Source of the DNA: Opitutales bacterium
GTDB taxonomy: Bacteria; Verrucomicrobiota; Verrucomicrobiia; Opitutales; JABSRG01
Length of the DNA: 64,000 bases
Direction of reading: 5' to 3'
Assembly: GCA_028280845.1 (NCBI GenBank)
Contig: JANQKZ010000009.1
Coordinates: 1-64,000 of the forward strand
Both the position numbers and the translations under genes were made by a program. The notes below the pieces were generated by a model that worked only from the letters and a program-made list of their open reading frames with translations, was not told the origin of the DNA and searched no databases. This document shows positions 1 through 64,000 of this stretch, one piece after another. Positions within the stretch are counted from its first letter, which is position 1. Every line of letters begins with the position of its first letter.

Positions 1-3
1 CAT
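1..3 (-). other. Start codon of the next minus-strand gene (cut by window edge)
   Basis: Read on the minus strand, the menF stop codon TAA is followed five bases later by an ATG at the very edge of the window. Such close spacing suggests a second gene translated from the same mRNA. In menaquinone operons the gene after menF is often menD, but nothing of the product is visible here, so the identity is a guess. Confidence 0.35.
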
Positions 4-8
4 GGCCG

Positions 9-1436
9 TTAAGTTTTGAGAGCCGGTAGCACCGCCTCCAGCTTTAAATTGGTTTCAGCCAACTCCTTTTCCGGATTCGACCCCGCGACGATCCCACTAC
101 CGGCGTAGACACGAGCGAGGGTCCCATCGATCATGGCAGATCGTATGGCTACGACCATCTCTCCATTACCCCGGTAGTCAAAAAAGCCCAGCGCGCCAGC
201 ATAGAGGCTGCGATCGAAGGGCTCAATCCCGGGAATTGCTCTGGAAGTAGCTTCGCGTGGACTCCCACCTACCGCGGGGGTGGGATGCAAGGCCCGCAAC
301 ACCTTTAGGAGATGACCTCCGTCAGGCAATTCGGATTCGAGTGGAGTCCACAGATGCTGAACATTGGATAATTTCATCAGGTCCGGGGGCGGAACCGTCT
401 TCAGATCCATTCCCATACTGGCGAATCGCCGCCGGATGGCATCAATGACTACCTGGTGCTCTCTCAAATCCTTTTCGCTCCCCAACAGTTCACTGGCCAA
501 ACGCGCATCGCTCCCCACGTCAGCGCCCCTCTGGATGGTTCCCGCCAGAGCCATGGTTTTGACGCGCGACTGTTCGACTTTTACGAGCCGCTCCGGGGTA
601 GCCCCAATGAAACTTTGTCCCTTGCCATTGGCAAAAGAGAAGGCATAGCACCCGGTAAACTTCCCTCGAAGTCGATCCAGAACCCGCAGGGGCTCATAGG
701 GCGCGGATCGCTCCAGGTCCAGGGCCCGGGCCAGCACAATTTTCTCAAACTCTCTGTCATCGATTCGGGTCAACGCATTGCCTACCATTTGGAGAAAAAT
801 ACCATCCCCACCCGCTTCGGAAACGTTCACATCCGAGAGCTTGGTCAATGTTTCAGATTCAGGTACGGATTGATATTGAAAACGTCCAAACTTCTCGTGC
901 GCGGCCCAAACCCGCATCGCATCGGCCCTGAAGGACTCGTGGGGTTGTATCAGGATGTTCGCTACAGCGGAATAATAACCTCCTTTGCGCGCCACTTGCC
1001 ATCGGGGCACAAAGACCGAAGCTGGTTCAAATCGGGTCTCTGAGTCCACTTCGTCTGCAAAGGTGAACCCGCAGAAGAAATGAGGGCCGGTAAAAGGCAG
1101 ATCCAGTTCCCCAATAGCAATGGTATTGCCCAATACCTCTCGGCTGAACTCCAGGGCCTGATCCATTCGATCCGCTCCCCGGAAACTTTGTCCCACCACG
1201 GCCTCAGCCCCCGCGATCGCCTCCCCGGAGTCGACCCGTTCCAGGTAGAAGTGCTGGGCTTCCGCTTCGAAAATGGAATCCAGAACCGCTAAGGGCTCAA
1301 TGTGCTTCACCCCCAGACTGATACTGACCAGCTGAGCCTTGCCTTCCCCTCGAGCCTGCTCCTGACATCGGTCCAGAAAGCGGACCATTGACTCCAGGTC
1401 ACGGCCAGGAAATTGATCTGCAGGAACGATTTGCAT
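9..1436 (-). CDS. menF: Isochorismate synthase
   Basis: Converts chorismate to isochorismate, the first step of menaquinone synthesis, in the cytosol. The 475-residue protein has the full chorismate-binding enzyme fold in its C-terminal half: KIVLAR (about 232-237, with the catalytic lysine), GATPERL (278-284), ALAGT (296-300), GSEKDLREHQ (319-328), HPTPAVGG (384-391) and AGSGIVAGSNPEKE (444-457). Length is usual for MenF/EntC; the anthranilate and aminodeoxychorismate synthases of the same fold carry different motifs around the basic lysine. The following gene on the same strand begins five bases after the stop, so menF is probably the first or an early gene of a men operon. The start ATG at 1436 has no obvious ribosome binding site. 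EntC (siderophore pathway) is the alternative; the menaquinone role is preferred because no siderophore gene is near. Confidence 0.92.
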   Translation of the reverse strand: MQIVPADQFPGRDLESMVRFLDRCQEQARGEGKAQLVSISLGVKHIEPLAVLDSIFEAEAQHFYLERVDSGEAIAGAEAVVGQSFRGADRMDQALEFSREVLGNTIAIGELDLPFTGPHFFCGFTFADEVDSETRFEPASVFVPRWQVARKGGYYSAVANILIQPHESFRADAMRVWAAHEKFGRFQYQSVPESETLTKLSDVNVSEAGGDGIFLQMVGNALTRIDDREFEKIVLARALDLERSAPYEPLRVLDRLRGKFTGCYAFSFANGKGQSFIGATPERLVKVEQSRVKTMALAGTIQRGADVGSDARLASELLGSEKDLREHQVVIDAIRRRFASMGMDLKTVPPPDLMKLSNVQHLWTPLESELPDGGHLLKVLRALHPTPAVGGSPREATSRAIPGIEPFDRSLYAGALGFFDYRGNGEMVVAIRSAMIDGTLARVYAGSGIVAGSNPEKELAETNLKLEAVLPALKT

Positions 1437-1543
1437 GAGGTATTAGGTTGTAACAAGGAGCTGGCAACAGGCTGTTAGAAGAACATAGATCCAGAACAAT
1501 CCTCCGCAACCCAGAGAGCCGGCAAAGCGGGCGGCGAAACAAC

Positions 1544-3073
1544 TCAGTTCGGGCGGGGAAACAGAATCACTTTTTCACCTAAGGTATTTCCCTGGAGGCG
1601 ATCATCCCAGACCAAGGTGGATGGATTCCAGCGGTCAGCTGGTTTTTCGTCCAGAAGGCCGAGGATCTTATCCGAAATTCCCGGCATAACGGGTTTCAAG
1701 AGAATGACCGCGAGCCGCAAGCCTTCAGCCATCGTGGCCAGGCTGGTCTTCAATGTTTCCCGGTCTGCCGGCTCTTCCGATTTGGCCAGCTTCCAGGGCG
1801 CTCGAATTTCAGCGTAGCGGTTAATCCCACGAATGAAGCCGAAGGTTTTATCCAGGCCAGTGTGAAATTGGAATCCTTCATATAATTCCAGAACCTCCTT
1901 CACCGTGGACTCCCAATGGGCCTTCAATTCCGCTTCCGGGTCTTCATGCAGCGTCGCTTCCGGGATCAGGCCACCGCAGTAGCGGGACCCCATATTCAGC
2001 AGACGGCTCACCAGGTTTCCCAAGTCATTGCCCAGATCACTGGTATAGCGGGAAAGGAAGAGTTGGACGGAAAACTCGCTGTCTTGCCCGACATTCATTT
2101 CACGCGTAACAAAATAACGAAAAGCATCGGCCCCGAACTGATCAATCATGTCGAGAGGGTCCACGGCCTCCCCCGTGCTCTTCGACATTTTAGCCCCGCT
2201 CTGCATCCAGAATCCGTGAACCAGGAGGTGCTTCGGAAGCTCGATCCCGCTAGCCTTCAGCATAATGGGCCAATACACACTATGTGAGGGCACCAGAATA
2301 TCCTTACCAATGACGTGGTAATCAGCCGGCCAGGTCTGGTTGAACGAGTCTTCGCCGAATCCGACCGCAGAGATGTAGTTGATTAACGCATCAAACCATA
2401 CGTAGGTAACGTAGCCGGGATCAAACGGCATTGGGATCCCCCAGCTCAGACGCTCGACCGGCCGGGTAATGCACAGGTCATTGATGGGGTTTTTGAGAAA
2501 CTCAACCACCTGCTTTTGGCGAAATCGAGGAAAGATGAATTCGGGATTCGCCTCGAGGTATTCAATCAACCAGTCCTGATACTTACTCAGCTTGAAAAAG
2601 TAATTCGTTTCACTGATTTCAATCACCTCGCCAAAGAGCTCAGGCCATTCCCCATTGACCTGCTCCTTTTCAGTCACGAACTGTTCCTGGCGAACGCTAT
2701 AATACCCTTCATACGTATCCTGGTAAATCTCTCCCTTATCATAGAGATCTTGCAGGATTCGACTGACAACCGCCTTATGCCGCTCCTCGGTGGTGCGGAT
2801 AAAGTCGTCATTTGAAATTTCCAACCGTTTACAGAGGTTCTTAAACTGGGGCGCGACATCATCGACCAGCTCCTGGGCAGAACGTCCCGCCCGGTCAGCC
2901 GTTTGCTGAATTTTCTGTCCGTGCTCATCCAGCCCGGTTAGGAAATGTACGCGATCACCCATCATGCGACGATACCGGGCGACCACATCGGTCAGCACCT
3001 TTTCGTAGGCATGCCCCAGGTGGGGAGCACCATTTGCATAATCAATGGCTGTGGTGATATAGAACTGTTTCAT
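1544..3073 (-). CDS. metG: Methionyl-tRNA synthetase
   Basis: Charges tRNA-Met with methionine. Class I signatures are present: HLGH at about residues 18-21 and KMSKS at about 295-299. The start at 3073 gives the usual MetG N-terminus (MKQFYIT); an in-frame ATG two codons upstream is equally possible, and a longer reading upstream would overlap the preceding gene and add no conserved sequence. At 509 residues it lacks the C-terminal tRNA-binding extension seen in E. coli-length enzymes. The connective-peptide knuckle that usually carries zinc cysteines reads SVRQEQF and EWPELFGE here, so the CxxC pairs are absent, as in the zinc-free class of MetG. It follows the phosphoesterase gene on the same strand after 62 bases. 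Confidence 0.95.
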   Translation of the reverse strand: MKQFYITTAIDYANGAPHLGHAYEKVLTDVVARYRRMMGDRVHFLTGLDEHGQKIQQTADRAGRSAQELVDDVAPQFKNLCKRLEISNDDFIRTTEERHKAVVSRILQDLYDKGEIYQDTYEGYYSVRQEQFVTEKEQVNGEWPELFGEVIEISETNYFFKLSKYQDWLIEYLEANPEFIFPRFRQKQVVEFLKNPINDLCITRPVERLSWGIPMPFDPGYVTYVWFDALINYISAVGFGEDSFNQTWPADYHVIGKDILVPSHSVYWPIMLKASGIELPKHLLVHGFWMQSGAKMSKSTGEAVDPLDMIDQFGADAFRYFVTREMNVGQDSEFSVQLFLSRYTSDLGNDLGNLVSRLLNMGSRYCGGLIPEATLHEDPEAELKAHWESTVKEVLELYEGFQFHTGLDKTFGFIRGINRYAEIRAPWKLAKSEEPADRETLKTSLATMAEGLRLAVILLKPVMPGISDKILGLLDEKPADRWNPSTLVWDDRLQGNTLGEKVILFPRPN

Positions 3074-3135
3074 TTCCATTAGGTTGGGGGCAAACAGGTA
3101 ATATGAGGGAGGATACTCCCTCAGGCAAGAAACAC

Positions 3136-4683
3136 CTACCGTATAAAAGGATAATACCAATCCCCGGTTCTGATGATAAATTGTTGCCGGCCGCGGTGCT
3201 CACCAAACTCCCCGTAAAAGCGAACGGGGTCGCCCAGCGGACGCTCCTTTAAATTCAGAAAGGGGCCAACTTCTTCTGACCAGATCCGAAACCGTTCACC
3301 GTCCACCTCCACCATGAGCGGATCGATCGATACAAGAGTGCCTTCAATCAGGAAGAGAGATCCATAGCTAGGCACCCGGTCCCCGTCGGACCGACCCACG
3401 AGATTGCTTGCTGGAGAAGCGGCCTCCAGATCGATATGCGCATAGTTGATCCGCATCAGCTCGGTCTGACCTTCAGGAGTCCGGCTGGGATTATTCAACT
3501 GCTTGAACCCCGGTTCTTTCCCACCGGTAACTCGAAAGCGCGCATACACCGGAAGATGATCGCTATATCCACCACCCGCTTCTCCGGCAAAGTACCACCG
3601 AATAGGTGCATCATGAGGAGCGCTCACGTTCTCTCCGGGAAGCATCAACCTCCCAAAAGACTGATCCACATATTGGACACCAATCCCATCATATAATCCG
3701 GGGGTGATGAGGATCTGCATCAAGGTGCTGAGCCGTGATTGATATACCTCGCTGAACCGCTCCTCCTCCGGCAGCTCAAACCAGAGGTTGTAAAGATCGG
3801 GTCCACCCTCCGTCTGAAGAGCTAGCTCGTCTCCCTGGCTTTGCAAGACGTCAATCACTCCGGTAGGCACCTCAGGCAGGACAAAATTCTGGTTGTAATT
3901 ACTGTTAAAATCCCCGCCCAAAATGATATCAGCCCGCGGATTCTTGGACAGGATCATATCGATTCGATTCCGCAAAACTTCGGCGTTTTGATAGCGGGTT
4001 GGCTCCGAATCCTTGCTGGAAGCACCGGATTTCCAATGATTACACAGCAGGTAGAGCGGTTCTCCGTTGATATCGATTTCCACCTCTAAAATATCCCGGG
4101 CGTCTTCGGTGGGGAAATTGCGAACGGCCGAAAATGGATATTTGGAAAAAACTGCATTCGTGTGGGCTTTGACATTGTCGTCGATGGGGCGAGGCCGCTG
4201 AATCGTGATAAAGTAGGGCCCGAGTCCCTCATCTTGCATAAATTTCAAAAGGAAGGCCTCAACGGGTAGATCGGCGATCTCTGCATCAAAATCGACTGTC
4301 AGGAGCTCGGAAACGGAACGCCCCGCATATCGACTCAGGAATCCATCGTAATCGAACTCCCCCCCCTGAACCGGAGTACGATCATATTCAAACTCATTGA
4401 AAAGTATAATCTCAGGCCCTGCCCCATCGTTTACCGCCTGAACCACCCGTGTAATATTCTCTAACTTGGTCAGGAATTTCCGCGGAGAATAGGGGTTGGG
4501 GTTGCCCGTTTCTTCGAATCGATAATCGGAAAAGAGTGCCACCCCATCTACATCAAATAGGTTCTCCACATTGTAGACGAGAACCGTAAACTCCTCATTG
4601 GGATATATTTCCTCTGATTGACACCCACTCAAGGCGACAGCCAAACCAAGCAGTGAAGCAAGTAGAGACAGCGGTGTTTTCAT
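3136..4683 (-). CDS. Secreted lipoprotein of the endonuclease/exonuclease/phosphatase family
   Basis: Predicted metal-dependent phosphoesterase exported and lipid-anchored. The start at 4683 yields a lipoprotein signal peptide ending in the lipobox LSGC at about residue 20; an in-frame codon 42 bases upstream would put a poor leader before it. The catalytic core shows the family hallmarks in order: VYNVENLFD near the N-terminus, NEFEYD, the LCNHWKS segment, GGDFNSN and a late SDHLPVYARF with the catalytic Asp-His. The last 120 residues after the nuclease domain look like a separate beta-rich domain (GRSDGDRVPSYG, then SIDPLMVEVDGERF), possibly OB-like. Substrate unknown: extracellular DNA, phospholipid or inositol phosphate are all possible within the family. 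About 515 residues. Confidence 0.85.
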   Translation of the reverse strand: MKTPLSLLASLLGLAVALSGCQSEEIYPNEEFTVLVYNVENLFDVDGVALFSDYRFEETGNPNPYSPRKFLTKLENITRVVQAVNDGAGPEIILFNEFEYDRTPVQGGEFDYDGFLSRYAGRSVSELLTVDFDAEIADLPVEAFLLKFMQDEGLGPYFITIQRPRPIDDNVKAHTNAVFSKYPFSAVRNFPTEDARDILEVEIDINGEPLYLLCNHWKSGASSKDSEPTRYQNAEVLRNRIDMILSKNPRADIILGGDFNSNYNQNFVLPEVPTGVIDVLQSQGDELALQTEGGPDLYNLWFELPEEERFSEVYQSRLSTLMQILITPGLYDGIGVQYVDQSFGRLMLPGENVSAPHDAPIRWYFAGEAGGGYSDHLPVYARFRVTGGKEPGFKQLNNPSRTPEGQTELMRINYAHIDLEAASPASNLVGRSDGDRVPSYGSLFLIEGTLVSIDPLMVEVDGERFRIWSEEVGPFLNLKERPLGDPVRFYGEFGEHRGRQQFIIRTGDWYYPFIR

Positions 4684-4986
4684 AAGGCTGCCCAACCTAA
4701 GGCATAGCTCAAACGGTTCAAGCACCAGTTCGCTTAACCGGTAATTCTTTGTAAAAAAACAACTTCTTCAAATTCATGGAAACAAGACCCGCTTTACCGG
4801 CCTCTAAGCCTCGGTATGCAGCGCTGTTTGGTCTCGTATAATATGAGTTATTCCCCTACCAGTTAAGCATTTAAAAAATATATAAAGAATCGTTTAACAG
4901 CTTGTAAAAGTGGATATGCTCCCAGGACCAAACTTGACTCTCAAAAAGCCACACCTAACCTGCTAACATTGAAAAATCTCTGTCCT
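4684..4986. other. Divergent intergenic region, likely promoters
   Basis: This 303-base gap separates the minus-strand phosphoesterase from the plus-strand pseudopilin cluster. It is AT-rich from 4740 to 4910. A TATAAT hexamer lies at about 4839-4844 on the plus strand without a convincing -35 element. TTGACT at 4934-4939 has no good -10 partner. No ORF, tRNA or hairpin-terminator was found. Confidence 0.4.
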
Positions 4987-5550
4987 ATGCTCGCTCATAA
5001 ATCAACCAGGCGCAGGGGTATGTCCCTGATCGAGGTCGTGATTGCAACCGGAGTGCTTTCCATCACCGCGGCCGGCCTGCTCAGCGGTGTTTTCCAGACT
5101 CGCCGCTTTACCGAAGATAATATTTACGAAACGGCAGCCCTCAATGCGGTCTCCAGCTATATGGAGCAAATCAAAAGTATGCCATATGATACCGTTCTGG
5201 CTACTATGGGGGACCCCACTAATGTCCCCTTACCTACTGTCATTGACCACACGACTGCCGATCCCCTCCGGGCATATGTTTGGAATCATGGCACTAGCCT
5301 TTGGACCGGAGGAATCCCGAACGATAAGGTGATTACGATTAATGTGGATGATGCGGGAAACGTCATCGAGCGGATGGACCTGCGCGTCTATGCCTTCCTG
5401 ACTAATATCCAGGTCAGCGACTCCTTGCAGGCCATTGAGGTCCAGATCCTTTTCAATTGGAAACGCCAGAACGAGACTTGGCTCGGTATCTTCAATCAGA
5501 CACGGGTCGGCAACATGAAGTTTGTTCGGTCCAGCATAGAAACCTACTAG
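4987..5550 (+). CDS. Type II/IV pseudopilin, GspI/PilV-like
   Basis: Minor pseudopilin of a type II secretion or type IV pilus machine. With the ATG at 4987 it has a short basic leader (LAHKSTRRRG), a prepilin cleavage site after Gly11, Glu at +5 of the mature protein (MSLIE) and a hydrophobic helix up to about residue 35, followed by a soluble domain. A TTG 18 bases upstream is in frame but less likely. It opens a four-gene plus-strand run with gaps of 12, 20 and 3 bases. Position and N-terminus match GspI or PilV; the globular domain was not recognised, so the name is by context. Confidence 0.75.
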   Translation: MLAHKSTRRRGMSLIEVVIATGVLSITAAGLLSGVFQTRRFTEDNIYETAALNAVSSYMEQIKSMPYDTVLATMGDPTNVPLPTVIDHTTADPLRAYVWNHGTSLWTGGIPNDKVITINVDDAGNVIERMDLRVYAFLTNIQVSDSLQAIEVQILFNWKRQNETWLGIFNQTRVGNMKFVRSSIETY

Positions 5551-5562
5551 CACCCTAGACCT

Positions 5563-6216
5563 ATGCCGCTCCCCCCCAATAAAAAATCAGCTTACTCTCT
5601 GGTCGAAATTTTGATGGTGATGGGAATCCTCGGATTCCTCATGGTCGGCGTCCTCGGGATTTTTATCCAATCTCACAACGGGATGTTTGTCAGTGTTGAG
5701 AAAACGAAGATCAACCGGGACATGCGCATGTTTACCGGAGATATGGCCAATGTCGCCCGCAGCTCAAACCATTTCTTTATTTATGAAAGTTTTGATGCCG
5801 TTGACCGCAATGACGTGCTCGATCGCAAGACCCGCACGCAAACCGGAGATTTCCTCGTCCTCGTCTCTCAGGAACCCTACCCCAACCCCGATGATGATTT
5901 TCACATCACCCGCATTGTCGGCTACTACCGGAATGCTGCGACTGGCGCACTCGGGCCGGTAATGAAATTTGAAATCGATTACACCCCGGCCAATTACAAA
6001 AAGGCCTCCACGAACCAAATTGAAACCCTGCTTCCCGCAGCAGGCACCAAAGGCACGCACGAAAAGATCGTGGAAATGTCAGAGGGACTGGCCAATGGCA
6101 GCCTCTTCATGAACTATGAAGATCGGAGTATCATGATCAAGGGGCAGATTTACCACGGGAATGAATACAAACGTCTCACGGACACCTATAACCTTACCGT
6201 CACTCCTCGCGGTTAA
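5563..6216 (+). CDS. Pseudopilin, GspJ/PilW-like
   Basis: Second minor pseudopilin, 217 residues. The N-terminus has a basic leader (PPNKKSA) and then YSLVEILMVMG, giving Glu at +5, but the residue before the cleavage point is Ala rather than the usual Gly. The hydrophobic helix continues to about residue 36. The next segment (INRDMRMFTGDMANVARSSN) is the polar helix extension typical of GspJ/PilW-type subunits. It starts 12 bases after the upstream pseudopilin. Function is inferred: part of the pilus-tip or pseudopilus-tip complex. Confidence 0.75.
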   Translation: MPLPPNKKSAYSLVEILMVMGILGFLMVGVLGIFIQSHNGMFVSVEKTKINRDMRMFTGDMANVARSSNHFFIYESFDAVDRNDVLDRKTRTQTGDFLVLVSQEPYPNPDDDFHITRIVGYYRNAATGALGPVMKFEIDYTPANYKKASTNQIETLLPAAGTKGTHEKIVEMSEGLANGSLFMNYEDRSIMIKGQIYHGNEYKRLTDTYNLTVTPRG

Positions 6217-6236
6217 TTCGTAACTCCGGAATCTCC

Positions 6237-8432
6237 ATGAAGCCGACCTCCCCCCTTTTCGCTCAACGCCCCCGTAACAAACGCCGGGGCTCCGCCATCG
6301 CAATCACCATGATCCTCATGCTGGGAGCCTCTCTCATCATGGGAAGTATTTTACGATTTTCTGCCAATGAACGGCGCCTGAACCAACGTCAGCGGCTCTG
6401 GCTAGAAGCTAAATTCGCCGCCGAATCCCTCGCCGAGTACGGCTTTGCCGATCTTCGCAAACGGTTTGATTCCAATAACGCCTTCCCCGAAGACGGGTTG
6501 ATGCCAACCAACAATCCGGTCTGGCTGCCCACCCGTGTCTACGATATTTTTGATCCGAACACGACCAGTTACTGGTGGAAAACCAATGTCAAACTCCCTG
6601 ATGAAACCGCCTATGAGGCCTTGCGAACCGCTGGCACTTATCCCGCCTGGGGCACCTACGATACGGAAATCATCGCCGGGATTGTCCCCAAAGGAGTGTG
6701 GACTTACATCGACCCAAATATCCCTGGAAACGAGACGGACAAATTGAAAGGTCGTACCGTCTTTGCCCGGGGAATCGCCCTCTATGCCAAGGCAACAGTT
6801 CGCGATCCCGTCTCGGGGAAAGAGGAATCGGCCTACTGTCACCAGATCCTTCAAGTGCGGGACGCCCCCCTCTTCTCCCACGCCATCTTTTACAACATGA
6901 CGATGGAAATTGCCCCAGGTCCTCGCATGGATGTCCGCGGAGCAGTTCATGTAAACGGCGACCTCTATGTACAGGCAGGCAACCAGCTCAACTTTTATGA
7001 CCAGGTAACGATCGCAGGAAAGCTCTATCATGGCCGCCATCCGGACAGCGGAAAAAGTGATTCCTACAATCCGGTCAATTTTATCGACGCCAGCAGCACC
7101 CTCCGTTCCATGGAAAGTGGAGGGACCTGGCTGGACAGCGATGTCGCGGACTTTGTCGACCTTGCCTCGGCCCGCTGGCAGGGCAATTTAATGACCTCTG
7201 GTCACCATGTGGAAAGCAAGCTCCTCCTGGAAATTCCTGACTATGTAGATGATGATCCGTCTACCGCAGCAGTAGACGACGCCTTGAATTACGGTTATGA
7301 AATCATCACTAAGGCAAGGAACCTGAACGACACTAATTATTCAAAAACCCGGGAGGAGCAGAAATTCTCTTACAAGGCAGGGCTCACCATCAAGGTCGAC
7401 ACCACCGGCAATACCGTCTCCTTTGTCACTTACCAGCGAGATGCGAATGGGAATCTTCTCTACGACGCGGGCACCGGTGCGCCGCTGACGACCACACTGA
7501 CCCCAACCAGTACTTTTGCCACGGTCGACCTGTTTTCCAGCTCCGGCTCCGGGTCCTCTGAAACCGTCACCGGTGGCCTCCGGGACAAGCGCCGTGCCAA
7601 TAAAGGCATCGACTTGGTCGAAGTGGACATGGGCGCCCTACGGACTCTGGTTCACAACAATGACGCCACCGAATGGGGAGGTAGCACCGCTCAGAAACCC
7701 GAAAACTGGTGGAATGGTGTCGTCTTCGTCGAATTCCCGGAGACCGGGACGGCTGGCGCGGACGCGATTGCTTCGGCCCCGGATTATTGGGGCGTCAAGC
7801 TGCATAACGGCAAACAAATCCCCAATCCCACTTTTGCTCACAGCGACAGTGTTTACGGCACTAGCCTGGCGACCAACAACGTCATGTATGTGGAAGGTCA
7901 CTACAATGCAGACGGCGACTCCTCCACAGGAACCGCCAACGACCCGGATAACACAGATGTGACCGTCGAGCCGCCTGCCGCTCTTGCTGCCGACGCGATC
8001 AACATCCTGAGTTCGAATTGGGATGACTCTAAAAGCGGGCGACCTAAAGGTGAACGGACCGGCTCCTTCACCGAATTTTCCGCTGCAATCCTGACTGGCC
8101 TGACCCCATCTGGCAAAGGAGGTAGCAATTCTTACTCCGGTGGGACGGAAAACTTCCCCCGCTTCCTCGAACAATGGGGAGCTACCCTGCGCATGCGCGG
8201 TTCCGTCGTCTCCCTTTTTGAAAGTGAAATTGCAACCGAACCCTGGGGCTCGAGTGACGTTTACAGCGCCCCTACTCGGGACTGGGGATTCCACTCCCAA
8301 CTAGCCAAGGGCTACTACCCTCCGGGTACCCCCAACACACGAACCTATCGCAGGTTGGATTATAAGGATATGACCGAAACCGAATTCAATGCGGAAATTG
8401 CCGCGCTGAAAACTTACATTTCTACGCCTTAG
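6237..8432 (+). CDS. Large GspK/PilX-like pseudopilin
   Basis: 731-residue protein with a pilin-like N-terminus: basic NKRRG, then the hydrophobic AIAITMILMLGASLIMGSI. It lacks Glu at +5, a known property of GspK and PilX. The following helix (RQRLWLEAKFAAESLAEYGF, about 50-70) resembles the GspK/PilX region that packs against the other tip subunits. The rest is far longer than usual PilX and is Asn/Asp/Gly/Thr-rich; residues about 225-265 (MDVRGAVHVNGDLYVQ and after) look like a short beta-solenoid reminiscent of bactofilin-type repeats. Gene order I-J-K with the two upstream genes supports a tip role. The large extra domain may bind a surface or substrate; that is inference. Confidence 0.7.
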   Translation: MKPTSPLFAQRPRNKRRGSAIAITMILMLGASLIMGSILRFSANERRLNQRQRLWLEAKFAAESLAEYGFADLRKRFDSNNAFPEDGLMPTNNPVWLPTRVYDIFDPNTTSYWWKTNVKLPDETAYEALRTAGTYPAWGTYDTEIIAGIVPKGVWTYIDPNIPGNETDKLKGRTVFARGIALYAKATVRDPVSGKEESAYCHQILQVRDAPLFSHAIFYNMTMEIAPGPRMDVRGAVHVNGDLYVQAGNQLNFYDQVTIAGKLYHGRHPDSGKSDSYNPVNFIDASSTLRSMESGGTWLDSDVADFVDLASARWQGNLMTSGHHVESKLLLEIPDYVDDDPSTAAVDDALNYGYEIITKARNLNDTNYSKTREEQKFSYKAGLTIKVDTTGNTVSFVTYQRDANGNLLYDAGTGAPLTTTLTPTSTFATVDLFSSSGSGSSETVTGGLRDKRRANKGIDLVEVDMGALRTLVHNNDATEWGGSTAQKPENWWNGVVFVEFPETGTAGADAIASAPDYWGVKLHNGKQIPNPTFAHSDSVYGTSLATNNVMYVEGHYNADGDSSTGTANDPDNTDVTVEPPAALAADAINILSSNWDDSKSGRPKGERTGSFTEFSAAILTGLTPSGKGGSNSYSGGTENFPRFLEQWGATLRMRGSVVSLFESEIATEPWGSSDVYSAPTRDWGFHSQLAKGYYPPGTPNTRTYRRLDYKDMTETEFNAEIAALKTYISTP

Positions 8433-8435
8433 TCT

Positions 8436-9182
8436 ATGTCGCTTACACGATCTGTTGTTACTGGAATTCTGCTCCTGTTGTCCCTCACTCAAGGATTCGC
8501 ACAGAGTCAGGGGGCACCGGGGACTCCCATTGAAGAACCCACTGATTACAACCAATATATCATGGAAACCTTCACCGGGCAGCCCATCTACTGGCCCACC
8601 CGTGGACTTCCCAAATATGATATCCGGTATGAAAACGTGACCTTGGATGCGGTTCGCGTCACACGGACTTACTTCATTGGCCCCATCAATCTGATGTCGA
8701 ACCCCATTCAGGGATGGCAGCAGGTAGATCACTCCAAATCCCGGTTTTCCATGCTGTTTTTCATGGCTGCCGACCCTAATGTTCGACTCGGCATGACCGT
8801 GCTCCCTAAAGCCAATTTTATGCCGGAGTATTCTAAGGAAGCTTTAGGGCATTATGCAAAAGGCCTGCTCATGAGGAAACCGAAAAATACCTCGGTCTTC
8901 ATCACCTCCGATATAAATCAACCCCGAGATCGCCGAGACCCGACAGTCATCGGCAACTTCCCACTTACAATTGAATACAAGATTGTGGACGACACAGGTG
9001 AGCGCGCAACCCGACGGGTGCGCGATTACTTTGTCGAATATGAAGATATGTGGATCGCCTTTTCCTATAATGCGGTGGAAGAGCAGTTTGATTCCAGCCT
9101 GCCTGCCGTCCATTACTTATTCGCCTTCCTCGCTATTCCCAGCCTCGACGAAACTCCAGATTCCCTGTTGCAGTCAGAGTAA
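8436..9182 (+). CDS. Secreted protein of unknown function, last gene of the pseudopilin run
   Basis: Not recognised. 248 residues with a clear cleavable signal peptide (hydrophobic LLLLSLTQGFA, cut near residue 22) and no lipobox. The mature part is a soluble mixed domain with no repeats or cysteine pairs. It starts three bases after the pseudopilin stop, so it is almost surely cotranscribed with it and may be a periplasmic or outer-membrane partner of the pilus. Its last nine bases overlap the end of the convergent radical SAM gene. Confidence 0.65.
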   Translation: MSLTRSVVTGILLLLSLTQGFAQSQGAPGTPIEEPTDYNQYIMETFTGQPIYWPTRGLPKYDIRYENVTLDAVRVTRTYFIGPINLMSNPIQGWQQVDHSKSRFSMLFFMAADPNVRLGMTVLPKANFMPEYSKEALGHYAKGLLMRKPKNTSVFITSDINQPRDRRDPTVIGNFPLTIEYKIVDDTGERATRRVRDYFVEYEDMWIAFSYNAVEEQFDSSLPAVHYLFAFLAIPSLDETPDSLLQSE

Positions 9183-10253
9183 GTCCAACTGGTGAAGTCC
9201 CGGCGGAATAAAGTTATGGACATTGAGAACCGGAAGCTCCTCCTTCAATCCCGATTTGCGCTTGGCCAGAAGATAGAGCGATTTTAACTGATCCGCCCAT
9301 ATCCCCTCTCCCCTAAAGCGCTCGTGGAATTTGGAGTTGTTCAACTTTCCTCCACGAATGGATCGAATCCGATCTTCTACCCGCTGACGTTTTCCAGGCT
9401 CGAACCGGTCGAGCCAATCCAGGAACAGGTCCTTCACGCCATAGGGAAGACGCAATGTCGAGTAGCGGAACCACTGCGCCCCGGCATGAACTGCGGCCGC
9501 CATCAACTCGGGCATTTCGATCTCGTTCAGACCGGGAATCGCGGGCCCCATAATCACTCCTGCGGGAATACCCGCAGCCCGCAACTGTCGCAGGGCTTCC
9601 AAACGCTCGTAAGGTGCTGAAGTCTTGGGTTCCATTTTCCTGGCCAGATCCAGTCGGAGACTGGTAATGGAAATGTTTACCCCGACTGCACTAAAGCGAG
9701 CAAGCTCACTCAAATAATCGATATCACGAGTAACCAACGCATTTTTGGTAATGATCATCACCGGGTGTCGACAGCGTGCTAACAGCTCTAGGCACTTCCG
9801 GGTGATCTCCAACTTTCGTTCAATCGGCTGATAGGGATCGGTTACTCCACTGAAAGCCAGCGTCTCTGGTTCATATCCCGGTTTCCCGATTTCCTGTTCC
9901 AACAACTCGGCGGCTCTTCGCTTTACCACAATCTTACTCTCAAAATCCAGCCCGGCAGAATAGCCCAGATATTCGTGGGTCGGCCGAGCAAAACAATAGG
10001 AGCATCCGTGTTCACATCCCCGGTATGGGTTTAAGCTCCGGTTAAACCCGATATCCGGACTGTTGTTCTTAGATATCACTGTTTGGCTGATATCGTCGAT
10101 ATACTGAGTCTTTATCCCGGAAACTGGACCCACTCCATGGTCGTAATCTGCCTCGACGTGCTCTTTCTCAAACCGTCCTGCCGGGTTCCGGGTCGCACCC
10201 CGGCCCTTTATGGTGTTTCGGTTTCGGCTATCCACAAGGCAAATAGTGTACAT
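9174..10253 (-). CDS. Radical SAM protein, spore photoproduct lyase-like / PA0069 family
   Basis: Radical SAM enzyme with the iron-sulfur motif CEHGCSYC (CxxxCxxC) about 90 residues from the start, preceded by the family signature KGRGATRNPAGRFE near the N-terminus and SLNPYRGC before the cluster. Downstream YCFARPTHEYLG, GVTDPYQPIE and TKNALVTRD fit the Elp3/SplB-like family usually called PA0069. The substrate of this family is not known. The start is uncertain: the ATG at 10253 is used here, while an in-frame TTG at 10271 would add six residues. Single gene; convergent with the upstream pseudopilin operon. Confidence 0.85.
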   Translation of the reverse strand: MYTICLVDSRNRNTIKGRGATRNPAGRFEKEHVEADYDHGVGPVSGIKTQYIDDISQTVISKNNSPDIGFNRSLNPYRGCEHGCSYCFARPTHEYLGYSAGLDFESKIVVKRRAAELLEQEIGKPGYEPETLAFSGVTDPYQPIERKLEITRKCLELLARCRHPVMIITKNALVTRDIDYLSELARFSAVGVNISITSLRLDLARKMEPKTSAPYERLEALRQLRAAGIPAGVIMGPAIPGLNEIEMPELMAAAVHAGAQWFRYSTLRLPYGVKDLFLDWLDRFEPGKRQRVEDRIRSIRGGKLNNSKFHERFRGEGIWADQLKSLYLLAKRKSGLKEELPVLNVHNFIPPGLHQLDLL

Positions 10254-10356
10254 TAGTTCATCTATTGTCAATGCCCTGCCAGCCTACCCATTCGCATATT
10301 CCAGGAGCAAGGTGCTATCCTTACCCCCTTGGATGGAAAAGTCGACGGTCGCCTAC

Positions 10357-10950
10357 CTAAACCCGGTCAGCAAGAAAAGCCTGCAACCCTCTGACCGCCA
10401 TCGCCCGATGGCTCATCCGGGCCTTGACCTCAGGTCCCAGCACTCCAAACGAGTCTGTATACCCATCTGGAATAAAAACCGGGTCATACCCGAAGCCTTC
10501 GTTTCCAGTGGCGCACTCAGCAATCACCCCCTCACAACGCCCCTCAAAGGTTTCCAATTCCCCATGGGGCAGGATCAGGACCAGGCAGCAGATAAAGGCG
10601 GCCTGACGATTCCCCAAGCCAACACCCGACAGTTCTTCCAACAACTTGGTCCAATTGGCTACATCTGAAGACGGCTGACCTGCATATCGTGCAGATCGCA
10701 CGCCCGGTCGTCCCTCCAAGGCGTCGACGGCCAGCCCACTGTCATCCGCGAGAATGCCATCGTCTGGTTCCACCAGAGCCCTCAGCGCATCTGCCTTAAT
10801 CAGAGCATTTCCGAGAAAGGTATCCGCGGTCTCCTCGACCTCCGGCATCCCCCCAATCGCTTTTGCACCCAAAACAGGAAGCGGAGCCAGCATTTCGGAC
10901 AGTTCCCCTAACTTGTGCAGGTTCCCAGTGGCAACAATCAGCCGTTTCAT
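10357..10950 (-). CDS. rdgB: Non-canonical purine NTP pyrophosphatase (RdgB/HAM1)
   Basis: Hydrolyses dITP, XTP and related nucleotides to monophosphates, cleansing the nucleotide pool. The 197-residue length is normal. Family motifs are in order: ATGNLHK at 7-13, ADDSGLAVDALEGRPGVRSA at about 68-87, GFGYDPVF at about 150-157 and MSHRAMA near 180. Its start overlaps the ribD stop by four bases (ATGA), indicating translational coupling in an operon with ribD and the MBL hydrolase upstream. Confidence 0.95.
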   Translation of the reverse strand: MKRLIVATGNLHKLGELSEMLAPLPVLGAKAIGGMPEVEETADTFLGNALIKADALRALVEPDDGILADDSGLAVDALEGRPGVRSARYAGQPSSDVANWTKLLEELSGVGLGNRQAAFICCLVLILPHGELETFEGRCEGVIAECATGNEGFGYDPVFIPDGYTDSFGVLGPEVKARMSHRAMAVRGLQAFLADRV

Positions 10951-12056
10951 TCGTCCCTGACTTTTACCTCCGGCACACCACGGAGGAGAATGTCTTCACC
11001 GAGGGGGGTCCATTCCGGGTTAATGATTTTGAGCGATTCCTCCATCGACTTCACCCGACGACCCGTAAAACCCGGGCGCGCAGAGGGGTCACCCAGGATT
11101 TTGGGAGACTTGTAGAGGAGCAGGTAATTCAAATAGCCCTGATTGAGAAAGTCGCTCAGGAGGTACCCTCCACCCTCAATCAAGACGCCGTACACCTGTT
11201 CCTCCACACACTTTCTGGCAAAGGCTTCAGGCGTGACCTCAGGTAACCTCCAAAGTCCGACTCCACGATCGATCAACTCCGCTTCCTTTTCCCTATCCGC
11301 CTCGATAGAAGTCACGACCGTCGTCTGGGTGCGATACGCATCGGCATAGAGATGCGGTATCGGGTCCCCTACTGAACTTAGATTCCGATCAAAGACAAAA
11401 CGTTGCGGACACCAGTTTGCCTCCCCCTCTATTCGACTGGTGAGCTTCGGATTATCTAGCAGCACGGTGTTGGCCCCTACGCCGATAGCAGGAAAATACC
11501 GTCGCCACCGCATGACATCCGCACGGGCCTGGGGTCCCGTAATCCACTGGGACTGCCCATTCTCTGCGGCAATTTTGCCATCCACTGTCATGGCCAGTTT
11601 TCCAGTAATGAACGGAGTGCCCTCTACGATCCAGTGATTAAAAATCAGGTTTAATGCGGTACAAGCTCCCTCCAGGATTCCATCCACGACCTCAATCCCT
11701 GCCGCGCGCAGGCGGTCGAGTCCAACGCCGGCGTGCTTGGGATTGGGATCCACTGCACCCACCACCACTTTACGAATTCCGGACTCCAGGATAGCTTCGG
11801 TACAAGGGGGCGTGCGCCCTTCGGTATTACAAGGTTCCAGCGTCACAACCAGCACAGCTCCCGATTTCGGGCGCCGGCCCAGATTGTTCAAAACTGCTCG
11901 CTCTGCGTGCGCTTCCCCAGCCCGGGCATGATAACCGCGAGCCACAATCTCTCCATTCTCAACAATAACCGAACCCACCATGGGATTCGGGTGGGTCTGC
12001 CCCCAACCCCGCCTGGCCTCCGCCAGGGCTTCGCGCATCAGGATTTCATAGTCCAT
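10947..12056 (-). CDS. ribD: Bifunctional riboflavin deaminase/reductase
   Basis: Riboflavin biosynthesis: deaminates the pyrimidine product of GTP cyclohydrolase II and then reduces its ribosyl chain. The N-terminal deaminase domain (1-145) has the zinc site AHAERAVL and EPCNTEGRTPPC. The reductase domain starts near FITGKLAMTVDGKIA at about 145 and carries SQWITGPQAR and the later GVLIEGGG motif. Length (369) is typical. Its start overlaps the preceding MBL stop by one base and its end overlaps rdgB by four. No FMN riboswitch can sit in front, since the upstream gene abuts it. Confidence 0.95.
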   Translation of the reverse strand: MDYEILMREALAEARRGWGQTHPNPMVGSVIVENGEIVARGYHARAGEAHAERAVLNNLGRRPKSGAVLVVTLEPCNTEGRTPPCTEAILESGIRKVVVGAVDPNPKHAGVGLDRLRAAGIEVVDGILEGACTALNLIFNHWIVEGTPFITGKLAMTVDGKIAAENGQSQWITGPQARADVMRWRRYFPAIGVGANTVLLDNPKLTSRIEGEANWCPQRFVFDRNLSSVGDPIPHLYADAYRTQTTVVTSIEADREKEAELIDRGVGLWRLPEVTPEAFARKCVEEQVYGVLIEGGGYLLSDFLNQGYLNYLLLYKSPKILGDPSARPGFTGRRVKSMEESLKIINPEWTPLGEDILLRGVPEVKVRDE

Positions 12057-12691
12057 CAGGAAGCTCTCACAAAAGGGTTACTCATTTTTTCCCGGCCCAC
12101 GGTGGTCGCCGGCCCGTGCCCGGGATAGAGGCGGGTGGATTCAGGTAAGGTGTAAATTTCTTCCAGAATGGACCGTTCCAGCCGAGACCAGTCGCCGCCC
12201 GGCAGGTCAAAGCGCCCTACCCCCCCAGCAAAAATCGCATCCCCCGGGAAAGCAATCCCATGCTCCGCCAGGATAAACATGATACTGCCAGGCGCATGCC
12301 CCGGCACCGGGCGGTACTCGATCTGGGTTCCCAACAATTCCAGGGTTCCCCGGTCATTCAGCCAATCGTCCACCATTCCGGGCTCAAAGTGCAGTCCAGG
12401 CAGGGCAAAATCCTTCATCACCTCCGGCGCTTCCAGCAAACCCCGATCTCCGGGATGGGCGTAGACCCGGGCCCCGAGGGAACGCACGCCATTCATATCC
12501 AGCATGTGGTCCCAATGGCCGTGGGTCAGGAGGAGGGCAACCGGCCTTGAGCCCTTTTCTTCCAACCACCGTTGGAAGAGATCGGCTGCTCCCGGAGGCG
12601 CGTCGATGATGAGGGATTCCTGGCGGCTTTCCTCATGCAGGATAAAGGCATTCGTCCCTATGGGCCCCAGTTCAAATTCAAACAATTCCAT
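12056..12691 (-). CDS. MBL-fold hydrolase, glyoxalase II-like
   Basis: Metallo-beta-lactamase fold protein with the two-metal signature THGHWDH at about 56-62, followed by the bridging Asp in FPGDAIFAGGVGRFD and a C-terminal PGHGPATT. The GTNAFIL N-terminus and the order of metal ligands resemble the glyoxalase II/YcbL branch. It is the first gene of the minus-strand group with ribD and rdgB. Substrate unknown; a role in thioester hydrolysis is the usual assignment for this branch. 211 residues. Confidence 0.88.
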   Translation of the reverse strand: MELFEFELGPIGTNAFILHEESRQESLIIDAPPGAADLFQRWLEEKGSRPVALLLTHGHWDHMLDMNGVRSLGARVYAHPGDRGLLEAPEVMKDFALPGLHFEPGMVDDWLNDRGTLELLGTQIEYRPVPGHAPGSIMFILAEHGIAFPGDAIFAGGVGRFDLPGGDWSRLERSILEEIYTLPESTRLYPGHGPATTVGREKMSNPFVRAS

Positions 12692-12785
12692 CTAGCTCGA
12701 GGATGATTGACCTCCCTCGCTTAGCAACGTGATTTTTCCTTTGCTTTTCCGCCTTCCGGGTTTTGACTGCCCTCTTTGCCTCCAC

Positions 12786-13889
12786 ATGGAAACCTATAAT
12801 ATTGCTGTTTTGCCCGGGGACGGGATTGGACCCGAGGTCATGGATGTAACCCTCAAGGTGCTCGACCTTGTGGCGGAACACCACCAACTCCAATTCAGCT
12901 TTCAAAAAGCCGATGTGGGTGGGACTGCCATCGATCAACACGGCACCGCCCTACCCGATCCAACCCTCGAAATTTGCCGCCAATCGGATGCTATCCTGTT
13001 CGGCTCGGTCGGAGGTCCGAAATGGGAGCACCTCCCGCCCAAGGAGCAACCGGAACGCGCCTCCCTCCTTCCCCTGCGCAAGGCTTTTTCCCTCTTTGCC
13101 AATCTTCGCCCGGGTCTGCTCTATCCTTCCCTCATCCCAGCTTCACCCTTGAAGCCGGAAATCATTCCGGACGGCATCGATATCCTTTGTGTTCGCGAGC
13201 TTACAGGCGGCATTTATTTTGGCGACCGTTATACGAAGGTTCTCGGCAATAACGACATCGAGGCCGCCGATACTATGATCTACCGCAAATCGGAGATTGA
13301 ACGAATCGCCCGGGTCGCCATCAGCGCTGCGCAGAATCGTAAAAAACGCGTCTGCCTGGTAGATAAAGCAAACGTCCTCGAAACTTCTGTGCTCTGGCGC
13401 AAGACCGTGTCCGATTATATGGAAGCCTATGCGCCCGACATCGAACTCGAAACCATGTATGTCGACAACGCCGCCATGCAGCTGGTCCGGAATCCGTCTC
13501 AGTTTGATGTCATCCTCACCGAAAATATGTTTGGCGATATCCTTTCGGATGAGATGGGCGTGGTCTGCGGTTCCCTCGGTATGCTGGCCTCCGCCAGTCT
13601 CGGCATGCTGGAAAACCGCTTTGCCCACCCCTTTGGTCTGTTTGAACCTGCTGGAGGCACCGCTCCCGACATCGCCGGGAAAAATCTCGCCAACCCCTGT
13701 GCCCAGATCCTTTCCGCCGCCCTGCTCCTGAGATTCAGCCTCGGTCTGGATGAAGTGGCCGCTGCGATCGAACACGCCGTATCCAAGGTGGTGAATGGCG
13801 GCACGCGTACCGGTGACATCGCCTTTGGGGGGCCATTCGTCAGCACCACCGAGATGGGCGATGCGATCTGTATGGCGCTCAGCGCCTAA
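12786..13889 (+). CDS. leuB: 3-isopropylmalate dehydrogenase
   Basis: Oxidative decarboxylation of 3-isopropylmalate in leucine synthesis, NAD-dependent. The ATG at 12786 gives [18 protein letters not shown], the canonical start; an upstream in-frame codon would add a hydrophobic stretch with no homology. Family motifs: VGGPKW (substrate phosphate region), [27 protein letters not shown] and the active-site segment [24 protein letters not shown] closes the NAD site. Other leu genes are not near; the next gene is alaS. Confidence 0.96.
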
Positions 13890-14018
13890 AGCCGGGTTAA
13901 CTGCGCTTTCCTTTATGCTTCCCGGACGGATATCTTGGGCCTAGACACCCGCCCCTCGACGGTAGACACTGAGATTCCTTTTATATTTCCCCTTTCACCA
14001 TCACAGCTCACCACTCCC

Positions 14019-16754
14019 ATGAATTCTTCCGAATTCAGACAATCCTTCCTGGACTTTTTTAAGAGCAAGGCGCACGAAATTGTTCCTTCGGCCCCTCTCT
14101 TGCCCACGGCTCCCAACTTGCTGTTTACCAATGCCGGGATGAATCAATTCATCCCCTATTTTCTGGGCGAACGCACCCCCACTGCTACCCGGGTCGCGGA
14201 TACCCAGAAATGCATCCGGGCAGGCGGCAAACACAACGACCTCGAAGACGTCGGATTCGATACCTATCATCACACCTTCTTCGAGATGCTGGGCAATTGG
14301 TCCTTTGGCGATTATTTCAAACAGGAGGCGCTGACGTGGTCGTGGGAGTTGCTGACCCAGGTGTGGAAGATCCCTCCCGAGCGGCTATATGCAACCGTTT
14401 ATAAACCAGATCCCGGTGACCCCGCCGAGGCAGATCTGGAAGCCCTTGAAATCTGGAAATCTATTTTCCATGAAGCGGGCTTGGATCCCGCTGTGCACGT
14501 CATTCAATGCGGCAAAAAGGATAACTTCTGGATGATGGGGGACACCGGACCCTGTGGACCCTGTTCGGAAATCCACATCGATTGTACCGAAAAAGGGGAT
14601 ACCAAAGGCAGCCTTGTCAACCAGGATTCTGCCTGGTGCATGGAGATCTGGAACAATGTGTTCATCCAGTTCAATGCCACGCCGGAAGGAAGCTACGAAC
14701 CCCTCCCCGCGAAGCATGTGGACACCGGCATGGGGTTTGAGCGAGTCGCTGGGGTTGCAGCTACAACTGACCAGTTCACCCGCTTCGGCGAGTTGCCCAG
14801 CAATTACAACAGCGATCTGTTTACTGATATCTTTAAAGTCCTCACACAGATGTCGGGACACCCCTACGGAGCGACCCTGCCAGAGTCCGGACAGGGGTTA
14901 TCAGAAACAGAATTGAAAGACTGCGCCTTTCGGGTGGTCGCCGATCACCTCCGCTGTCTGTCCACCGCCATCGCGGATGGTATTCTTCCCGGCAACGAAG
15001 GGCGTAATTACGTCATCCGCCGGATCCTTCGACGTGCCGTCCTCTGGGCGGAGCGAGCCGGCCTGGAGAAAGGCAGCCTCGCTTCCATCGTCCCCAGTGT
15101 GATTGAGAAGCTCGGGCCCGTCTTCCCTGAGCTCCAGCAACAGCAGGAAATTATCGAAAAAGTCATCGCTTCCGAAGAGAGCGCCTTCAACCGCACGCTC
15201 GATCGCGGGATCCAGCTCCTCGAACGCGCCTTTGAAGATCACCCCGGCGAGATTCCAGGAGAGAAGGCTTTTGAATTATATGATACCTACGGGTTTCCCC
15301 TCGACCTGACTCAGTTGATGGCTCGGGAAAAGGGTCACACTGTCGACGAAGCCGGGTTTGCAGCAGAGATGGAGAAGCAGCGGCAACGCGCACGCGCCGC
15401 GCAGAAAAAGGAAGACATACTCGTTCAGAAAGATGCAGAAGCTGGAACAATCCAAACACAGTTTGTTGGTTTTGAACCAGCCAACCTGACTGACTTTTCC
15501 ACCACCATAACCAAGTCCCTCTCCCTTGAGGAAAAGCACTACCTGGTTTTGGCAGAGACACCGTTCTACGCGGAGATGGGGGGACAGTTAGGAGATACCG
15601 GTACCATCTCCACCGATGACACCTCCTACACGGTAATCGATACGGTGAAGGACAGCTCCGGTCAAATCCTGCATCAGGTAAAAGAGTCCCTCGATGCTGC
15701 CTCCCTCGACGGAACCGCGGTCACGGTGAGTGTCGACGTGGTCCGCCGACAGGCCATTCAACGCAACCATACTGCGACCCACATCCTCAACTGGGCCTTG
15801 AGGGAGGTGCTGGGCAACCACATTCGACAGGCAGGATCCCTCGTCGCCCCGGAGTATCTCCGATTTGATTTTTCCCACTTTGAGGCCGTAACGTCCGAGC
15901 AACTGGCCACGATCGAAGCCATGGTCAATGAACGGATCATCCGGAATGATGCCGTCGCCTGGTATGAGATTCCCTATGATCAGAAACCGGATGATGTCGT
16001 GGCTGTCTTTGGTGAAAAATACGGCGATGAGGTGCGCGTGGTCGATATCGGGGCCGAGGCAGATGTTTCAACGAACTATCGCCTCATGCATCGGGCGTCT
16101 CCTGGCTATTCAGCAGAGCTTTGTGGAGGAACCCATGTCCTCGCCACCGGAGAAATCGGTTCGCTGAAAATCGTCTCCGAGTCCTCGATCTCCGCGGGCA
16201 CGCGTAGAATTGAAGCGGTTGTCGGAGCTCCGGCTTTTAACCTGTTTCAACGGGATCACAACCAGATTGTCCGTCTTGGCCAACTCCTCTCCTGCCCTCC
16301 TGATGAAGTAGAAACCCGACTCCAGAGCACCTTGAAGGATAAGGCCGACCTCGAAAAAAGACTCAAAGCCAGCGAACAGAAGGGCGTGGCCGCCCTCGCC
16401 GGTGATTTGAAAAATAACGCCATCTCCGGCGGAGACCTGTCATGGGTTGTGGAAGTGGTCAAAGTGTCCAGTCCAAATGACTTGCGTGGGCTCGGTGCCC
16501 AGGTCCAGAAATCTGTTGGGCCCGGTGTGGTCATTCTGGGCGCTACCTTCGGAGACAAGGTAACCCTGGTCGCCCTGTGTACCAGCGAGGCTAATGCCGC
16601 CGGGATCCAGGCCGGGCAGCTGATTCGCGACCTCACCTCAAAGCTTGATGGAAAAGGCGGCGGCAAACCTGACTTTGCCATGGGCGGAGGCAAGGCCGTC
16701 GATAAACTACCGGAAGTTCTCCGCCAGTACAAGAAATCCATCTCCTCTTCGTGA
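14019..16754 (+). CDS. alaS: Alanyl-tRNA synthetase
   Basis: Charges and proofreads tRNA-Ala. The start at 14019 gives MNSSEFRQSFLDFF, the usual AlaS N-terminus; 28 upstream in-frame codons have no homology and hold a repeated leader motif. Class II motif 1 (LLFTNAGMNQF), motif 3 (GRNYVIRRILRRA), the editing-site HTATHILN with its zinc His, the CGGTHV element and the C-terminal DHHA1 region ending in GGGKPDFAMGGG are all visible. 911 residues, a normal length. It ends in front of yhbY. Confidence 0.97.
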   Translation: MNSSEFRQSFLDFFKSKAHEIVPSAPLLPTAPNLLFTNAGMNQFIPYFLGERTPTATRVADTQKCIRAGGKHNDLEDVGFDTYHHTFFEMLGNWSFGDYFKQEALTWSWELLTQVWKIPPERLYATVYKPDPGDPAEADLEALEIWKSIFHEAGLDPAVHVIQCGKKDNFWMMGDTGPCGPCSEIHIDCTEKGDTKGSLVNQDSAWCMEIWNNVFIQFNATPEGSYEPLPAKHVDTGMGFERVAGVAATTDQFTRFGELPSNYNSDLFTDIFKVLTQMSGHPYGATLPESGQGLSETELKDCAFRVVADHLRCLSTAIADGILPGNEGRNYVIRRILRRAVLWAERAGLEKGSLASIVPSVIEKLGPVFPELQQQQEIIEKVIASEESAFNRTLDRGIQLLERAFEDHPGEIPGEKAFELYDTYGFPLDLTQLMAREKGHTVDEAGFAAEMEKQRQRARAAQKKEDILVQKDAEAGTIQTQFVGFEPANLTDFSTTITKSLSLEEKHYLVLAETPFYAEMGGQLGDTGTISTDDTSYTVIDTVKDSSGQILHQVKESLDAASLDGTAVTVSVDVVRRQAIQRNHTATHILNWALREVLGNHIRQAGSLVAPEYLRFDFSHFEAVTSEQLATIEAMVNERIIRNDAVAWYEIPYDQKPDDVVAVFGEKYGDEVRVVDIGAEADVSTNYRLMHRASPGYSAELCGGTHVLATGEIGSLKIVSESSISAGTRRIEAVVGAPAFNLFQRDHNQIVRLGQLLSCPPDEVETRLQSTLKDKADLEKRLKASEQKGVAALAGDLKNNAISGGDLSWVVEVVKVSSPNDLRGLGAQVQKSVGPGVVILGATFGDKVTLVALCTSEANAAGIQAGQLIRDLTSKLDGKGGGKPDFAMGGGKAVDKLPEVLRQYKKSISSS

Positions 16755-16827
16755 AATGTGAATTGTGATTATGATTCGGGTAGACATACTGACTCCCCGT
16801 CCACTCCCCACAGTACCCATCCACCCC

Positions 16828-17115
16828 ATGAACCGCCTAACCAGCGCTGAACGCAAACAACTCCGAGGGATCGCCCAACGGCTCAAACCCGCCATTCACG
16901 TGGGCAAGCAGGGAGTGACCCCTACGATCATGGGCGAGATCGAAATGGCACTGGAAAAGCAGGAGCTGATCAAAATCCGGTTCGATGCATCCAGAGATAC
17001 CCTGAAAACCTGGGCCGACCAGATTTGTATCCAATCCAATGCCGAGTTGGTCGGAACGATCGGGCATACCGCTACCATTTATCGCGAACACGAACAACCC
17101 GGCGCAGGAAGCTAA
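16828..17115 (+). CDS. CRM-domain RNA-binding protein (YhbY family)
   Basis: Small 95-residue protein of the YhbY family, associated with 50S ribosomal subunit precursors. The single CRM domain shows LTSAERKQLRGIAQRLKP, then the GxxG loop HVGKQGVT and the C-terminal VGTIGHTATIYRE. The start at 16828 (MNRLTSAE) is chosen over a TTG or ATG further upstream because the family begins there. The upstream gap contains the TAGACA leader motif listed under findings. Followed 25 bases later by a DUF4336 gene. Confidence 0.9.
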   Translation: MNRLTSAERKQLRGIAQRLKPAIHVGKQGVTPTIMGEIEMALEKQELIKIRFDASRDTLKTWADQICIQSNAELVGTIGHTATIYREHEQPGAGS

Positions 17116-17140
17116 ACAGGCTTTTGCATCTCTTCCTGAC

Positions 17141-17833
17141 ATGCAAACAGACGACTACTTGAAACCTATCGAGCGCGGGCCCGGCATTACCACTATGATG
17201 CGCCCCCTCAAGGTCTTGGGCATGACCTTCGGGCGCCGAATGGTCATCCTTCAAAATGAAAAAGGGGAATGCATGATCCACTCGCCCTTCCCCATTCAAC
17301 CTGGTATGGAGGACCCTTTCGCCTCGCTTGGCCCTGTCAAACGGTTGATTACTCCGACCACCTTTCATGATACCTTCCTTCAGGATGCCATCGACTTCTA
17401 TACGGAGGCAGACCCCTTCGTCGCCCGGGGGATGAAAGCCCCCTTTGACCGCCTCCCCACCCTGGTCCACATGGACACAGCTCTGAGCGGATGGGAGAAG
17501 GATCTCACCCCCATCCAGATCCGGGGAATTCCTCTGCTAAACGAAGTGGTGTTTATCCACAAACCGAGCCAGTCCCTCCTGGTTTCGGACCTGGTGTTCA
17601 ATTTGGGCTCCTGGCAGGGTGGCTATACACGGATGTTCGCTTCCCTCCTCGGCTTCTCCAATACCCCTGGACCCTCCCGGTTGTTCCGTAGCGTAATAAA
17701 AACAATGGATAGCTTCAAGCAGTCCCTCAACGCCATCTTAGAACACCCTTTTGAATCTATCATCCCCTCTCATTTCGATGTCGTCGAAACCAGGGGACCA
17801 GACGTGATCAAAGCGATTCGCGACCGTTTGTAA
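17141..17833 (+). CDS. DUF4336 domain protein (metallo-beta-lactamase-like)
   Basis: 230 residues matching the DUF4336 pattern, a distant metallo-beta-lactamase-like family of unknown function. Visible features: FGRRMVILQNEKGECMIHSP near the start, LGPVKRLITPTTFHDTFL in place of the metal site, then LLNEVVFIHKPSQSLLVSDLVFNLG near the end. The classic HxHxDH motif is absent, which is the family norm. The ATG at 17141 is chosen because the in-frame codon at 17039 would overlap yhbY. Function unknown. Confidence 0.75.
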   Translation: MQTDDYLKPIERGPGITTMMRPLKVLGMTFGRRMVILQNEKGECMIHSPFPIQPGMEDPFASLGPVKRLITPTTFHDTFLQDAIDFYTEADPFVARGMKAPFDRLPTLVHMDTALSGWEKDLTPIQIRGIPLLNEVVFIHKPSQSLLVSDLVFNLGSWQGGYTRMFASLLGFSNTPGPSRLFRSVIKTMDSFKQSLNAILEHPFESIIPSHFDVVETRGPDVIKAIRDRL

Positions 17834-17864
17834 TCGCAACCTCACCTTTCAGGGAATGAGAGAA

Positions 17865-20075
17865 TCAGCCTTCCGGATGGAACGCAAAAACGACGGTGCT
17901 GAGGCCCGGCAAGGTCACGGAGACAGAATGATCCCGGCCATCGCAGGGAATGGCTTCGCTGGAGACTCCCCCACCATTGCCTAAATTATCACCACCATAG
18001 ATTCCGGCATCGGAATTGAAGATTTCCTTCCAATATCCAGCCAAAGGCACACCCAGGCGATGTTGCCCACGCGGAACGGGAGTAAAGTTTGATACCACCA
18101 GGAGCATTTCACCTGGGGATTCTCCCAGGCGAACAAAGCTCAAAGTAGAATGGTCACCATCATTTCCATTAATCCATTGGAATCCGGTAGGCTCGAAATC
18201 GGTGACCCCAAGAAAGGTGTATTCCCGATATAAGTGATTCAAATCCTTCACCGCCTGGGAAATACCCGCGTGGTCCATATATTGCAGGAGATGCCAATCC
18301 AGCGAACTGTCGTACTGCCACTCTCCCGACTGACCAAATTCGCCCCCCATGAAGAGCGTTTTCTTGCCGGGCCAGAGCCACATATATCCGTAGAGTGCAC
18401 GCAGGTTTCGCGATTTATCTCGAATGCTGCTGCCACCCATCTTGTTCAGCATAGAGCCCTTTAAATGCACCACCTCATCGTGCGAGAATACACTAACGAA
18501 ATTCTCCGAATACTGGTAGACCATGGCGAAAGTGAGCTGATTGTGGTGGTACTTCCGGTGAATCGGGTCTTTCTCCATATACACCAGGGTGTCATGCATC
18601 CATCCCATGTTCCACTTGAAGTCAAAACCCAGGCCTCCGTAAGCCGTTCCCCGGGTTACTCCGCTGAAGGCCGTCGACTCTTCCGCGATCGTGACTACGC
18701 CCGGATAGTTTTCATGAACCAAGTCGTTCGTCCGCTGCAGAAAGTCGATCGCTTCCAGGTTTTCGTTGCCTCCATATTTATTGGGAATCCACTCTGTGCG
18801 TGAGTAGTCCAGATACAACATGGACGCAACCGCATCGACACGCAACCCGTCTATATGGAATCGATCGAGCCAGCTGATGGCAGATGCAATCAGGAAACAC
18901 CGTACCTCATGGCGACCATAGTTAAAAATCAAGGTCCCCCAATCCTGGTGAAAGCCCTGCCGCGGATCGGCATGCTCATACAGGTGACTGCCGTCAAATT
19001 CGGCCAGCGCAAAGGCGTCTTTGGGGAAATGACCGGGCACCCAGTCGATGATGACCCCGATTCCGTGCTGGTGCAGCTTATCGACCAGATACTTGAAGTC
19101 CTGCGGGGCCCCGAATCGCGAGGTTGGCGCAAAAAACCCCGTGACCTGGTAGCCCCAGGACCCCGAGAAGGGGTGCTCTGCCAGGGGCATAAATTCCACA
19201 TGGGTGAAGCCCTTGTTTTTCACGTAATCAACTAGTTCCGTCGCCAGTTCCCGATAGCTCAAGGGCCGGTTCCCGTCCTCCACCACCCGCTTCCAGGACC
19301 CGAGGTGCACTTCGTAAACCGACATGGGCTCCTTTTTGTAATCCCGTGTCTTGCGGGCTTCCATCCAGGCTTGATCCCCCCAGATGTAATCGTCCGAATC
19401 CCACACCACTGACGCATTGTGGGGTGGAGGCTCAAAGTAGGTGCCATAGGGATCGGTTTTCAGCCGGAGATGCCCATCCTTCCCGAACAGCTCATATTTA
19501 TATTTAATCCCCACGGAGAGGCCGGGAATAAACAATTCCCAAACGCCACTATACCCCAGGCTTCGCATAGGATGATAGCGGCCATCCCAATTATTGAAAT
19601 CGCCAACGACCGATACCCGTTCGGCATTGGGCGCCCACACCGCAAATTTTACGCCGGGAACCCCGTCAATATGGACTGGATGCGCCCCCAGCTTCTCGTA
19701 TATCCGCAATTCGGTCCCCTCATTGAAGAGATAGAGGTCCTGCTCGGATACCGTCGGCTCAAAGGAATAAGGATCATAGAATTGCCGGATCTCGCCATTG
19801 GTTTGCTCAATCCGCAAGCGATACTGGAAGCGGTCCCGGCGGGAGATGATCCCTTCAAAGAACCCGGCGGGGTGCACCTTTTTCAGGGGGTAGCGCGGCC
19901 CATCATCGGCCTCAACATCAACAACCTCACAACTTACCGCCCCGTCAATAAACGCTCGAAAGACCCAGACCGCCTCGCCGTCCAGAATGAGGGGATGCAT
20001 TCCAAGCAGGTCGTGGGGACGGCCGTGGTTAGCATCGAGAATGGAATCAATTTCAGCTTCGGTCGTGAGCATCAT
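17865..20075 (-). CDS. glgB: 1,4-alpha-glucan branching enzyme
   Basis: Makes alpha-1,6 branches in glycogen. Domains in order: N-terminal carbohydrate-binding module (about 1-110), CBM48 (about 120-215, VKFAVWAPNAERVSVVGDFNNW) and the GH13 barrel. Catalytic signatures: DGLRVDAVASMLYLDYSR (nucleophile Asp), TIAEEST (acid/base Glu) and FSHDEVVHLKGSM (transition-state Asp). 736 residues from this start. An in-frame TTG at 20093 is possible. A long opposite-strand reading here belongs to the lptD frame and is not a gene. No other glycogen gene is nearby. Confidence 0.96.
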   Translation of the reverse strand: MMLTTEAEIDSILDANHGRPHDLLGMHPLILDGEAVWVFRAFIDGAVSCEVVDVEADDGPRYPLKKVHPAGFFEGIISRRDRFQYRLRIEQTNGEIRQFYDPYSFEPTVSEQDLYLFNEGTELRIYEKLGAHPVHIDGVPGVKFAVWAPNAERVSVVGDFNNWDGRYHPMRSLGYSGVWELFIPGLSVGIKYKYELFGKDGHLRLKTDPYGTYFEPPPHNASVVWDSDDYIWGDQAWMEARKTRDYKKEPMSVYEVHLGSWKRVVEDGNRPLSYRELATELVDYVKNKGFTHVEFMPLAEHPFSGSWGYQVTGFFAPTSRFGAPQDFKYLVDKLHQHGIGVIIDWVPGHFPKDAFALAEFDGSHLYEHADPRQGFHQDWGTLIFNYGRHEVRCFLIASAISWLDRFHIDGLRVDAVASMLYLDYSRTEWIPNKYGGNENLEAIDFLQRTNDLVHENYPGVVTIAEESTAFSGVTRGTAYGGLGFDFKWNMGWMHDTLVYMEKDPIHRKYHHNQLTFAMVYQYSENFVSVFSHDEVVHLKGSMLNKMGGSSIRDKSRNLRALYGYMWLWPGKKTLFMGGEFGQSGEWQYDSSLDWHLLQYMDHAGISQAVKDLNHLYREYTFLGVTDFEPTGFQWINGNDGDHSTLSFVRLGESPGEMLLVVSNFTPVPRGQHRLGVPLAGYWKEIFNSDAGIYGGDNLGNGGGVSSEAIPCDGRDHSVSVTLPGLSTVVFAFHPEG

Positions 20076-20285
20076 GAGGGGGACAGCGTTCAATCCCCTA
20101 GGCTGGCAGATAATTGGCCTAAGTCTAGTGTTTTAAAAGGGAATCCACCAGGGAATGAAACCCCAGAACCCAGACTTAAAATCCGTCCGACCTCCGGCTC
20201 TTGGTCTCCCCTGTCCTCCATCCTCTCTCTTCTATCCCACGAGTTTATTCTTGTCGCAAAAATCAGCATTTCGCATGGTGGGCCG

Positions 20286-22409
20286 GTGAATCATATCACA
20301 ACGATTAGACTTATCATAACCAGTTTCCTGTTCGCTCCAGCCCTCTTAGCTCAGCCAGAGCTGAGCACCGGCCCCGGCCAGCCCATTGAGTATGATGACA
20401 ACCGCGGGGCTCTGGTCGCCACAGGCGATGCTCAGCTGCGCGATGGTCCCTTCCTGGTCCGAGCCGAGGAGATAGGATTTTACCAACAGGAACAACGAGT
20501 AGAGGCCACGGGCAATGTCGAATTAACGCGGTCTGGCGTTCGCCTGCTGACCGATGATGTGGAGTATGGGATTGAAGCCAAAGCCTTCTCGGGCACGGCC
20601 TTCAAGGCCGGGCGTTACCCCCTCTTTCTGGAAGGTGAGCGATTTGAAGGCGATCATGAGCAGATTACCTTCTACGACTCCACTGCTTATTTTGGGGAGC
20701 CGGCGGACTTCGGGTTTAGCATGAAGGCAGACTCAATTACGATCCGCGAACCGAACCAGGTATCCGCCCGGGATGCCATCTTCCGCCTGGGTAACATCCC
20801 TTTCCTCAAACTTCCCCAATACTCCCAGCGAGCCGGGGATTTCCCGGTCCGATATGATGGGCGAGCCGGTTACCGGGGAAACCTTGGCGCCTACCTCGCG
20901 AATGAATTTACTGTGCTGGTCGCTCCCCATACTTTCGTGGGCGCCAACCTCGACGGCTATACCAAGCGGGGTGTCCTCATTGGCCCAGCCTTCAATTACG
21001 AGCGCGACCAGGGCAATGAATGGCTGAAGTCCCGGTTCAGCGCTGGGTATATTCACGACACCGGAGATACCGGTTTTGATCTGAATGGAGATCCCATCGA
21101 CAAAGACCGGGGATTTATCGAGTGGAGGCATAACCAGCACTGGGATGATGCTTTTACCCTCAATGCCGTCGTCAGCCTCTGGAGCGATTCCGAGGTCATG
21201 CGCGACTTCCGCCCTGGTTACTTCGACAATAACCAGAAGCCGGATAATTGGGCTGAAGCAAGCTGGGATGTCGGAGCCTTCCAGTTTTCCGCCTTTACCC
21301 GGTTCCGCCCCAACGACTTTCAGATCATACGGCAACGGATTCCAGAGCTGCGTATGGATCTCATGCCTTCTCCCATTCCACGATTGGGGATCTACCAGTC
21401 CGGAGCCGTCTCCCTGGCAATTCTCCAGGAATCCGTGCCCGACAGCTTCCTGGTTCTCCCTGTGTTTCCACCGATACAACCTGTGAACCAGGATACTCAG
21501 AAGGTGGATGCGCATTATACCTGGATTCGCCCCATAAAAGTCACCAGGGGCGTCACCTTCACCCCCAGAGCAGGCACACGGTTTATCCATTACTGGAAAA
21601 CCCTCGACGATCGCGGCACGCACGATCGCTGGTTTGGGGAGCTCGGCTTTGACTTGGAGGCGTTAGCCCACGCCACATGGGACTACAAAAACCCAATGTG
21701 GAAAATCGACGGGCTCCGGCATATCGTTCGCTCCGTGGTGCAATACCGCTACACGCCCGTGATCGACAGCGACAATAATATTCCGGTGGCCATCGACCGA
21801 CCGATCATCTCTTTTAACCGGCTTCCCATTAATCTCAACACCCAACGCAATTTCGATTCCTATCTGCCCGCAGAGGATCGCAACCTCTTCCGACTTGGGT
21901 TTGAAAACATTTGGCAAACCAGGCATGAAGAATGGGGCTCGCGCGACCTGGTCCGCCTCAATGTTTACCAGGATGTACTCCTCGACCCGGGAATCAACCA
22001 GCAAACCCTTGACTCCTTCTGGACTGAGCTCAGCGCCACTCCGGCCTCCTGGTTAGAGGTGGGGATGTTTGCTCGATCCCAGATGGAGAACTTCGATGTG
22101 TCCGAATTCAATACCCGGATCCGGATCCGCGACGGCAATATCTGGTCACTCGGATTGACGACCCAATTTGTAGACCAGAAAGTCGAACAATATCTTCTCG
22201 AATATCAATACCAGGTCCTTCGGAACTTCGGCATAGAGTGCTACGTGCGCTGGGATCCCAATTTCGGCGCCCTGACCGACCAGTACTATGCCATTTCCCA
22301 GCGCATCGGCAATATCATGCTGGCCCGCTACGGCATCCGGGTCCGCGACGGGGCCGTTCGCGAAGATGACTTTTCCTTCAGTGTCCAAGTGACCTTCATC
22401 GATTTTTAA
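20286..22409 (+). CDS. lptD: LPS-assembly protein LptD
   Basis: Outer-membrane translocon that inserts lipopolysaccharide. The N-terminal OstA/LptA-like jellyroll (residues about 30-150) reads GDAQLRDGPFLVRAEEIGFY and VEATGNVELTRSGVRLLTDDVEY; a beta-barrel with alternating aromatic strands follows to the C-terminal ... FSVQVTFIDF, which ends in Phe as expected of outer-membrane barrels. The start is the GTG at 20286 (MNHITTIRLII), giving a signal peptide ending near ALLAQ; upstream frame lies opposite glgB. Only one Cys is visible in the barrel, so the interdomain disulfides of E. coli LptD are absent. 707 residues. Confidence 0.87.
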   Translation: MNHITTIRLIITSFLFAPALLAQPELSTGPGQPIEYDDNRGALVATGDAQLRDGPFLVRAEEIGFYQQEQRVEATGNVELTRSGVRLLTDDVEYGIEAKAFSGTAFKAGRYPLFLEGERFEGDHEQITFYDSTAYFGEPADFGFSMKADSITIREPNQVSARDAIFRLGNIPFLKLPQYSQRAGDFPVRYDGRAGYRGNLGAYLANEFTVLVAPHTFVGANLDGYTKRGVLIGPAFNYERDQGNEWLKSRFSAGYIHDTGDTGFDLNGDPIDKDRGFIEWRHNQHWDDAFTLNAVVSLWSDSEVMRDFRPGYFDNNQKPDNWAEASWDVGAFQFSAFTRFRPNDFQIIRQRIPELRMDLMPSPIPRLGIYQSGAVSLAILQESVPDSFLVLPVFPPIQPVNQDTQKVDAHYTWIRPIKVTRGVTFTPRAGTRFIHYWKTLDDRGTHDRWFGELGFDLEALAHATWDYKNPMWKIDGLRHIVRSVVQYRYTPVIDSDNNIPVAIDRPIISFNRLPINLNTQRNFDSYLPAEDRNLFRLGFENIWQTRHEEWGSRDLVRLNVYQDVLLDPGINQQTLDSFWTELSATPASWLEVGMFARSQMENFDVSEFNTRIRIRDGNIWSLGLTTQFVDQKVEQYLLEYQYQVLRNFGIECYVRWDPNFGALTDQYYAISQRIGNIMLARYGIRVRDGAVREDDFSFSVQVTFIDF

Positions 22410-22484
22410 CATTATCTGTCACATGAGATAGCAGAGAGTCAGAGTCCCATCCGCTCTCCTCCGTTCCCTCTTGTATAATGCACC

Positions 22485-23252
22485 ATGGAAGAAGGCTTAA
22501 TTCCCTCCACCGATCATCCGATTAAACTGACTGTTTTTGAGGGCCCCCTCGATCTTCTCCTATTCCTCATACGGAAGAATGAGATTGATATCTATGATAT
22601 CCCCATCGAAACCGTGACCGACCAATACCTGGAGATTCTCAATGAGATGGAGTCGCTCAATCTGGAGGTCGCCGGTGACTTCTTCGTCATGGCGGCCACC
22701 CTCATGTATATTAAAAGTCGCATGCTCCTTCCCAAACAGGAACGGAAAGCCGACGAGCTGGCTGAAGAAGACGCCGATATCGATCCTCGCTGGGAGCTGG
22801 TTCAGCAACTCCTCGAATATAGAAAGTTTAAGGAAGCCGCCTCCGATCTGGAATTGCTGATCGACGAAGCCAACCACCTCTTGCCTCGTATCATGGGAAA
22901 ACACCAACCCATAGAGGAAGAACGCCCCCTTAAACCCTCCGATCGCATTCAACTCTGGAATACCTTTAATCAGGTCCTTCGACGTCTCTCTGAGCGCATG
23001 GTTGTGGGGGAAATCCACGACGAAGTCGTCACCGTTTCCGATCGCATGGAGTTTATCATGGAACGGCTTCAGACCGTCAGTAACTTCACCTTCACCTCCC
23101 TCTTCCAGGAGGAACCTACCGTCTACACGGTGGTGGCCACCTTTCTTGCCCTCCTCGAACTCGCACGCCTTAAGAAATTAAACCTTGAACAAGATGAGAC
23201 CTTTGGTGACATCCATTGCAGTCGATTAGAGGAGGATCAGATTCGGGAATAA
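22485..23252 (+). CDS. scpA: Segregation and condensation protein A (ScpA)
   Basis: Kleisin subunit of the SMC-ScpAB condensin that organises and segregates the chromosome. 255 residues. N-terminal domain with FEGPLDLLLFLIRKNEIDIYDI, EVAGDFFVMAATLMYIKSRMLLP and an acidic linker; C-terminal winged helix around SLFQEEPTVYTVVATFLALLELARLKKL. scpB is not visible in the window. It is the first of a plus-strand group with two small unknown genes and trxA. Confidence 0.95.
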   Translation: MEEGLIPSTDHPIKLTVFEGPLDLLLFLIRKNEIDIYDIPIETVTDQYLEILNEMESLNLEVAGDFFVMAATLMYIKSRMLLPKQERKADELAEEDADIDPRWELVQQLLEYRKFKEAASDLELLIDEANHLLPRIMGKHQPIEEERPLKPSDRIQLWNTFNQVLRRLSERMVVGEIHDEVVTVSDRMEFIMERLQTVSNFTFTSLFQEEPTVYTVVATFLALLELARLKKLNLEQDETFGDIHCSRLEEDQIRE

Positions 23253-23296
23253 ATCCCGCTTGAACATTTCAAACATATAGATAACTTTCAATACAT

Positions 23297-23539
23297 ATGG
23301 AACAATCCGATAAAACCCCAAAGCACTTGTTAGGAGTGGGCCTCGACAATCAGGACGGGCATAAGCGTATCACCCGTGCCGAGGAGTTTTCCATTGTCGG
23401 TGGATCCCAGGAGACGCACGAAAAGATGACTGAAACCCTGGTAAAAACCTTTGAGGACCTGGGGACCCGCGGGAAGAATTTACAAACTGTTGAACGGAAG
23501 GAGCTTGCTGATCTCATCAACAAGAACTGCCCCAGCTGA
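23297..23539 (+). CDS. Small acidic/basic unknown protein
   Basis: Not recognised. 80 residues, no membrane segment, no cysteine pair apart from one Cys three residues from the end (NCPS). Rich in charged residues (HKRITRAEEF, ETHEKMTETLVKTFEDLG), probably helical in the middle. It lies 44 bases after scpA. Coding character is supported by the absence of stops and a clean ATG, but no family is known to me. Confidence 0.6.
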   Translation: MEQSDKTPKHLLGVGLDNQDGHKRITRAEEFSIVGGSQETHEKMTETLVKTFEDLGTRGKNLQTVERKELADLINKNCPS

Positions 23540-23549
23540 ATTACGGACC

Positions 23550-23584
23550 TTCGAATTCCTGCTTTCTTGACCCGGAAATTCGAA
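23550..23584. repeat. Imperfect inverted repeat in gene gap
   Basis: TTCGAATTCC (23550-23559) pairs with GGAAATTCGAA (23574-23584), with one extra A in the right arm and a 14-base loop. It lies between the two small genes and has no T-run, so it is not a classical terminator; it may modulate mRNA stability or reduce readthrough. Confidence 0.4.
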
Positions 23585-23603
23585 CCGATTAACTAGCGGA
23601 CTC

Positions 23604-23996
23604 ATGGGAAACGATCATTCAGCTGAACTGAGAAAAGGGAGAGAAACCCCTGCTCCAAAACGGAAATATACGATTTCCACCGGAAAAGAAAAGACGGGAA
23701 GCAACACGCCCTCCGCCATTAAATTTGGCCAAGCCGCGAAGGAGACTTCCCCCCAACCGGCCAAACCGCGCGCTTCGGCCCCAAGTCTCAGTTTGAAGCA
23801 GACCGCTTCAGCTCCCAAACCCAAGTCAAAGCCAAGCGCTCAACCGGCTCTGGAAACTCCTCAACTTCACCCAGACATCCAATTTGACGAAAAGCCAAAA
23901 CCTAATTTCTTGATTCTGGCGACCGAAGGCGTATTCGCCCTGGCCGCCGTTGGTTTCGCCACCATGGTCATCAAAGATCTCCTCCCCCATCTTTAA
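23604..23996 (+). CDS. Pro/Lys-rich protein with C-terminal membrane anchor
   Basis: Not recognised. 130 residues: a long low-complexity N-terminal region rich in Pro, Ala, Lys and Ser (residues 1-95), then one hydrophobic helix (FLILATEGVFALAAVGFATMV, about 102-122) and a short tail. The N-terminal part would be cytoplasmic by the positive-inside rule, making a tail-anchored protein. Between scpA and trxA on the same strand; a link with the cell envelope or division is possible but unproven. Confidence 0.55.
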   Translation: MGNDHSAELRKGRETPAPKRKYTISTGKEKTGSNTPSAIKFGQAAKETSPQPAKPRASAPSLSLKQTASAPKPKSKPSAQPALETPQLHPDIQFDEKPKPNFLILATEGVFALAAVGFATMVIKDLLPHL

Positions 23997-24033
23997 ACTA
24001 AACCCGAACTCATCGATTTAACCAACAAACAAC

Positions 24034-24360
24034 ATGTCAGATAAAATAACTAACCTGGATTCCGACTCATTCGAGTCCGCCATTGCCCGTGACGATAAAC
24101 CCGTCGTAGTAGACTTTTGGGCTCCCTGGTGCGGACCTTGTAAAGCGATTGCTCCCATTCTGGAAGAGCTTGCTGAAGAACTCGGTGATGCGGTTCAAAT
24201 TTGTAAACTCAATGTCGATCAGGCCAATGACGTTGCCGGAAAGTATAACATCCGAGCAATCCCCACCCTCCTGATCTTCAAGAATGGACAAGTCGCTGAC
24301 CAGATCGTTGGCCTGGCTTCTAAAGAAGACCTGAAGGCGAAAATCGCTGCCGCAGCCTGA
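24034..24360 (+). CDS. trxA: Thioredoxin
   Basis: Cytosolic dithiol-disulfide carrier. 108 residues with the canonical active site WAPWCGPCK at about 27-35, VDFWAPWCG strand, NIRAIPTLLIFKNG with the cis-proline, and VGLASKEDL. Last gene of the plus-strand run; a strong terminator lies 23 bases downstream. Confidence 0.97.
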   Translation: MSDKITNLDSDSFESAIARDDKPVVVDFWAPWCGPCKAIAPILEELAEELGDAVQICKLNVDQANDVAGKYNIRAIPTLLIFKNGQVADQIVGLASKEDLKAKIAAAA

Positions 24361-24382
24361 TCCATTCCCTTTCCCGTTTATC

Positions 24383-24413
24383 AAGCCGTCCTCCTACCGG
24401 GGACGGCTTTTTT
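24383..24413 (+). terminator. Rho-independent terminator after trxA
   Basis: Perfect 9-bp stem AAGCCGTCC (24383-24391) with GGACGGCTT (24401-24409), a nine-base loop and a run of six T from 24408. Located 23 bases after the trxA stop. Confidence 0.88.
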
Positions 24414-24487
24414 ATCCCTGTCAACCAGATGAGCGGGGCCCACCACCGAGGACTTGCCTCCGCTGATTATAAAGTTACCGTTTCCCC

Positions 24488-24988
24488 ATGCATCTCCGAC
24501 CTGCAACCCGAGAAGATATTCCCCTGCTCAAACATTGGGATGAGCAACCGCACGTGTGGAATTCTGACCCCGACACCGGCTGGGATTGGGATAATGAAAT
24601 CGGCAAAGGTTTACCTGGCTATGAACACTTCATGGCCGAGAACCAGGACAAGCCAATCGGTTTTATTCAAATCCTGGATCCGTCGAGGGACCCGACGCAG
24701 TATTGGGGAGAGCAAGCTCCAGGTTACCGCGCGATTGATATCTGGATCGGCGAAGCCGAATACTTAAGGAAAGGCCACGGCTCTCAAATGATGAAACTGG
24801 CCTTAGCGCGCTGTTTTCAGGATCCGAAGGTTACCGAAGTCTGGGTAGATCCCCTGGTTTCCAACAAAGGAGCCCATGCATTCTATCAAAAGCTTGGGTT
24901 TCGTTTCGTCGAAAAGCGAGTATTCGGGGAAGACCAGTGTGCCGTGTTCCGTCTCCTGAAGGAGGATTGGCTATACGGACGGACCTGA
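24488..24988 (+). CDS. GNAT acetyltransferase, AAC(6')-like
   Basis: 166-residue member of the GNAT fold closest to the aminoglycoside 6'-N-acetyltransferase / acetyltransferase-8 group. Visible: LRPATREDIPLLKHW at the N-terminus, RAIDIWIGEAEYLRKGHGSQMM with the acetyl-CoA loop, VDPLVSNKGAHAFYQKLGF with the closing strand. It could modify aminoglycosides or, more likely in an environmental chromosome, another amine. Single plus-strand gene between a terminator and a convergent lipoprotein gene. Confidence 0.8.
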   Translation: MHLRPATREDIPLLKHWDEQPHVWNSDPDTGWDWDNEIGKGLPGYEHFMAENQDKPIGFIQILDPSRDPTQYWGEQAPGYRAIDIWIGEAEYLRKGHGSQMMKLALARCFQDPKVTEVWVDPLVSNKGAHAFYQKLGFRFVEKRVFGEDQCAVFRLLKEDWLYGRT

Positions 24989-25006
24989 TTGTTCCGAAGC
25001 AGAGAG

Positions 25007-25495
25007 TTAATCCTGAAAATTGGGATTCAACCGAACATTTCCTCCCGTCACGAGGACTGAATCTCCAATCGCCGGATTATAAACATTTGCCGCCTGAATG
25101 ATCGAGACCACCGACCCATCATCCAGCTGTATGATCATTTCAAAGCCATCCTGCCGGGTCATCATCTCCTCGACCTCACGTCCAGCGATGGCTCCCAACG
25201 CGCCCCCGGCAACTCCAGCCAGGGCTCCGCTCGTCCCACTTCCTGTTGAGCTTCCCAGAATTGCTCCAGCGGAGGCACCGGTACCGGTACCGATCCAGGT
25301 TTCATCCCCTTCGATTACCACCGGTCGCACATCTACAACAACCCCGGTCTGAACACTGCGCATCACATTGACCTGACTTTGAGCAACGGTTGGTCCCGAA
25401 GAACAGGCTGAAAATAGCAGGCTCGATCCCGCCACGGCGGAAAAAACCACCAGAGATTGTCGGAGTGAGGAGCGTCGGGGGGTAAAGCGGATCAT
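25007..25495 (-). CDS. Glycine-zipper outer-membrane lipoprotein, SlyB-like
   Basis: 162 residues with a lipoprotein signal (RRSSLRQS, hydrophobic core, lipobox FSAC at about 28-31). A glycine-zipper 2TM segment, ASAGAILGSSTGSGTSG then AGVAGGALGAIAGREV, occupies about 75-110. Ends in a small beta domain (EMIIQLDDGSVVSIIQ ... VTGGNVRL). This layout is that of SlyB/Pcp-type envelope lipoproteins. Upstream is a TATACT hexamer at 25510-25515 (minus strand) close before the start, possibly the -10 of its own promoter with a very short leader. Confidence 0.8.
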   Translation of the reverse strand: MIRFTPRRSSLRQSLVVFSAVAGSSLLFSACSSGPTVAQSQVNVMRSVQTGVVVDVRPVVIEGDETWIGTGTGASAGAILGSSTGSGTSGALAGVAGGALGAIAGREVEEMMTRQDGFEMIIQLDDGSVVSIIQAANVYNPAIGDSVLVTGGNVRLNPNFQD

Positions 25496-25595
25496 AGCAG
25501 GATGAGACCAGTATAACCTAGAAAACGTTCCCGTGATTGGAAAGTTTCAATTTTTTCGAAAATCACCAGCGGCACCAATCCACAACCACTCGGCA

Positions 25596-26057
25596 TCAAG
25601 CATCATTCAACTGCCGCAGCCCTTCATAAACCGCGATGCCGGCGGCAGTGGATAAATTCAGTGAACGCAGGGTTGAGTTGAACTGCGGCAAGGTCAACCG
25701 GCGTTCCCCGGCCCAGGCATGGATCGCCTCGGGCACCCCATGCCCTTCATTCCCAAACAGGAACCCATCCCCATCTTGAAAAGCGACCTCCCAATACACC
25801 CGTTTGGCTTTGGTCGTGAAAAGGAAGATCTCTCCATCAGGCCTCACCGGGCTTTCCAAAAACGCCTCAAAGGACGCATGCTCATGCAGGTCGAGTGAGT
25901 ACCAGTAATCCATCCCACTCCGGCGCAAATGCTTATCGGTAATCGTAAACCCAAGTGGATGAATCAGGTGAAGCCGGCACTGGGTTATGGCACACATTCT
26001 CCCGATATTCCCAGTATTCTGAGGAATCTCAGGCCGATATAAAATAACATGAAACAT
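25596..26057 (-). CDS. trmL: tRNA (cytidine/uridine-34 2'-O)-methyltransferase
   Basis: SPOUT-fold 2'-O-methyltransferase acting on the wobble position of tRNA-Leu. The start at 26057 (MFHVILYRPEIPQNTGNIGR) is the family start; a further in-frame ATG 27 bases upstream would run into the left repeat of the GxxExxY cassette. Knot motifs LFGNEGHGVPE and LNLSTAAGIAVYEGLRQL near the C-terminus are clear. 153 residues. The start lies 11 bases from the left inverted repeat of the cassette, so its leader may have been replaced by inserted DNA. Confidence 0.93.
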   Translation of the reverse strand: MFHVILYRPEIPQNTGNIGRMCAITQCRLHLIHPLGFTITDKHLRRSGMDYWYSLDLHEHASFEAFLESPVRPDGEIFLFTTKAKRVYWEVAFQDGDGFLFGNEGHGVPEAIHAWAGERRLTLPQFNSTLRSLNLSTAAGIAVYEGLRQLNDA

Positions 26058-26067
26058 TGGGTGATTA

Positions 26068-26085
26068 TAGCCGCAAAAAGGCACA
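26068..26085 (+). repeat. Left inverted repeat of GxxExxY cassette
   Basis: TAGCCGCAAAAAGGCACA. Its reverse complement matches the right repeat at 17 of 18 positions. Confidence 0.75.
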
Positions 26086-26177
26086 AGGGGCGCAAAGACA
26101 ATGGGTTAGGCTGGGATATTATGACAGACCGCTATAGGTTTAAACGGAACCAATACAAAGCAAAAATAGGAGGAGTT

Positions 26178-26563
26178 ATGAAAGACTACGTATTTACATT
26201 AGTGGACGCTATTCGGGAAACCAGTTTTGCCATCCATCGCTATCACCGTCATGGGCCCTTGGAAAAAGCCTACGAAAATGCATGATACCATCGACTGAGG
26301 AAACAGGATTACTTTGTCGAACAACAAAAACCACCGGAGGTATTCGACGAAGACGGAACTCGAATCGGAGAATAGCATGCGGATCTATTTGTCGAAAACA
26401 CTCTGATTATCGAACTAAAAACAGTTCACACCCTGGCCAACGATCACTTTGCCCAAATCTTAGGTTATTGAGATCCGCGAAGAAAGAACACGGCCTTCTC
26501 ATCAATTTTAGTGCTCCAAAATTCCAACTACGCAAAGTCGCCCTGTCCGACCGGCATTATTGA
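26178..26563 (+). pseudogene. GxxExxY protein pseudogene
   Basis: Starts at an ATG with a near-perfect Shine-Dalgarno (AGGAGG at 26169-26174). The first 35 residues read normally to GPLEKAYENA, the name-giving motif. Then a TGA at 26283-26285 interrupts, the frame stays open to a second stop (TAG at 26373-26375, in place of Tyr in the conserved GEYHADL), and after LGY a one-base deletion near 26468 (TATTGAGAT instead of a codon more) throws the tail into another frame, where it reads LRSAKKEHGLLINF and ends at 26563. Reconstructed, the protein is about 128 residues with the family blocks IGEYHADLFVENTLIIELK and HFAQILGYL. Two nonsense mutations plus a frameshift mean it is dead. Confidence 0.88.
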
Positions 26564-26568
26564 GATTC

Positions 26569-26586
26569 TGCGCCTTTTTGCGGCTA
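26569..26586 (-). repeat. Right inverted repeat of GxxExxY cassette
   Basis: Plus strand TGCGCCTTTTTGCGGCTA; on the minus strand it reads TAGCCGCAAAAAGGCGCA, differing from the left copy at one base. Confidence 0.75.
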
Positions 26587-26592
26587 CCTTAA

Positions 26593-27504
26593 CTACCCGG
26601 ACTGCTGCACCCCGTCGTTGTCGACTTCGAGTTTAAAGACCCGGCTACCGATCCCCTGGGTCTCGAATACCGCCTGCATCGCAGCCGCTACTTCGTCAGC
26701 CTGTTCACTTGGACTTACACAAAGCACGGAGGATCCACTGCCAGACAACCACCCCGTGTAGGCGCCCGAAGCGATTCCCGCATCAATCGCTTCTTTCGAA
26801 AAGGGGTTCAACTTGGCCCGGTAAGGCGTGTGCACATAGTCCGTCACTGCTTTCCCCAGGAGATCATACTGGCGAGTCGCAAAGATAGAGACAATCGAAG
26901 CTACACTATTAATACTGCGTATTACATCATGAAAGGGAAGCTCATCCGGTAGTATGTCGCGGGCATCCGAGGTCAGCACTCGAGTTTCGGGGCTGACTAC
27001 CACAAAACGCACCTCCGGGCCTACCTCATGGCGCAGGGTGTATAGATATTGACCTGTTTCCGGGTCGGTTCGAGCGACACAAAACCCTCCCTGAATGAGT
27101 GGGCAGCTGTTATCCGGGGAGTGGTCCAGCCCACACACCAGTCGGGTCAGCTGCTCCCGGTCCAGGGGAACTCCATGAATCAGGTTCAACCCGGCCGTCA
27201 CTCCCGCGCGCAAGGTGGCGCTCGACCCCAATCCGCGTGCAATGGGGATTTCGCCCCAGATATCGAAGGCAAGCCCGTGTTCGGCCACCCCGGTCGCCTG
27301 GTGAAAGGCGGCCTGAGCTTGCTGCACCATGTCAAACGAGGACTCCGGCATTTCATCCTGCCCCGCATAGATTACCTCAGGCTCATCGATTGCCTGAACC
27401 CGCACAAAGTTGTAGAGCGATAAGGCGATACCCAGGGCATCAAAACCGGGGCCACAATTCGAGGTACTCGCAGGAGTCTGGACGGTTACGGGAGCGTCAA
27501 TCAT
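26593..27504 (-). CDS. thrB: Homoserine kinase
   Basis: Phosphorylates homoserine in threonine synthesis. GHMP kinase, 303 residues: N-terminal ASTSNCGPGFDALGIAL, the phosphate loop PIARGLGSSATLRAG at about 91-105, and the C-terminal GAYTGWLSGSGSSVLCV. The stop lies six bases from the right repeat of the GxxExxY cassette. It follows smpB after 12 bases on the same strand. thrC and thrA are not here. Confidence 0.95.
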   Translation of the reverse strand: MIDAPVTVQTPASTSNCGPGFDALGIALSLYNFVRVQAIDEPEVIYAGQDEMPESSFDMVQQAQAAFHQATGVAEHGLAFDIWGEIPIARGLGSSATLRAGVTAGLNLIHGVPLDREQLTRLVCGLDHSPDNSCPLIQGGFCVARTDPETGQYLYTLRHEVGPEVRFVVVSPETRVLTSDARDILPDELPFHDVIRSINSVASIVSIFATRQYDLLGKAVTDYVHTPYRAKLNPFSKEAIDAGIASGAYTGWLSGSGSSVLCVSPSEQADEVAAAMQAVFETQGIGSRVFKLEVDNDGVQQSG

Positions 27505-27516
27505 ACTGAAATAAGG

Positions 27517-27990
27517 CTATCGGTGAGCTTTCATCGCGCGTTCGGCCTCACGCATCGCAACACGCTTTTTCATGTCATCTCGCTTGTCATAGAGTTTCTT
27601 ACCCGTGCAGAGGGCAACCTTCACCTTAACCAGACCATGTTTCAGGTAAATTTTCTCCGGTACCAGGGTCTTGCCTCCGGCTTCCAGTTGCCCCCGCAAT
27701 CGATTGATTTCTTTCCGATGCAGGAGCAACTTCCGGGCCCGATCCGGGGAATGATTGTTCAGGTTGCCAAAGCTGTATTCCGGAATGTGCGCGTTATACA
27801 AAAAAATCTCACTCCCATTCACGCGACAGAACGCCTCCTCGATTCGCCCCTGCTTGTCCCGGATAGCTTTCACTTCTGTCCCCTTCAACACGATTCCAGC
27901 CTCAAAGGTTTCTTCTACCTTATATTTGTGGTGGAGCTTCTTATTCCGGATTTCAACCGGTCCTGGGGTTGACTGTTTTTTGGCGCTCAA
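27517..27990 (-). CDS. smpB: SsrA-binding protein SmpB
   Basis: Partner of tmRNA in trans-translation. 157 residues with the OB-fold core RNKKLHHKYKVEETFEAGIVLKGTEVKAIR, IFLYNAHIPEYSFGN, KLLLHRKEI, and a basic tail KKLYDKRDDMKKRVAMREAERAMKA. The start is a TTG at 27990 (minus strand), with no clear ribosome binding site. A hairpin lies directly upstream, so initiation might depend on its structure. The tmRNA gene itself was not found in the window. Cotranscribed with thrB, probably also with rpoZ 134 bases upstream. Confidence 0.92.
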   Translation of the reverse strand: MSAKKQSTPGPVEIRNKKLHHKYKVEETFEAGIVLKGTEVKAIRDKQGRIEEAFCRVNGSEIFLYNAHIPEYSFGNLNNHSPDRARKLLLHRKEINRLRGQLEAGGKTLVPEKIYLKHGLVKVKVALCTGKKLYDKRDDMKKRVAMREAERAMKAHR

Positions 27991-27992
27991 GG

Positions 27993-28031
27993 GGCAGGAT
28001 AAGTTCCGCTCAGGGGGTGAGACATCCTGCC
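27993..28031 (-). other. Hairpin in the smpB leader
   Basis: GGCAGGAT (27993-28000) and ATCCTGCC (28024-28031) form an uninterrupted 8-bp stem with a 23-base loop. On the minus strand this lies just in front of the TTG start of smpB and downstream of rpoZ. There is no T-run, so it is not a clear terminator. It might act on smpB translation. Confidence 0.4.
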
Positions 28032-28124
28032 AGGGGTCAACACAATTGCTGAGGAATGCGTATGCTCACGACGAGATCACTCGTCAGGCTCATGAGGTCC
28101 CCCCCAAGATCCAAGCAGGATGGA

Positions 28125-28334
28125 TTAGTTGTCTTTGGGGTTGTAGAGATCGTAACTGATTTTGCCTTCAATGATCTCACGCAGGGCGATGTCTTCCGGG
28201 TTCAAGCGTTCCAGGGATTCAACCAGCGGCTTATTCCCGAACTTCAACTGCTTCGTGCGGCGGGAAACCACGTTAATCAGGATGTTCGGGTCAGAAATAA
28301 TCTTCTGGGCTTCTTTGAGGTAATCGTCTCTCAT
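28125..28334 (-). CDS. rpoZ: RNA polymerase omega subunit
   Basis: 69 residues from the ATG at 28334: MRDDYLKEAQKIISDPNILI, then VVSRRTKQL and the tail DIALREIIEGKISYDL. This matches the omega pattern (RR.RQL...E.IA..EI..G.I) of Rpb6-like subunits. The frame runs on upstream of the ATG for some 90 codons but without omega homology and across a divergent gene, so the short form is taken. Divergent from cutA. Known partner: beta-prime in core RNA polymerase. Confidence 0.85.
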   Translation of the reverse strand: MRDDYLKEAQKIISDPNILINVVSRRTKQLKFGNKPLVESLERLNPEDIALREIIEGKISYDLYNPKDN

Positions 28335-28464
28335 GGGAAATTGTTGTTCTCGACCTGTCTGAGTCTCCACCATTAACAGGTTCATAGGTTCGCTTGGAAA
28401 AACCGAAGAAATTGACACGGAACGCTCCATTTGGCAACTGCTTATTTCACCTCTTTTTTCTGTC

Positions 28465-28791
28465 ATGTCCCTTGATCTTCCCTCTATCTTAATCGCTTGG
28501 ACGACCACCGATTCGGAGGCATCCGCCCAAGCCCTCGCCAAATCTGCGGTCGAGGCACACGTTGCCGCCTGCGCCCAAGTCCACGGCCCTATTTCCAGCA
28601 CCTACCGCTGGAAGGGGGAGATACACTCCAACCAGGAGTGGCGCATCACCTTCAAAACACCGCACGCCCACGCGGATTCCCTGGAGTATTTTGTCCAACA
28701 GCACCACCCCTATGATACCCCCCAATGGGTCGCCGTCCTGTCCGACTCTGTCTCCCCAACCTACCGCGCCTGGGTGGAAGAAGAAGGATAA
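28465..28791 (+). CDS. cutA: CutA-type divalent-ion tolerance protein
   Basis: 108-residue CutA1 homolog. Pattern: LIAWTTTDSEASAQALAKSAVEAHVAAC, SSTYRWKGEIHSNQEW and HPYDTPQWVAV near the C-terminus, which is the family's conserved block. CutA1 forms trimers of a ferredoxin-like fold and is linked to copper and divalent metal tolerance; its precise role is not settled. Divergently transcribed from rpoZ. Confidence 0.93.
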   Translation: MSLDLPSILIAWTTTDSEASAQALAKSAVEAHVAACAQVHGPISSTYRWKGEIHSNQEWRITFKTPHAHADSLEYFVQQHHPYDTPQWVAVLSDSVSPTYRAWVEEEG

Positions 28792-28995
28792 ACAGATTCA
28801 AGGTCTCAGGGGATAGGGAACAAGTCCCGGAGCCCGGAAACCTGCCCCGCCTCAGGCCCCGCACTCGCGCACAGCTGAAATGCCCTGCCTACCAAATTCC
28901 CATTCCCGCGCCCCGTATCTCGTATCTCCCTTCACTTTTTCCTTGAAAACTGCTAAGGCTCACTATGTTTTTTTACGTTTTCACGAATTTCGACC

Positions 28996-29154
28996 ATGTC
29001 ACAGCACAACAGTTTTAAAGTCGCCGGATCCGGTACCGCTAAAAGTAAAACCGTTCTGAAGCGCTTCGAGCGCATCGAACTCCTGCGCAAACGCGGCGAA
29101 TGGAAAGAAGGCGACCGTGTGGTTGGCCTGAAGAAGACCAAACCAGAAGAGTAA
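28996..29154 (+). CDS. Small basic protein of the Chlamydiae/Verrucomicrobia type
   Basis: 52 residues: MSQHNSFKVAGSGTAKSKT, a middle VLKRFERIELLRKRGEWKEG and the tail DRVVGLKKTKPEE. Highly basic. This matches what I recall of a small basic protein family (TIGR04137-like) of the Chlamydiae/Verrucomicrobia group; function unproven, ribosome association has been suggested. Its compact unit of own gap, ATG and strong terminator suggests a highly expressed monocistronic gene. TTGAAA at 28943-28948 and TATGTT at 28964-28969 might be a promoter with a short spacer of 15. Confidence 0.8.
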   Translation: MSQHNSFKVAGSGTAKSKTVLKRFERIELLRKRGEWKEGDRVVGLKKTKPEE

Positions 29155-29182
29155 CCGCTCCATTCCCTCTTTTCCTCTTTTC

Positions 29183-29211
29183 AAGCCCTCCGCAACTGGA
29201 GGGCTTTTTTT
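29183..29211 (+). terminator. Rho-independent terminator after the small basic protein
   Basis: Perfect 9-bp stem AAGCCCTCC (29183-29191) and GGAGGGCTT (29198-29206), loop GCAACT, followed by a T-run to 29211. It starts 28 bases after the stop codon. Confidence 0.9.
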
Positions 29212-29303
29212 CGTGGAATAATCCTAAGCTTCTGACCATCATAGAATAAACGGAGGCAGATCGTTGGAGAAAATCCCTCCTCTCTAAATTGCCCAGTCGA
29301 TCT

Positions 29304-30545
29304 ATGAATATCCTCATTAAACTCAGCGGGTCTATTGCGTGCTACAAAACCTGCGACCTCATTTCACGCTTGGTCAAGGCAGGGCATCAGGTGCAGACCG
29401 TTACCACTCAAAGCGCTGAAAAGTTTATCGGGACGGCTACCCTCGAGGGGCTAACCGGTCGCCAGAATCTCAGCAATCTCTGGAAAACGGGAGACCAGAT
29501 GGCGCATATCCGACTCCCGGAATGGGCAGATGTCACGCTACTTTGCCCAGCCACTGCCAACACGATCAATAAGTTGGCCAATGGCATTGGGGATGATCTT
29601 CTGACCACCCTGTTCCAGGCCCATGAATTCCCCAAGCCCTACTACATCGCTCCGGCCATGAATCCGCGCATGCTGAGCCATCCCGCGACCGAAGCCAGTC
29701 TGGAGAAATTAAAGTCCTGGGGCATTCAGATTCTTCCGACCGGAGAAGGTCGCCTGGCATGTGGCGATTTCGGATACGGGAAGCTCCTTGAGATCGATGA
29801 AATTTTCAATGTCATCACTGGTAATCAACCCTTTCAACCGGAGTCCGGAAGATCATTTAGGCTATTAATCACTTCTGGGGGAACTGAAGAACCCATTGAT
29901 TCTGTTCGCGTATTGACCAATTTGAGTTCAGGAAAAACCGGGGCCTACCTGGCTGACTACTTCGCTCGTATGGGCCATGATATTACGCTGCTCCATTCTC
30001 ATCGTGCGGTGACCCCTTCATGGCGAGGAATCCGGACACAGACTTTTCGCACGGTCGGTGATCTGGAAAATAGCCTGAAGCTGACGCTGGCTGCTCAGCC
30101 TTTCGACGGAATCATTCACTTGGCGGCCGTAAGCGATTTTTCCCTGTCGGGCACCGAACCGGAGGAACCAGGTGGAACCGAACTCACGAAACTGGACAGT
30201 GATGCCCCGGTCGACATAGTTCTGACCCCAACCAGGAAACTGTTGCCCCATCTCAAGGGATGGGCCACCGCAAGTTCGGCGGAACCCTTCGTCGTCGGTT
30301 TCAAGTTAACGGATACGTTGACCGAAGATATGGAGGGAAACCCCGCTCTGGCTATGATCCAATCGGACCGGGTCGATGCGGTTGTCCATAATGCAAGAAC
30401 CTCTATCGATGCTGAGTCGGACAGCCACCCTTGCATGATTTATTTCCCGAATGGCGAAAAACGCCCCACGGAAACGAAGTTGCAAATGGCTGAGACCCTG
30501 GAAGCCCTCCTGAAAAACGCAATATCCGCTTCGGTCAGCGTTTAG
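29304..30545 (+). CDS. coaBC: Bifunctional CoaBC, phosphopantothenoylcysteine synthase/decarboxylase
   Basis: Two steps of coenzyme A synthesis. The N-terminal CoaC flavoprotein domain (about 1-180) starts NILIKLSGSIACYKTCDLIS and has the active-site His in MAHIRLPEWAD, ALLCPATANTINKLANGIGDDLL-like substrate loop and APAMNPRM. The C-terminal CoaB domain (about 190-410) shows ITSGGTEEPIDSVRVLTNLSSG and FDGIIHLAAVSDF. The start at 29304 gives the canonical MNILIKLSG; a TTG 15 bases upstream is less likely. Immediately followed by a lipoprotein gene (4-base gap). Confidence 0.94.
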   Translation: MNILIKLSGSIACYKTCDLISRLVKAGHQVQTVTTQSAEKFIGTATLEGLTGRQNLSNLWKTGDQMAHIRLPEWADVTLLCPATANTINKLANGIGDDLLTTLFQAHEFPKPYYIAPAMNPRMLSHPATEASLEKLKSWGIQILPTGEGRLACGDFGYGKLLEIDEIFNVITGNQPFQPESGRSFRLLITSGGTEEPIDSVRVLTNLSSGKTGAYLADYFARMGHDITLLHSHRAVTPSWRGIRTQTFRTVGDLENSLKLTLAAQPFDGIIHLAAVSDFSLSGTEPEEPGGTELTKLDSDAPVDIVLTPTRKLLPHLKGWATASSAEPFVVGFKLTDTLTEDMEGNPALAMIQSDRVDAVVHNARTSIDAESDSHPCMIYFPNGEKRPTETKLQMAETLEALLKNAISASVSV

Positions 30546-30549
30546 GGGT

Positions 30550-30969
30550 ATGCGGACTCTTCTTTTTTCTGCTTTCCTCCTCCTCAGTTTTTTTCTGGCC
30601 GGCTGCAGCAGCCAGATAATGTACCTCCACGATGTGAAGGGATTGGCAAAAACCTACGATCCAATCGAGCTGACCGAAGGAGAGGAACGGATCGCGATTC
30701 AGGACACTCGCGGATTCACGTCTATTGCCGGGGGCTATTTCCCCGGCCTGATCGCCGAGGATCCTTCCATTGTGGGCATCCGTTACGAGGAGAAGAGAAG
30801 CACGACCCGCGTCCATATCTCAGGCAGGCAACCCGGCACAACCACGGTATTCTACGTCAACCGGGCCAGCTTTGGAGACCCCGACAAAGCCTTCTCCGAC
30901 TACGGATCTGAGGCCGACTATTTCCGGGACCGTCTCGCCTCCTTCCGAGTGACCGTAGACCCCCAATAA
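30550..30969 (+). CDS. Lipoprotein of unknown function
   Basis: 139 residues with a lipoprotein signal (hydrophobic LLLSFFLAGC, lipobox cysteine at about residue 19). The mature part is a beta-rich domain with RIAIQDTRGFTSIAGGYFPG and VHISGRQPGTTTVFYV, close to the pattern of cadherin-like or pilus-associated repeats but not enough to name. Starts four bases after coaBC, so cotranscribed. Confidence 0.6.
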   Translation: MRTLLFSAFLLLSFFLAGCSSQIMYLHDVKGLAKTYDPIELTEGEERIAIQDTRGFTSIAGGYFPGLIAEDPSIVGIRYEEKRSTTRVHISGRQPGTTTVFYVNRASFGDPDKAFSDYGSEADYFRDRLASFRVTVDPQ

Positions 30970-31061
30970 GCCCTACCTTTTTCGTGCTCATCCGCATAAT
31001 TTCGTAGTGAATAAAGCCTTTCCCTACCAAACTTCTGATTTCCGACCTCTGATTTCAATTT

Positions 31062-31826
31062 ATGGCCTTCATCCAATGTGATTTTGAAAGCCAGGTCCTC
31101 GACCTGGATTGCTCTATGAACGTCATCCTTCCCGATGAGGGAGACACCCCGTTCCAGGTGCTCTGGTTATTACATGGGCTATCCGATGATCACACCGCCT
31201 GGGTCCGGCAGACATCGATCGAGCGCTATGTTCAGGATAAAGCCCTTGCCGTGGTCATGCCCGCCGTGAACCGGAGCTTCTACTGGGATATGCACAAGGG
31301 GCTGAAGTGGGGCACCTTTGCCCGGGAAGAGTTCCCCCAAATCGCACGGCGTTTGTTTCCCCTCTCTGATCGTCGGGAGGACAACTTTATCACGGGACTC
31401 TCCATGGGAGGGTATGGCGCCTTTCTTGCCGCCCTCACCCATCCCGATCGCTATGCCGCCGCCGCCAGTTTAAGCGGCGTACTCGACGCCGAGGGCTGGT
31501 TGGAATATGCTCGGAAAGAACGCCCCGAAGTCATCCCGGAAATGGAAAACGTTTACGGAAACCTGGATAATATTGCTACCCACCCTGCCAACCTCCTGTT
31601 TCTCCTTCGACAACGCCTGGATGCCGGCACTCCCCTTCCCCAACTCTATGCCTGCTGTGGAACCGAAGACTTCCTCTATCCTGGCAACCTCGTCTTCCGG
31701 GATAAAGCAAAAGCATGGGGCGTGAACCTGGAATATGCGGAAGGCCCCGGAGAACACAACTGGGCCTTCTGGGACCAATGGATCCAACAAGTCATCGATT
31801 GGCTACCTCTCCATACAACCCCCTAG
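31062..31826 (+). CDS. Alpha/beta-hydrolase esterase (EstA/esterase D-like)
   Basis: 254 residues of the esterase D / tributyrin-esterase family. Nucleophile elbow GLSMGGYG at about 109-116, HGLSDDHTAW (oxyanion strand), and the catalytic His in EGPGEHNWAFW near the C-terminus with Asp in the ACCGTEDFL segment. No signal peptide, so cytosolic. Could be S-formylglutathione hydrolase-like or a broad acyl esterase; substrate not deduced. The leader repeats a pyrimidine-rich pattern (findings). Confidence 0.88.
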   Translation: MAFIQCDFESQVLDLDCSMNVILPDEGDTPFQVLWLLHGLSDDHTAWVRQTSIERYVQDKALAVVMPAVNRSFYWDMHKGLKWGTFAREEFPQIARRLFPLSDRREDNFITGLSMGGYGAFLAALTHPDRYAAAASLSGVLDAEGWLEYARKERPEVIPEMENVYGNLDNIATHPANLLFLLRQRLDAGTPLPQLYACCGTEDFLYPGNLVFRDKAKAWGVNLEYAEGPGEHNWAFWDQWIQQVIDWLPLHTTP

Positions 31827-31917
31827 GAGGGACGGGGCCCTGTGGCTTGGCGAAACTTCAGCGAAGACGGCTGCGCCGCCACTCCGATCCGATCCTCGAC
31901 CTCTGACTCCCGATTTC

Positions 31918-31948
31918 AAAAAAAGCCCGCAGGTTTCCCTGCGGGCTT
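31918..31948 (-). terminator. Terminator of groEL (minus strand)
   Basis: 11-bp perfect stem AAGCCCGCAGG (31923-31933) with CCTGCGGGCTT (31938-31948), four-base loop. Read on the minus strand the stem is followed by seven T (plus-strand A-run 31918-31924), a classic Rho-independent terminator 67 bases after the groEL stop. In the plus direction it may also end the esterase transcript, though the T-run there is broken. Confidence 0.9.
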
Positions 31949-32014
31949 CTTCTTGTTATGGAATGGGAGGTTATTGAAAATTTAAAAAACCCATTCCATG
32001 AGGTCCGGAGGCAA

Positions 32015-33649
32015 TTACATCATGCCACCCATGCCACCCATGTCAGGGGCAGGAGCTGCAGGTGCGTCCTTCTCAGGCAAATCGGTGATCATGACTTCAG
32101 TGGTCAAGAGAAGACCAGCCACAGAACCGGCATTTTGCAATGCGGTGCGGGTCACTTTAGTCGGATCAACGACCCCCGCCTTCACGAGGTCTTCGTAATT
32201 GCCCGTGGCTACGTTGTAGCCGTTGGCACCCTTTGACTTAAGAACCTCAGCCACGACGAGGGAGCCTTCCACACCAGCATTTTGGCAGAGGATGCGTAAG
32301 GGGGCTTCAATCGCTTTACGCACAATGGAGGCACCGATAGATTCATCACCTTCCAGCTCAGCCACAGCAGTGTCGATAGCCTTGGCAGCACGCAGCAGAG
32401 CAACCCCACCACCGGGAAGAATACCTTCTTCAACAGCAGCACGGGTGGCATGCAACGCGTCTTCCACACGATCCTTCTTTTCCTTCAGCTCAGGCTCGGT
32501 GGCCGCACCGACATTGATTACCGCAACTCCCCCGGCCAACTTGGCCAGGCGTTCTTGCAGTTTTTCACGATCGTAGTCAGAGGTGGTTTCCTCGATTTGA
32601 CGACGGATTTGCTTCACGCGGCCTTGGATATCGCTGGCCTTGCCTGCACCTTCCACGATAACGGTGTTCTCCTTATCGATGGAGATACGCTTCGCGCGGC
32701 CGAGATCGCTTAGCTGGACGTTTTCCAGCTTGATGCCCAGGTCTTCCGTGATGCAACGGCCACCGGTCAGAACAGCAATGTCTTCCAGCATGGCTTTGCG
32801 GCGGTCACCAAAACCAGGAGCCTTCACAGCGGCAACTTGCAGGGTGCCACGCAGCTTGTTCACCACAAGCGCAGCCAGAGCTTCACCTTCCACATCTTCA
32901 GCGATGAGCAGGAGGGGCTTGCCGCCCTTGGCCACGGTTTGCAGCAGGGGAAGGATGTCGTTCAGGCTGGAGATCTTTTTCTCGTGAATGAGAATGTAAG
33001 CATCTTCCAGGTTCACTTCCATTGCTTCCGTGTCGGTCGTGAAGTAGGGGCTCAGGTAGCCTTTGTCGAACTGCATGCCTTCAACAACGTCGAGGGAGGT
33101 TTCGATGCTCTTGGCTTCCTCTACCGTGATAGTGCCGTCCTTGCCGACCTTGTCCATGGCATCAGCAATGATTTCACCAATTTCGGTGTCCCAGTTCGCG
33201 GAAACGGTAGCCACCTGACGCACTTCTTCGCGATCCTTCACTTTCTTGCTTTGCTTGGCGAGGGAGGCGACGGCGGCTTCGACAGCTTTGTCGATGCCAC
33301 GCTTCAGGTAAACGGGGTTGGCTCCCGCAGCCACATTTTTGAGCCCTTCGCGGTAAACAGCTTCAGCCAGGACCGTTGCCGTTGTAGTGCCGTCACCGGC
33401 AGAATCAGAGGTCTTGGAAGCCACTTCCTTAACCATTTGAGCTCCCATATTTTCGTAGGGATCTTCGAGTTCGATTTCCTTGGCCACGGACACACCATCC
33501 TTGGTCACACTGGGGGAACCGAATTTCTTATCGATCAGGACATTACGTCCCTTCGGTCCAAGGGTTGCTGCCACCGCTTGGCTCAGTTGCTCGACGCCGG
33601 ATAGAGCCTTCTTCCGGGCGCTTTCATCAAACAGAATTTGTTTAGCCAT
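32015..33649 (-). CDS. groEL: Chaperonin GroEL
   Basis: 60-kDa chaperonin forming double heptameric rings with GroES. 544 residues: [21 protein letters not shown]..., ATP-site [13 protein letters not shown] and [14 protein letters not shown], and the family tail [11 protein letters not shown]. Directly downstream of groES (44 bases). No CIRCE-type inverted repeat was seen in front of the operon. Confidence 0.98.
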
Positions 33650-33693
33650 ATTTAGTAAATTTGGGGATTAAGAGTTAATGTCTGGATCAGGAA

Positions 33694-33996
33694 TTATCCA
33701 ACAATTGCGATGATGTCGTCTTCGCGCAAAACGGTATATTCCACCCCATCAATCTTAACGGAGGTGCCGCCGTATTGGCTCACGATTACTCGATCACCGA
33801 CTTTCACTTCGAAGGGAATAACCTTGCCGTCTTCATCTTTGCGGCCGGTGCCCAGAGCAATCACTTCTGCTTCCTGCGACTTTTCTTTCGCGGAATCAGG
33901 AATGATAATTCCATCGCGGACTTGTTCGTCTTCTTCTACGCCACGAACCAGCACACGGTCACCTAGAGGTTTCACGTTAACTTTTGCTTTAGCCAT
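33694..33996 (-). CDS. groES: Co-chaperonin GroES
   Basis: 100-residue cap of the GroEL ring. Motifs: [50 protein letters not shown] and the end [10 protein letters not shown]. The mobile loop ([21 protein letters not shown]) is normal. First gene of the groESL operon; the dnaK terminator is 52 bases upstream. An AT-rich stretch and a TTGCAC hexamer lie in front, but no convincing promoter pair. Confidence 0.98.
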
Positions 33997-34047
33997 AATT
34001 GTTGTAGGATTTTTTAGAGGTTAAGGTTTAGTGGATATATAAGTGCA

Positions 34048-34086
34048 ACAAAACGGCCTGCCTCTCACCAGAGAGGCAGACCGTTT
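34048..34086 (-). terminator. Terminator of dnaK (minus strand)
   Basis: Long stem: 34051-34066 (AAACGGcCTGCCTCTC) pairs with 34071-34086 (GAGAGGCAGaCCGTTT), 15 of 16 positions, loop ACCA. On the minus strand a short T-rich tail follows (TTTTGTTG). It lies 9 bases after the dnaK stop and separates dnaK from groES. Confidence 0.8.
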
Positions 34087-34094
34087 GTTAAAGG

Positions 34095-36047
34095 TTATTT
34101 CTTTTCTTCTTCGTCGACGACTTCGAAATCAGCGTCCACGACATCGTCGTCAGCCTTGGCTGCACCCGTATCGTCTCCGCCTGGTGCCGTCTCCGGCCCC
34201 GGCTGCCCTTCCGGTGCAGCCCCCCCCGCTGCAGCGCCAGCCGCGCCAGCCAGCTTCTGCAAAGCCGCCATCAAGCCGTCGGACGCTATTTTCAGTTCGT
34301 CCGCTGTTGCGTTCTGGTTCTCGAGGACTTTTTTCGCCTCGCTGACCACGCCTTCAACTTGAGACTTGGCTTCTGCCGGGAGCTGTTCACCCAGTTCACC
34401 GATTTGCTTTTCTGCCTGGTAAACCAGGCTATCCAGGTTGTTGCGGTTCTCAACTGCTTCTTTCCGGCTCTTGTCTTCTTCCGCGTGCATCTCTGCTTCC
34501 TGCTTCATCTTTTCTACCTCATCTTTGTCGAGGCCGGAGGAGCCAGAAATGGTGATCTTCTGATCTTTACCGGTTTTCTTATCCGTCGCCGACACATGAA
34601 GAATGCCATTGGCGTCGATATCAAAGGTGACTTCGACTTGAGGCATACCCCGGGGAGCAGGCTCAATTCCATCCAGGCGGAAGTTGCCCAGCATCTTATT
34701 CTGGTCAGCCATGGGGCGTTCCCCCTGCAAAACCTTAATATCCACTGCGGTTTGGTTGTCCGCATAAGTTGAAAAAACTTGAGACACCTTTTTCGGGATC
34801 GTGGTGTTACGCTCGATCATTGACGTCATCACGCCACCGGCTGTCTCGATCCCCAGGGTGAGTGGAGTTACATCCAACAGGAGGACATCCCCCACGCCAC
34901 CGTCGCCAGCCAGAACTGCACCCTGAATAGCAGCACCGATGGCCACTACTTCATCAGGGTTCACTCCCTTGTGGGGCTCCTTACCGGTCAGTTCGCGGGC
35001 GATCTCACTCACCTTCGGGGTGCGGGTCATCCCGCCCACGAGCACCAACTCATTGATATCGCCTTGCCCCAGCTCGGCATCTTCCAGGCAACGCATGAAA
35101 GGAGCCTTGGTGCGGTTGAAAAGATCTTCGGTCAGCTGCTCATATTTACTCCGGGACAATTGCACGTTCAAGTGCTTCGGTCCACTGGCATCCGCCGTGA
35201 TGAACGGCAGGTTGATATCTACGGATTGAGTCGAGGACAAGGCAATCTTGGCCTTTTCGGCTTCTTCCTTCAGGCGCTGCAGGGCCATGGGATCAGACTT
35301 CAGATCGATCCCGCTCTCTTGCTTAAAGGTGTCCACCAGCCAGTCGATAATCCGCGAGTCCCAGTTATCCCCCCCCAAGTGGGTATCCCCATTCGTCGCT
35401 TCAACTTCAAATACGTCATCGGCAATACTCAGGACAGAAATATCAAAGGTGCCTCCACCCAGGTCGTAGACTGCGATGGTTTTTTCGCCCTTCTTATTCA
35501 GGCCATAGGCCAGGGAAGCTGCCGTCGGTTCGTTGATGATTCGGACCACTTCAAGACCTGCAATCGTCCCAGCGTCTTTAGTCGCTTCCCGCTGGGGAGC
35601 GTTGAAGTAGGCGGGCACGGTAATCACAGCCTTGGTCACCTTTTCTCCCAGATAGGCTTCTGCATCAGCCTTCAACTTGGAAAGGACCATCGCGGCGATC
35701 TGCTCAGGGGCAAAGGTTTCGGTTTTACCATCCGTTTCGCACTGGATGTAAGCGTCACCGTTCTTTCCCTCCACAACTTGGTAGGGCAACATAGAAGTCT
35801 CTTCTTTGACTTCGGTAAACTTGCGACCGATTAGACGTTTTGCGGAAAAAATGGTGTTTTGCGGATTGGTCACTGCCTGGCGTTTAGCCGCCTGCCCAAC
35901 GAGACGCTCACCCCCCTTAGAAAAAGCTACTACAGATGGAGTGGTCCGAGCCCCTTCAGAATTCGGGATCACCGTGACCTCTCCGGCTTCCATTACAGCC
36001 ATACATGAATTGGTCGTTCCTAAATCGATTCCTAAAATTTTGCTCAC
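34095..36047 (-). CDS. dnaK: Chaperone DnaK (Hsp70)
   Basis: 650 residues. N-terminal ATPase: [46 protein letters not shown]; substrate domain with [13 protein letters not shown] and [15 protein letters not shown]; the C-terminal lid ends in an acidic [18 protein letters not shown]. Starts with GTG at 36047, preceded by a purine-rich GAGGGGGAT. DnaJ and GrpE are not nearby. Typically heat-induced. Confidence 0.98.
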
Positions 36048-36161
36048 ATCCCCCTCTTTGCATTTGAAATGCCAATCGATACAACTTATCTTAATCCATT
36101 GATAACCAACATGATATTTTCTTTACAGACTGCTATGCTGTCCCTATGAACAATGAAAACA

Positions 36162-36199
36162 GTGCCACGCTGTCTCACATTGTGTCACACCTGGGTCAC
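36162..36199. repeat. Two direct repeats between dnaK and the GIN gene
   Basis: GTGCCACGCTGTCTCAC (36162-36178) and GTGTCACACCTGGGTCAC (36182-36199) share most of their bases and lie 20 bp apart, so on the same DNA face. Between two divergent genes. They could be binding sites for a regulator of either gene; no known consensus was recognised. Confidence 0.35.
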
Positions 36200-36278
36200 C
36201 TGCCCCACCCCCTGGCACAGTCTGGATAAGAAGGACGCCTTGACACCATTCTATTAAAATCAAAAAAACATCTGGTAT

Positions 36279-37052
36279 ATGATGGGAAATAAACCTCACC
36301 CCAATTTCGTCCATCCATTGACTGCGCTCTGCCTCTGCAGCCTGCTCGCCCTCAGCGGGTGTGGAATCCAGCATGCCAATACGGGTCGGACAATCTCAAA
36401 AAATGTAAAGGGGGAAGGCCCGGTCACAAGTCAGAACCGTGCGGTGACCTCCTTCACCAATATCGTGATCGAAGGGCACGGGGACATTGAGGTCACCAAC
36501 GGCCCTTCCTACTCTTTTGTCCTGGAGGGTGCTGAAAACCAGTTTCCCTTTATCATTTCGGAGGTAAGGGAAAATACCCTCTTTATCTCCCCTGTGCAGA
36601 GCCTGAAGTTTAATAAACCCCGGATGAAATATAAAATCTCTGCTCCTGAGATTGAATCCATCTCCAGCCGCGGCTGGTTTACCCTCACCAATACGGGGGG
36701 GGCCCTCAGGGGCACGAACATCGATTTGAAGTTTGAAGGGCAGGGCTCTTACATCCTCACCCTGAACGCCGTAAATGTAAACGCGACGGCTAATGGTGTT
36801 TTGAATGTCGAGCTGACCGGCCTGGCAAAGAACTTGAGGGCCTATGTAGATGCTACGGGATCTTTTGATTCCCAAAACCTCCTGACCGATTATGTTGACG
36901 TCACCTTGAGAGGTACAGGAGATGTTGACGTCTACGCAGGTGAACGCCTGGAAGCCAAAGCGAGCGGCGTAGGAGCCATTGCTTACCGCGGTTCTCCTCG
37001 CGAGGTGATCAAAGATGCGCAGGGGATTGGGCGGATTTACCCCAAACCCTGA
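36279..37052 (+). CDS. GIN-domain lipoprotein (DUF2807)
   Basis: 257 residues: signal with lipobox LSGC at about 25-28, then a GIN/DUF2807 domain of repeated beta strands (FTNIVIEGHGDIEVTNG, IESISSRGWFTLTN, VNVNATANGVLNVEL, VDVTLRGTGDVDVY) forming a beta-solenoid. Found in envelope proteins of many gram-negatives; function unknown. Divergent to dnaK; two adjacent ATGs at 36279 and 36282 make the exact start uncertain by one codon. Confidence 0.8.
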   Translation: MMGNKPHPNFVHPLTALCLCSLLALSGCGIQHANTGRTISKNVKGEGPVTSQNRAVTSFTNIVIEGHGDIEVTNGPSYSFVLEGAENQFPFIISEVRENTLFISPVQSLKFNKPRMKYKISAPEIESISSRGWFTLTNTGGALRGTNIDLKFEGQGSYILTLNAVNVNATANGVLNVELTGLAKNLRAYVDATGSFDSQNLLTDYVDVTLRGTGDVDVYAGERLEAKASGVGAIAYRGSPREVIKDAQGIGRIYPKP

Positions 37053-37071
37053 TTAGTAACTCATCACAGCG

Positions 37072-37365
37072 GTGACCGAGGCTCAGAGGAAAAAAAAGAA
37101 AGAGGTCGATTATGAAGCCCTCAATTCCGGACTCATGCGGATCCCTCGCATGAAAGTCGACATCGCGCGCGATTTACTGGACCTCGGAATCGGGGAAATT
37201 TACGAGCTCGAGGGCCGCTCCCCTGAGATTTTGTTTGAAGAACTCAAAGCCAAGAAAACCAACACTCCCAAGGATCGCCTCCCCTGGTTCCGCATGGCTG
37301 TCTACTATGCAGAAACGCCCCACCCGGAAAATCACCGCCTGCACCCCCAGGCCTGGACGGATTAG
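37072..37365 (+). CDS. Helix-hairpin-helix protein (Cdd1-like)
   Basis: 97 residues, starting with GTG. Contains RIPRMKVDIARDLLDLGIGEIYELEGRSPEILFEEL: a helix-hairpin-helix of the Cdd1/pathogenicity-locus family, followed by PWFRMAVYYAET. These small proteins are widespread and of unknown role; the HhH suggests nucleic-acid binding or a recombination-related contact. Follows the GIN gene by 19 bases. Confidence 0.75.
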   Translation: MTEAQRKKKKEVDYEALNSGLMRIPRMKVDIARDLLDLGIGEIYELEGRSPEILFEELKAKKTNTPKDRLPWFRMAVYYAETPHPENHRLHPQAWTD

Positions 37366-37472
37366 GGGGAATTTTAAACCACTGAATTCCGCTAAAAGAA
37401 ACCCTGAGTTTTACTACCTTTCAGGGGTGAAGACGAAATTGAAATTCTCCGTTTAGCAGTTAGACTGCATGT

Positions 37473-38198
37473 ATGGATCACGATATCGAAATCCCGAAAC
37501 AGGTCCCGGTCATGACCCTGCCCAACACGGTCTTGTTTCCGCAAGCGATCCTTCCCCTCTACATCTTTGAGCCCCGCTATCGCCAAATGCTGAGTGATGT
37601 TCTCGACTCACACCGGATTTTCGTCGTCGCTGGATTGAACCAACAGTTACTCGATGTTTCCCCCGAGCAGGAATTAAAGGCTGCCGGGGGAAAACCGGAG
37701 GATGACTATTTTGAACCCCCCTATGAGATGGCAACCGCAGGGGTAATCCGGGCTTGCCACGAAAATGAGGACGGAACCAGCAACCTCATCATACAGGGGC
37801 TCGTCCGGGTGAAGTTTGAGAGTATTGTAACCGAAACCCCTTACCGGATGGCTGATATCAACCCCCAATACTCGGAGATAGCCAACCCTTCCATCAATCT
37901 GGACCAGGAACGGGAAATCCTGCTCGAGCTGCTGAAGGGAAAACAGGGGCTCGGCGGGGGGGCGCAAAAAGAAATCTTTGGCTTTCTCGAAAAGATTCAC
38001 GACCCGGATATCTTTATCGATCTCGCAGCCTTCTCCCTGGCAGGAACTACCCAGGAGAAGCAAAATTTACTGGAGACCCTCGATACCGACCGCCGATACG
38101 CCACCTTCAAGCAATTGCTCAACCAGGAAATTGATCAACTCAAGCTCTACAAACAGCTTAGAGGCGACTTGAAGGACGATGATATTCTAAATAACTAG
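37473..38198 (+). CDS. Lon-substrate-binding-domain protein
   Basis: 241 residues of the LON N-terminal (substrate-binding) fold without a protease: MTLPNTVLFPQAILPLYIFEPRYRQML, RIFVVAG, ATAGVIRACHENEDGTSNLIIQGL and LRDLAAFSLAGTTQEKQNLLETL-like tail. Such stand-alone LON domains are known in many bacteria and have no defined role; they may bind proteins or act in redox stress. A short hairpin (GCAGT-TAG-ACTGC) sits right before the ATG. Confidence 0.82.
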   Translation: MDHDIEIPKQVPVMTLPNTVLFPQAILPLYIFEPRYRQMLSDVLDSHRIFVVAGLNQQLLDVSPEQELKAAGGKPEDDYFEPPYEMATAGVIRACHENEDGTSNLIIQGLVRVKFESIVTETPYRMADINPQYSEIANPSINLDQEREILLELLKGKQGLGGGAQKEIFGFLEKIHDPDIFIDLAAFSLAGTTQEKQNLLETLDTDRRYATFKQLLNQEIDQLKLYKQLRGDLKDDDILNN

Positions 38199-38297
38199 AC
38201 AGGGCTTAGTGAGGTGCGAAGGGGAACTGTGATGGGATCAATTCCGCTCACCTTCCACCTGCCCCAACTCATATTTCAAATTTCGGACTTCCGTTTC

Positions 38298-39116
38298 TCA
38301 ATCATCATCGTCCTCAAAGAGCTCTTCGATGAGTTCTTCCATGTATTCAAAAGCCCGAGTGGCTGAACGCTCATGATACCGAGCCCCGTCACTGTCGGCA
38401 TACGGATCGGTGAAGGAATGGACGGTGCCTCCAAACACGACGAGTTGCCAATCCTCCGTTTTGGACTCCCGCATTTCCATGTGAAAGCCCTTTACCTGCT
38501 CCCCCGGAACGTAGGGATCTTCCCCTCCATGCAAGACCAGGATCTTGGCCGAGATATCCCCTTCCTGCGCGGGCTGGGGAGAATCGAGGTTACCATGAAA
38601 AGACACCACCGCGGGAATGGCCGCTCCCGTCCGAGCGAGTTCCAACACGGCACCCCCGCCAAAGCAAAAGCCAATCGCAATCATCTTTTCCGGATCGAGT
38701 GCCGCCTCTTCCTCACCATATCCACGGAGAATCTGGTGGGCGTGCTTCACACGGTCGCGTAGCCTCTGCCTGTCCCCCGCCCGCAAGGCTCCGGCTGCTG
38801 CAGCCGCCTCTTGGGCGTTGGTCGGACGGACATCTGTACCATAAACATCAGCGACAAAGACCACATAGTCTTCCCCCGCAATCTTGGCCGCCTTTTCATT
38901 CGCGCGCGCACCTGGCCCCATCCAGTTGGGAACCATTAAAATGCTCACCAGGGTTTCCCCTTTTTCCTCCGCAACTTCCAAGGCCCCTTCGTCGTAAACG
39001 AGGGTCCCCTCAAATACCGTCCCATCCAATTCATAGGGAGCCCGGACAAATACCATCTCCGACCAGACCGGGATGGAGAGAAATGAAGCAACGAGACATA
39101 AGATCAGGATTTTCAT
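38298..39116 (-). CDS. Secreted dienelactone-hydrolase-family protein
   Basis: 272 residues from the ATG at 39116, which begins a Sec signal peptide (KILILCLVASFLSIPVWSE). Dienelactone hydrolase fold with the cysteine nucleophile elbow GFCFGGGAV, catalytic Asp in LVLHGGEDPYVP and His in GTVHSFTDP. Exported hydrolase of unknown substrate; similar secreted members are common in marine Verrucomicrobiota. Convergent with the Lon-domain gene. Confidence 0.85.
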   Translation of the reverse strand: MKILILCLVASFLSIPVWSEMVFVRAPYELDGTVFEGTLVYDEGALEVAEEKGETLVSILMVPNWMGPGARANEKAAKIAGEDYVVFVADVYGTDVRPTNAQEAAAAAGALRAGDRQRLRDRVKHAHQILRGYGEEEAALDPEKMIAIGFCFGGGAVLELARTGAAIPAVVSFHGNLDSPQPAQEGDISAKILVLHGGEDPYVPGEQVKGFHMEMRESKTEDWQLVVFGGTVHSFTDPYADSDGARYHERSATRAFEYMEELIEELFEDDDD

Positions 39117-39395
39117 AACAACGTTACAAGAACCCATGTTCGAATCCTCCCCGAAGTCCAACCCTAAGCCCCATTTATACCCATTTCTCTCGCAGCACGG
39201 CGTGAAACCCGCCAATTCATCCGGAACAAGTGATCAGATGCCGGTTCTCCCATATCCCAGGCCTCAAAATTACTGTAATCCCCTCCTCTCATTCCCAAAC
39301 CCCGGTTTTCCTTTTTCGCTCCCCTTGAGCGATTTTTACTTTCCCGCAACACAGTAAGTCTCGAAAATATCCACTCCTTTAAATACCTAACCACT

Positions 39396-41393
39396 ATGGA
39401 CCTGAAAAAAGATATCCTTCAACAAGCAGCAAATGAGGCGCGTGGACTTGCCATTGATGCTATTCATAAATCTTCCAGCGGACATCTGGGCCTGCCCCTC
39501 GGGTGTGCAGAAATTGGAGCTGTGCTGTTTGGCGGGGGAGGTCTGGACTTTAATCCCTTCAATCCCAGATGGGTGAATCGGGATCGCTTCATTCTCTCGG
39601 CGGGTCACGGAAGTATGTTCCTCTATTCTTGGCTTCACATGGCGGGATATGATGTGTCCCTGGACGATGTGAAGGCTTTCCGTTCCCTTCATAGTAAGAC
39701 GCCGGGCCACCCGGAGTTTGGAGAAACCCCCGGGGTTGAGAGCACCACCGGGCCACTCGGCCAGGGCGTCGGCAACGCTGTCGGCATGGCTCTGTCCGGA
39801 AAAATGCTTCAGGCGCGTTTCAACTCCGAAGACAACCAGCCCTTTAATTACCATGTTGTCTGCCTGGCAGGAGATGGCTGCCTGCAGGAGGGCGTGGCTC
39901 GCGAAGCAGTTGCCTTTGCCGGACACCAGGGGCTCGATAATTTAATCCTCATTTACGATAGCAACGAAGTCACCCTGGATGCCCAGGCGGAAGCCTCCCA
40001 GAGCGAAGACGTGGCTGCGCTCTACACTGCCTTAGGCTGGGACGTGCAAACGATAGACGGCCACGATATGGATGCCATTTCCTCCGCGCTCAACAATGCG
40101 AAATCCGGAAAAGATGGGAAACCTCACCTCATCATCGCAAAGACCGAGATTGGGCGCGGGATCAGTGAGGTCGCGGGAACCTGGAAAGCCCACGGAGAAG
40201 GAGGAGCCAAGTTCGCCGCAGCGGCCCGAAGCAGCTTAGGACTCCCCGAGGAGACATTTTATCTCTCTGAGCAGACCTTGGCTCATTTCCAGGAAGTCGC
40301 GAGGGCCGGCAAAGCAAAGAATACAGCCTGGGACGCAACCTTCGACACTTGGAAAACCGCCAATCCGGAAGCTGCCGCCATCATCGAGGCCGGCTACGCC
40401 AAGGCGCGTCCCTCAGCCGATGAGCTCTTCGCAGTAATCCCCGAATTCGACCCGGAGAAGGCGGTTGCAACCCGTGCGGCCGGCGGGTCTGCCATGACCG
40501 CACTTGTGGATAAGCTACCCCTCATGGTTAGCGGTAGTGCAGACCTGCATGGATCCACCAAAAATTACCTGAAAGGGGCCGGTGATGACTTCACCCGGGA
40601 AAATCAGGCCGGACGCAATATACGGTTCGGAATTCGCGAGCATGCCATGGGCGCTATTGTGAACGGCATGGGCTATGAAGGACTTTTTCTCGCCAGTGGG
40701 GCAACTTTTTTCACATTTTCCGACTATATGCGGCCCAGCGTTCGCCTCAGCGCGCTAGCTAAACTTCCCGTCATGTGGTACTGGACCCATGATTCGGTCG
40801 GCGTAGGTGAGGATGGTCCTACCCATCAACCGGTTGAACATGTATCCGCCTGCCGTGCCATCCCCGGACTGGACATGATTCGTCCTGGCGATGTTGAGGA
40901 AACTGCTGGCGCCATTGTGGCAGCCATGATGAAAACCGATGGGCCGACCGGCCTGGTCCTTTCCCGTCAGAATCTGCCTGTCTTGTCCCAGATTCCTGTG
41001 AGTATCCGCCGTGAAGGGGTCCTGAAGGGAGGCTACGTCGCCATTAAAGAAACCGGGGACCTGGATACCATCATTCTTTCCTGCGGCAGTGAGTTACACA
41101 TCGCGATCGCTGCTGCCGAAAAGCTCGGCGATGGCATACGGGTAGTCTCCATGCCTTCCATGGAAATCTTTGAGCGGCAATCCGAGGAATATAAGGAAGA
41201 AGTCCTTCCACCCTCCATCCGGAAACGGATCGCCGTCGAAGCAGGCGTCGGCCAAAGCTGGTATAAATACATCGGCTTGGATGGTGTCATGGTCGGTGTA
41301 GAGCAATTTGGCCTCAGCGCCCCCGGAGGACAGATCTACGAAGCACTCGGCCTGACCCCGGATAAGGTCGTCGAGGCAGTCCAAGGACTGTAG
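39396..41393 (+). CDS. tkt: Transketolase
   Basis: Thiamine-diphosphate enzyme of the pentose-phosphate pathway. 665 residues, normal. TPP site [20 protein letters not shown] and DSNEVTLD at about 160-195; pyrimidine domain with [18 protein letters not shown] (430-450) and [18 protein letters not shown]-terminal domain with [12 protein letters not shown]. Upstream leader AT-rich, convergent region downstream carries two hairpins. Confidence 0.97.
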
Positions 41394-41480
41394 GCATCTC
41401 AATGCCCCCTCAGACAACGCTGTAATCCACTCACGATACGGGATGCCTATAGCGTAATGTCCTCGAGTTGTCCGCTTGAC

Positions 41481-41587
41481 CCAAAGCCGACCCGAGATAC
41501 GGGTGGAGCGCTTTGGTCCGTCGAGAGCTATCTGCAGTGAACATGGCCCTCCCTTCTCGCCCATAGCTGCTTACCCATCCAGCTGGG
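41481..41587. other. Structured non-coding stretch after tkt with two hairpins
   Basis: The gap 41394-41683 holds no convincing ORF. CCAAAGC (41481-41487) pairs with GCTTTGG (41510-41516), with ACCCG (41490-41494) and CGGGT (41500-41504) inside it; a second stem is ACCCA (41572-41576) with TGGGT (41583-41587). It may be a 3' mRNA structure, a terminator without T-run, or an RNA gene fragment. Identity unknown. Confidence 0.3.
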
Positions 41588-41683
41588 TCAATTGAGCGCA
41601 TGGTGGACAGCTTGGGAATGGACTCGGAACCCCCTTAAGGAGTCACCAGGAAAATCTCAACCACCCCAACGCCACTCTCCTGC

Positions 41684-43513
41684 TCAGTACCCCTTCCATG
41701 CATCATCTCGAAAACTGTAAAAGTAACGCGGCCCGGAACTCCCCTTAAAGTAATACAACCAATTACTCTCGGTATCACTGAACAGGTAGGGGTAAACGAA
41801 TTCACTCGTCCATAACCAGCCAAGCCTTTCATCGAAGAACCACATCGGCCGGGTCCCCCGTTGCAGGCTGTAGATCCAGCCATGCTCAGCATGATACACC
41901 CAGGGATAGTTAGAATCCTCAATCAGACCCAACCAGGGTTGAAACCGCCAGGTCCCACCCACCGGTTCAAAGCGCTCCCATTGGTATTCATAGAATGTCC
42001 CCGCATACGGCTCGGGGTCAGTTCCCCGGCCATCTACCCATATCGGGACTGCCGGTAGATCCGGACCCAGAGCAGGCACCATTGCTTGATAGTCGCCTAG
42101 CATCCGTCCACGGCTGGTCAACGGGCTAAGTGAAATATCGGTGGACTGGTCGGTCAGACGAATATCCGAAGACCAGGTCTCCCCTTCATCGGTCGATTCA
42201 GACAAATAAATGTCCACGAACCGGAATTCAGTTCCGGGGTCATTCCGTGTGTCATAAAACATGACCAACACCTGGCCACTCCCAGGCGAAACAGCCACTG
42301 CGGGATTGAAGGTATAGATATTGGGACTATTCGGGATTTCCGAGACCCGGACAGGCTGAGTCCAGGCCAGCCCTTTATCATCCGACCGCATTAAGAAAAT
42401 CCCGGGGAAGCCTGACTCCAGACCTTGGTATGCCACATACAAAGTATCACTGAAGGGATCGATGGTAGCATTGGGTAAAATAAATCCGTCTCTAACATTA
42501 GGCACATCCAGCTGATTTATAACCTGAAAAGCCTGGGGACCATTGTATGACTCACCCCCATCTGGAGAGTGATTGATCCACAATGTACTGGAGTTATAGT
42601 CATAATATACGACGGATAGACTGCCATCGGCATGGAACAAGGGAAGCGATCCTTGCGCGCCCTGGTTTAGGGTCGATACCAGCAGAGGAGCGGACCAGGT
42701 CAACCCTCCGTCATCGCTGAAGGTGGAATAAATCGGGGAAATGGACTGATTCCGGTTGGCCACCGCAAACAGGGTCCAGGTAACCACGAGCCGACCCGCG
42801 GTCGGAGAGCCGGATAGTCCATTGGCTACAATCCAGTTTTTGTCCACGAAATCCCCTGGCACACTCGGAGATACCGCGACAACCGGATCACTCCAACTTC
42901 GTCCACCGTCAGCTGATCGGGAGACTACGATTTCAGCGGGAATCCCCTGGTTACCGGAATTGATTCCCAGTGTGTTTAAATAGAGGATCCCCCTATGATC
43001 GATGGCGGCAACGGGGTCTGAAGCCCGATCGTACAGGCCCCCATCAGCCGTGGTTAAACTCGGGATGATCGATCGCTCCCAGGTAAGCCCACCGTCCCGA
43101 CTGATGCCATAGCCACATGTGACCGCTCCTCCATCGGTAAATCGCCCATCCTGCCAGGTGCCCAATAAGAAATACGGATCGAGTGGACTGCGTATAAGGT
43201 GAGGCTCCGCCTGGGCCCGCATATTGAGCGGTAACACCGGATCGTCATCTCCGATCAAAACGTTGGGTCCGATCCGAATGTCAATCAGTGGATCTCCGGT
43301 CAAATGAGCAGATAGATCCATGGCCTTCGCCCTCTTGGAGTTCCCGGGTTGAATAAAATCGGTCCCAGCGAAAAGTGCCGCATAGGCGCCGGATGACACC
43401 CACTTGGAGGCCTCGCCACGGAGCGCATCTGGCAACGCCTCCATCTCCGGGACCGATCGAGGCGGCTCAGTTAAGCCGGAAACCATGAGAGGAAAAAGAA
43501 AAAAGAACCGCAT
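41684..43513 (-). CDS. Secreted Asp-box (sialidase/BNR-like) protein with Trp-rich C-terminal repeats
   Basis: 609 residues. Signal-like N-terminus (MRFFFLFPLMVSGLTEPP). Several BNR/Asp-box copies (S-x-D-G-G-x-T-W: SRDGGLTWE, SADGGRSWS, SDDGGLTWS, SPDGGESYN, STDEGETWS) form a beta-propeller as in sialidases and exo-glycosidases. Catalytic Arg triad/FRIP was not found, so it need not be a sialidase. Residues about 520-609 carry tandem W/Y-rich units (WLGLIEDSNYPWVYHAEHGW, then a second and third of similar size: DERLGWLWTSEFVYPYLFSD and WLYYFKGSSGPRYFYSF), resembling a domain seen on secreted proteins of Opitutae. Probably a cell-surface polysaccharide-binding protein. Confidence 0.75.
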   Translation of the reverse strand: MRFFFLFPLMVSGLTEPPRSVPEMEALPDALRGEASKWVSSGAYAALFAGTDFIQPGNSKRAKAMDLSAHLTGDPLIDIRIGPNVLIGDDDPVLPLNMRAQAEPHLIRSPLDPYFLLGTWQDGRFTDGGAVTCGYGISRDGGLTWERSIIPSLTTADGGLYDRASDPVAAIDHRGILYLNTLGINSGNQGIPAEIVVSRSADGGRSWSDPVVAVSPSVPGDFVDKNWIVANGLSGSPTAGRLVVTWTLFAVANRNQSISPIYSTFSDDGGLTWSAPLLVSTLNQGAQGSLPLFHADGSLSVVYYDYNSSTLWINHSPDGGESYNGPQAFQVINQLDVPNVRDGFILPNATIDPFSDTLYVAYQGLESGFPGIFLMRSDDKGLAWTQPVRVSEIPNSPNIYTFNPAVAVSPGSGQVLVMFYDTRNDPGTEFRFVDIYLSESTDEGETWSSDIRLTDQSTDISLSPLTSRGRMLGDYQAMVPALGPDLPAVPIWVDGRGTDPEPYAGTFYEYQWERFEPVGGTWRFQPWLGLIEDSNYPWVYHAEHGWIYSLQRGTRPMWFFDERLGWLWTSEFVYPYLFSDTESNWLYYFKGSSGPRYFYSFRDDAWKGY

Positions 43514-43692
43514 AGAGATTACCTGTAACGAATCGGCGCTTCACCGGCCACCCTTTCTTCCTTCTCCTCCTCCTCCATCATCTTTTCCTGCATCACAAGC
43601 TATATGGGCTCTTCCTGCGGACAGTCAACGAAAGCGGAAGAAGGTTTGCCCCCCGATCAAAACCTATGAACACCCCGATCCTGACGAAAAAA

Positions 43693-45966
43693 CTAAAGCA
43701 AGTTCATCGGATCTACATCCAACACTTCCTCTACGTCCGGATCCCACTTGAAATCTTTCCGCAACTGATCAAGTAAGGGGACGACTTTGGTGACTGACTT
43801 CACAAAGTACCATAAATGGAAGCGATAATTCTCCTTCACCTTTTCCAGAGGTGCGGGGGAGGGTCCACGAATTTCAGCCAATTCCCCAAGGGCTTGCTCG
43901 GCTTCCCGGGCAAAGTGCTCGGAAAAGAAAGCCACTTTCTCTGGATTTTTCCCCCGAATAATATGCCGGATTAAATGCCGAAAAGGAGGATAGTGATATT
44001 CCTGGCGTTGGGCCAATTCTTCTTCCAGAAAGCCTTCAAAGTCTCCTTGCCGGGCAAAAAGGATTGGCCCGCTATGAGGATTGAAGGTCTGGATAACCAC
44101 CTCACCATGTCCATCCCCGCGTCCAGCCCGACCGGCCACCTGCACCATGAGCTGGAAGGTTCGCTCAGCTGCACGAAAATCGGGCAAGTGCATCGAAACA
44201 TCGGCATCCACCAATCCCACCAGGGTCACATTGGGAAAATCCAATCCCTTCGCGATCATCTGTGTTCCTATCAGAATATCGATATGCCCCAGCCGGAAGT
44301 CAGAAAGGATTTTTCGAAACAGGTTCTTCTTCGTCATAACGTCCGCATCCATCCGTACCACTCGGGCCTGGGGAAAGAGGGCCCGAACCACGCTCTCAAT
44401 TCGCTGCGTGCCCGTGCCTCGCTTGCGTAGCGCGGTGGACCCGCAACTCGGGCACCGCATTGGGGCAGGTTCAGTGTGCCCACTCAGGTGACATTTGAGT
44501 GTATTGTCAGATTGATGAAAGGTCAGGGTGACACTGCTGTTCGGCGACTCGGCTACCCACCCGCATTCCATGCATAGTAAGCTGGTCGCAAATCCGCGCC
44601 GATTGAGAAACAGGATGGTCTGCTCTTTTCGCTCAAGGCGGTCGCGCATCAGCTCAACTAACATCCGGCTGAAAACGACCGGGCCTTTATTCTTCTCCCG
44701 GTTACGGATAAACTCTTCCCGCATGTCCACGACATGCATGGTCGGCAATTTCCGGTCGTCGATGCGCCGAGGCATGACATCCAGCGCATAGCGTCCGCGA
44801 TAAGCATTATACAGAGTCTCCAGAGAAGGCGTGGCAGATCCCAGGATACACACCGCATTACACAGCTTGGCCCGATAGACGGCCACATCCCGACCATGGT
44901 AGCGAGGAGTCTCTTCCTGCTTGTAGGCGGGCTCGTGTTCTTCGTCTACGATGATCAATTGTAAATCAGGGATCGGAGCAAATACCGCTGACCGCGCACC
45001 CACCACCACCCTGGCCTCCCGATTTACCAGGGCTTGCCATGCATCAAATCGCTCCCCCTCGGATAAAAGACTGTGCCACACGACTGTCTGAATACCGTCT
45101 TTTTCTAATCGAGCACGGAGTCGCCCCACCGTCTGCGGAGCCAAAGCTACTTCGGGGACCAGAAAAAGAACACCCCCTCCCCGGTTCAACACCTGCTCCA
45201 TCGCCTGAAGGTAAACCTCGGTCTTTCCCGAGCCTGTTACGCCATGTAACAGACGTACTTGAAAAGCGGAATGCTCCAGGCTCCCCCGAATGCGCCTGAG
45301 GGCCTGGGCCTGGTCATCCGTCAATTCAAACCGTTGAGCCCCGATTTGCTCGTTACTCCCGAACAAATCACGGTACACCTCCCGGGATTGCAGCTGAGTT
45401 TCTTCCACTAACCACCCAGCCTCGATCAGACGATTAATGGAACCAGACCCTACTTTTATGCGAGTTTGAAGAACGGAGCGGTCAACCGATCGGGTCTGCA
45501 TTTCAAGGAAAGCCAGAACCTCATACTGACGGGGGGCTCGGCGTTGCAGCTTTTCACGATCTGCTTCTTTCATGACTTTATCTGACCGGGAAAGATAATG
45601 CTTCACCTGAGGCCGAACACCACGCCTGACCGGTCCAGGTATCATTGTTTCCAATACAGACTCCATCGAGACAGCATAATAATCCTGCATCCATCGAGCT
45701 AGGGACAGCAGATCCTCAGTCAACGCAGGCCGGGAATTTAATACCTCCTGAATATGCTTGATACGAATCCCGGGCACCACTTGATCCGTCCCTTCACGGG
45801 ATACCACTCCCAACTCATATCGGTTCCGCAGGGGAATTCGCACGAGATGCCCTACGCGCAACGGTGTATCCACCCCCGGCGGAGCTTTATAAACCAGGGC
45901 TTCTCGCAATCGAGAACCCCCAGCCAGGGGAAGCACCTCCATCAACTGTTCCTGCACTATACTCAA
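43693..45966 (-). CDS. priA: Primosomal helicase PriA with reduced zinc domain
   Basis: Restarts stalled replication forks. 757 residues: N-terminal 3'-binding domain, Walker A GVTGSGKTEVY (about 242-252), DEEH (341-344), SATPS helicase motif, and motif GTQMIAKGLDFPNVTLVG. The zinc region at 465-508 keeps CMECG (465, 468), C492 and the PSCG pair (505, 508), but the second pair is SPNS (474/477) and the partner of C492 is Ser495: three of the eight ligands are Ser. So one of the two zinc sites of PriA should be absent. Otherwise complete. Next to a secreted Asp-box gene on the same strand. Confidence 0.92.
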   Translation of the reverse strand: MSIVQEQLMEVLPLAGGSRLREALVYKAPPGVDTPLRVGHLVRIPLRNRYELGVVSREGTDQVVPGIRIKHIQEVLNSRPALTEDLLSLARWMQDYYAVSMESVLETMIPGPVRRGVRPQVKHYLSRSDKVMKEADREKLQRRAPRQYEVLAFLEMQTRSVDRSVLQTRIKVGSGSINRLIEAGWLVEETQLQSREVYRDLFGSNEQIGAQRFELTDDQAQALRRIRGSLEHSAFQVRLLHGVTGSGKTEVYLQAMEQVLNRGGGVLFLVPEVALAPQTVGRLRARLEKDGIQTVVWHSLLSEGERFDAWQALVNREARVVVGARSAVFAPIPDLQLIIVDEEHEPAYKQEETPRYHGRDVAVYRAKLCNAVCILGSATPSLETLYNAYRGRYALDVMPRRIDDRKLPTMHVVDMREEFIRNREKNKGPVVFSRMLVELMRDRLERKEQTILFLNRRGFATSLLCMECGWVAESPNSSVTLTFHQSDNTLKCHLSGHTEPAPMRCPSCGSTALRKRGTGTQRIESVVRALFPQARVVRMDADVMTKKNLFRKILSDFRLGHIDILIGTQMIAKGLDFPNVTLVGLVDADVSMHLPDFRAAERTFQLMVQVAGRAGRGDGHGEVVIQTFNPHSGPILFARQGDFEGFLEEELAQRQEYHYPPFRHLIRHIIRGKNPEKVAFFSEHFAREAEQALGELAEIRGPSPAPLEKVKENYRFHLWYFVKSVTKVVPLLDQLRKDFKWDPDVEEVLDVDPMNLL

Positions 45967-46267
45967 TTAAATTATCCTGCCCCACCCCCCTTCCCTATGG
46001 CAAGCCGCAGATTCCCATGCCCCCTTTTTCCCTGAGCAGTCAATAGCCACTTAAAGCCGACTTCGACTCGATTCGGTTTCTTGAGTAAACCCAGATCTCA
46101 CTTCCCATCGTTCATCCCTGTCCCGTCGCCCTCCGTGACATTCAGGTGAAATCAAAAATCTCACTTGCCTCTTGGCCGACTTTTTCTCATGTTATTCACA
46201 ATGCTTCGTTTGATCTGGAACGCCTATTCTACGGCCACGGTGGCCGACAGGGCTTCTTTCGCTAAAA
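45967..46267. other. Divergent intergenic gap between priA and nadD
   Basis: 301 bases without a gene. Rich in CCCCTT runs near priA. A palindrome GGCCAC-G-GTGGCC (46235-46247) lies 20 bases before nadD; it may be a hairpin in its leader. No convincing promoter hexamers were picked out. Confidence 0.35.
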
Positions 46268-46909
46268 ATGGTTAATGATCAACGAAATGTCGGGCTTTTT
46301 GGGGGATCCTTTGATCCCTTCCATCTCGGGCATTTTATCCTCTCACTCGATGCCAAAGAAGCCCTCGACCTCGACGAGATCTGGTTCGTTCCCGTTGCCG
46401 ACCCACCACTCAAATCCAACAAGCTGCTCGCTCCTGCTCGGTGCCGGTTGGATATGGCCCGTATCGCAACGGAACGGTTAGACGGGTTCGACGTCTGGGA
46501 AGGCGAAATCGAGCGCGAAGGCACCAGCTATACCATCGATACCGCGCGCCAATTACATCGGGATTTCCCTTCTATTCGGTTTTTCTTCATGATGGGAGCG
46601 GACCGCTTCCATGACTTTCCGGATTGGCGAGAGGCGGAAGCCCTTTGCGATCTCTTCGAATTCATAATCTTTTCCAGACCGGGCTATGGTCTCACTCCCA
46701 ACCCGGAGCTCCCAGCCAATATGCGATGGCATTCCACTCGTGAACGGTACCTCGATATAAGTTCGAGCGAAATTCGGGAGCGTATCGCGACCGGACAGCC
46801 CGTGGAACCCTTTTTGCCCCATGGGGTACATACCTACATCAAACAAAATAAACTATATCTCACCCAAAATACAGAAGCTGAATCAATTAGCCCCGCCTAT
46901 GGATTATAA
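46268..46909 (+). CDS. nadD: Nicotinate-nucleotide adenylyltransferase
   Basis: Makes nicotinate adenine dinucleotide in NAD synthesis. 213 residues. Nucleotide-transferase motif GLFGGSFDPFHLGH (about 9-22), MMGADRFHDFPDW and SSSEIRERI (GxSSxxIR type) near the C-terminus. The last 11 bases overlap the rsfS start, so the two are cotranslated. Confidence 0.95.
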   Translation: MVNDQRNVGLFGGSFDPFHLGHFILSLDAKEALDLDEIWFVPVADPPLKSNKLLAPARCRLDMARIATERLDGFDVWEGEIEREGTSYTIDTARQLHRDFPSIRFFFMMGADRFHDFPDWREAEALCDLFEFIIFSRPGYGLTPNPELPANMRWHSTRERYLDISSSEIRERIATGQPVEPFLPHGVHTYIKQNKLYLTQNTEAESISPAYGL

Positions 46910-47276
46910 AAATACTCCCTCCAGCACGATGGATCAGGTAATGCTCTGCTGCCGTGCATTGGATGATAAAAAAGCCGAGGAACTCAAAATCCTCAATGTC
47001 GAGGGAAAATCCCCCATTACGGACTATCTTGTTATCGCTACCGGAACATCTGAGCCGCATTTGAAAGCGCTTAGAAACGAAATCGAAAAAACCCTGAAAT
47101 CTCACAACATTGCGATTACAGGGGAAGATCGGGAAACCGCCTCAGGTTGGGTTGTTGTCGACGCCTTTGATTTCATGATCCACCTGTTCACCAGGGAACA
47201 ACGCGATAATTACAGCCTGGACACCCTCTGGAAAGACGCCGAAAAGGTCGCAATTCCTGAACTCATGTCCGCCTGA
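46899..47276 (+). CDS. rsfS: Ribosome silencing factor RsfS
   Basis: Binds uL14 and blocks subunit joining under starvation. 125 residues; the core shows DDKKAEELKILNVEGKSPITDYLVIATGTSEPHLKAL and GWVVVDAFDFMIHLFTREQRDNYSLDTLWKDA. The start at 46899 (overlapping nadD by 11 bases) is used; a codon at 46929 is an alternative. nadD-rsfS is a common gene pair. Confidence 0.92.
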   Translation: MDYKNTPSSTMDQVMLCCRALDDKKAEELKILNVEGKSPITDYLVIATGTSEPHLKALRNEIEKTLKSHNIAITGEDRETASGWVVVDAFDFMIHLFTREQRDNYSLDTLWKDAEKVAIPELMSA

Positions 47277-47423
47277 CTTCCGGCGACTACCCCACCGATC
47301 CAGTAAGCGGGCTGTCGTTTACGCATCCGGTCGACCGTGTAGCGCAGCCCAAGCCGGAAATATATGGCTCTACCCCAAGTGCTGGGGGTGTTTAAATATT
47401 GGTAGCTTCACTCCCGGAATGGC

Positions 47424-47885
47424 TTATCCCTTACTCTCTAAAATAGTACTGGCTTCTCGCAGCCATGCAACGACCCCATCCTTACTGGGATTGGATCCGA
47501 TTTGATTTCCATCGGCGTCCGTAAAAATGACGGTCGGCACAAATTCGATCTCATATTTTTCGCTCAGCCCCAGATTGTGCGTTTTCATCGCTTCGGAAGG
47601 CCATTCCTTCGTGGGGAGAATGACCTCGAGTAAAACCACGTTTTCCTCTGACCAGGTTTGAAATTCTCTACTTTGAAAGACCGCTTTATCGAGCTCCAGG
47701 CAGGGCGGGCACCAAAACTCGCCCGTGCTTTGCTTACCGGTAAATACGAGCATAATGGGTTTCCCCGTTTCCTTGGCCAGGGTGCTGGCTTCCTCAAAGG
47801 TCTCCGCATCGGACGGCTTGGCGGAGACGACAGTCGTCAAACCAAAAACAAGGGAAAGGGAAATAAATCGTTTCAATAAAGTCAT
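47424..47885 (-). CDS. Periplasmic thioredoxin-like protein
   Basis: 153 residues with a Sec signal peptide (FISLSLVFGLTTVVSA). Redox site FWCPPCLELDK (CxxC) about residue 58-61, followed by VLLEVILPTKEW and the cis-proline segment EFVPTVIFTDADGNQIG. DsbE/TlpA- or DsbD-gamma-like. It faces a convergent rsfS gene. Confidence 0.82.
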   Translation of the reverse strand: MTLLKRFISLSLVFGLTTVVSAKPSDAETFEEASTLAKETGKPIMLVFTGKQSTGEFWCPPCLELDKAVFQSREFQTWSEENVVLLEVILPTKEWPSEAMKTHNLGLSEKYEIEFVPTVIFTDADGNQIGSNPSKDGVVAWLREASTILESKG

Positions 47886-48003
47886 ATTAACTAAGAGGAA
47901 AAAGATATCAGTTCGTTCAATCTTTGGACACAGAAAGGTTCAATTTATTCCCATACATCGGTCTTTCCTCCGCCCGATTAAGACTGACCTGATGACTCCG
48001 GCG

Positions 48004-48366
48004 CTAAACTTCAGGGTTCAACTGAAGTAAAAAATCCTCAAAGGGTTCGTAACCATGAAGGCTTTTCAAATCGGTATCTTTTTTCATCCACCCAAAATCC
48101 CGATACCCCAAATCCACGGCTTGCCGAAGGCATTGTAAAGCCTCCCTTCTTCGCCCTTTTAAAGCCAAGCTGCAGGCCAGGTTGTAGTTAGCTAAAGGAT
48201 CCTCGGGGCGCATACGGACCAGGCGCCGGTCCATTCGTAGCCCTTCATCTATTTTGCCATTCTGGGTATAAAGATGTCCCAGGATTTCGACGACCCGATG
48301 GTCCTTCTTTTCCCGGGCATACAAGCTCTCGAAAAACTGAAGTTCAAATCGAGTATCCTCCGGCAT
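48004..48366 (-). CDS. TPR-repeat protein
   Basis: 120 residues, mostly helical. Two tetratricopeptide-like helix pairs: EILGHLYTQNGKIDEGLRMDRRLVRMRPEDPLANYNLACSLALKGRRREALQCLRQAVDLG. Only a small protein; interaction partner unknown. Ends in a loop LKSLHGYEPFEDFLLQL also seen in other small TPR proteins. Confidence 0.65.
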   Translation of the reverse strand: MPEDTRFELQFFESLYAREKKDHRVVEILGHLYTQNGKIDEGLRMDRRLVRMRPEDPLANYNLACSLALKGRRREALQCLRQAVDLGYRDFGWMKKDTDLKSLHGYEPFEDFLLQLNPEV

Positions 48367-48387
48367 CGGGGCTATAATTTGAAAAAA

Positions 48388-48909
48388 TCAGGAATGACTG
48401 CCAGCCCCTATCATCTCTTGGGGAGACCGATTGTTCTGGCATATACAGGCCGGATCCTCCGGATCTGCCTTCGCCGTTACCTGTAATCGCTGGGACACCA
48501 CTTCCAGTCCCAGTTTCTCCGCCACGGTTTTCCCGTACCATTCCATGAAAGGAGCATCAATTTCAAATATCTTATCACAGGAAACACAAATTACCTGAGC
48601 CTGAAAGGTTTTCTGGTGCAGGTTGACCGTATAGTACTTATAATCTTTCCCCACATCGACCTCGCGCACCGTTTCGCTCTCCACCAGAATGGGAAGCGTC
48701 CGGTAGACCGTAGCGCGCGATACTGAAGTATCGATCTTCCTCGAAAACGTAAGCAGGTCCTCCGCCGTAAAATGGTCTTTTACCGAATACGCTGCCTCAA
48801 ATATAGCTAAACGCTGATTAGTGACCCGAAGATTGTTTTTTCCTAAGAACTTTTTGAATCGCTCTTGCGCATTGGCTTTCGGGTTCCCCTCTGATGTCCG
48901 CTCGTTCAT
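48388..48909 (-). CDS. Fur family metalloregulator
   Basis: 173 residues. N-terminal winged helix ([39 protein letters not shown]) and metal-dimerisation domain with the H-rich [23 protein letters not shown] (CxxC, 2 of the 4 structural-zinc ligands); the C-terminal ACICQNN has an extra pair. Could be a Fur, Zur or PerR. The start at 48909 is taken since a palindromic region lies between it and an in-frame ATG at 48933. Confidence 0.85.
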
Positions 48910-48917
48910 ATGGCTTA

Positions 48918-48945
48918 TTGAGAATGAACTCATGTTTTTGAGAAT
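48918..48945 (-). promoter_or_regulatory. Candidate operator of the Fur family gene
   Basis: Two copies of TTGAGAAT (plus strand 48918-48925 and 48938-48945) are spaced exactly 20 bp, two helical turns. A TGAG-N6-CTCA dyad (48919-48932) overlaps the first. A TTGACA hexamer on the minus strand (48952-48947) lies just behind. This fits autoregulation, but the repeat does not match a Fur box clearly. Confidence 0.4.
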
Positions 48946-49114
48946 ATGTCAACCCGAGCTTTTAGCTCGAAGGGAAAGTAAAAGTGAGGGGGCCGCTGCA
49001 AACTACGAAATACTATCCTGACTCCCCATCCCTCAATCTCGATCAGGAGATAAGCCCCATCTCTTCTCTCACCACTCCATTCCTCGTCACTAGACACTCG
49101 ACACTAGCCCCCCC

Positions 49115-49130
49115 GAACGGTTAACCGTTC
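49115..49130. promoter_or_regulatory. Perfect 16-bp palindrome before the DUF368 start
   Basis: GAACGGTTAACCGTTC equals its own reverse complement. It ends three bases before the ATG at 49134, where a ribosome binding site would be. Either a regulator operator or an RNA stem that masks initiation. Confidence 0.5.
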
Positions 49131-49133
49131 CGC

Positions 49134-50057
49134 ATGCTGAATGCGATCATCCTCATCCTAAAGGGGCTTGCCATGGGAGCCGCCAACGTCATCCCCGGGG
49201 TTTCAGGGGGAACGATTGCTCTCATCACTGGAATCTTTGAGCGGTTGATTGTCGCCATAAAAAAGGTCGATGCCACCACGCTTAAGCTCCTGTTTCAATT
49301 GAAGTGGGGAACCCTCTGGGATCGCCAAGACGCTCCATTTTTACTCTGGCTGGGAGTAGGTATAGGGCTGAGTATTTTCAGCCTGGCCCGGCTATTCGAA
49401 TGGTTGTTAGTGGAGCAGGAGACCCTCACCATGGCATTCTTCTTTGGCCTGATATTGGCCTCTGTTTTCTATGTGGGGCGAACCGTGTCGCAGTGGAATC
49501 CATCTAATGTCGGATTTCTGGTCCTTGGAACGGGAATCGCCCTGTCCATCGCCTTTCTTGTGCCGGCCCAGGAAAACGCCAACCCCCTTTATGTCTTTCT
49601 CTGTGGTGTTATCGCTGTCTGCAGCATGATTCTTCCGGGATTATCAGGATCGTTCGTCATGATCCTCATGGGGAACTATGCCCTCGTCTTACGGGCTATC
49701 AGCACCTTCGACTTTTCCATCCTCCTGCCCCTCGCTTTAGGCTGTGGCTTCGGTATCCTGGCCTTCGCTCAACTCCTCGCCTGGGTGTTTAAACGCTTTC
49801 ATAACCAGACCCTCGCGGTCATGACCGGATTTGTTGTCGGCTCTCTAGCCACTATCTGGCCATGGAAAGCAGCTCAGATCGAAGTGCTCCAGGTCAACGG
49901 GGAAACCAGGGAAATCATTACCGGTTACCAATGGTTCGTCCCGAATTTTTCCGAGACTAACTCCCAGATCGCCATCGCCTGCATCGTCTTGGGAGCCGCC
50001 ATCCTCATCCTTTCCGAATATTTCGCCGCCAAAATAGGCAAAAAGACTAAGAGCTGA
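49134..50057 (+). CDS. DUF368 / undecaprenyl-phosphate translocase (PopT) family
   Basis: 307-residue integral membrane protein with about nine hydrophobic helices. Family signature: GLAMGAANVIPGVSGGTIAL near the N-terminus and its inverted-repeat counterpart MILPGLSGSFVMILMGNY around 175-192. DUF368 members were recently shown to recycle undecaprenyl phosphate across the membrane (PopT). That function here is by family. A palindrome sits directly in front of the ATG. Confidence 0.85.
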   Translation: MLNAIILILKGLAMGAANVIPGVSGGTIALITGIFERLIVAIKKVDATTLKLLFQLKWGTLWDRQDAPFLLWLGVGIGLSIFSLARLFEWLLVEQETLTMAFFFGLILASVFYVGRTVSQWNPSNVGFLVLGTGIALSIAFLVPAQENANPLYVFLCGVIAVCSMILPGLSGSFVMILMGNYALVLRAISTFDFSILLPLALGCGFGILAFAQLLAWVFKRFHNQTLAVMTGFVVGSLATIWPWKAAQIEVLQVNGETREIITGYQWFVPNFSETNSQIAIACIVLGAAILILSEYFAAKIGKKTKS

Positions 50058-50114
50058 TTGTATAAACCGCACTAACCTATTGCAGATTAGCTCATCATCG
50101 CTTTGTTAACGATA

Positions 50115-51569
50115 ATGCGTTTCGGGATCATCCTTTTTCTCTTTTCTTTCCTGCTTGGCCTGAGTCTCCATGCTCAAAATCGGATCGGCACAGGTAAGGC
50201 CAAGGAACTCTACGATATACACTGCGCCAGCTGTCACGGGCCAAACATGGAAGGGGGCATGTCCAGTTCCCTCATCAATCGGCAGTGGCAATACGGCGGA
50301 ACGGATGAGGACCTGTTTCGGGCCATTGCGAAGGGCTTCCCGGATAATGGGATGGAGGCCTACGAAGGCGTCCTCACCCCGGAGGAAATCCGCTCCCTTG
50401 TGATCTTCATCCACGAACAGACCGAGATCGGTGAAAAAGAAGGCCTGCTCAAGCGACTCGAACCCCGGAGCGGGGTTTTTTCCTCAGAGAAACACGACTT
50501 TCGTCTAGAAAAAATATCTGAAGGGACCGGGATACTCTGGGGAATCGATTTCCTTCCGGATCAGTCTATGCTGGTCACCCAACGAGATGGAACGCTATGG
50601 CACATGAACGAGGGGGAGAAGCCCATCTCCATCCAGGGAGTCCCGGAGGTTTGGGAATATGGCCAGGGTGGGTTGATGGAGGTAGCGATCCATCCCCAAT
50701 ACGCGGAAAACGGCTGGATCTACCTGGGATTTACGGAGAGCATCGGTGTCCTCGATGGAGGCGCTGAAGCTGGAATGACAAGTATCGTTCGGGGACGCAT
50801 CAATGATCGGAACCAATGGGTCGATCAGGAGATCCTGTTTAGGGCCCCCAAAGAATTTCACTGGCGAGGCCGGGTCCATGTCGGAACACGCATCGTGTTT
50901 CAGGATGGGTATATCTTCTTTTCCATCGGGGACCGCGGAAAAAAAGATATGGCTCAGGATCTCAACACCCCCAACGGAAAGATTCACCGCATTCATGAAG
51001 ACGGTCGTATCCCTACGGATAATCCCTTTGTGGATAGGCCCGGTGCCTTTCCTACAATCTGGAGCTACGGACACCGCAACCCCCAGGGCCTGGCCCTGGA
51101 CCCACGCAATGGTAAGCTTTGGGAAACTGAGCACGGCCCGCGGGGCGGCGATGAAATAAATTTAATTCATCCAGGCAAAAACTATGGCTGGCCAGTCATC
51201 ACCTACGGGATGAACTACAACGGCACCCCAGTCACCAACCTCACCCGCAAAACGGGTATGGAGCAACCTGCCCTTCATTGGACCCCCTCCATCGCCGTGT
51301 GTGGGATCGAATTCTATACGGGCTCCGCCTTTCCCTCCTGGACCAATCAGCTCTTCGTGGCTGGGATGGCTTCACAAGAACTCCAACGCCTGGTTATTGA
51401 GGATGAAAACGTCGTCCACTATGAGATTGTCATGAAAAACCAGGGCCGAATCCGCGATGTCACTACAGGCCCGGACGGAACCCTCTACATCCTGCTCAAT
51501 AGCGGTTCCCCAAGGATCGGGGCCGTCTATCGCCTCATCCCCGCCGGCCCCGTCACCGCTGCCAGATAA
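50115..51569 (+). CDS. Secreted cytochrome c / PQQ-dependent sugar dehydrogenase fusion
   Basis: 484 residues. Signal peptide, then a short cytochrome c domain with CASCH at about 37-41 (heme C site) and a distal Met in NGMEAYEGVLTPEEI; from about 115 a six-bladed Asd/GDH-type propeller (ILWGIDFLPDQSMLVTQRDGTLW, GHRNPQGLALDPRNG, TEHGPRGGDEINLIHPGKNYGWP), as in PQQ-dependent soluble aldose dehydrogenases. Likely periplasmic, passing electrons from sugar or alcohol oxidation to the heme. The start at 50115 gives a good signal peptide; an upstream TTG is possible. Confidence 0.88.
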   Translation: MRFGIILFLFSFLLGLSLHAQNRIGTGKAKELYDIHCASCHGPNMEGGMSSSLINRQWQYGGTDEDLFRAIAKGFPDNGMEAYEGVLTPEEIRSLVIFIHEQTEIGEKEGLLKRLEPRSGVFSSEKHDFRLEKISEGTGILWGIDFLPDQSMLVTQRDGTLWHMNEGEKPISIQGVPEVWEYGQGGLMEVAIHPQYAENGWIYLGFTESIGVLDGGAEAGMTSIVRGRINDRNQWVDQEILFRAPKEFHWRGRVHVGTRIVFQDGYIFFSIGDRGKKDMAQDLNTPNGKIHRIHEDGRIPTDNPFVDRPGAFPTIWSYGHRNPQGLALDPRNGKLWETEHGPRGGDEINLIHPGKNYGWPVITYGMNYNGTPVTNLTRKTGMEQPALHWTPSIAVCGIEFYTGSAFPSWTNQLFVAGMASQELQRLVIEDENVVHYEIVMKNQGRIRDVTTGPDGTLYILLNSGSPRIGAVYRLIPAGPVTAAR

Positions 51570-51604
51570 AGGACTTACTCTTATCCCTCCTGACACGCAT
51601 CAAT

Positions 51605-51630
51605 CTCATTTAATCATTAGAATAAATGAG
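51605..51630. terminator. AT-rich inverted repeat between convergent genes
   Basis: Perfect 8-bp stem CTCATTTA (51605-51612) and TAAATGAG (51623-51630) with a 10-base loop. In the gap between a plus-strand dehydrogenase and a minus-strand gene. No T-run, so a weak bidirectional terminator at best. Confidence 0.4.
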
Positions 51631-51662
51631 TGTCCATGAGGAGTTTATAAAAACACGATCAG

Positions 51663-52109
51663 CTAGCGATGCTGCCCCTGCTCATAAGTCGAAATAAACC
51701 TTTCGAGGTCATTCTCCCGGATGACCTCCCCGATCACCTCCAAGTCCAGGTCTTCCGGTAATTTGTAACGTATGCAGGATTTTCCCATATCAAGCCGCTT
51801 CCCACTCTGCTTAAAGCGGTCGACTATTTTCCGGGCTACCGTCCCATCACTATAGGCACAACTCAGATACAGTGCGCGGTGCCGTTTCTGGGCCGCCAAT
51901 CCGGCAAACTGCAGTGGCTTTTTGTTGGTGGTATCCGGATAGGTCTCGAGAGGAACCTCGTAAGAAATCATCCCCCAATTCAACGTTTCCACGTAACCCT
52001 CCGGTAGATTATCCAAAACGACCTGCCGGACCGCCTCAATCGCAGTTCGATCCTCGATCGAGAGACTCTCCAGGTATTCCTCAACTGTCTTCGCCTTGCT
52101 TTAAGCCAT
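51663..52109 (-). pseudogene. DUF1801 (YdhG-like) gene with an early stop
   Basis: The open frame gives SKAKTVEEYLESLSIEDRTA, IEAVRQVVLDNLPEGYVETL and WGMISYEVPLETYPDTT, then RHRALYLSCAY, RLDMGKSCIRYK, that is the DUF1801 fold (iron-chaperone-like). Read from the ATG at 52109, the third codon is TAA (52103-52101): ATG GCT TAA AGC AAG. An A in place of the T would give the lysine expected, MAKSKAKT. So a single base change kills normal initiation, unless the protein starts at an internal TTG (52016), which loses the first domain helix. 148 codons in all. Could also be a sequencing error. Confidence 0.7.
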
Positions 52110-52148
52110 ATGTCAACTCTAGCAGATCATCAGCTCGATAACACCAAT

Positions 52149-52739
52149 TTAATGATTCGATTCCTGTAAAGATTCCAAAGCCCTGAAGAGGTCTTCCAAA
52201 GGCGGACGAAGATTGATATCATGCACGTCAATAAACCGAAGGCGCCCCTCCTTATCTACGACGAACAGCGCCCGCTCGCTCGTTCCGTCTGACCTGAGGA
52301 TCCCATAGCGCTTGGAGACAGCGCCATGCGGAAAAAAGTCTGACAACACCGGGAAGTTCAGTCCACCCATTGCCTCGGTCCAGGCATGCAAAGTTGGAAC
52401 ATTATCTACCGTAATCCCCAGAACCACGGCATCCAACTCCCCGAATTCATCTTTGACCAAGCTGTAGCCTGGCCACTGAGCGGAACAGACCGGGGTCCAG
52501 GCCGCGGGCACAAAACTGAGAATCACATGCTGTTTACCACGGAAGTCAGATAATTTCACCTCACCCCCACCGACGGTCGGCAAGGTGAAATCGGGGGCCA
52601 TTTCGCCTATACGAACAGAAACCCGGCTATCCACAGGTTTCAACTCCCCTGGATCATAGAGACTATCCATCTCCGTAGTCTCTGAGAATAATACTGATCC
52701 CAGAAGAAACAGGAGGGGAATAAAACCAATCGGTTTCAT
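52149..52739 (-). CDS. Secreted peroxiredoxin-like AhpC/TSA protein
   Basis: 196 residues from the ATG at 52739, with a signal peptide (PIGFIPLLFLLGSVLFSE). AhpC/TSA core: MAPDFTLPTVGGGEVKLSDF, VPAAWTPVCSAQW with the peroxidatic Cys, and SERALFVVDKEGRLRFIDV. One conserved Cys only, so a 1-Cys or atypical type. A secreted peroxiredoxin is unusual. It starts seven bases after the thioredoxin-like gene, so the pair is coupled. Confidence 0.85.
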   Translation of the reverse strand: MKPIGFIPLLFLLGSVLFSETTEMDSLYDPGELKPVDSRVSVRIGEMAPDFTLPTVGGGEVKLSDFRGKQHVILSFVPAAWTPVCSAQWPGYSLVKDEFGELDAVVLGITVDNVPTLHAWTEAMGGLNFPVLSDFFPHGAVSKRYGILRSDGTSERALFVVDKEGRLRFIDVHDINLRPPLEDLFRALESLQESNH

Positions 52740-52746
52740 CGGTAGT

Positions 52747-53265
52747 TTATTTGGGTCTCTCAAGGTGCTCCATAATAGCCCGGATGTGTTCTCTGCCAAG
52801 ATATCCTTCATGGCGATACACTTCTCCAAAGCCTGAATCCGGGGTCTCCCGGTCTAACACGATAAAGGTTGGAGTCCTCACCACTCTAAAACCTTCGGAG
52901 AAAGTCTTGTCCCGGTCACTTAAACACGGAAACCCCAGCTTGAATTTTTTCCGAAACAAGTCGGTTTCAAACGCCGTATCTCCATACCCCACCCCGATTA
53001 TGGGTACCGCGGGTAAATCTTCGCGCATCTGGTCGGCCAGACGGTTCTTACCTCTGGCCGATTTCTGGCACGTCGGACAGTAAAAATCGAAAAAAATGAG
53101 AACGACCCGGTCAGCCGATAAGGTCTCAATTTGAAATAATGCCGCTTCCCCTTTAACTCCTCGCCAGTCCTGCCCCTCCTCTGTCATTCCTTCCCCTGCA
53201 ACGGGCTGCTGCCCGAGGCTCAATAACAGAAGTATAGCAGGCAAAAAGGTTCGGACGGTATGCAT
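52747..53265 (-). CDS. Secreted thioredoxin-like protein with YCPTC site
   Basis: 172 residues, signal peptide FLPAILLLLSLGQQPVAG. TlpA-type fold: VVLIFFDFYCPTCQKSARGKNR with the CxxC pair at about 63-66, then LPAVPIIGVGYGDTAFETDLF, and VVRTPTFIVLDRE with the cis-Pro. Likely a periplasmic thiol reductant, possibly for the neighbouring peroxiredoxin. A hairpin lies just before its ATG. Confidence 0.82.
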   Translation of the reverse strand: MHTVRTFLPAILLLLSLGQQPVAGEGMTEEGQDWRGVKGEAALFQIETLSADRVVLIFFDFYCPTCQKSARGKNRLADQMREDLPAVPIIGVGYGDTAFETDLFRKKFKLGFPCLSDRDKTFSEGFRVVRTPTFIVLDRETPDSGFGEVYRHEGYLGREHIRAIMEHLERPK

Positions 53266-53273
53266 AGGAGAGG

Positions 53274-53300
53274 GAGCCGCCGGGATTTTCCCGACGGCTC
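53274..53300. other. Hairpin between the FadL gene and the thioredoxin gene
   Basis: GAGCCG-C-CGGG (53274-53284) pairs with CCCG-A-CGGCTC (53290-53300), loop ATTTT, one mismatch. It starts eight bases beyond the next start codon on the minus strand. No T-run; perhaps an mRNA processing or stability element. Confidence 0.4.
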
Positions 53301-53340
53301 TATGTTGGATGCTAACTCAAACGTGTTTGTTCCAAGCAGG

Positions 53341-54636
53341 TTAAAACCTCCAGGCAAATCCAAACTCCACGCTATCTTCACTGAGCCGGCTTTGGATCGT
53401 CGTCCCGGTTCCAGCGGGCCCCAGGCCCTGCTCAGAGATTTCATTTTCAGGAGCTCGCATATACGCGACACTGAGAGAAAACGACTCCGATACCGCATAG
53501 GTGAATCCTAATGTATAGTGACTCTCCACGATTGCCGGAAAACCGATAATCCTGAAGGTCTCGTAATAATAACGTGGGAAGGGGATTCCCTGGACGACCA
53601 CAACTTCGGCCGGCCCAGTCGGGGTGAAGGATCCATTCCACCCGTTATTGGCTACCACAGGGTTTCGCCCATAGTTGAAGCCTGCCCGCAGAAACAACTT
53701 CTCCCGGATCGCTTCCCATTGGACACCCACGGCATAAACGGTTTGGTCTCGCCATCCGAATTCCGAATAGCCTTTTGCATCTCCCCAGTTAATCCACTTC
53801 AAATCACCCGAGATGATCAGCCGGTTATCCAGGCCTTCCCAGGATATACCCCCACCCAACTGCTGAGGCGCTTCTAATTCCAGATCAAAATACGCAATAC
53901 CTCCTGTCATCGTCGGTTGGGCCACGACGTTGCTGTGAGTTACACTTTGTGGTGTGGTATAACTCAAACCCAAGGACCAATGGGGAACCGGCCTCCAGAT
54001 TGCACCCAGCTGCACACCATAGCCAAATCCGGGCGAAGATCCGGTGCCCAGATCCAGGGTCGCGTAATCGATGTGGAAGGCCGCCCCCAACGAAACATTG
54101 GCGGCCACCTGGTAGGCAATGGCCGGAGCAAACTTCATTATCTGCAAACTGGTAAACTCACCTGCGACCAGGTTGGCCCCCGGGCCGAAGGCGTTCGGCA
54201 CATCCAGCGCAGTCCCCCGGTAATCCACTCCCAGCCCGGTTACGCCGTAAGCCGCCAGCCCAAACCGCCAGCGCTCGTTGTCTTTACCCAGTGGCAATGA
54301 CAGCCCGATCGCCGGAATCGGATACACCTTTTTATCACTTTCCGCTGAAATGTTCTGGTTCATCCCAAACGGATTGATCACCGAGGCATCCACGCTGGGA
54401 ATAAAGGCCGTCCCTCCAAAATCAACCTGGGACGACGGACAATACCGGCCGTAACACATGGCGGCCGGGTTTCCAAATACCGCGCTGATCGCATCCTGCG
54501 GATTTGCGATGGACACCCCCCCCATACCACGGGCAATAGGTCCTATGGCGATCAGGTTATCACCATTGGTAGCCAACAGGGTAGACCCCATCAGGACCAG
54601 AACGGTCAGGAGGGAAACAGAATATTTTATTTTCAT
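53341..54636 (-). CDS. Outer-membrane transporter, FadL/OmpP1/TodX family
   Basis: 431 residues from the ATG at 54636 (signal MKIKYSVSLLTVLVLMGSTLLA). FadL pattern: IARGMGGVSIANPQDAISAVFGNPAAM (hatch-strand), LGLSYTTPQSVTHSNV, and the C-terminal EFGFAWRF with terminal Phe. FadL barrels carry hydrophobic molecules across the outer membrane: fatty acids, aromatics; members in sulfur oxidisers may move zero-valent sulfur. Here it sits inside the ArsR/SQR run, suggesting the latter as an option. Confidence 0.87.
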   Translation of the reverse strand: MKIKYSVSLLTVLVLMGSTLLATNGDNLIAIGPIARGMGGVSIANPQDAISAVFGNPAAMCYGRYCPSSQVDFGGTAFIPSVDASVINPFGMNQNISAESDKKVYPIPAIGLSLPLGKDNERWRFGLAAYGVTGLGVDYRGTALDVPNAFGPGANLVAGEFTSLQIMKFAPAIAYQVAANVSLGAAFHIDYATLDLGTGSSPGFGYGVQLGAIWRPVPHWSLGLSYTTPQSVTHSNVVAQPTMTGGIAYFDLELEAPQQLGGGISWEGLDNRLIISGDLKWINWGDAKGYSEFGWRDQTVYAVGVQWEAIREKLFLRAGFNYGRNPVVANNGWNGSFTPTGPAEVVVVQGIPFPRYYYETFRIIGFPAIVESHYTLGFTYAVSESFSLSVAYMRAPENEISEQGLGPAGTGTTIQSRLSEDSVEFGFAWRF

Positions 54637-54738
54637 GACGTGTCTCAATAGGTTTGTTAGGGCCCACCCATAGGAGAGGCCCAACAGGGGTTAACCATCG
54701 TGAGGGTCACGAAAAAAGAGAGGGAACTGAGTGAGGGC

Positions 54739-55233
54739 TCAGGTAAAAATGATTTGGGCGCCGGCGGACAGCTCGTAGAACTCTCCGACAGTCAGGACCC
54801 GATCCATCTGTGGACAGAAATCTTTATCCTTCAGCTTGAACATATCGACGGTTGCCTTACAGGCGTAGATCTTACCTCCGGCATCGCTGATCATCTCGAT
54901 AAACTCACCCACCGGTGGGATATCCAGTTTTTCCATTTCCTGCTTCATCATATACGTCGCGAAGGCAGACATTCCGGGAACCGCTCCCAACACAGTGGGC
55001 ATGGCCATGCCCATGGCATCGGGAACACAAAGGGCCGGGTTGCCCACAGTCGCCACTTTGAGATTGTTCATCTTTTTCTTCACGATAGCGTGCAAGCCAA
55101 AGAAGGTGAAAAAGATACTGGCTTCGATCCCTTCCATTCGGGCGCCGTTAGCCATGATCAACCCCGGATAAACGCCGTCCAGCGATCCCTTGGATACAAC
55201 AATAGATACTTTTTTCAGGGCTTCCTCAGACAT
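54739..55233 (-). CDS. DsrE-family protein
   Basis: 164 residues of the DsrE/F-like (DsrE2) fold: KKVSIVVSKGSLDGVYPGLIMANGARMEGIEASIFFTFFGL, LPTVGEFI-like PPVGEFIEMISDAGGKIYACKATVDMF. A Cys in YACKAT is the usual sulfur-trafficking residue position. Probably a persulfide carrier acting with the TusE/DsrC-like protein encoded 28 bases upstream. Confidence 0.85.
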   Translation of the reverse strand: MSEEALKKVSIVVSKGSLDGVYPGLIMANGARMEGIEASIFFTFFGLHAIVKKKMNNLKVATVGNPALCVPDAMGMAMPTVLGAVPGMSAFATYMMKQEMEKLDIPPVGEFIEMISDAGGKIYACKATVDMFKLKDKDFCPQMDRVLTVGEFYELSAGAQIIFT

Positions 55234-55261
55234 GGGAGTACTCCATTTCTACAGGTTTGAA

Positions 55262-55579
55262 TTACACACAACTTACCGGTTTGGGAAAACCGCCAATGCG
55301 GGCCGCTTTTTTGATGGGGCCTCCAGGAAATAGGCGGTAGAGGTCCTTGGTCGGTATTCCGCCCACCTTATTCATCCGGCGCATACCGGGGACCGCCTCT
55401 TTCTCAGCATAATCTTTTGCGATGAAATCGAGAACCTTCCAATGCTCCTCTGTCAGGGCATCGATGCCTTCTTCCTTCGCCAGTTCTGCCGCAACTTCGC
55501 GGTTCCACTGGCTGCGATCGATCAGGTTTCCGTTTTCATCAAGTTGAAGTTCTACTCCAGCTAGGGTGACTTGGCTCAT
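55262..55579 (-). CDS. TusE/DsrC-like sulfur carrier
   Basis: 105 residues, DsrC fold: FIAKDYAEKEAVPGMRRMNKVGGI and LYRLFPGGPIKKAARIGGFPKPVSCV. The penultimate Cys104 (the reactive swinging-arm Cys) is present; the second DsrC cysteine 11 residues earlier is Ala93, so this is TusE-like and cannot form the intramolecular disulfide of true DsrC. Possible role: persulfide relay or transcriptional (RspA) function. It lies 41 bases from the SQR-like gene. Confidence 0.88.
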   Translation of the reverse strand: MSQVTLAGVELQLDENGNLIDRSQWNREVAAELAKEEGIDALTEEHWKVLDFIAKDYAEKEAVPGMRRMNKVGGIPTKDLYRLFPGGPIKKAARIGGFPKPVSCV

Positions 55580-55620
55580 ATCAGGATCCTTTCTTGTTCA
55601 GGCTATAAATGGGTTCGGGA

Positions 55621-56877
55621 TTATACGGCAACCGGGCTTACTTCGGGGATCTGTTTCCCCGCTCGCGTCATTTTATGCGATACCATTGGCAGCGGAATGG
55701 CTCGTAACAGCGCGTGCCAATACACATACTTAAAAGCCAGTTTTCCAAGGTGATTGATTCTGGATTCTCCCAGGAGTTTAAAGGGGCCTACCTTCGGGAT
55801 AGGAAAATGCCCGGGCACCGGTTCAAGTTCGTAGTTAAAATCTAACAGGAACCCCTTCCCATGCCCCGATTCGATAAAACAATTGGCATGTCCGTCAAAA
55901 GAGGCTTCCAGTTCACGCTCATCAATGTAGGAAAGAATATTCTCTGTCAGCACCTCGGCCTCAAAGTGGGCCACGGACCCCGCTTTCGAGGTCGGCAAGT
56001 CCGTCGCATCGCCAAGGACAAATATGTTATCTTTCACCTTTGACTGGAGGGTGTGCTTATCCGTGGGAACGTAATTGAGTTCATCTCCAATTCCAGACCG
56101 CTCAATCGCAGCAGAACCCATGTTCGTGGGAATCGAAACGAGAAGGTCATAACCGACTTCACGCTCATCCCAGGATACGATCTTATGCTCCTCATTATTG
56201 ATTTCGCCGATCGAGAAATCGCTCACGACCTCGATTCCTTTTTCCTCCAGCAGGTGATCGAGAATCCGGGATGCAACCGGCTTTGTGAAAGCCCCTGAAA
56301 GCGGAGTCACATAGGTGATCTTGGTCTTGTCGCGCAGCCCCTTTTTGCCTAACCACCAATCCGCCAGGAACGTAAATTCCAAGGGAGCTACCGGGCATTT
56401 AATCGGCATCTCGGCAATGTTCACCACCAAGTTGCCACCTTTCCAGTCTTTCAATCGCTCGGTCAGCTTACGGGCTCCGTCGAAAGTGTAGAAATCGAAC
56501 ACATGCTTTTGCCAATCACTGCCCCGTTGACCTTCGGTTTCCTCCAGGGAAATATCCGTCCCCGTAGCAATGATTAACACATCGTAATCTATGCTATTCC
56601 CACAGCCGAGAACGACCCGGTTCGCCTCTGGGTCAATCCGGTCAATCGCACAGATGCGATACTCCACGCCTCGAGGAATGAACTTCTGCTTCGGTTTGAC
56701 CACGTCCCGCTCCCCATAAATACCAAAGGGCATGAATAGGTAACCCGGCTGATAATAATGATCAGGGTTTTGATCCACGATGACGATGGTCCACTCTTCT
56801 ACCTTCAGTTTCCTCCGCATGTGATTGGCCATCATCGTGCCGGCCGTTCCCGCTCCCAATATTGCTAACGTCTTCAT
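55621..56877 (-). CDS. FAD/NAD(P)-dependent oxidoreductase, sulfide:quinone reductase-like
   Basis: 418 residues. FAD-binding GAGTAGTMMANHMR at 8-21, the second dinucleotide site in the middle, and FVLGDATDLPTSKAGSVAHF near 286-305. Two Cys in the positions of the active-site thiols of SQR: Cys161 (MPIKCPVAP) and Cys333 (HANCFI), so sulfide oxidation is plausible; membrane-association by C-terminal region with amphipathic helices. The closest group is SQR-like flavoproteins with TusE/DsrE neighbours. Substrate not provable by sequence alone. Confidence 0.8.
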   Translation of the reverse strand: MKTLAILGAGTAGTMMANHMRRKLKVEEWTIVIVDQNPDHYYQPGYLFMPFGIYGERDVVKPKQKFIPRGVEYRICAIDRIDPEANRVVLGCGNSIDYDVLIIATGTDISLEETEGQRGSDWQKHVFDFYTFDGARKLTERLKDWKGGNLVVNIAEMPIKCPVAPLEFTFLADWWLGKKGLRDKTKITYVTPLSGAFTKPVASRILDHLLEEKGIEVVSDFSIGEINNEEHKIVSWDEREVGYDLLVSIPTNMGSAAIERSGIGDELNYVPTDKHTLQSKVKDNIFVLGDATDLPTSKAGSVAHFEAEVLTENILSYIDERELEASFDGHANCFIESGHGKGFLLDFNYELEPVPGHFPIPKVGPFKLLGESRINHLGKLAFKYVYWHALLRAIPLPMVSHKMTRAGKQIPEVSPVAV

Positions 56878-56898
56878 CCTTTCAGGTCTCCTTTTCAG

Positions 56899-57240
56899 CT
56901 AAATCACAGCCTCCGGTTCCAAATACACCGCACGGAAATATTCGATCATCCCGCGAATCCGATCATCCGATAAGCTGTAGATCATATTCTTTTCCTCGCG
57001 TCTGGCCTCTATGATCCCGCACAAACGCAACATCTTCAGGTGCTGGCTGATGTTGGAAACCTTTGTCTCTCCTATGATTTCAGCGATATCGTTCACACAA
57101 AATTCTCCCTGCGCCAGCGTGCAGATGATTCGGAATCTTACCTTGTTACTGATCATCTGAAATATATGGATCAGGTTCCCGCAGAGCGCTTCGTTGCTCT
57201 GGAATTCCGCCTGTATGTTTTTGCCCAATTGATTTAACAT
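56899..57240 (-). CDS. ArsR/SmtB family transcriptional regulator
   Basis: 113 residues, winged helix-turn-helix: SNKVRFRIICTLAQGEFCVNDIAEIIGETKVSNISQHLKMLRLCGIIEARREEKNMIYSL. Cys at 20, 40, 48 and 74. The classical ELCVCD metal motif is EFCVND, so it is not an arsenic/zinc sensor; two or more Cys may form a persulfide/disulfide switch as in SqrR/BigR. First gene of the run, followed at 21 bases by the SQR-like flavoprotein, its likely target. Confidence 0.88.
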   Translation of the reverse strand: MLNQLGKNIQAEFQSNEALCGNLIHIFQMISNKVRFRIICTLAQGEFCVNDIAEIIGETKVSNISQHLKMLRLCGIIEARREEKNMIYSLSDDRIRGMIEYFRAVYLEPEAVI

Positions 57241-57262
57241 TACAGTAGTTACTAAAATGTTG

Positions 57263-57278
57263 GATTATTAAAATAATC
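57263..57278. promoter_or_regulatory. Candidate ArsR operator: perfect 7-2-7 palindrome
   Basis: GATTATT-AA-AATAATC. Lies 22 bases upstream of the ArsR start, in an AT-rich promoter region. Size and AT-rich dyad fit ArsR-family operators. A TTGATT hexamer on the minus strand overlaps its side. Autoregulation of the seven-gene run is likely. Confidence 0.55.
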
Positions 57279-57475
57279 AAAACTTATTTTATGATCTTTT
57301 ATTATTAGAAAGCTTACTTATAAGGCGGGCAGCCCAGCTAATATCTCCCGTTTCGGTTGGATGGGCGAGCCCGGTCGAATCAGACCCTGCTATCCCTCCA
57401 CTCGACAAGATTTACCCCGGAAAAAGAGCTTATACCCCCCTGCCTTAAAACTCACTCTACCCGATTTTTTCCTCT

Positions 57476-57949
57476 TCACCCTTCATATCCAAATGCATCC
57501 AGAGAATCCTTGAGATGATTTACCAACGTCGGCCGTGTAGTCTGGCTCATGGCGGATTCGGAAACGCAGGATAAATACCCCAACATAGCGTCCAAATCTG
57601 ACTGCCGGCCCTGGCCCGCCAAGTAGTGCTGGAACTGATACAATGATTCAATCCACGCATCCAGCGTAAAGGCAGATTCCGCAGCCAGGGTTTTTATACC
57701 TTCAAACGGTCCCGGGTCCTGGGGGTGCCGGATCGGACGTCGGGCTAACAACTCAAGGACTGGCAGCCAGTTTGACGATGAGGGACAGTGTTGCCCCAGG
57801 ATTTCCAGGTCGTCGCTCGAAAGCCGGGCCCGCCCGTAGAGCGATCGGCCCTGCTCGAGAACCGATACCCAACGATCCAGCGGCTCTCCTGTATTTGCGG
57901 CAAAGGTGTTGGCCAGGTCATGGCTATCAAACTGAGCGATTGGTTTCAT
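57476..57949 (-). CDS. Unknown cytosolic protein
   Basis: Not recognised. 157 residues, soluble, no signal, no repeats. Mainly helical, with segments LDRWVSVLEQGRSLYGRARL, LPVLELLARRPI and LDAWIESLYQFQHYLAGQG. Located between the ArsR promoter and metH, on the same strand, 66 bases downstream of metH, so it may be cotranscribed with it. Confidence 0.55.
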   Translation of the reverse strand: MKPIAQFDSHDLANTFAANTGEPLDRWVSVLEQGRSLYGRARLSSDDLEILGQHCPSSSNWLPVLELLARRPIRHPQDPGPFEGIKTLAAESAFTLDAWIESLYQFQHYLAGQGRQSDLDAMLGYLSCVSESAMSQTTRPTLVNHLKDSLDAFGYEG

Positions 57950-58015
57950 ACGCTACCCATAGGATACGACAACCCAGCCATTGTTCCACACCTCGACGCT
58001 TTCCGGTCAGACAAA

Positions 58016-61000
58016 TCAGACGGGCGCTCCGACCGGCGAGGGTTCATACCCCAGGTTGGGAGCCAACCAGCGCTCAACTTCGGCTACGGACATCCCTTTA
58101 CGGCCAGCATAAGATTCGACCTGGTCTCCGCCCAATTTCCCAACACCAAAATAATGGGCCTCAGGGTGAGCGAAATACAGACCGGATATCGAGCTGGGTG
58201 GATTCATCGCGTAGGATTCGGTGAGTTCCATACCGGTTGCCTCCTGGACTTGCAATACCTCCCAGAGGGGTCCCTTCTCCGTATGATCCGGACAGGCCGG
58301 ATATCCGGGAGCAGGACGGATTCCCCGGTACTTCTCTTTGATCAGGTCCTCATTCGAAAGGCCCTCAGATTCACCATAACCCCACAAGTCGCGAACATGC
58401 TTATGCAGCAATTCGGTAAATGCTTCCGCCAGGCGATCCGCCAGAGCCTGAACCAGGATGGAGTTGTAGTCATCACCCGCCTCTTTGAAGGAGAGAGCAA
58501 AGGCTTCCACCTCATGGCCGCAAGTCACTGCAAACCCACCAAGGGTGTCCATCATACCGGATTCAACCGGAGCAATAAAATCCGCCAGAGAAAAATTGGC
58601 TGCCTTCCCCTCCTTGTCTTTCTGTTGACGTAAGAATTCAAACCGGCCGGTCACCGCATGGTCAGTAGAGGAACGATACAAGAAAACCGTGTCCCCATCC
58701 CGCTGGGCCGGCCAACTTCCAATCACCGCACGCAGCCGCACCCGGTCTTCCGCAATCAAGCGATCCAGCATGGCCTGCGCATCGGCATAGAGGGAACGCG
58801 CCTGCTCGCCCACCTTGTTAGACTCGAGAATCCGAGGGTAGGACCCACGCAAATCCCAGGCCCAGAAAAAGGGGCTCCAGTCGATATACTCCCGGACTTT
58901 GTTCAGATCGTAGCCATCAAAAACTTGCCGCTCAAACACAGGAGGAGCTTGAAACGCGTCCGCAGTCCAGTTGAGGTCCGGACCATTTTGACGGGCAATG
59001 TCATAGGGAAGCAGTGCCGGTGCGTTTCCCTCTCCCGCTTCATGACGTTGTTTGATCTTGCTGTATTTTGCCTGGATCCCGGCCTTGTAATCTTTGGAAA
59101 CAACCGGGTTCAGCAACTGGCTGCACACCCCGACCACGCGCGAGGCATCAATTACATGAATCACTCCACCCGTATAATGTGGGGCGATCTTGATGGCTGT
59201 ATGCGCTGCGCTCGTCGTAGCCCCTCCCACCAACAAGGGAACCACAAATCCCTGACGTTCCATTTCCTTGGCGACATGAATCATCTCATCCAGTGACGGC
59301 GTAATTAACCCGCTCAACCCAACAATGTCGACCTGCTCTTCGCGAGCTACTTGGAGGATTTTTTCAGCAGGAACCATCACTCCGAGATCCACCACCTCAT
59401 AATTATTACAGGCAAGGACCACACCCACGATATTTTTCCCGATGTCGTGAACATCCCCCTTTACCGTAGCCATCAGGATTTTCCCCTGTTTGCCGGTCAA
59501 CTCTCCCCGAGCCTTCATCTCTTCCTTTTCCGCTTCCATGAACGGGGTGAGGTAAGCCACGGCTTTTTTCATCACCCGGGCACTTTTCACGACCTGGGGC
59601 AAAAACATTTTTCCCTCACCAAACAAGTCGCCCACCACCTGCATCCCATCCATAAGCGGACCTTCAATCACCTCCAGGGGTCGATCAAACTGCTGCCGAG
59701 CCTCCTCGGTATCCTCGTCCACAAAATCCCCGATTCCATGAATCAAAGCATGCTTGAGGCGTTCATGCACCGTGTTTTCACGCCATTGGTGACGCGCCGA
59801 ATCCTCCTTCTCCGTCGTTTTGCCTTTGTACTGTTCAGCCAGCTCAATCAGGCGTTCCGTTGCATCATCGCGCCGGTTGAGCAGGACGTCTTCCACCCGC
59901 ACTTTCAACTCGGGTTCAATGTCATCATACACCGCCAGCATTCCTGCGTTCACAATGGCCATGTCCAGTCCGGCCTGCTGTGCATGATACAGAAAGGCCG
60001 AGTGCATGGCCTCCCGCACCACATTATTCCCCCGGAAGGAAAAGGATATATTGCTCAATCCGCCGCTCACCCGCGCGCCGGGACAGGTATCTTTAATGAT
60101 CTGTGTGGCTTCGATAAAATCGACCGCATAGTTGTTATGTTCCTCGATCCCCGTCGCCACCGTAAGGATGTTGGGGTCAAATATGATATCCCAGGGATTA
60201 AACCCGACAGTTTCGGTCAATACCTGATAAGCCCGCTGGCAAATTCGGACTTTGTCGGCTTTGGTCGCCGCTTGTCCCTCCTCGTCAAAAGCCATCACAA
60301 CGACCGCAGCCCCATAACGTTGAGCCAGTTTGGCCTGTTCAATAAACTTGGCCTCGCCTTCCTTCAAGCTGATCGAGTTGATCACGCATTTCCCTTGGGC
60401 ACACCGAAGCCCGGCTTCGATGACCGACCATTTGGAACTGTCCAGCATAAGCGGTATGCGGGCAATATCCGGCTCCGCTGCCACCAAATTCAGGAAGCGG
60501 GTCATGCTGGCCTCTCCATCGAGCAACCCTTCATCAAAATTGACATCAAGAATGTTGGCCCCGTTCTCCACCTGTTGCCGTGCAATTTCCAAGCCGGCTT
60601 CAAAATCACCTTGCTTGATCAGTTTTCTAAAACGGGGCGAGCCTGTTACATTGGTCCGTTCCCCGACCAGGGCGAAAGGCGCGTTTTCCTCCTCCAGGCG
60701 CAGGGCCTCCAGGCCACTGTAGGTGCTGATGGAAGCCGGTGGAACCAACTTACGGGGCGGATACTGGCTCAAGCGCCGCACAATGGCCGCTATATGGTCA
60801 GGAGTAGTTCCACAACAGCCGCCCACAATATTGAGTAACCCATCCCGGGCAAACGATTCCAATAAGCTCCCCGTGTCTTCCGGACCTTCCGGGAATCCGG
60901 TGGGGCTCAGCGGATCCGGCAATCCCGCATTGGGGTAACAGCTGACATAGCAGGGGGCAAGACGGGCCAGCTCCTCGATATAGGGGCGCATCAACTCGGC

Positions 61001-61795
61001 CCCAAGGGCACAATTCATGCCCACACTGATCGGCTTGGCGTGCTGGATGGAGGTCCAAAACGCTTCCGTCGTCTGCCCACTCAGGGTACGCCCGGATTGG
61101 TCCGTGATGGTTCCGGATATCATTACGGGAAGGCGCATGCCGGTCTCTGCAAAGTATGCATCAATTGCATACAAGGCCGCCTTCAGGTTCAGTGTATCAA
61201 AGACCGTCTCAGGTAACAGGATATCGACCCCACCATCTACCAGAGCTCGGATAGCTTCCAGATAGGCGTCTTTTACCTCGATAAAAGTAACCTCCCGTTT
61301 ACCCGGATCATTGACATCCCGTGACATCGACAGGGTGCGGTTGGTGGGCCCCAACGCCCCGGCCACAAAGCACTGTCGATTCGGGTTTTCCTTCATGAAG
61401 CCATCCACCGCTCGACGGGCTAATTGGGCACTCTCGAGATTGATCGCATGGACCTGGTCCTCCAACCCGTAGTCTGCCTGGGCTATCGTCGTCGCGCTAA
61501 AGGTATTCGTTTCAATGATGTCTGTACCCGCTTCCAGGAAAGAGCGATGTATTTCCTCGATCACATCGGGGCGTGTTAAACTGAGCAGATCATTGTTCCC
61601 CTTCAGGTCCCCCCCGTGGTCCATGAAACGGTCTCCTCGAAAATCAACCTCTTCCAGTTTCCTTTGCTGGATCATCGTCCCCATCGCCCCGTCCAGAAAC
61701 AGTATGCGCTTGCCCAATAAGTCCAACAGGCGGAGGCCCGCCTCCGTCAGGGGAAGGTCTTGATTGAGGAAAGGTGGAATGGACTCAGAGGACAT
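58016..61795 (-). CDS. metH: Cobalamin-dependent methionine synthase
   Basis: Remethylates homocysteine with methyl-B12. 1259 residues, all four modules: homocysteine domain (1-330; DGAMGTMIQ and the zinc site [10 protein letters not shown] at the end), folate domain (360-620; [30 protein letters not shown]), B12 domain with [25 protein letters not shown] (DxHxxG at about 760), and the AdoMet-reactivation domain from about 920 to the end ([18 protein letters not shown]). No riboswitch of the B12 or SAM type is seen in the short gap before it. Confidence 0.97.
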
Positions 61796-61907
61796 ATCAA
61801 AATATTCGGATATGATGATGTATAATTTTCTAGGGCTTTTAAATAAAGGTCAATGCTCGATCCCCTTTTACTTTGAAATGACCCCGCCCTTCCGATTTCG
61901 TGGAGAC

Positions 61908-62321
61908 ATGCCCAAATCGACCGGCCGGCAACGAAATACCAGGCAACGGGAAGTCCTCAAAGCCTTACTCGGATCCTCCGACCGCCCCTTGGCAATTGAG
62001 GAAATACACGAACTGGCGGGAGATGAACTCCCCTCGCTCGGGTTGCGGACCGTCTATCGCAATATTCGGGAAATGGAGGCGGAGGAGCTCCTCATCGCAA
62101 TTCATTATCCCGGACAACCTGTTCGCTATGAATGGGTTACGGGCAAACACCGACCTCACTTCATCTGCACCCAGTGCAACCGGACCTTTTACATGCAGGA
62201 GGAAACACCCGAGATCCAATATTCCAGCCCCGAACCCTTCGAAATCCAATACACCGAACTGATTTTTTATGGCCGCTGCAATCAACCCGACTGCCATCCA
62301 GAGGGATCTGCCAAAGATTGA
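61908..62321 (+). CDS. Fur family regulator
   Basis: 137 residues. Core RNTRQREVLKALLGSSDRPLAIEEIHELA, LRTVYRNIREMEAEELL and HFICTQCNRTFYMQEE, with the CxxC zinc pair and a second pair CNQPDC. The start at 61908 with GGAG upstream is favoured; an ATG at 61878 would add ten residues. Divergent from metH (112 bases), so it may control it or be a Zur/PerR-type regulator of unrelated targets. The B12-independent enzyme is absent from this window. Confidence 0.85.
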   Translation: MPKSTGRQRNTRQREVLKALLGSSDRPLAIEEIHELAGDELPSLGLRTVYRNIREMEAEELLIAIHYPGQPVRYEWVTGKHRPHFICTQCNRTFYMQEETPEIQYSSPEPFEIQYTELIFYGRCNQPDCHPEGSAKD

Positions 62322-62368
62322 GATGGCGAGGGGAATCATCACCTGGAATCCAGAATCTACTCCCTACC

Positions 62369-62878
62369 ATGCCTCGCCCCCTCGCCATTCATCAAGGTGT
62401 TTCCCACCTCACCGTTTCCGAGCCTGAACTCATTGCCCTGTTCACCGCTCTGGACGCATGGCCGGCCTATGCGCTTCCTCCCGGCGAGCTCTCCATTGCG
62501 TTTTTGTCGGACGACGCCCTGGCTGAGGTGCATCGAGCATTTCTCGACGACCCCGAATTAACCGACGTCATTACCTTCCCCGGAACCAGCCCGGAAGACC
62601 ATCAACCCGATGCTTGTGATACTATGGGTGAAGAATTTCGGGAAGCTGGGGAAATATGCGTCTCTGTCGACATGGCGATCAGGGTCGCTGCACAGCACGG
62701 CCATTCCCTATCCTGGGAACTGACCCTGTATCTGGTTCATGGTTGGCTTCACCTCGCAGGACTGGATGACAAATCGGAGTCCAGCCGGGCGCAAATGCGC
62801 AGAGCGGAAGTGGCGGCCTTTGAATGGCTCGAATCTCAAGAAGCCCTCCCCACCTTTTCTCTGCCGGAATCCCCCTAG
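62369..62878 (+). CDS. ybeY: Endoribonuclease YbeY
   Basis: Metal-dependent RNase in 16S rRNA 3'-end maturation. 169 residues; SIAFLSDDALAEVHRAFLDDPELTDVITFP is the family core. The zinc site is H124-G-W-L-H128-L-A-G-L-D-D134: the third ligand, normally His (H3xH5xH), is Asp here. Start at 62369 (MPRPLAIHQ); upstream frame overlaps the Fur-like gene and is discarded. A C-terminal tail of about 30 residues. Confidence 0.88.
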   Translation: MPRPLAIHQGVSHLTVSEPELIALFTALDAWPAYALPPGELSIAFLSDDALAEVHRAFLDDPELTDVITFPGTSPEDHQPDACDTMGEEFREAGEICVSVDMAIRVAAQHGHSLSWELTLYLVHGWLHLAGLDDKSESSRAQMRRAEVAAFEWLESQEALPTFSLPESP

Positions 62879-62959
62879 GAAACGGGGGATCCTGAATTTG
62901 ACAAGTTACCGGGGAATTCTCCACCTTGTAGAGGCTCAAACGCTTCACCTCTCCTGCTG

Positions 62960-63343
62960 ATGACATCATCTCGATCAATCTGGGGCCTTGTTTTCACTAC
63001 AGGCTTGTCCTTGCTTTTTACTGCATGTGCCAGCACCAACCCCGGCTGGAAAGAAAAGATGTTAGCCAACCGGGAAAATCTGCTGATGCTCGAACTGGGC
63101 ATGACTCCGCGAGAGGTGCTCATGGTCATGGGGGACCCCAATCTGAACGAAGCGTATGTCCTCGATGAAGACAGATCCCTCAAGGTGTTTTTCTACTACA
63201 CCAACCGGATGGCAGCGGACGGAAACGAAACCAAGGATGAAATGACTCCCGTCGTATTTGAGAACGGCCGCCTCGTCGGCTGGGGTGAAGAATTTTACCG
63301 AGGGTATAGCGTCGAAAAAATGGAAATCCGGATGAAGTATTGA
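62960..63343 (+). CDS. Lipoprotein, SmpA/BamE-like domain
   Basis: 127 residues with lipobox FTAC at about 20-23. The mature core LLMLELGMTPREVLMVMGDPNLNEAY is the SmpA/OmlA-like (BamE, DUF3192) pattern, followed by FFYYTNRMAADGNETKDEMTPVVFENGRLVGWGEEFY. May act in outer-membrane protein assembly or as a general envelope lipoprotein. Eight bases before the acetyltransferase gene. Confidence 0.72.
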   Translation: MTSSRSIWGLVFTTGLSLLFTACASTNPGWKEKMLANRENLLMLELGMTPREVLMVMGDPNLNEAYVLDEDRSLKVFFYYTNRMAADGNETKDEMTPVVFENGRLVGWGEEFYRGYSVEKMEIRMKY

Positions 63344-63351
63344 TCATCAGA

Positions 63352-63855
63352 ATGAGCGAATCTGAAACCCCGACCCTCACTATCGTCCCCGCCCGCCCTG
63401 ATCACCACAGACAAACCTGGGATATATTTAGTAAGGTGGTCACTAAAGGGGACACCTATGTGTTCCCACCGAATTCCTCAGAATCTGACTTTGACCAGCA
63501 TTGGTGGGCCTATCACCCGTGGTCCGCCCTCGACAAAACCCGTGTTGCTGGCACCTATATCATGAAACCCAATCAATTGGGTCTTGGCGCACACATTGCC
63601 AATGCTGCTTTCATGGTGCACCCGAGTTTACAGGGAAAAGGTGTAGGCCAAAAAATGGCAGAGCACGCAATCCGAGAGGCTAAGAAGGCTGACTATAAAG
63701 GGATCCAATTCAATTGTGTGGTTTCTACCAATAGGCGCGCCTTGAACTTATGGCAAAAACTCGGATTCAACATTATAGGGACTATCCCACATGCCTTTAA
63801 CCATGCTGACCAGGGTTTGGTTGACGCTCATATCCTGTTCAAGTCTTTGGAGTGA
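63352..63855 (+). CDS. GNAT family N-acetyltransferase
   Basis: 167 residues, acetyl-CoA site in VHPSLQGKGVGQKMAEHAIREAKKADYKGI (QGKGVG) and the closing LNLWQKLGFNIIGTIPHAF. Similar to L-amino-acid or phosphinothricin-type N-acetyltransferases. ATG at 63352; a TTG 12 bases upstream overlaps the preceding gene's stop. A second GNAT follows at once. Confidence 0.85.
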   Translation: MSESETPTLTIVPARPDHHRQTWDIFSKVVTKGDTYVFPPNSSESDFDQHWWAYHPWSALDKTRVAGTYIMKPNQLGLGAHIANAAFMVHPSLQGKGVGQKMAEHAIREAKKADYKGIQFNCVVSTNRRALNLWQKLGFNIIGTIPHAFNHADQGLVDAHILFKSLE

Positions 63856-63861
63856 TTCGTT

Positions 63862-64000
63862 ATGCACCAGATAAACATTCGGGATGCGACTGTTGAAGAC
63901 GTCGAAACCCTATTTGATATCCGCTGTTCCGTCCGGGAAAACCATATGTCCCGGGAAGCGCTGGCCGAGCTGGATATCACTCCCGCTTCCGTCGCAGAAA
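63862..64000 (+). CDS. GNAT-like acetyltransferase, start only (cut by window edge)
   Basis: 46 codons from the ATG at 63862: IRDATVEDVETLFDIRCSV then RENHMSREALAELDITPASVAE. The N-terminus matches GNAT family members (IRxATxxDxxxLxxIRxxVxEN). Six bases after the previous gene, so two acetyltransferases in tandem. Truncated by the window end. Confidence 0.7.
   Translation, partial: MHQINIRDATVEDVETLFDIRCSVRENHMSREALAELDITPASVAE

Follow-up and report, generated by a model that had tools for sequence, protein, structure and literature searches.

Among the described systems closest to the element reported here are the intervening sequences (IVSs) of 23S rRNA genes, which encode the four-helix protein S23p (PF05635), measure ~430-500 nt, carry one ORF between inverted ends and have a patchy distribution. 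The Coxiella IVS is 428 nt long, with one ORF and a 28-bp terminal stem, and it was earlier suggested that IVSs are mobile elements whose ORF serves mobility (PMC4990558). The Rpn / YhgA-like nucleases (PF04754) are encoded by PD-(D/E)XK genes, also patchily distributed and independently inserted at an operon junction: rpnC entered panC-panD by two independent insertions, RpnA raises RecA-independent recombination, and a nuclease-stimulated, RecA-independent joining was proposed (PMC5350276). DDE insertion sequences and MITEs are known for their inverted ends and gene-less derivatives. Finally, paired arrays lying on opposite strands in Geobacter metallireducens, one class of which has three tandem TCTCCGTS[Y] units, were interpreted in 2009 as putative sites of the global regulators IHF/HU (PMC2700814).

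The GxxExxY family (TIGR04256/PF13366), of the PD-(D/E)XK superfamily, is known as a protein. In the literature searched, which left subscription journals and some preprints uncovered, we found no description of GxxExxY, of PF13366 or of the unit sequences reported below as mobile elements, nor of a cassette formed by them.

The window analysed here is a stretch of 64,000 nucleotides from an Opitutales bacterium. Within it, positions 26068-26586 form an element of ~0.5 kb, in which a GxxExxY pseudogene is placed between inverted ends. The features of the locus, in window coordinates, are the following:

25596-26057, minus strand: trmL, host gene, operon-downstream of the element (ORF and relatives)
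26068-26085, plus strand: left inverted arm TAGCCGCAAAAAGGCACA, outer end of the element (sequence and inverted-pair search)
26072-26097, plus strand: left tandem unit array CGCAAAA / CACAAGG / CGCAAAG, with unit starts at 26072, 26082 and 26091 and spacings of 10 and 9 (direct reading)
26168-26173, plus strand: AGGAGG, ribosome binding site of the pseudogene (direct reading)
26178-26563, plus strand: GxxExxY pseudogene, TIGR04256 / PF13366 PDDEXK_3 (direct reading and profile matches)
26569-26586, minus strand: right inverted arm TGCGCCTTTTTGCGGCTA, with the mirror array CGCAAAA / CGCAGAA and a decayed third unit (sequence and inverted-pair search)
26593-27504, minus strand: thrB, host gene, operon-upstream of the element, with its stop 6 nt from the element (ORF and relatives)

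The two arms are 18 nt long, complementary at 17/18 positions and separated by 483 nt, and they are the sole inverted pair of at least 14 nt within that kilobase. The pseudogene begins with an ATG at 26178 and is interrupted by a TGA at 26283, a TAG at 26373 and a frame change near 26466-26471. An earlier note on this DNA had described the inverted ends, the ribosome binding site and the three disabling mutations, and direct reading confirmed them all; it also confirmed that the ends lie 10 nt from the start codon of trmL and 6 nt from the stop of thrB, the gap being wholly filled. The 18-bp repeat reported in the same note held as an inverted pair and not as a single 18-mer motif, each arm being the outer part of a tandem array. 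The window copy lacks the full-length open reading frame of the GxxExxY family (TIGR04256); with two stops and a frameshift, it is therefore a pseudogene of this family. The remnant with stops read as X matched TIGR04256 with E=9e-27 and 93.7 bits (curated cut-off 35), and a PF13366 search of the genome gave the window copy 60.5 bits, with "2 TGA, 1 TAG" inside.

As in 23S rRNA IVSs, terminal inverted repeats surround one ORF; unlike them, the window element is placed between thrB and trmL and not in an rRNA gene, its ORF belongs to the TIGR04256 nucleases and not to S23p/PF05635, and its class shows no RNA-pairing signature (negative G.U test, see below). The Rpn nucleases belong to another Pfam family, and unit-array ends are not mentioned in the part of the Rpn paper considered (PMC5350276). 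In contrast to DDE insertion sequences and MITEs, we found neither a DDE gene nor target duplication, and the ends are arrays of short units that vary from copy to copy. The G. metallireducens sequence is the reverse complement of CACGGAGA units, and such pairs may represent the termini of elements or what is left of them.

Three genomes from the order of the host have thrB and trmL side by side without any insert: G030 has a spacer of 20 nt past the thrB stop and G031 one of ~9 nt, and in G022 the spacer is short or gives way to an overlap. Therefore, the element occupies an operon junction that is closed in those relatives, and the comparison of this gap proposed in the earlier note came out in favour of an insertion. 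The window pseudogene is antisense to the thrB-trmL operon, which is the minority arrangement among the elements surveyed.

The PF13366 search of the 4.8-Mb host genome identified seven GxxExxY loci, four open and three decayed, so that full-length copies, for which the note had advised a search, do exist. Six of the seven are tightly flanked by clear inverted arms, the sequence of which differs in each copy (for example TTCACCACGGAGATCACAGAGGACACAGAGT, ACTGACGATAACGACGAT and AAACTACGAAGTTCGCAAAAAAACACGAAA); L007, the remaining one, is decayed, with an inverted score at background. Searching the window arm across the genome with up to two mismatches retrieved no other paired element. Single copies of its motif, with no obvious partner, were observed at G000:C40:23776 (L011) and G000:C41:26808 (L014), and are maybe solo remnants. 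The idea of one 18-bp repeat common to all copies was thus rejected, the arms being specific to each copy: what the copies share is the architecture. A transposase recognising the ends, for which the note had also advised looking, was not found.

The same design recurs in many bacterial phyla and in some archaea. In some 190 copies, both ends consist of inverted arrays, typically of three tandem ~7-nt units ~9 bp apart. A set of 80 loci, the top matches to one subfamily, comes from many phyla (Verrucomicrobiota, Planctomycetota, Bacteroidota, Chloroflexota, Acidobacteriota, Cyanobacteria, Proteobacteria, Methanosarcinales and others). In this set, the best flank-to-flank inverted match had a median score of 19, compared to 8.5 in same-locus controls, and 80% of the loci exceeded the 99th percentile of those controls. 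Multi-copy genomes in the phylum of the host provided 78 further loci; of these, 86% were above the same score, versus 4.5% of swapped-arm controls. Considering the 142 elements with a clear inverted pair, at least two tandem 7-mer spacings were present in 132, against 7/142 column-shuffled controls, and the unit spacings peak at 8, 9 and 10. Furthermore, the two arms have an identical spacing series in 83/95 cases (19% for mismatched pairs). Two loci, L040 and L056, carry a whole palindrome, with arrays in both orientations, at each end around the GxxExxY gene, as if an element were inside or beside a gene-less one. At five others (L037, at G013:C22:261358, L258, L259, L269 and L278) the GxxExxY domain is part of open frames of ~330-530 aa, possibly read-through fusions with a neighbour gene.

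The nuclease gene and the ends are inherited as a set. When the unit class (..AG or ..AT) is mapped on a tree of 167 proteins, two changes are counted, while shuffled assignments gave a mean of 31.6 changes and a minimum of 25. Such a result agrees with co-inheritance in a single cassette. The units remain readable even where the proteins have dropped to 35-50% identity, which suggests that the protein reads the units; simple inheritance of the cassette in one piece would also produce the concordance of unit and protein.

Two pairs of copies give information on the moving unit. L023 and L035, 2.3 kb apart in one genome, share 465 bp at 95.5% identity with unrelated flanks (hemD|aminotransferase and trpF|trpB), and the shared segment begins ~10 nt outside the first unit. 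At both sites (L023:1440-1479 and L035:1440-1479), the hemD and trpF frames enter the left arm and end at a TAA in the third unit, a read-in that adds the tail GIDSRK(D/E)RKER. The second pair, L300 (rnfA|rnfB, G319) and L345 (operon junction, G316), has 88% identity over 500 bp, and the bounds of homology are the outer arm ends, from AACCACCC to GGGTGGT. Congeners of these two genomes have empty junctions of 18 and 15 nt. The occupied junctions hold an extra ~130-170 nt of non-coding sequence that is absent from the empty ones, and therefore the insertion histories of L300 and L345 are not a single clean step. The two pairs show that the unit that moves is the segment from arm to arm.

In 70 elements of the wider set, target-site duplication did not clearly exceed the control, whatever the offset and length. 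No copy was caught in the act of moving; since copies within a genome are mostly dissimilar and only two recent pairs were found among some 250 loci, activity is low. Phage carriage was rejected, one query protein having 0 matches in 50,697 phage records; plasmid records gave 8/72,556.

The preferred landing place is the 3' end of operon genes, with the nuclease gene mostly co-oriented. Among 92 elements (simple ORF calls), 59 are placed between two co-directional genes and have their nuclease gene in the same orientation, and in 42 of these the leftover gap is ~30 nt or less; the nuclease gene is antisense to a co-directional pair in 10/92. In 42% of 131 elements the left outer end has the end of a same-strand gene within 12 nt, versus 4% of random points; for comparison, an opposite-strand gene ends at the right outer end in 14%. 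The stop codon of the upstream frame falls inside the arm in 38/147, leaving tails such as SRKDRKER. This 3'-end preference may result from selection as well as from targeting.

Some junctions are occupied repeatedly, and by different things. In Bacteroidaceae, the mutA-mutB spacers examined are mostly 5-35 nt, and other mutA-mutB junctions are occupied by GxxExxY cassettes, by a gene-less form of 96 nt, by other palindromes or by a cassette carrying a PF05635 gene. At L174 and L176, the small palindromes found at this junction are made of CCCTCCC units and GTGAATAGTGAAAAGTGAAAA units. The hemN-cyclase junction of Flavobacterium contains gene-bearing and gene-less forms, with two unit classes; larger inserts of ~1.2 and 1.0 kb, with other content, are present there at L192 and L201. 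In the host genome, gene-less unit-array palindromes occur at successive junctions of a nucleotide-sugar operon (G000:C13:14756-14826 and 15900-16043; L433:6255-6329 and 7395-7550), where a glycosyltransferase frame stops within one palindrome arm.

The ends described above are also found around another gene family. Inverted ends that exceed the 95th percentile of controls are present in 92% of 25 Bacteroidaceae PF05635 (23S_rRNA_IVP) genes, and TTGAAGG and CATTGACC are examples of their units. Genes of this family outside rRNA (L394-L419; L172:715-1098 and L173:697-1074) were seen between inverted arrays of tandem ~8-nt units. Therefore, the nuclease is not the sole possible partner of this architecture, and mobilisation may depend on a host process common to both families.

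Regarding the GxxExxY protein, PF13366 alone reached the cut-off in the 13 proteins scanned, and PF04754 was not among the matches. The search for a sequence-level match to a solved structure returned nothing meaningful. The AlphaFold2 model has a pLDDT of 93, and its closest solved structure by fold is Cas4 SSO0001 (Z=9.9), followed by PD-(D/E)XK nucleases including Hjc and lambda exonuclease; fold matches below Z 8 maybe reflect the common fold alone. Like these enzymes, the model has the catalytic fold, with ExK and QxxxY; the differences are that the protein is minimal (120-130 aa) and that no Cas genes were noted beside the copies examined. Five residues (E25, Y28, D65, K77 and Q89) are invariant in 13 diverse members, compatible with an active nuclease. 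The protein is thus modelled as a minimal PD-(D/E)XK nuclease of the Cas4/lambda-exonuclease type, in which a separate DNA-reading domain is not visible.

The survey, the matching of the arms, the clade-linked units and the moved pairs together support the cassette idea: the cassette is real, it is decayed in the window, and it is a member of a mobile class. The repeat-bounded cassette that spreads, as the earlier note had supposed, is borne out by the empty window junction and by two near-identical pairs in unrelated flanks. The term "non-autonomous", used in the same place, is unsupported: the sole gene in intact copies is the GxxExxY nuclease, with no DDE transposase, and this nuclease is the obvious candidate mobiliser. 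Our best guess is that it mobilises its own cassette through the unit arrays. We give a probability of roughly 0.6 to the reading of the window feature as a copy, now decayed, of a single-gene mobile element of ~450-550 bp, mobilised by its nuclease in this way. The element is organised as an outer arm, the nuclease gene and the inverted outer arm, each arm typically consisting of three ~7-nt units with a ~9-bp period, repeated inverted at the opposite end. The GxxExxY protein would bind its own arrays and make breaks at them, and host repair could then copy or join the cassette into a new junction, as proposed for Rpn, so that mobilisation would proceed without a DDE transposase.

The alternative that survives best, although unlikely, is an RNA element similar to IVSs: the arms would pair in the transcript, RNase III would cut the stem, and the mRNA would be freed of the element. 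Elements would then survive in operons because they are removed from the mRNA, as 23S rRNA IVSs are from rRNA. The plan is the same as that of the Coxiella IVS (PMC4990558), the elements are mostly inside operons, and the mutA-mutB junction of other genomes holds PF05635 genes with unit-array ends. RNA pairing makes a prediction about mismatches between arms that the data run against. On the gene strand, 179 were of GU type and 224 of AC type (p=0.028, in the direction opposite to RNA pairing), and selection for an RNA stem is therefore unsupported. Moreover, mismatches affect 0.3-3% of the fixed unit letters (C, C, A, G/T), 25% of the variable position 4 and 32-38% of the spacers, a pattern that suits site recognition better than stem pairing. 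Thus, what is conserved in the units is a DNA site more than a pairing stem.

Somewhat less probable still is a homing-type process, in which the nuclease would cleave one particular empty junction (for instance hemN-cyclase or mutA-mutB) and the cassette would be copied into the break by repair, the arms being by-products or a protection of the occupied site. The absence of target duplication agrees with it, as does the double entry of rpnC, a PD-(D/E)XK nuclease gene, into panC-panD (PMC5350276). One junction holds different element families in different species, which would also agree; however, unlike families at one junction would require a separately evolved site specificity. A fixed target is also difficult to reconcile with up to a dozen copies at most in one genome, at unrelated junctions, and with two recent pairs that share little or nothing outside the element.

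We regard as improbable, and as the least likely of these three, that GxxExxY is a useful host or defence gene, comparable to the Rpn toxin-antitoxin/defence nucleases, moved by homologous recombination, with arms that are operators of the gene or of a host regulator. The 2009 reading of the G. metallireducens arrays as putative IHF/HU sites (PMC2700814) and weak PADLOC matches to Cas4 and RTasPDDEXK are in line with it. An operator, however, need not be mirrored with the same spacing series or mark exact mobile ends, pseudogenes and gene-less copies are common, and the non-homologous flanks argue against homologous recombination for both pairs. A chance inverted repeat around an unrelated pseudogene can be dismissed: short two-copy repeats can arise randomly, but the controlled survey, with well over 100 loci of the same architecture, refutes it.

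Returning to the mobile cassette, a broader statement is possible, and we place it somewhat below an even chance: GxxExxY cassettes may be a widespread, undescribed class of autonomous elements, among the smallest known, mobilised by a lone Cas4-like nuclease that would read the short-unit arrays at either end, with unit sequence and protein co-evolving and a sister class that carries the IVS protein between ends of the same kind. The family, which many environmental genomes annotate just as "GxxExxY protein", gains a genetic context and a testable role. For short repeat arrays at operon junctions, read as regulator sites in at least one genome paper, there is an alternative interpretation: they may be the termini, or the remnants, of one-gene elements. 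The connection with the 23S rRNA IVS protein opens a way to address a long-standing question, the spread of IVSs. Should the nuclease be what mobilises the cassette, the result would be a mobility system of ~450 bp that works without a DDE enzyme.
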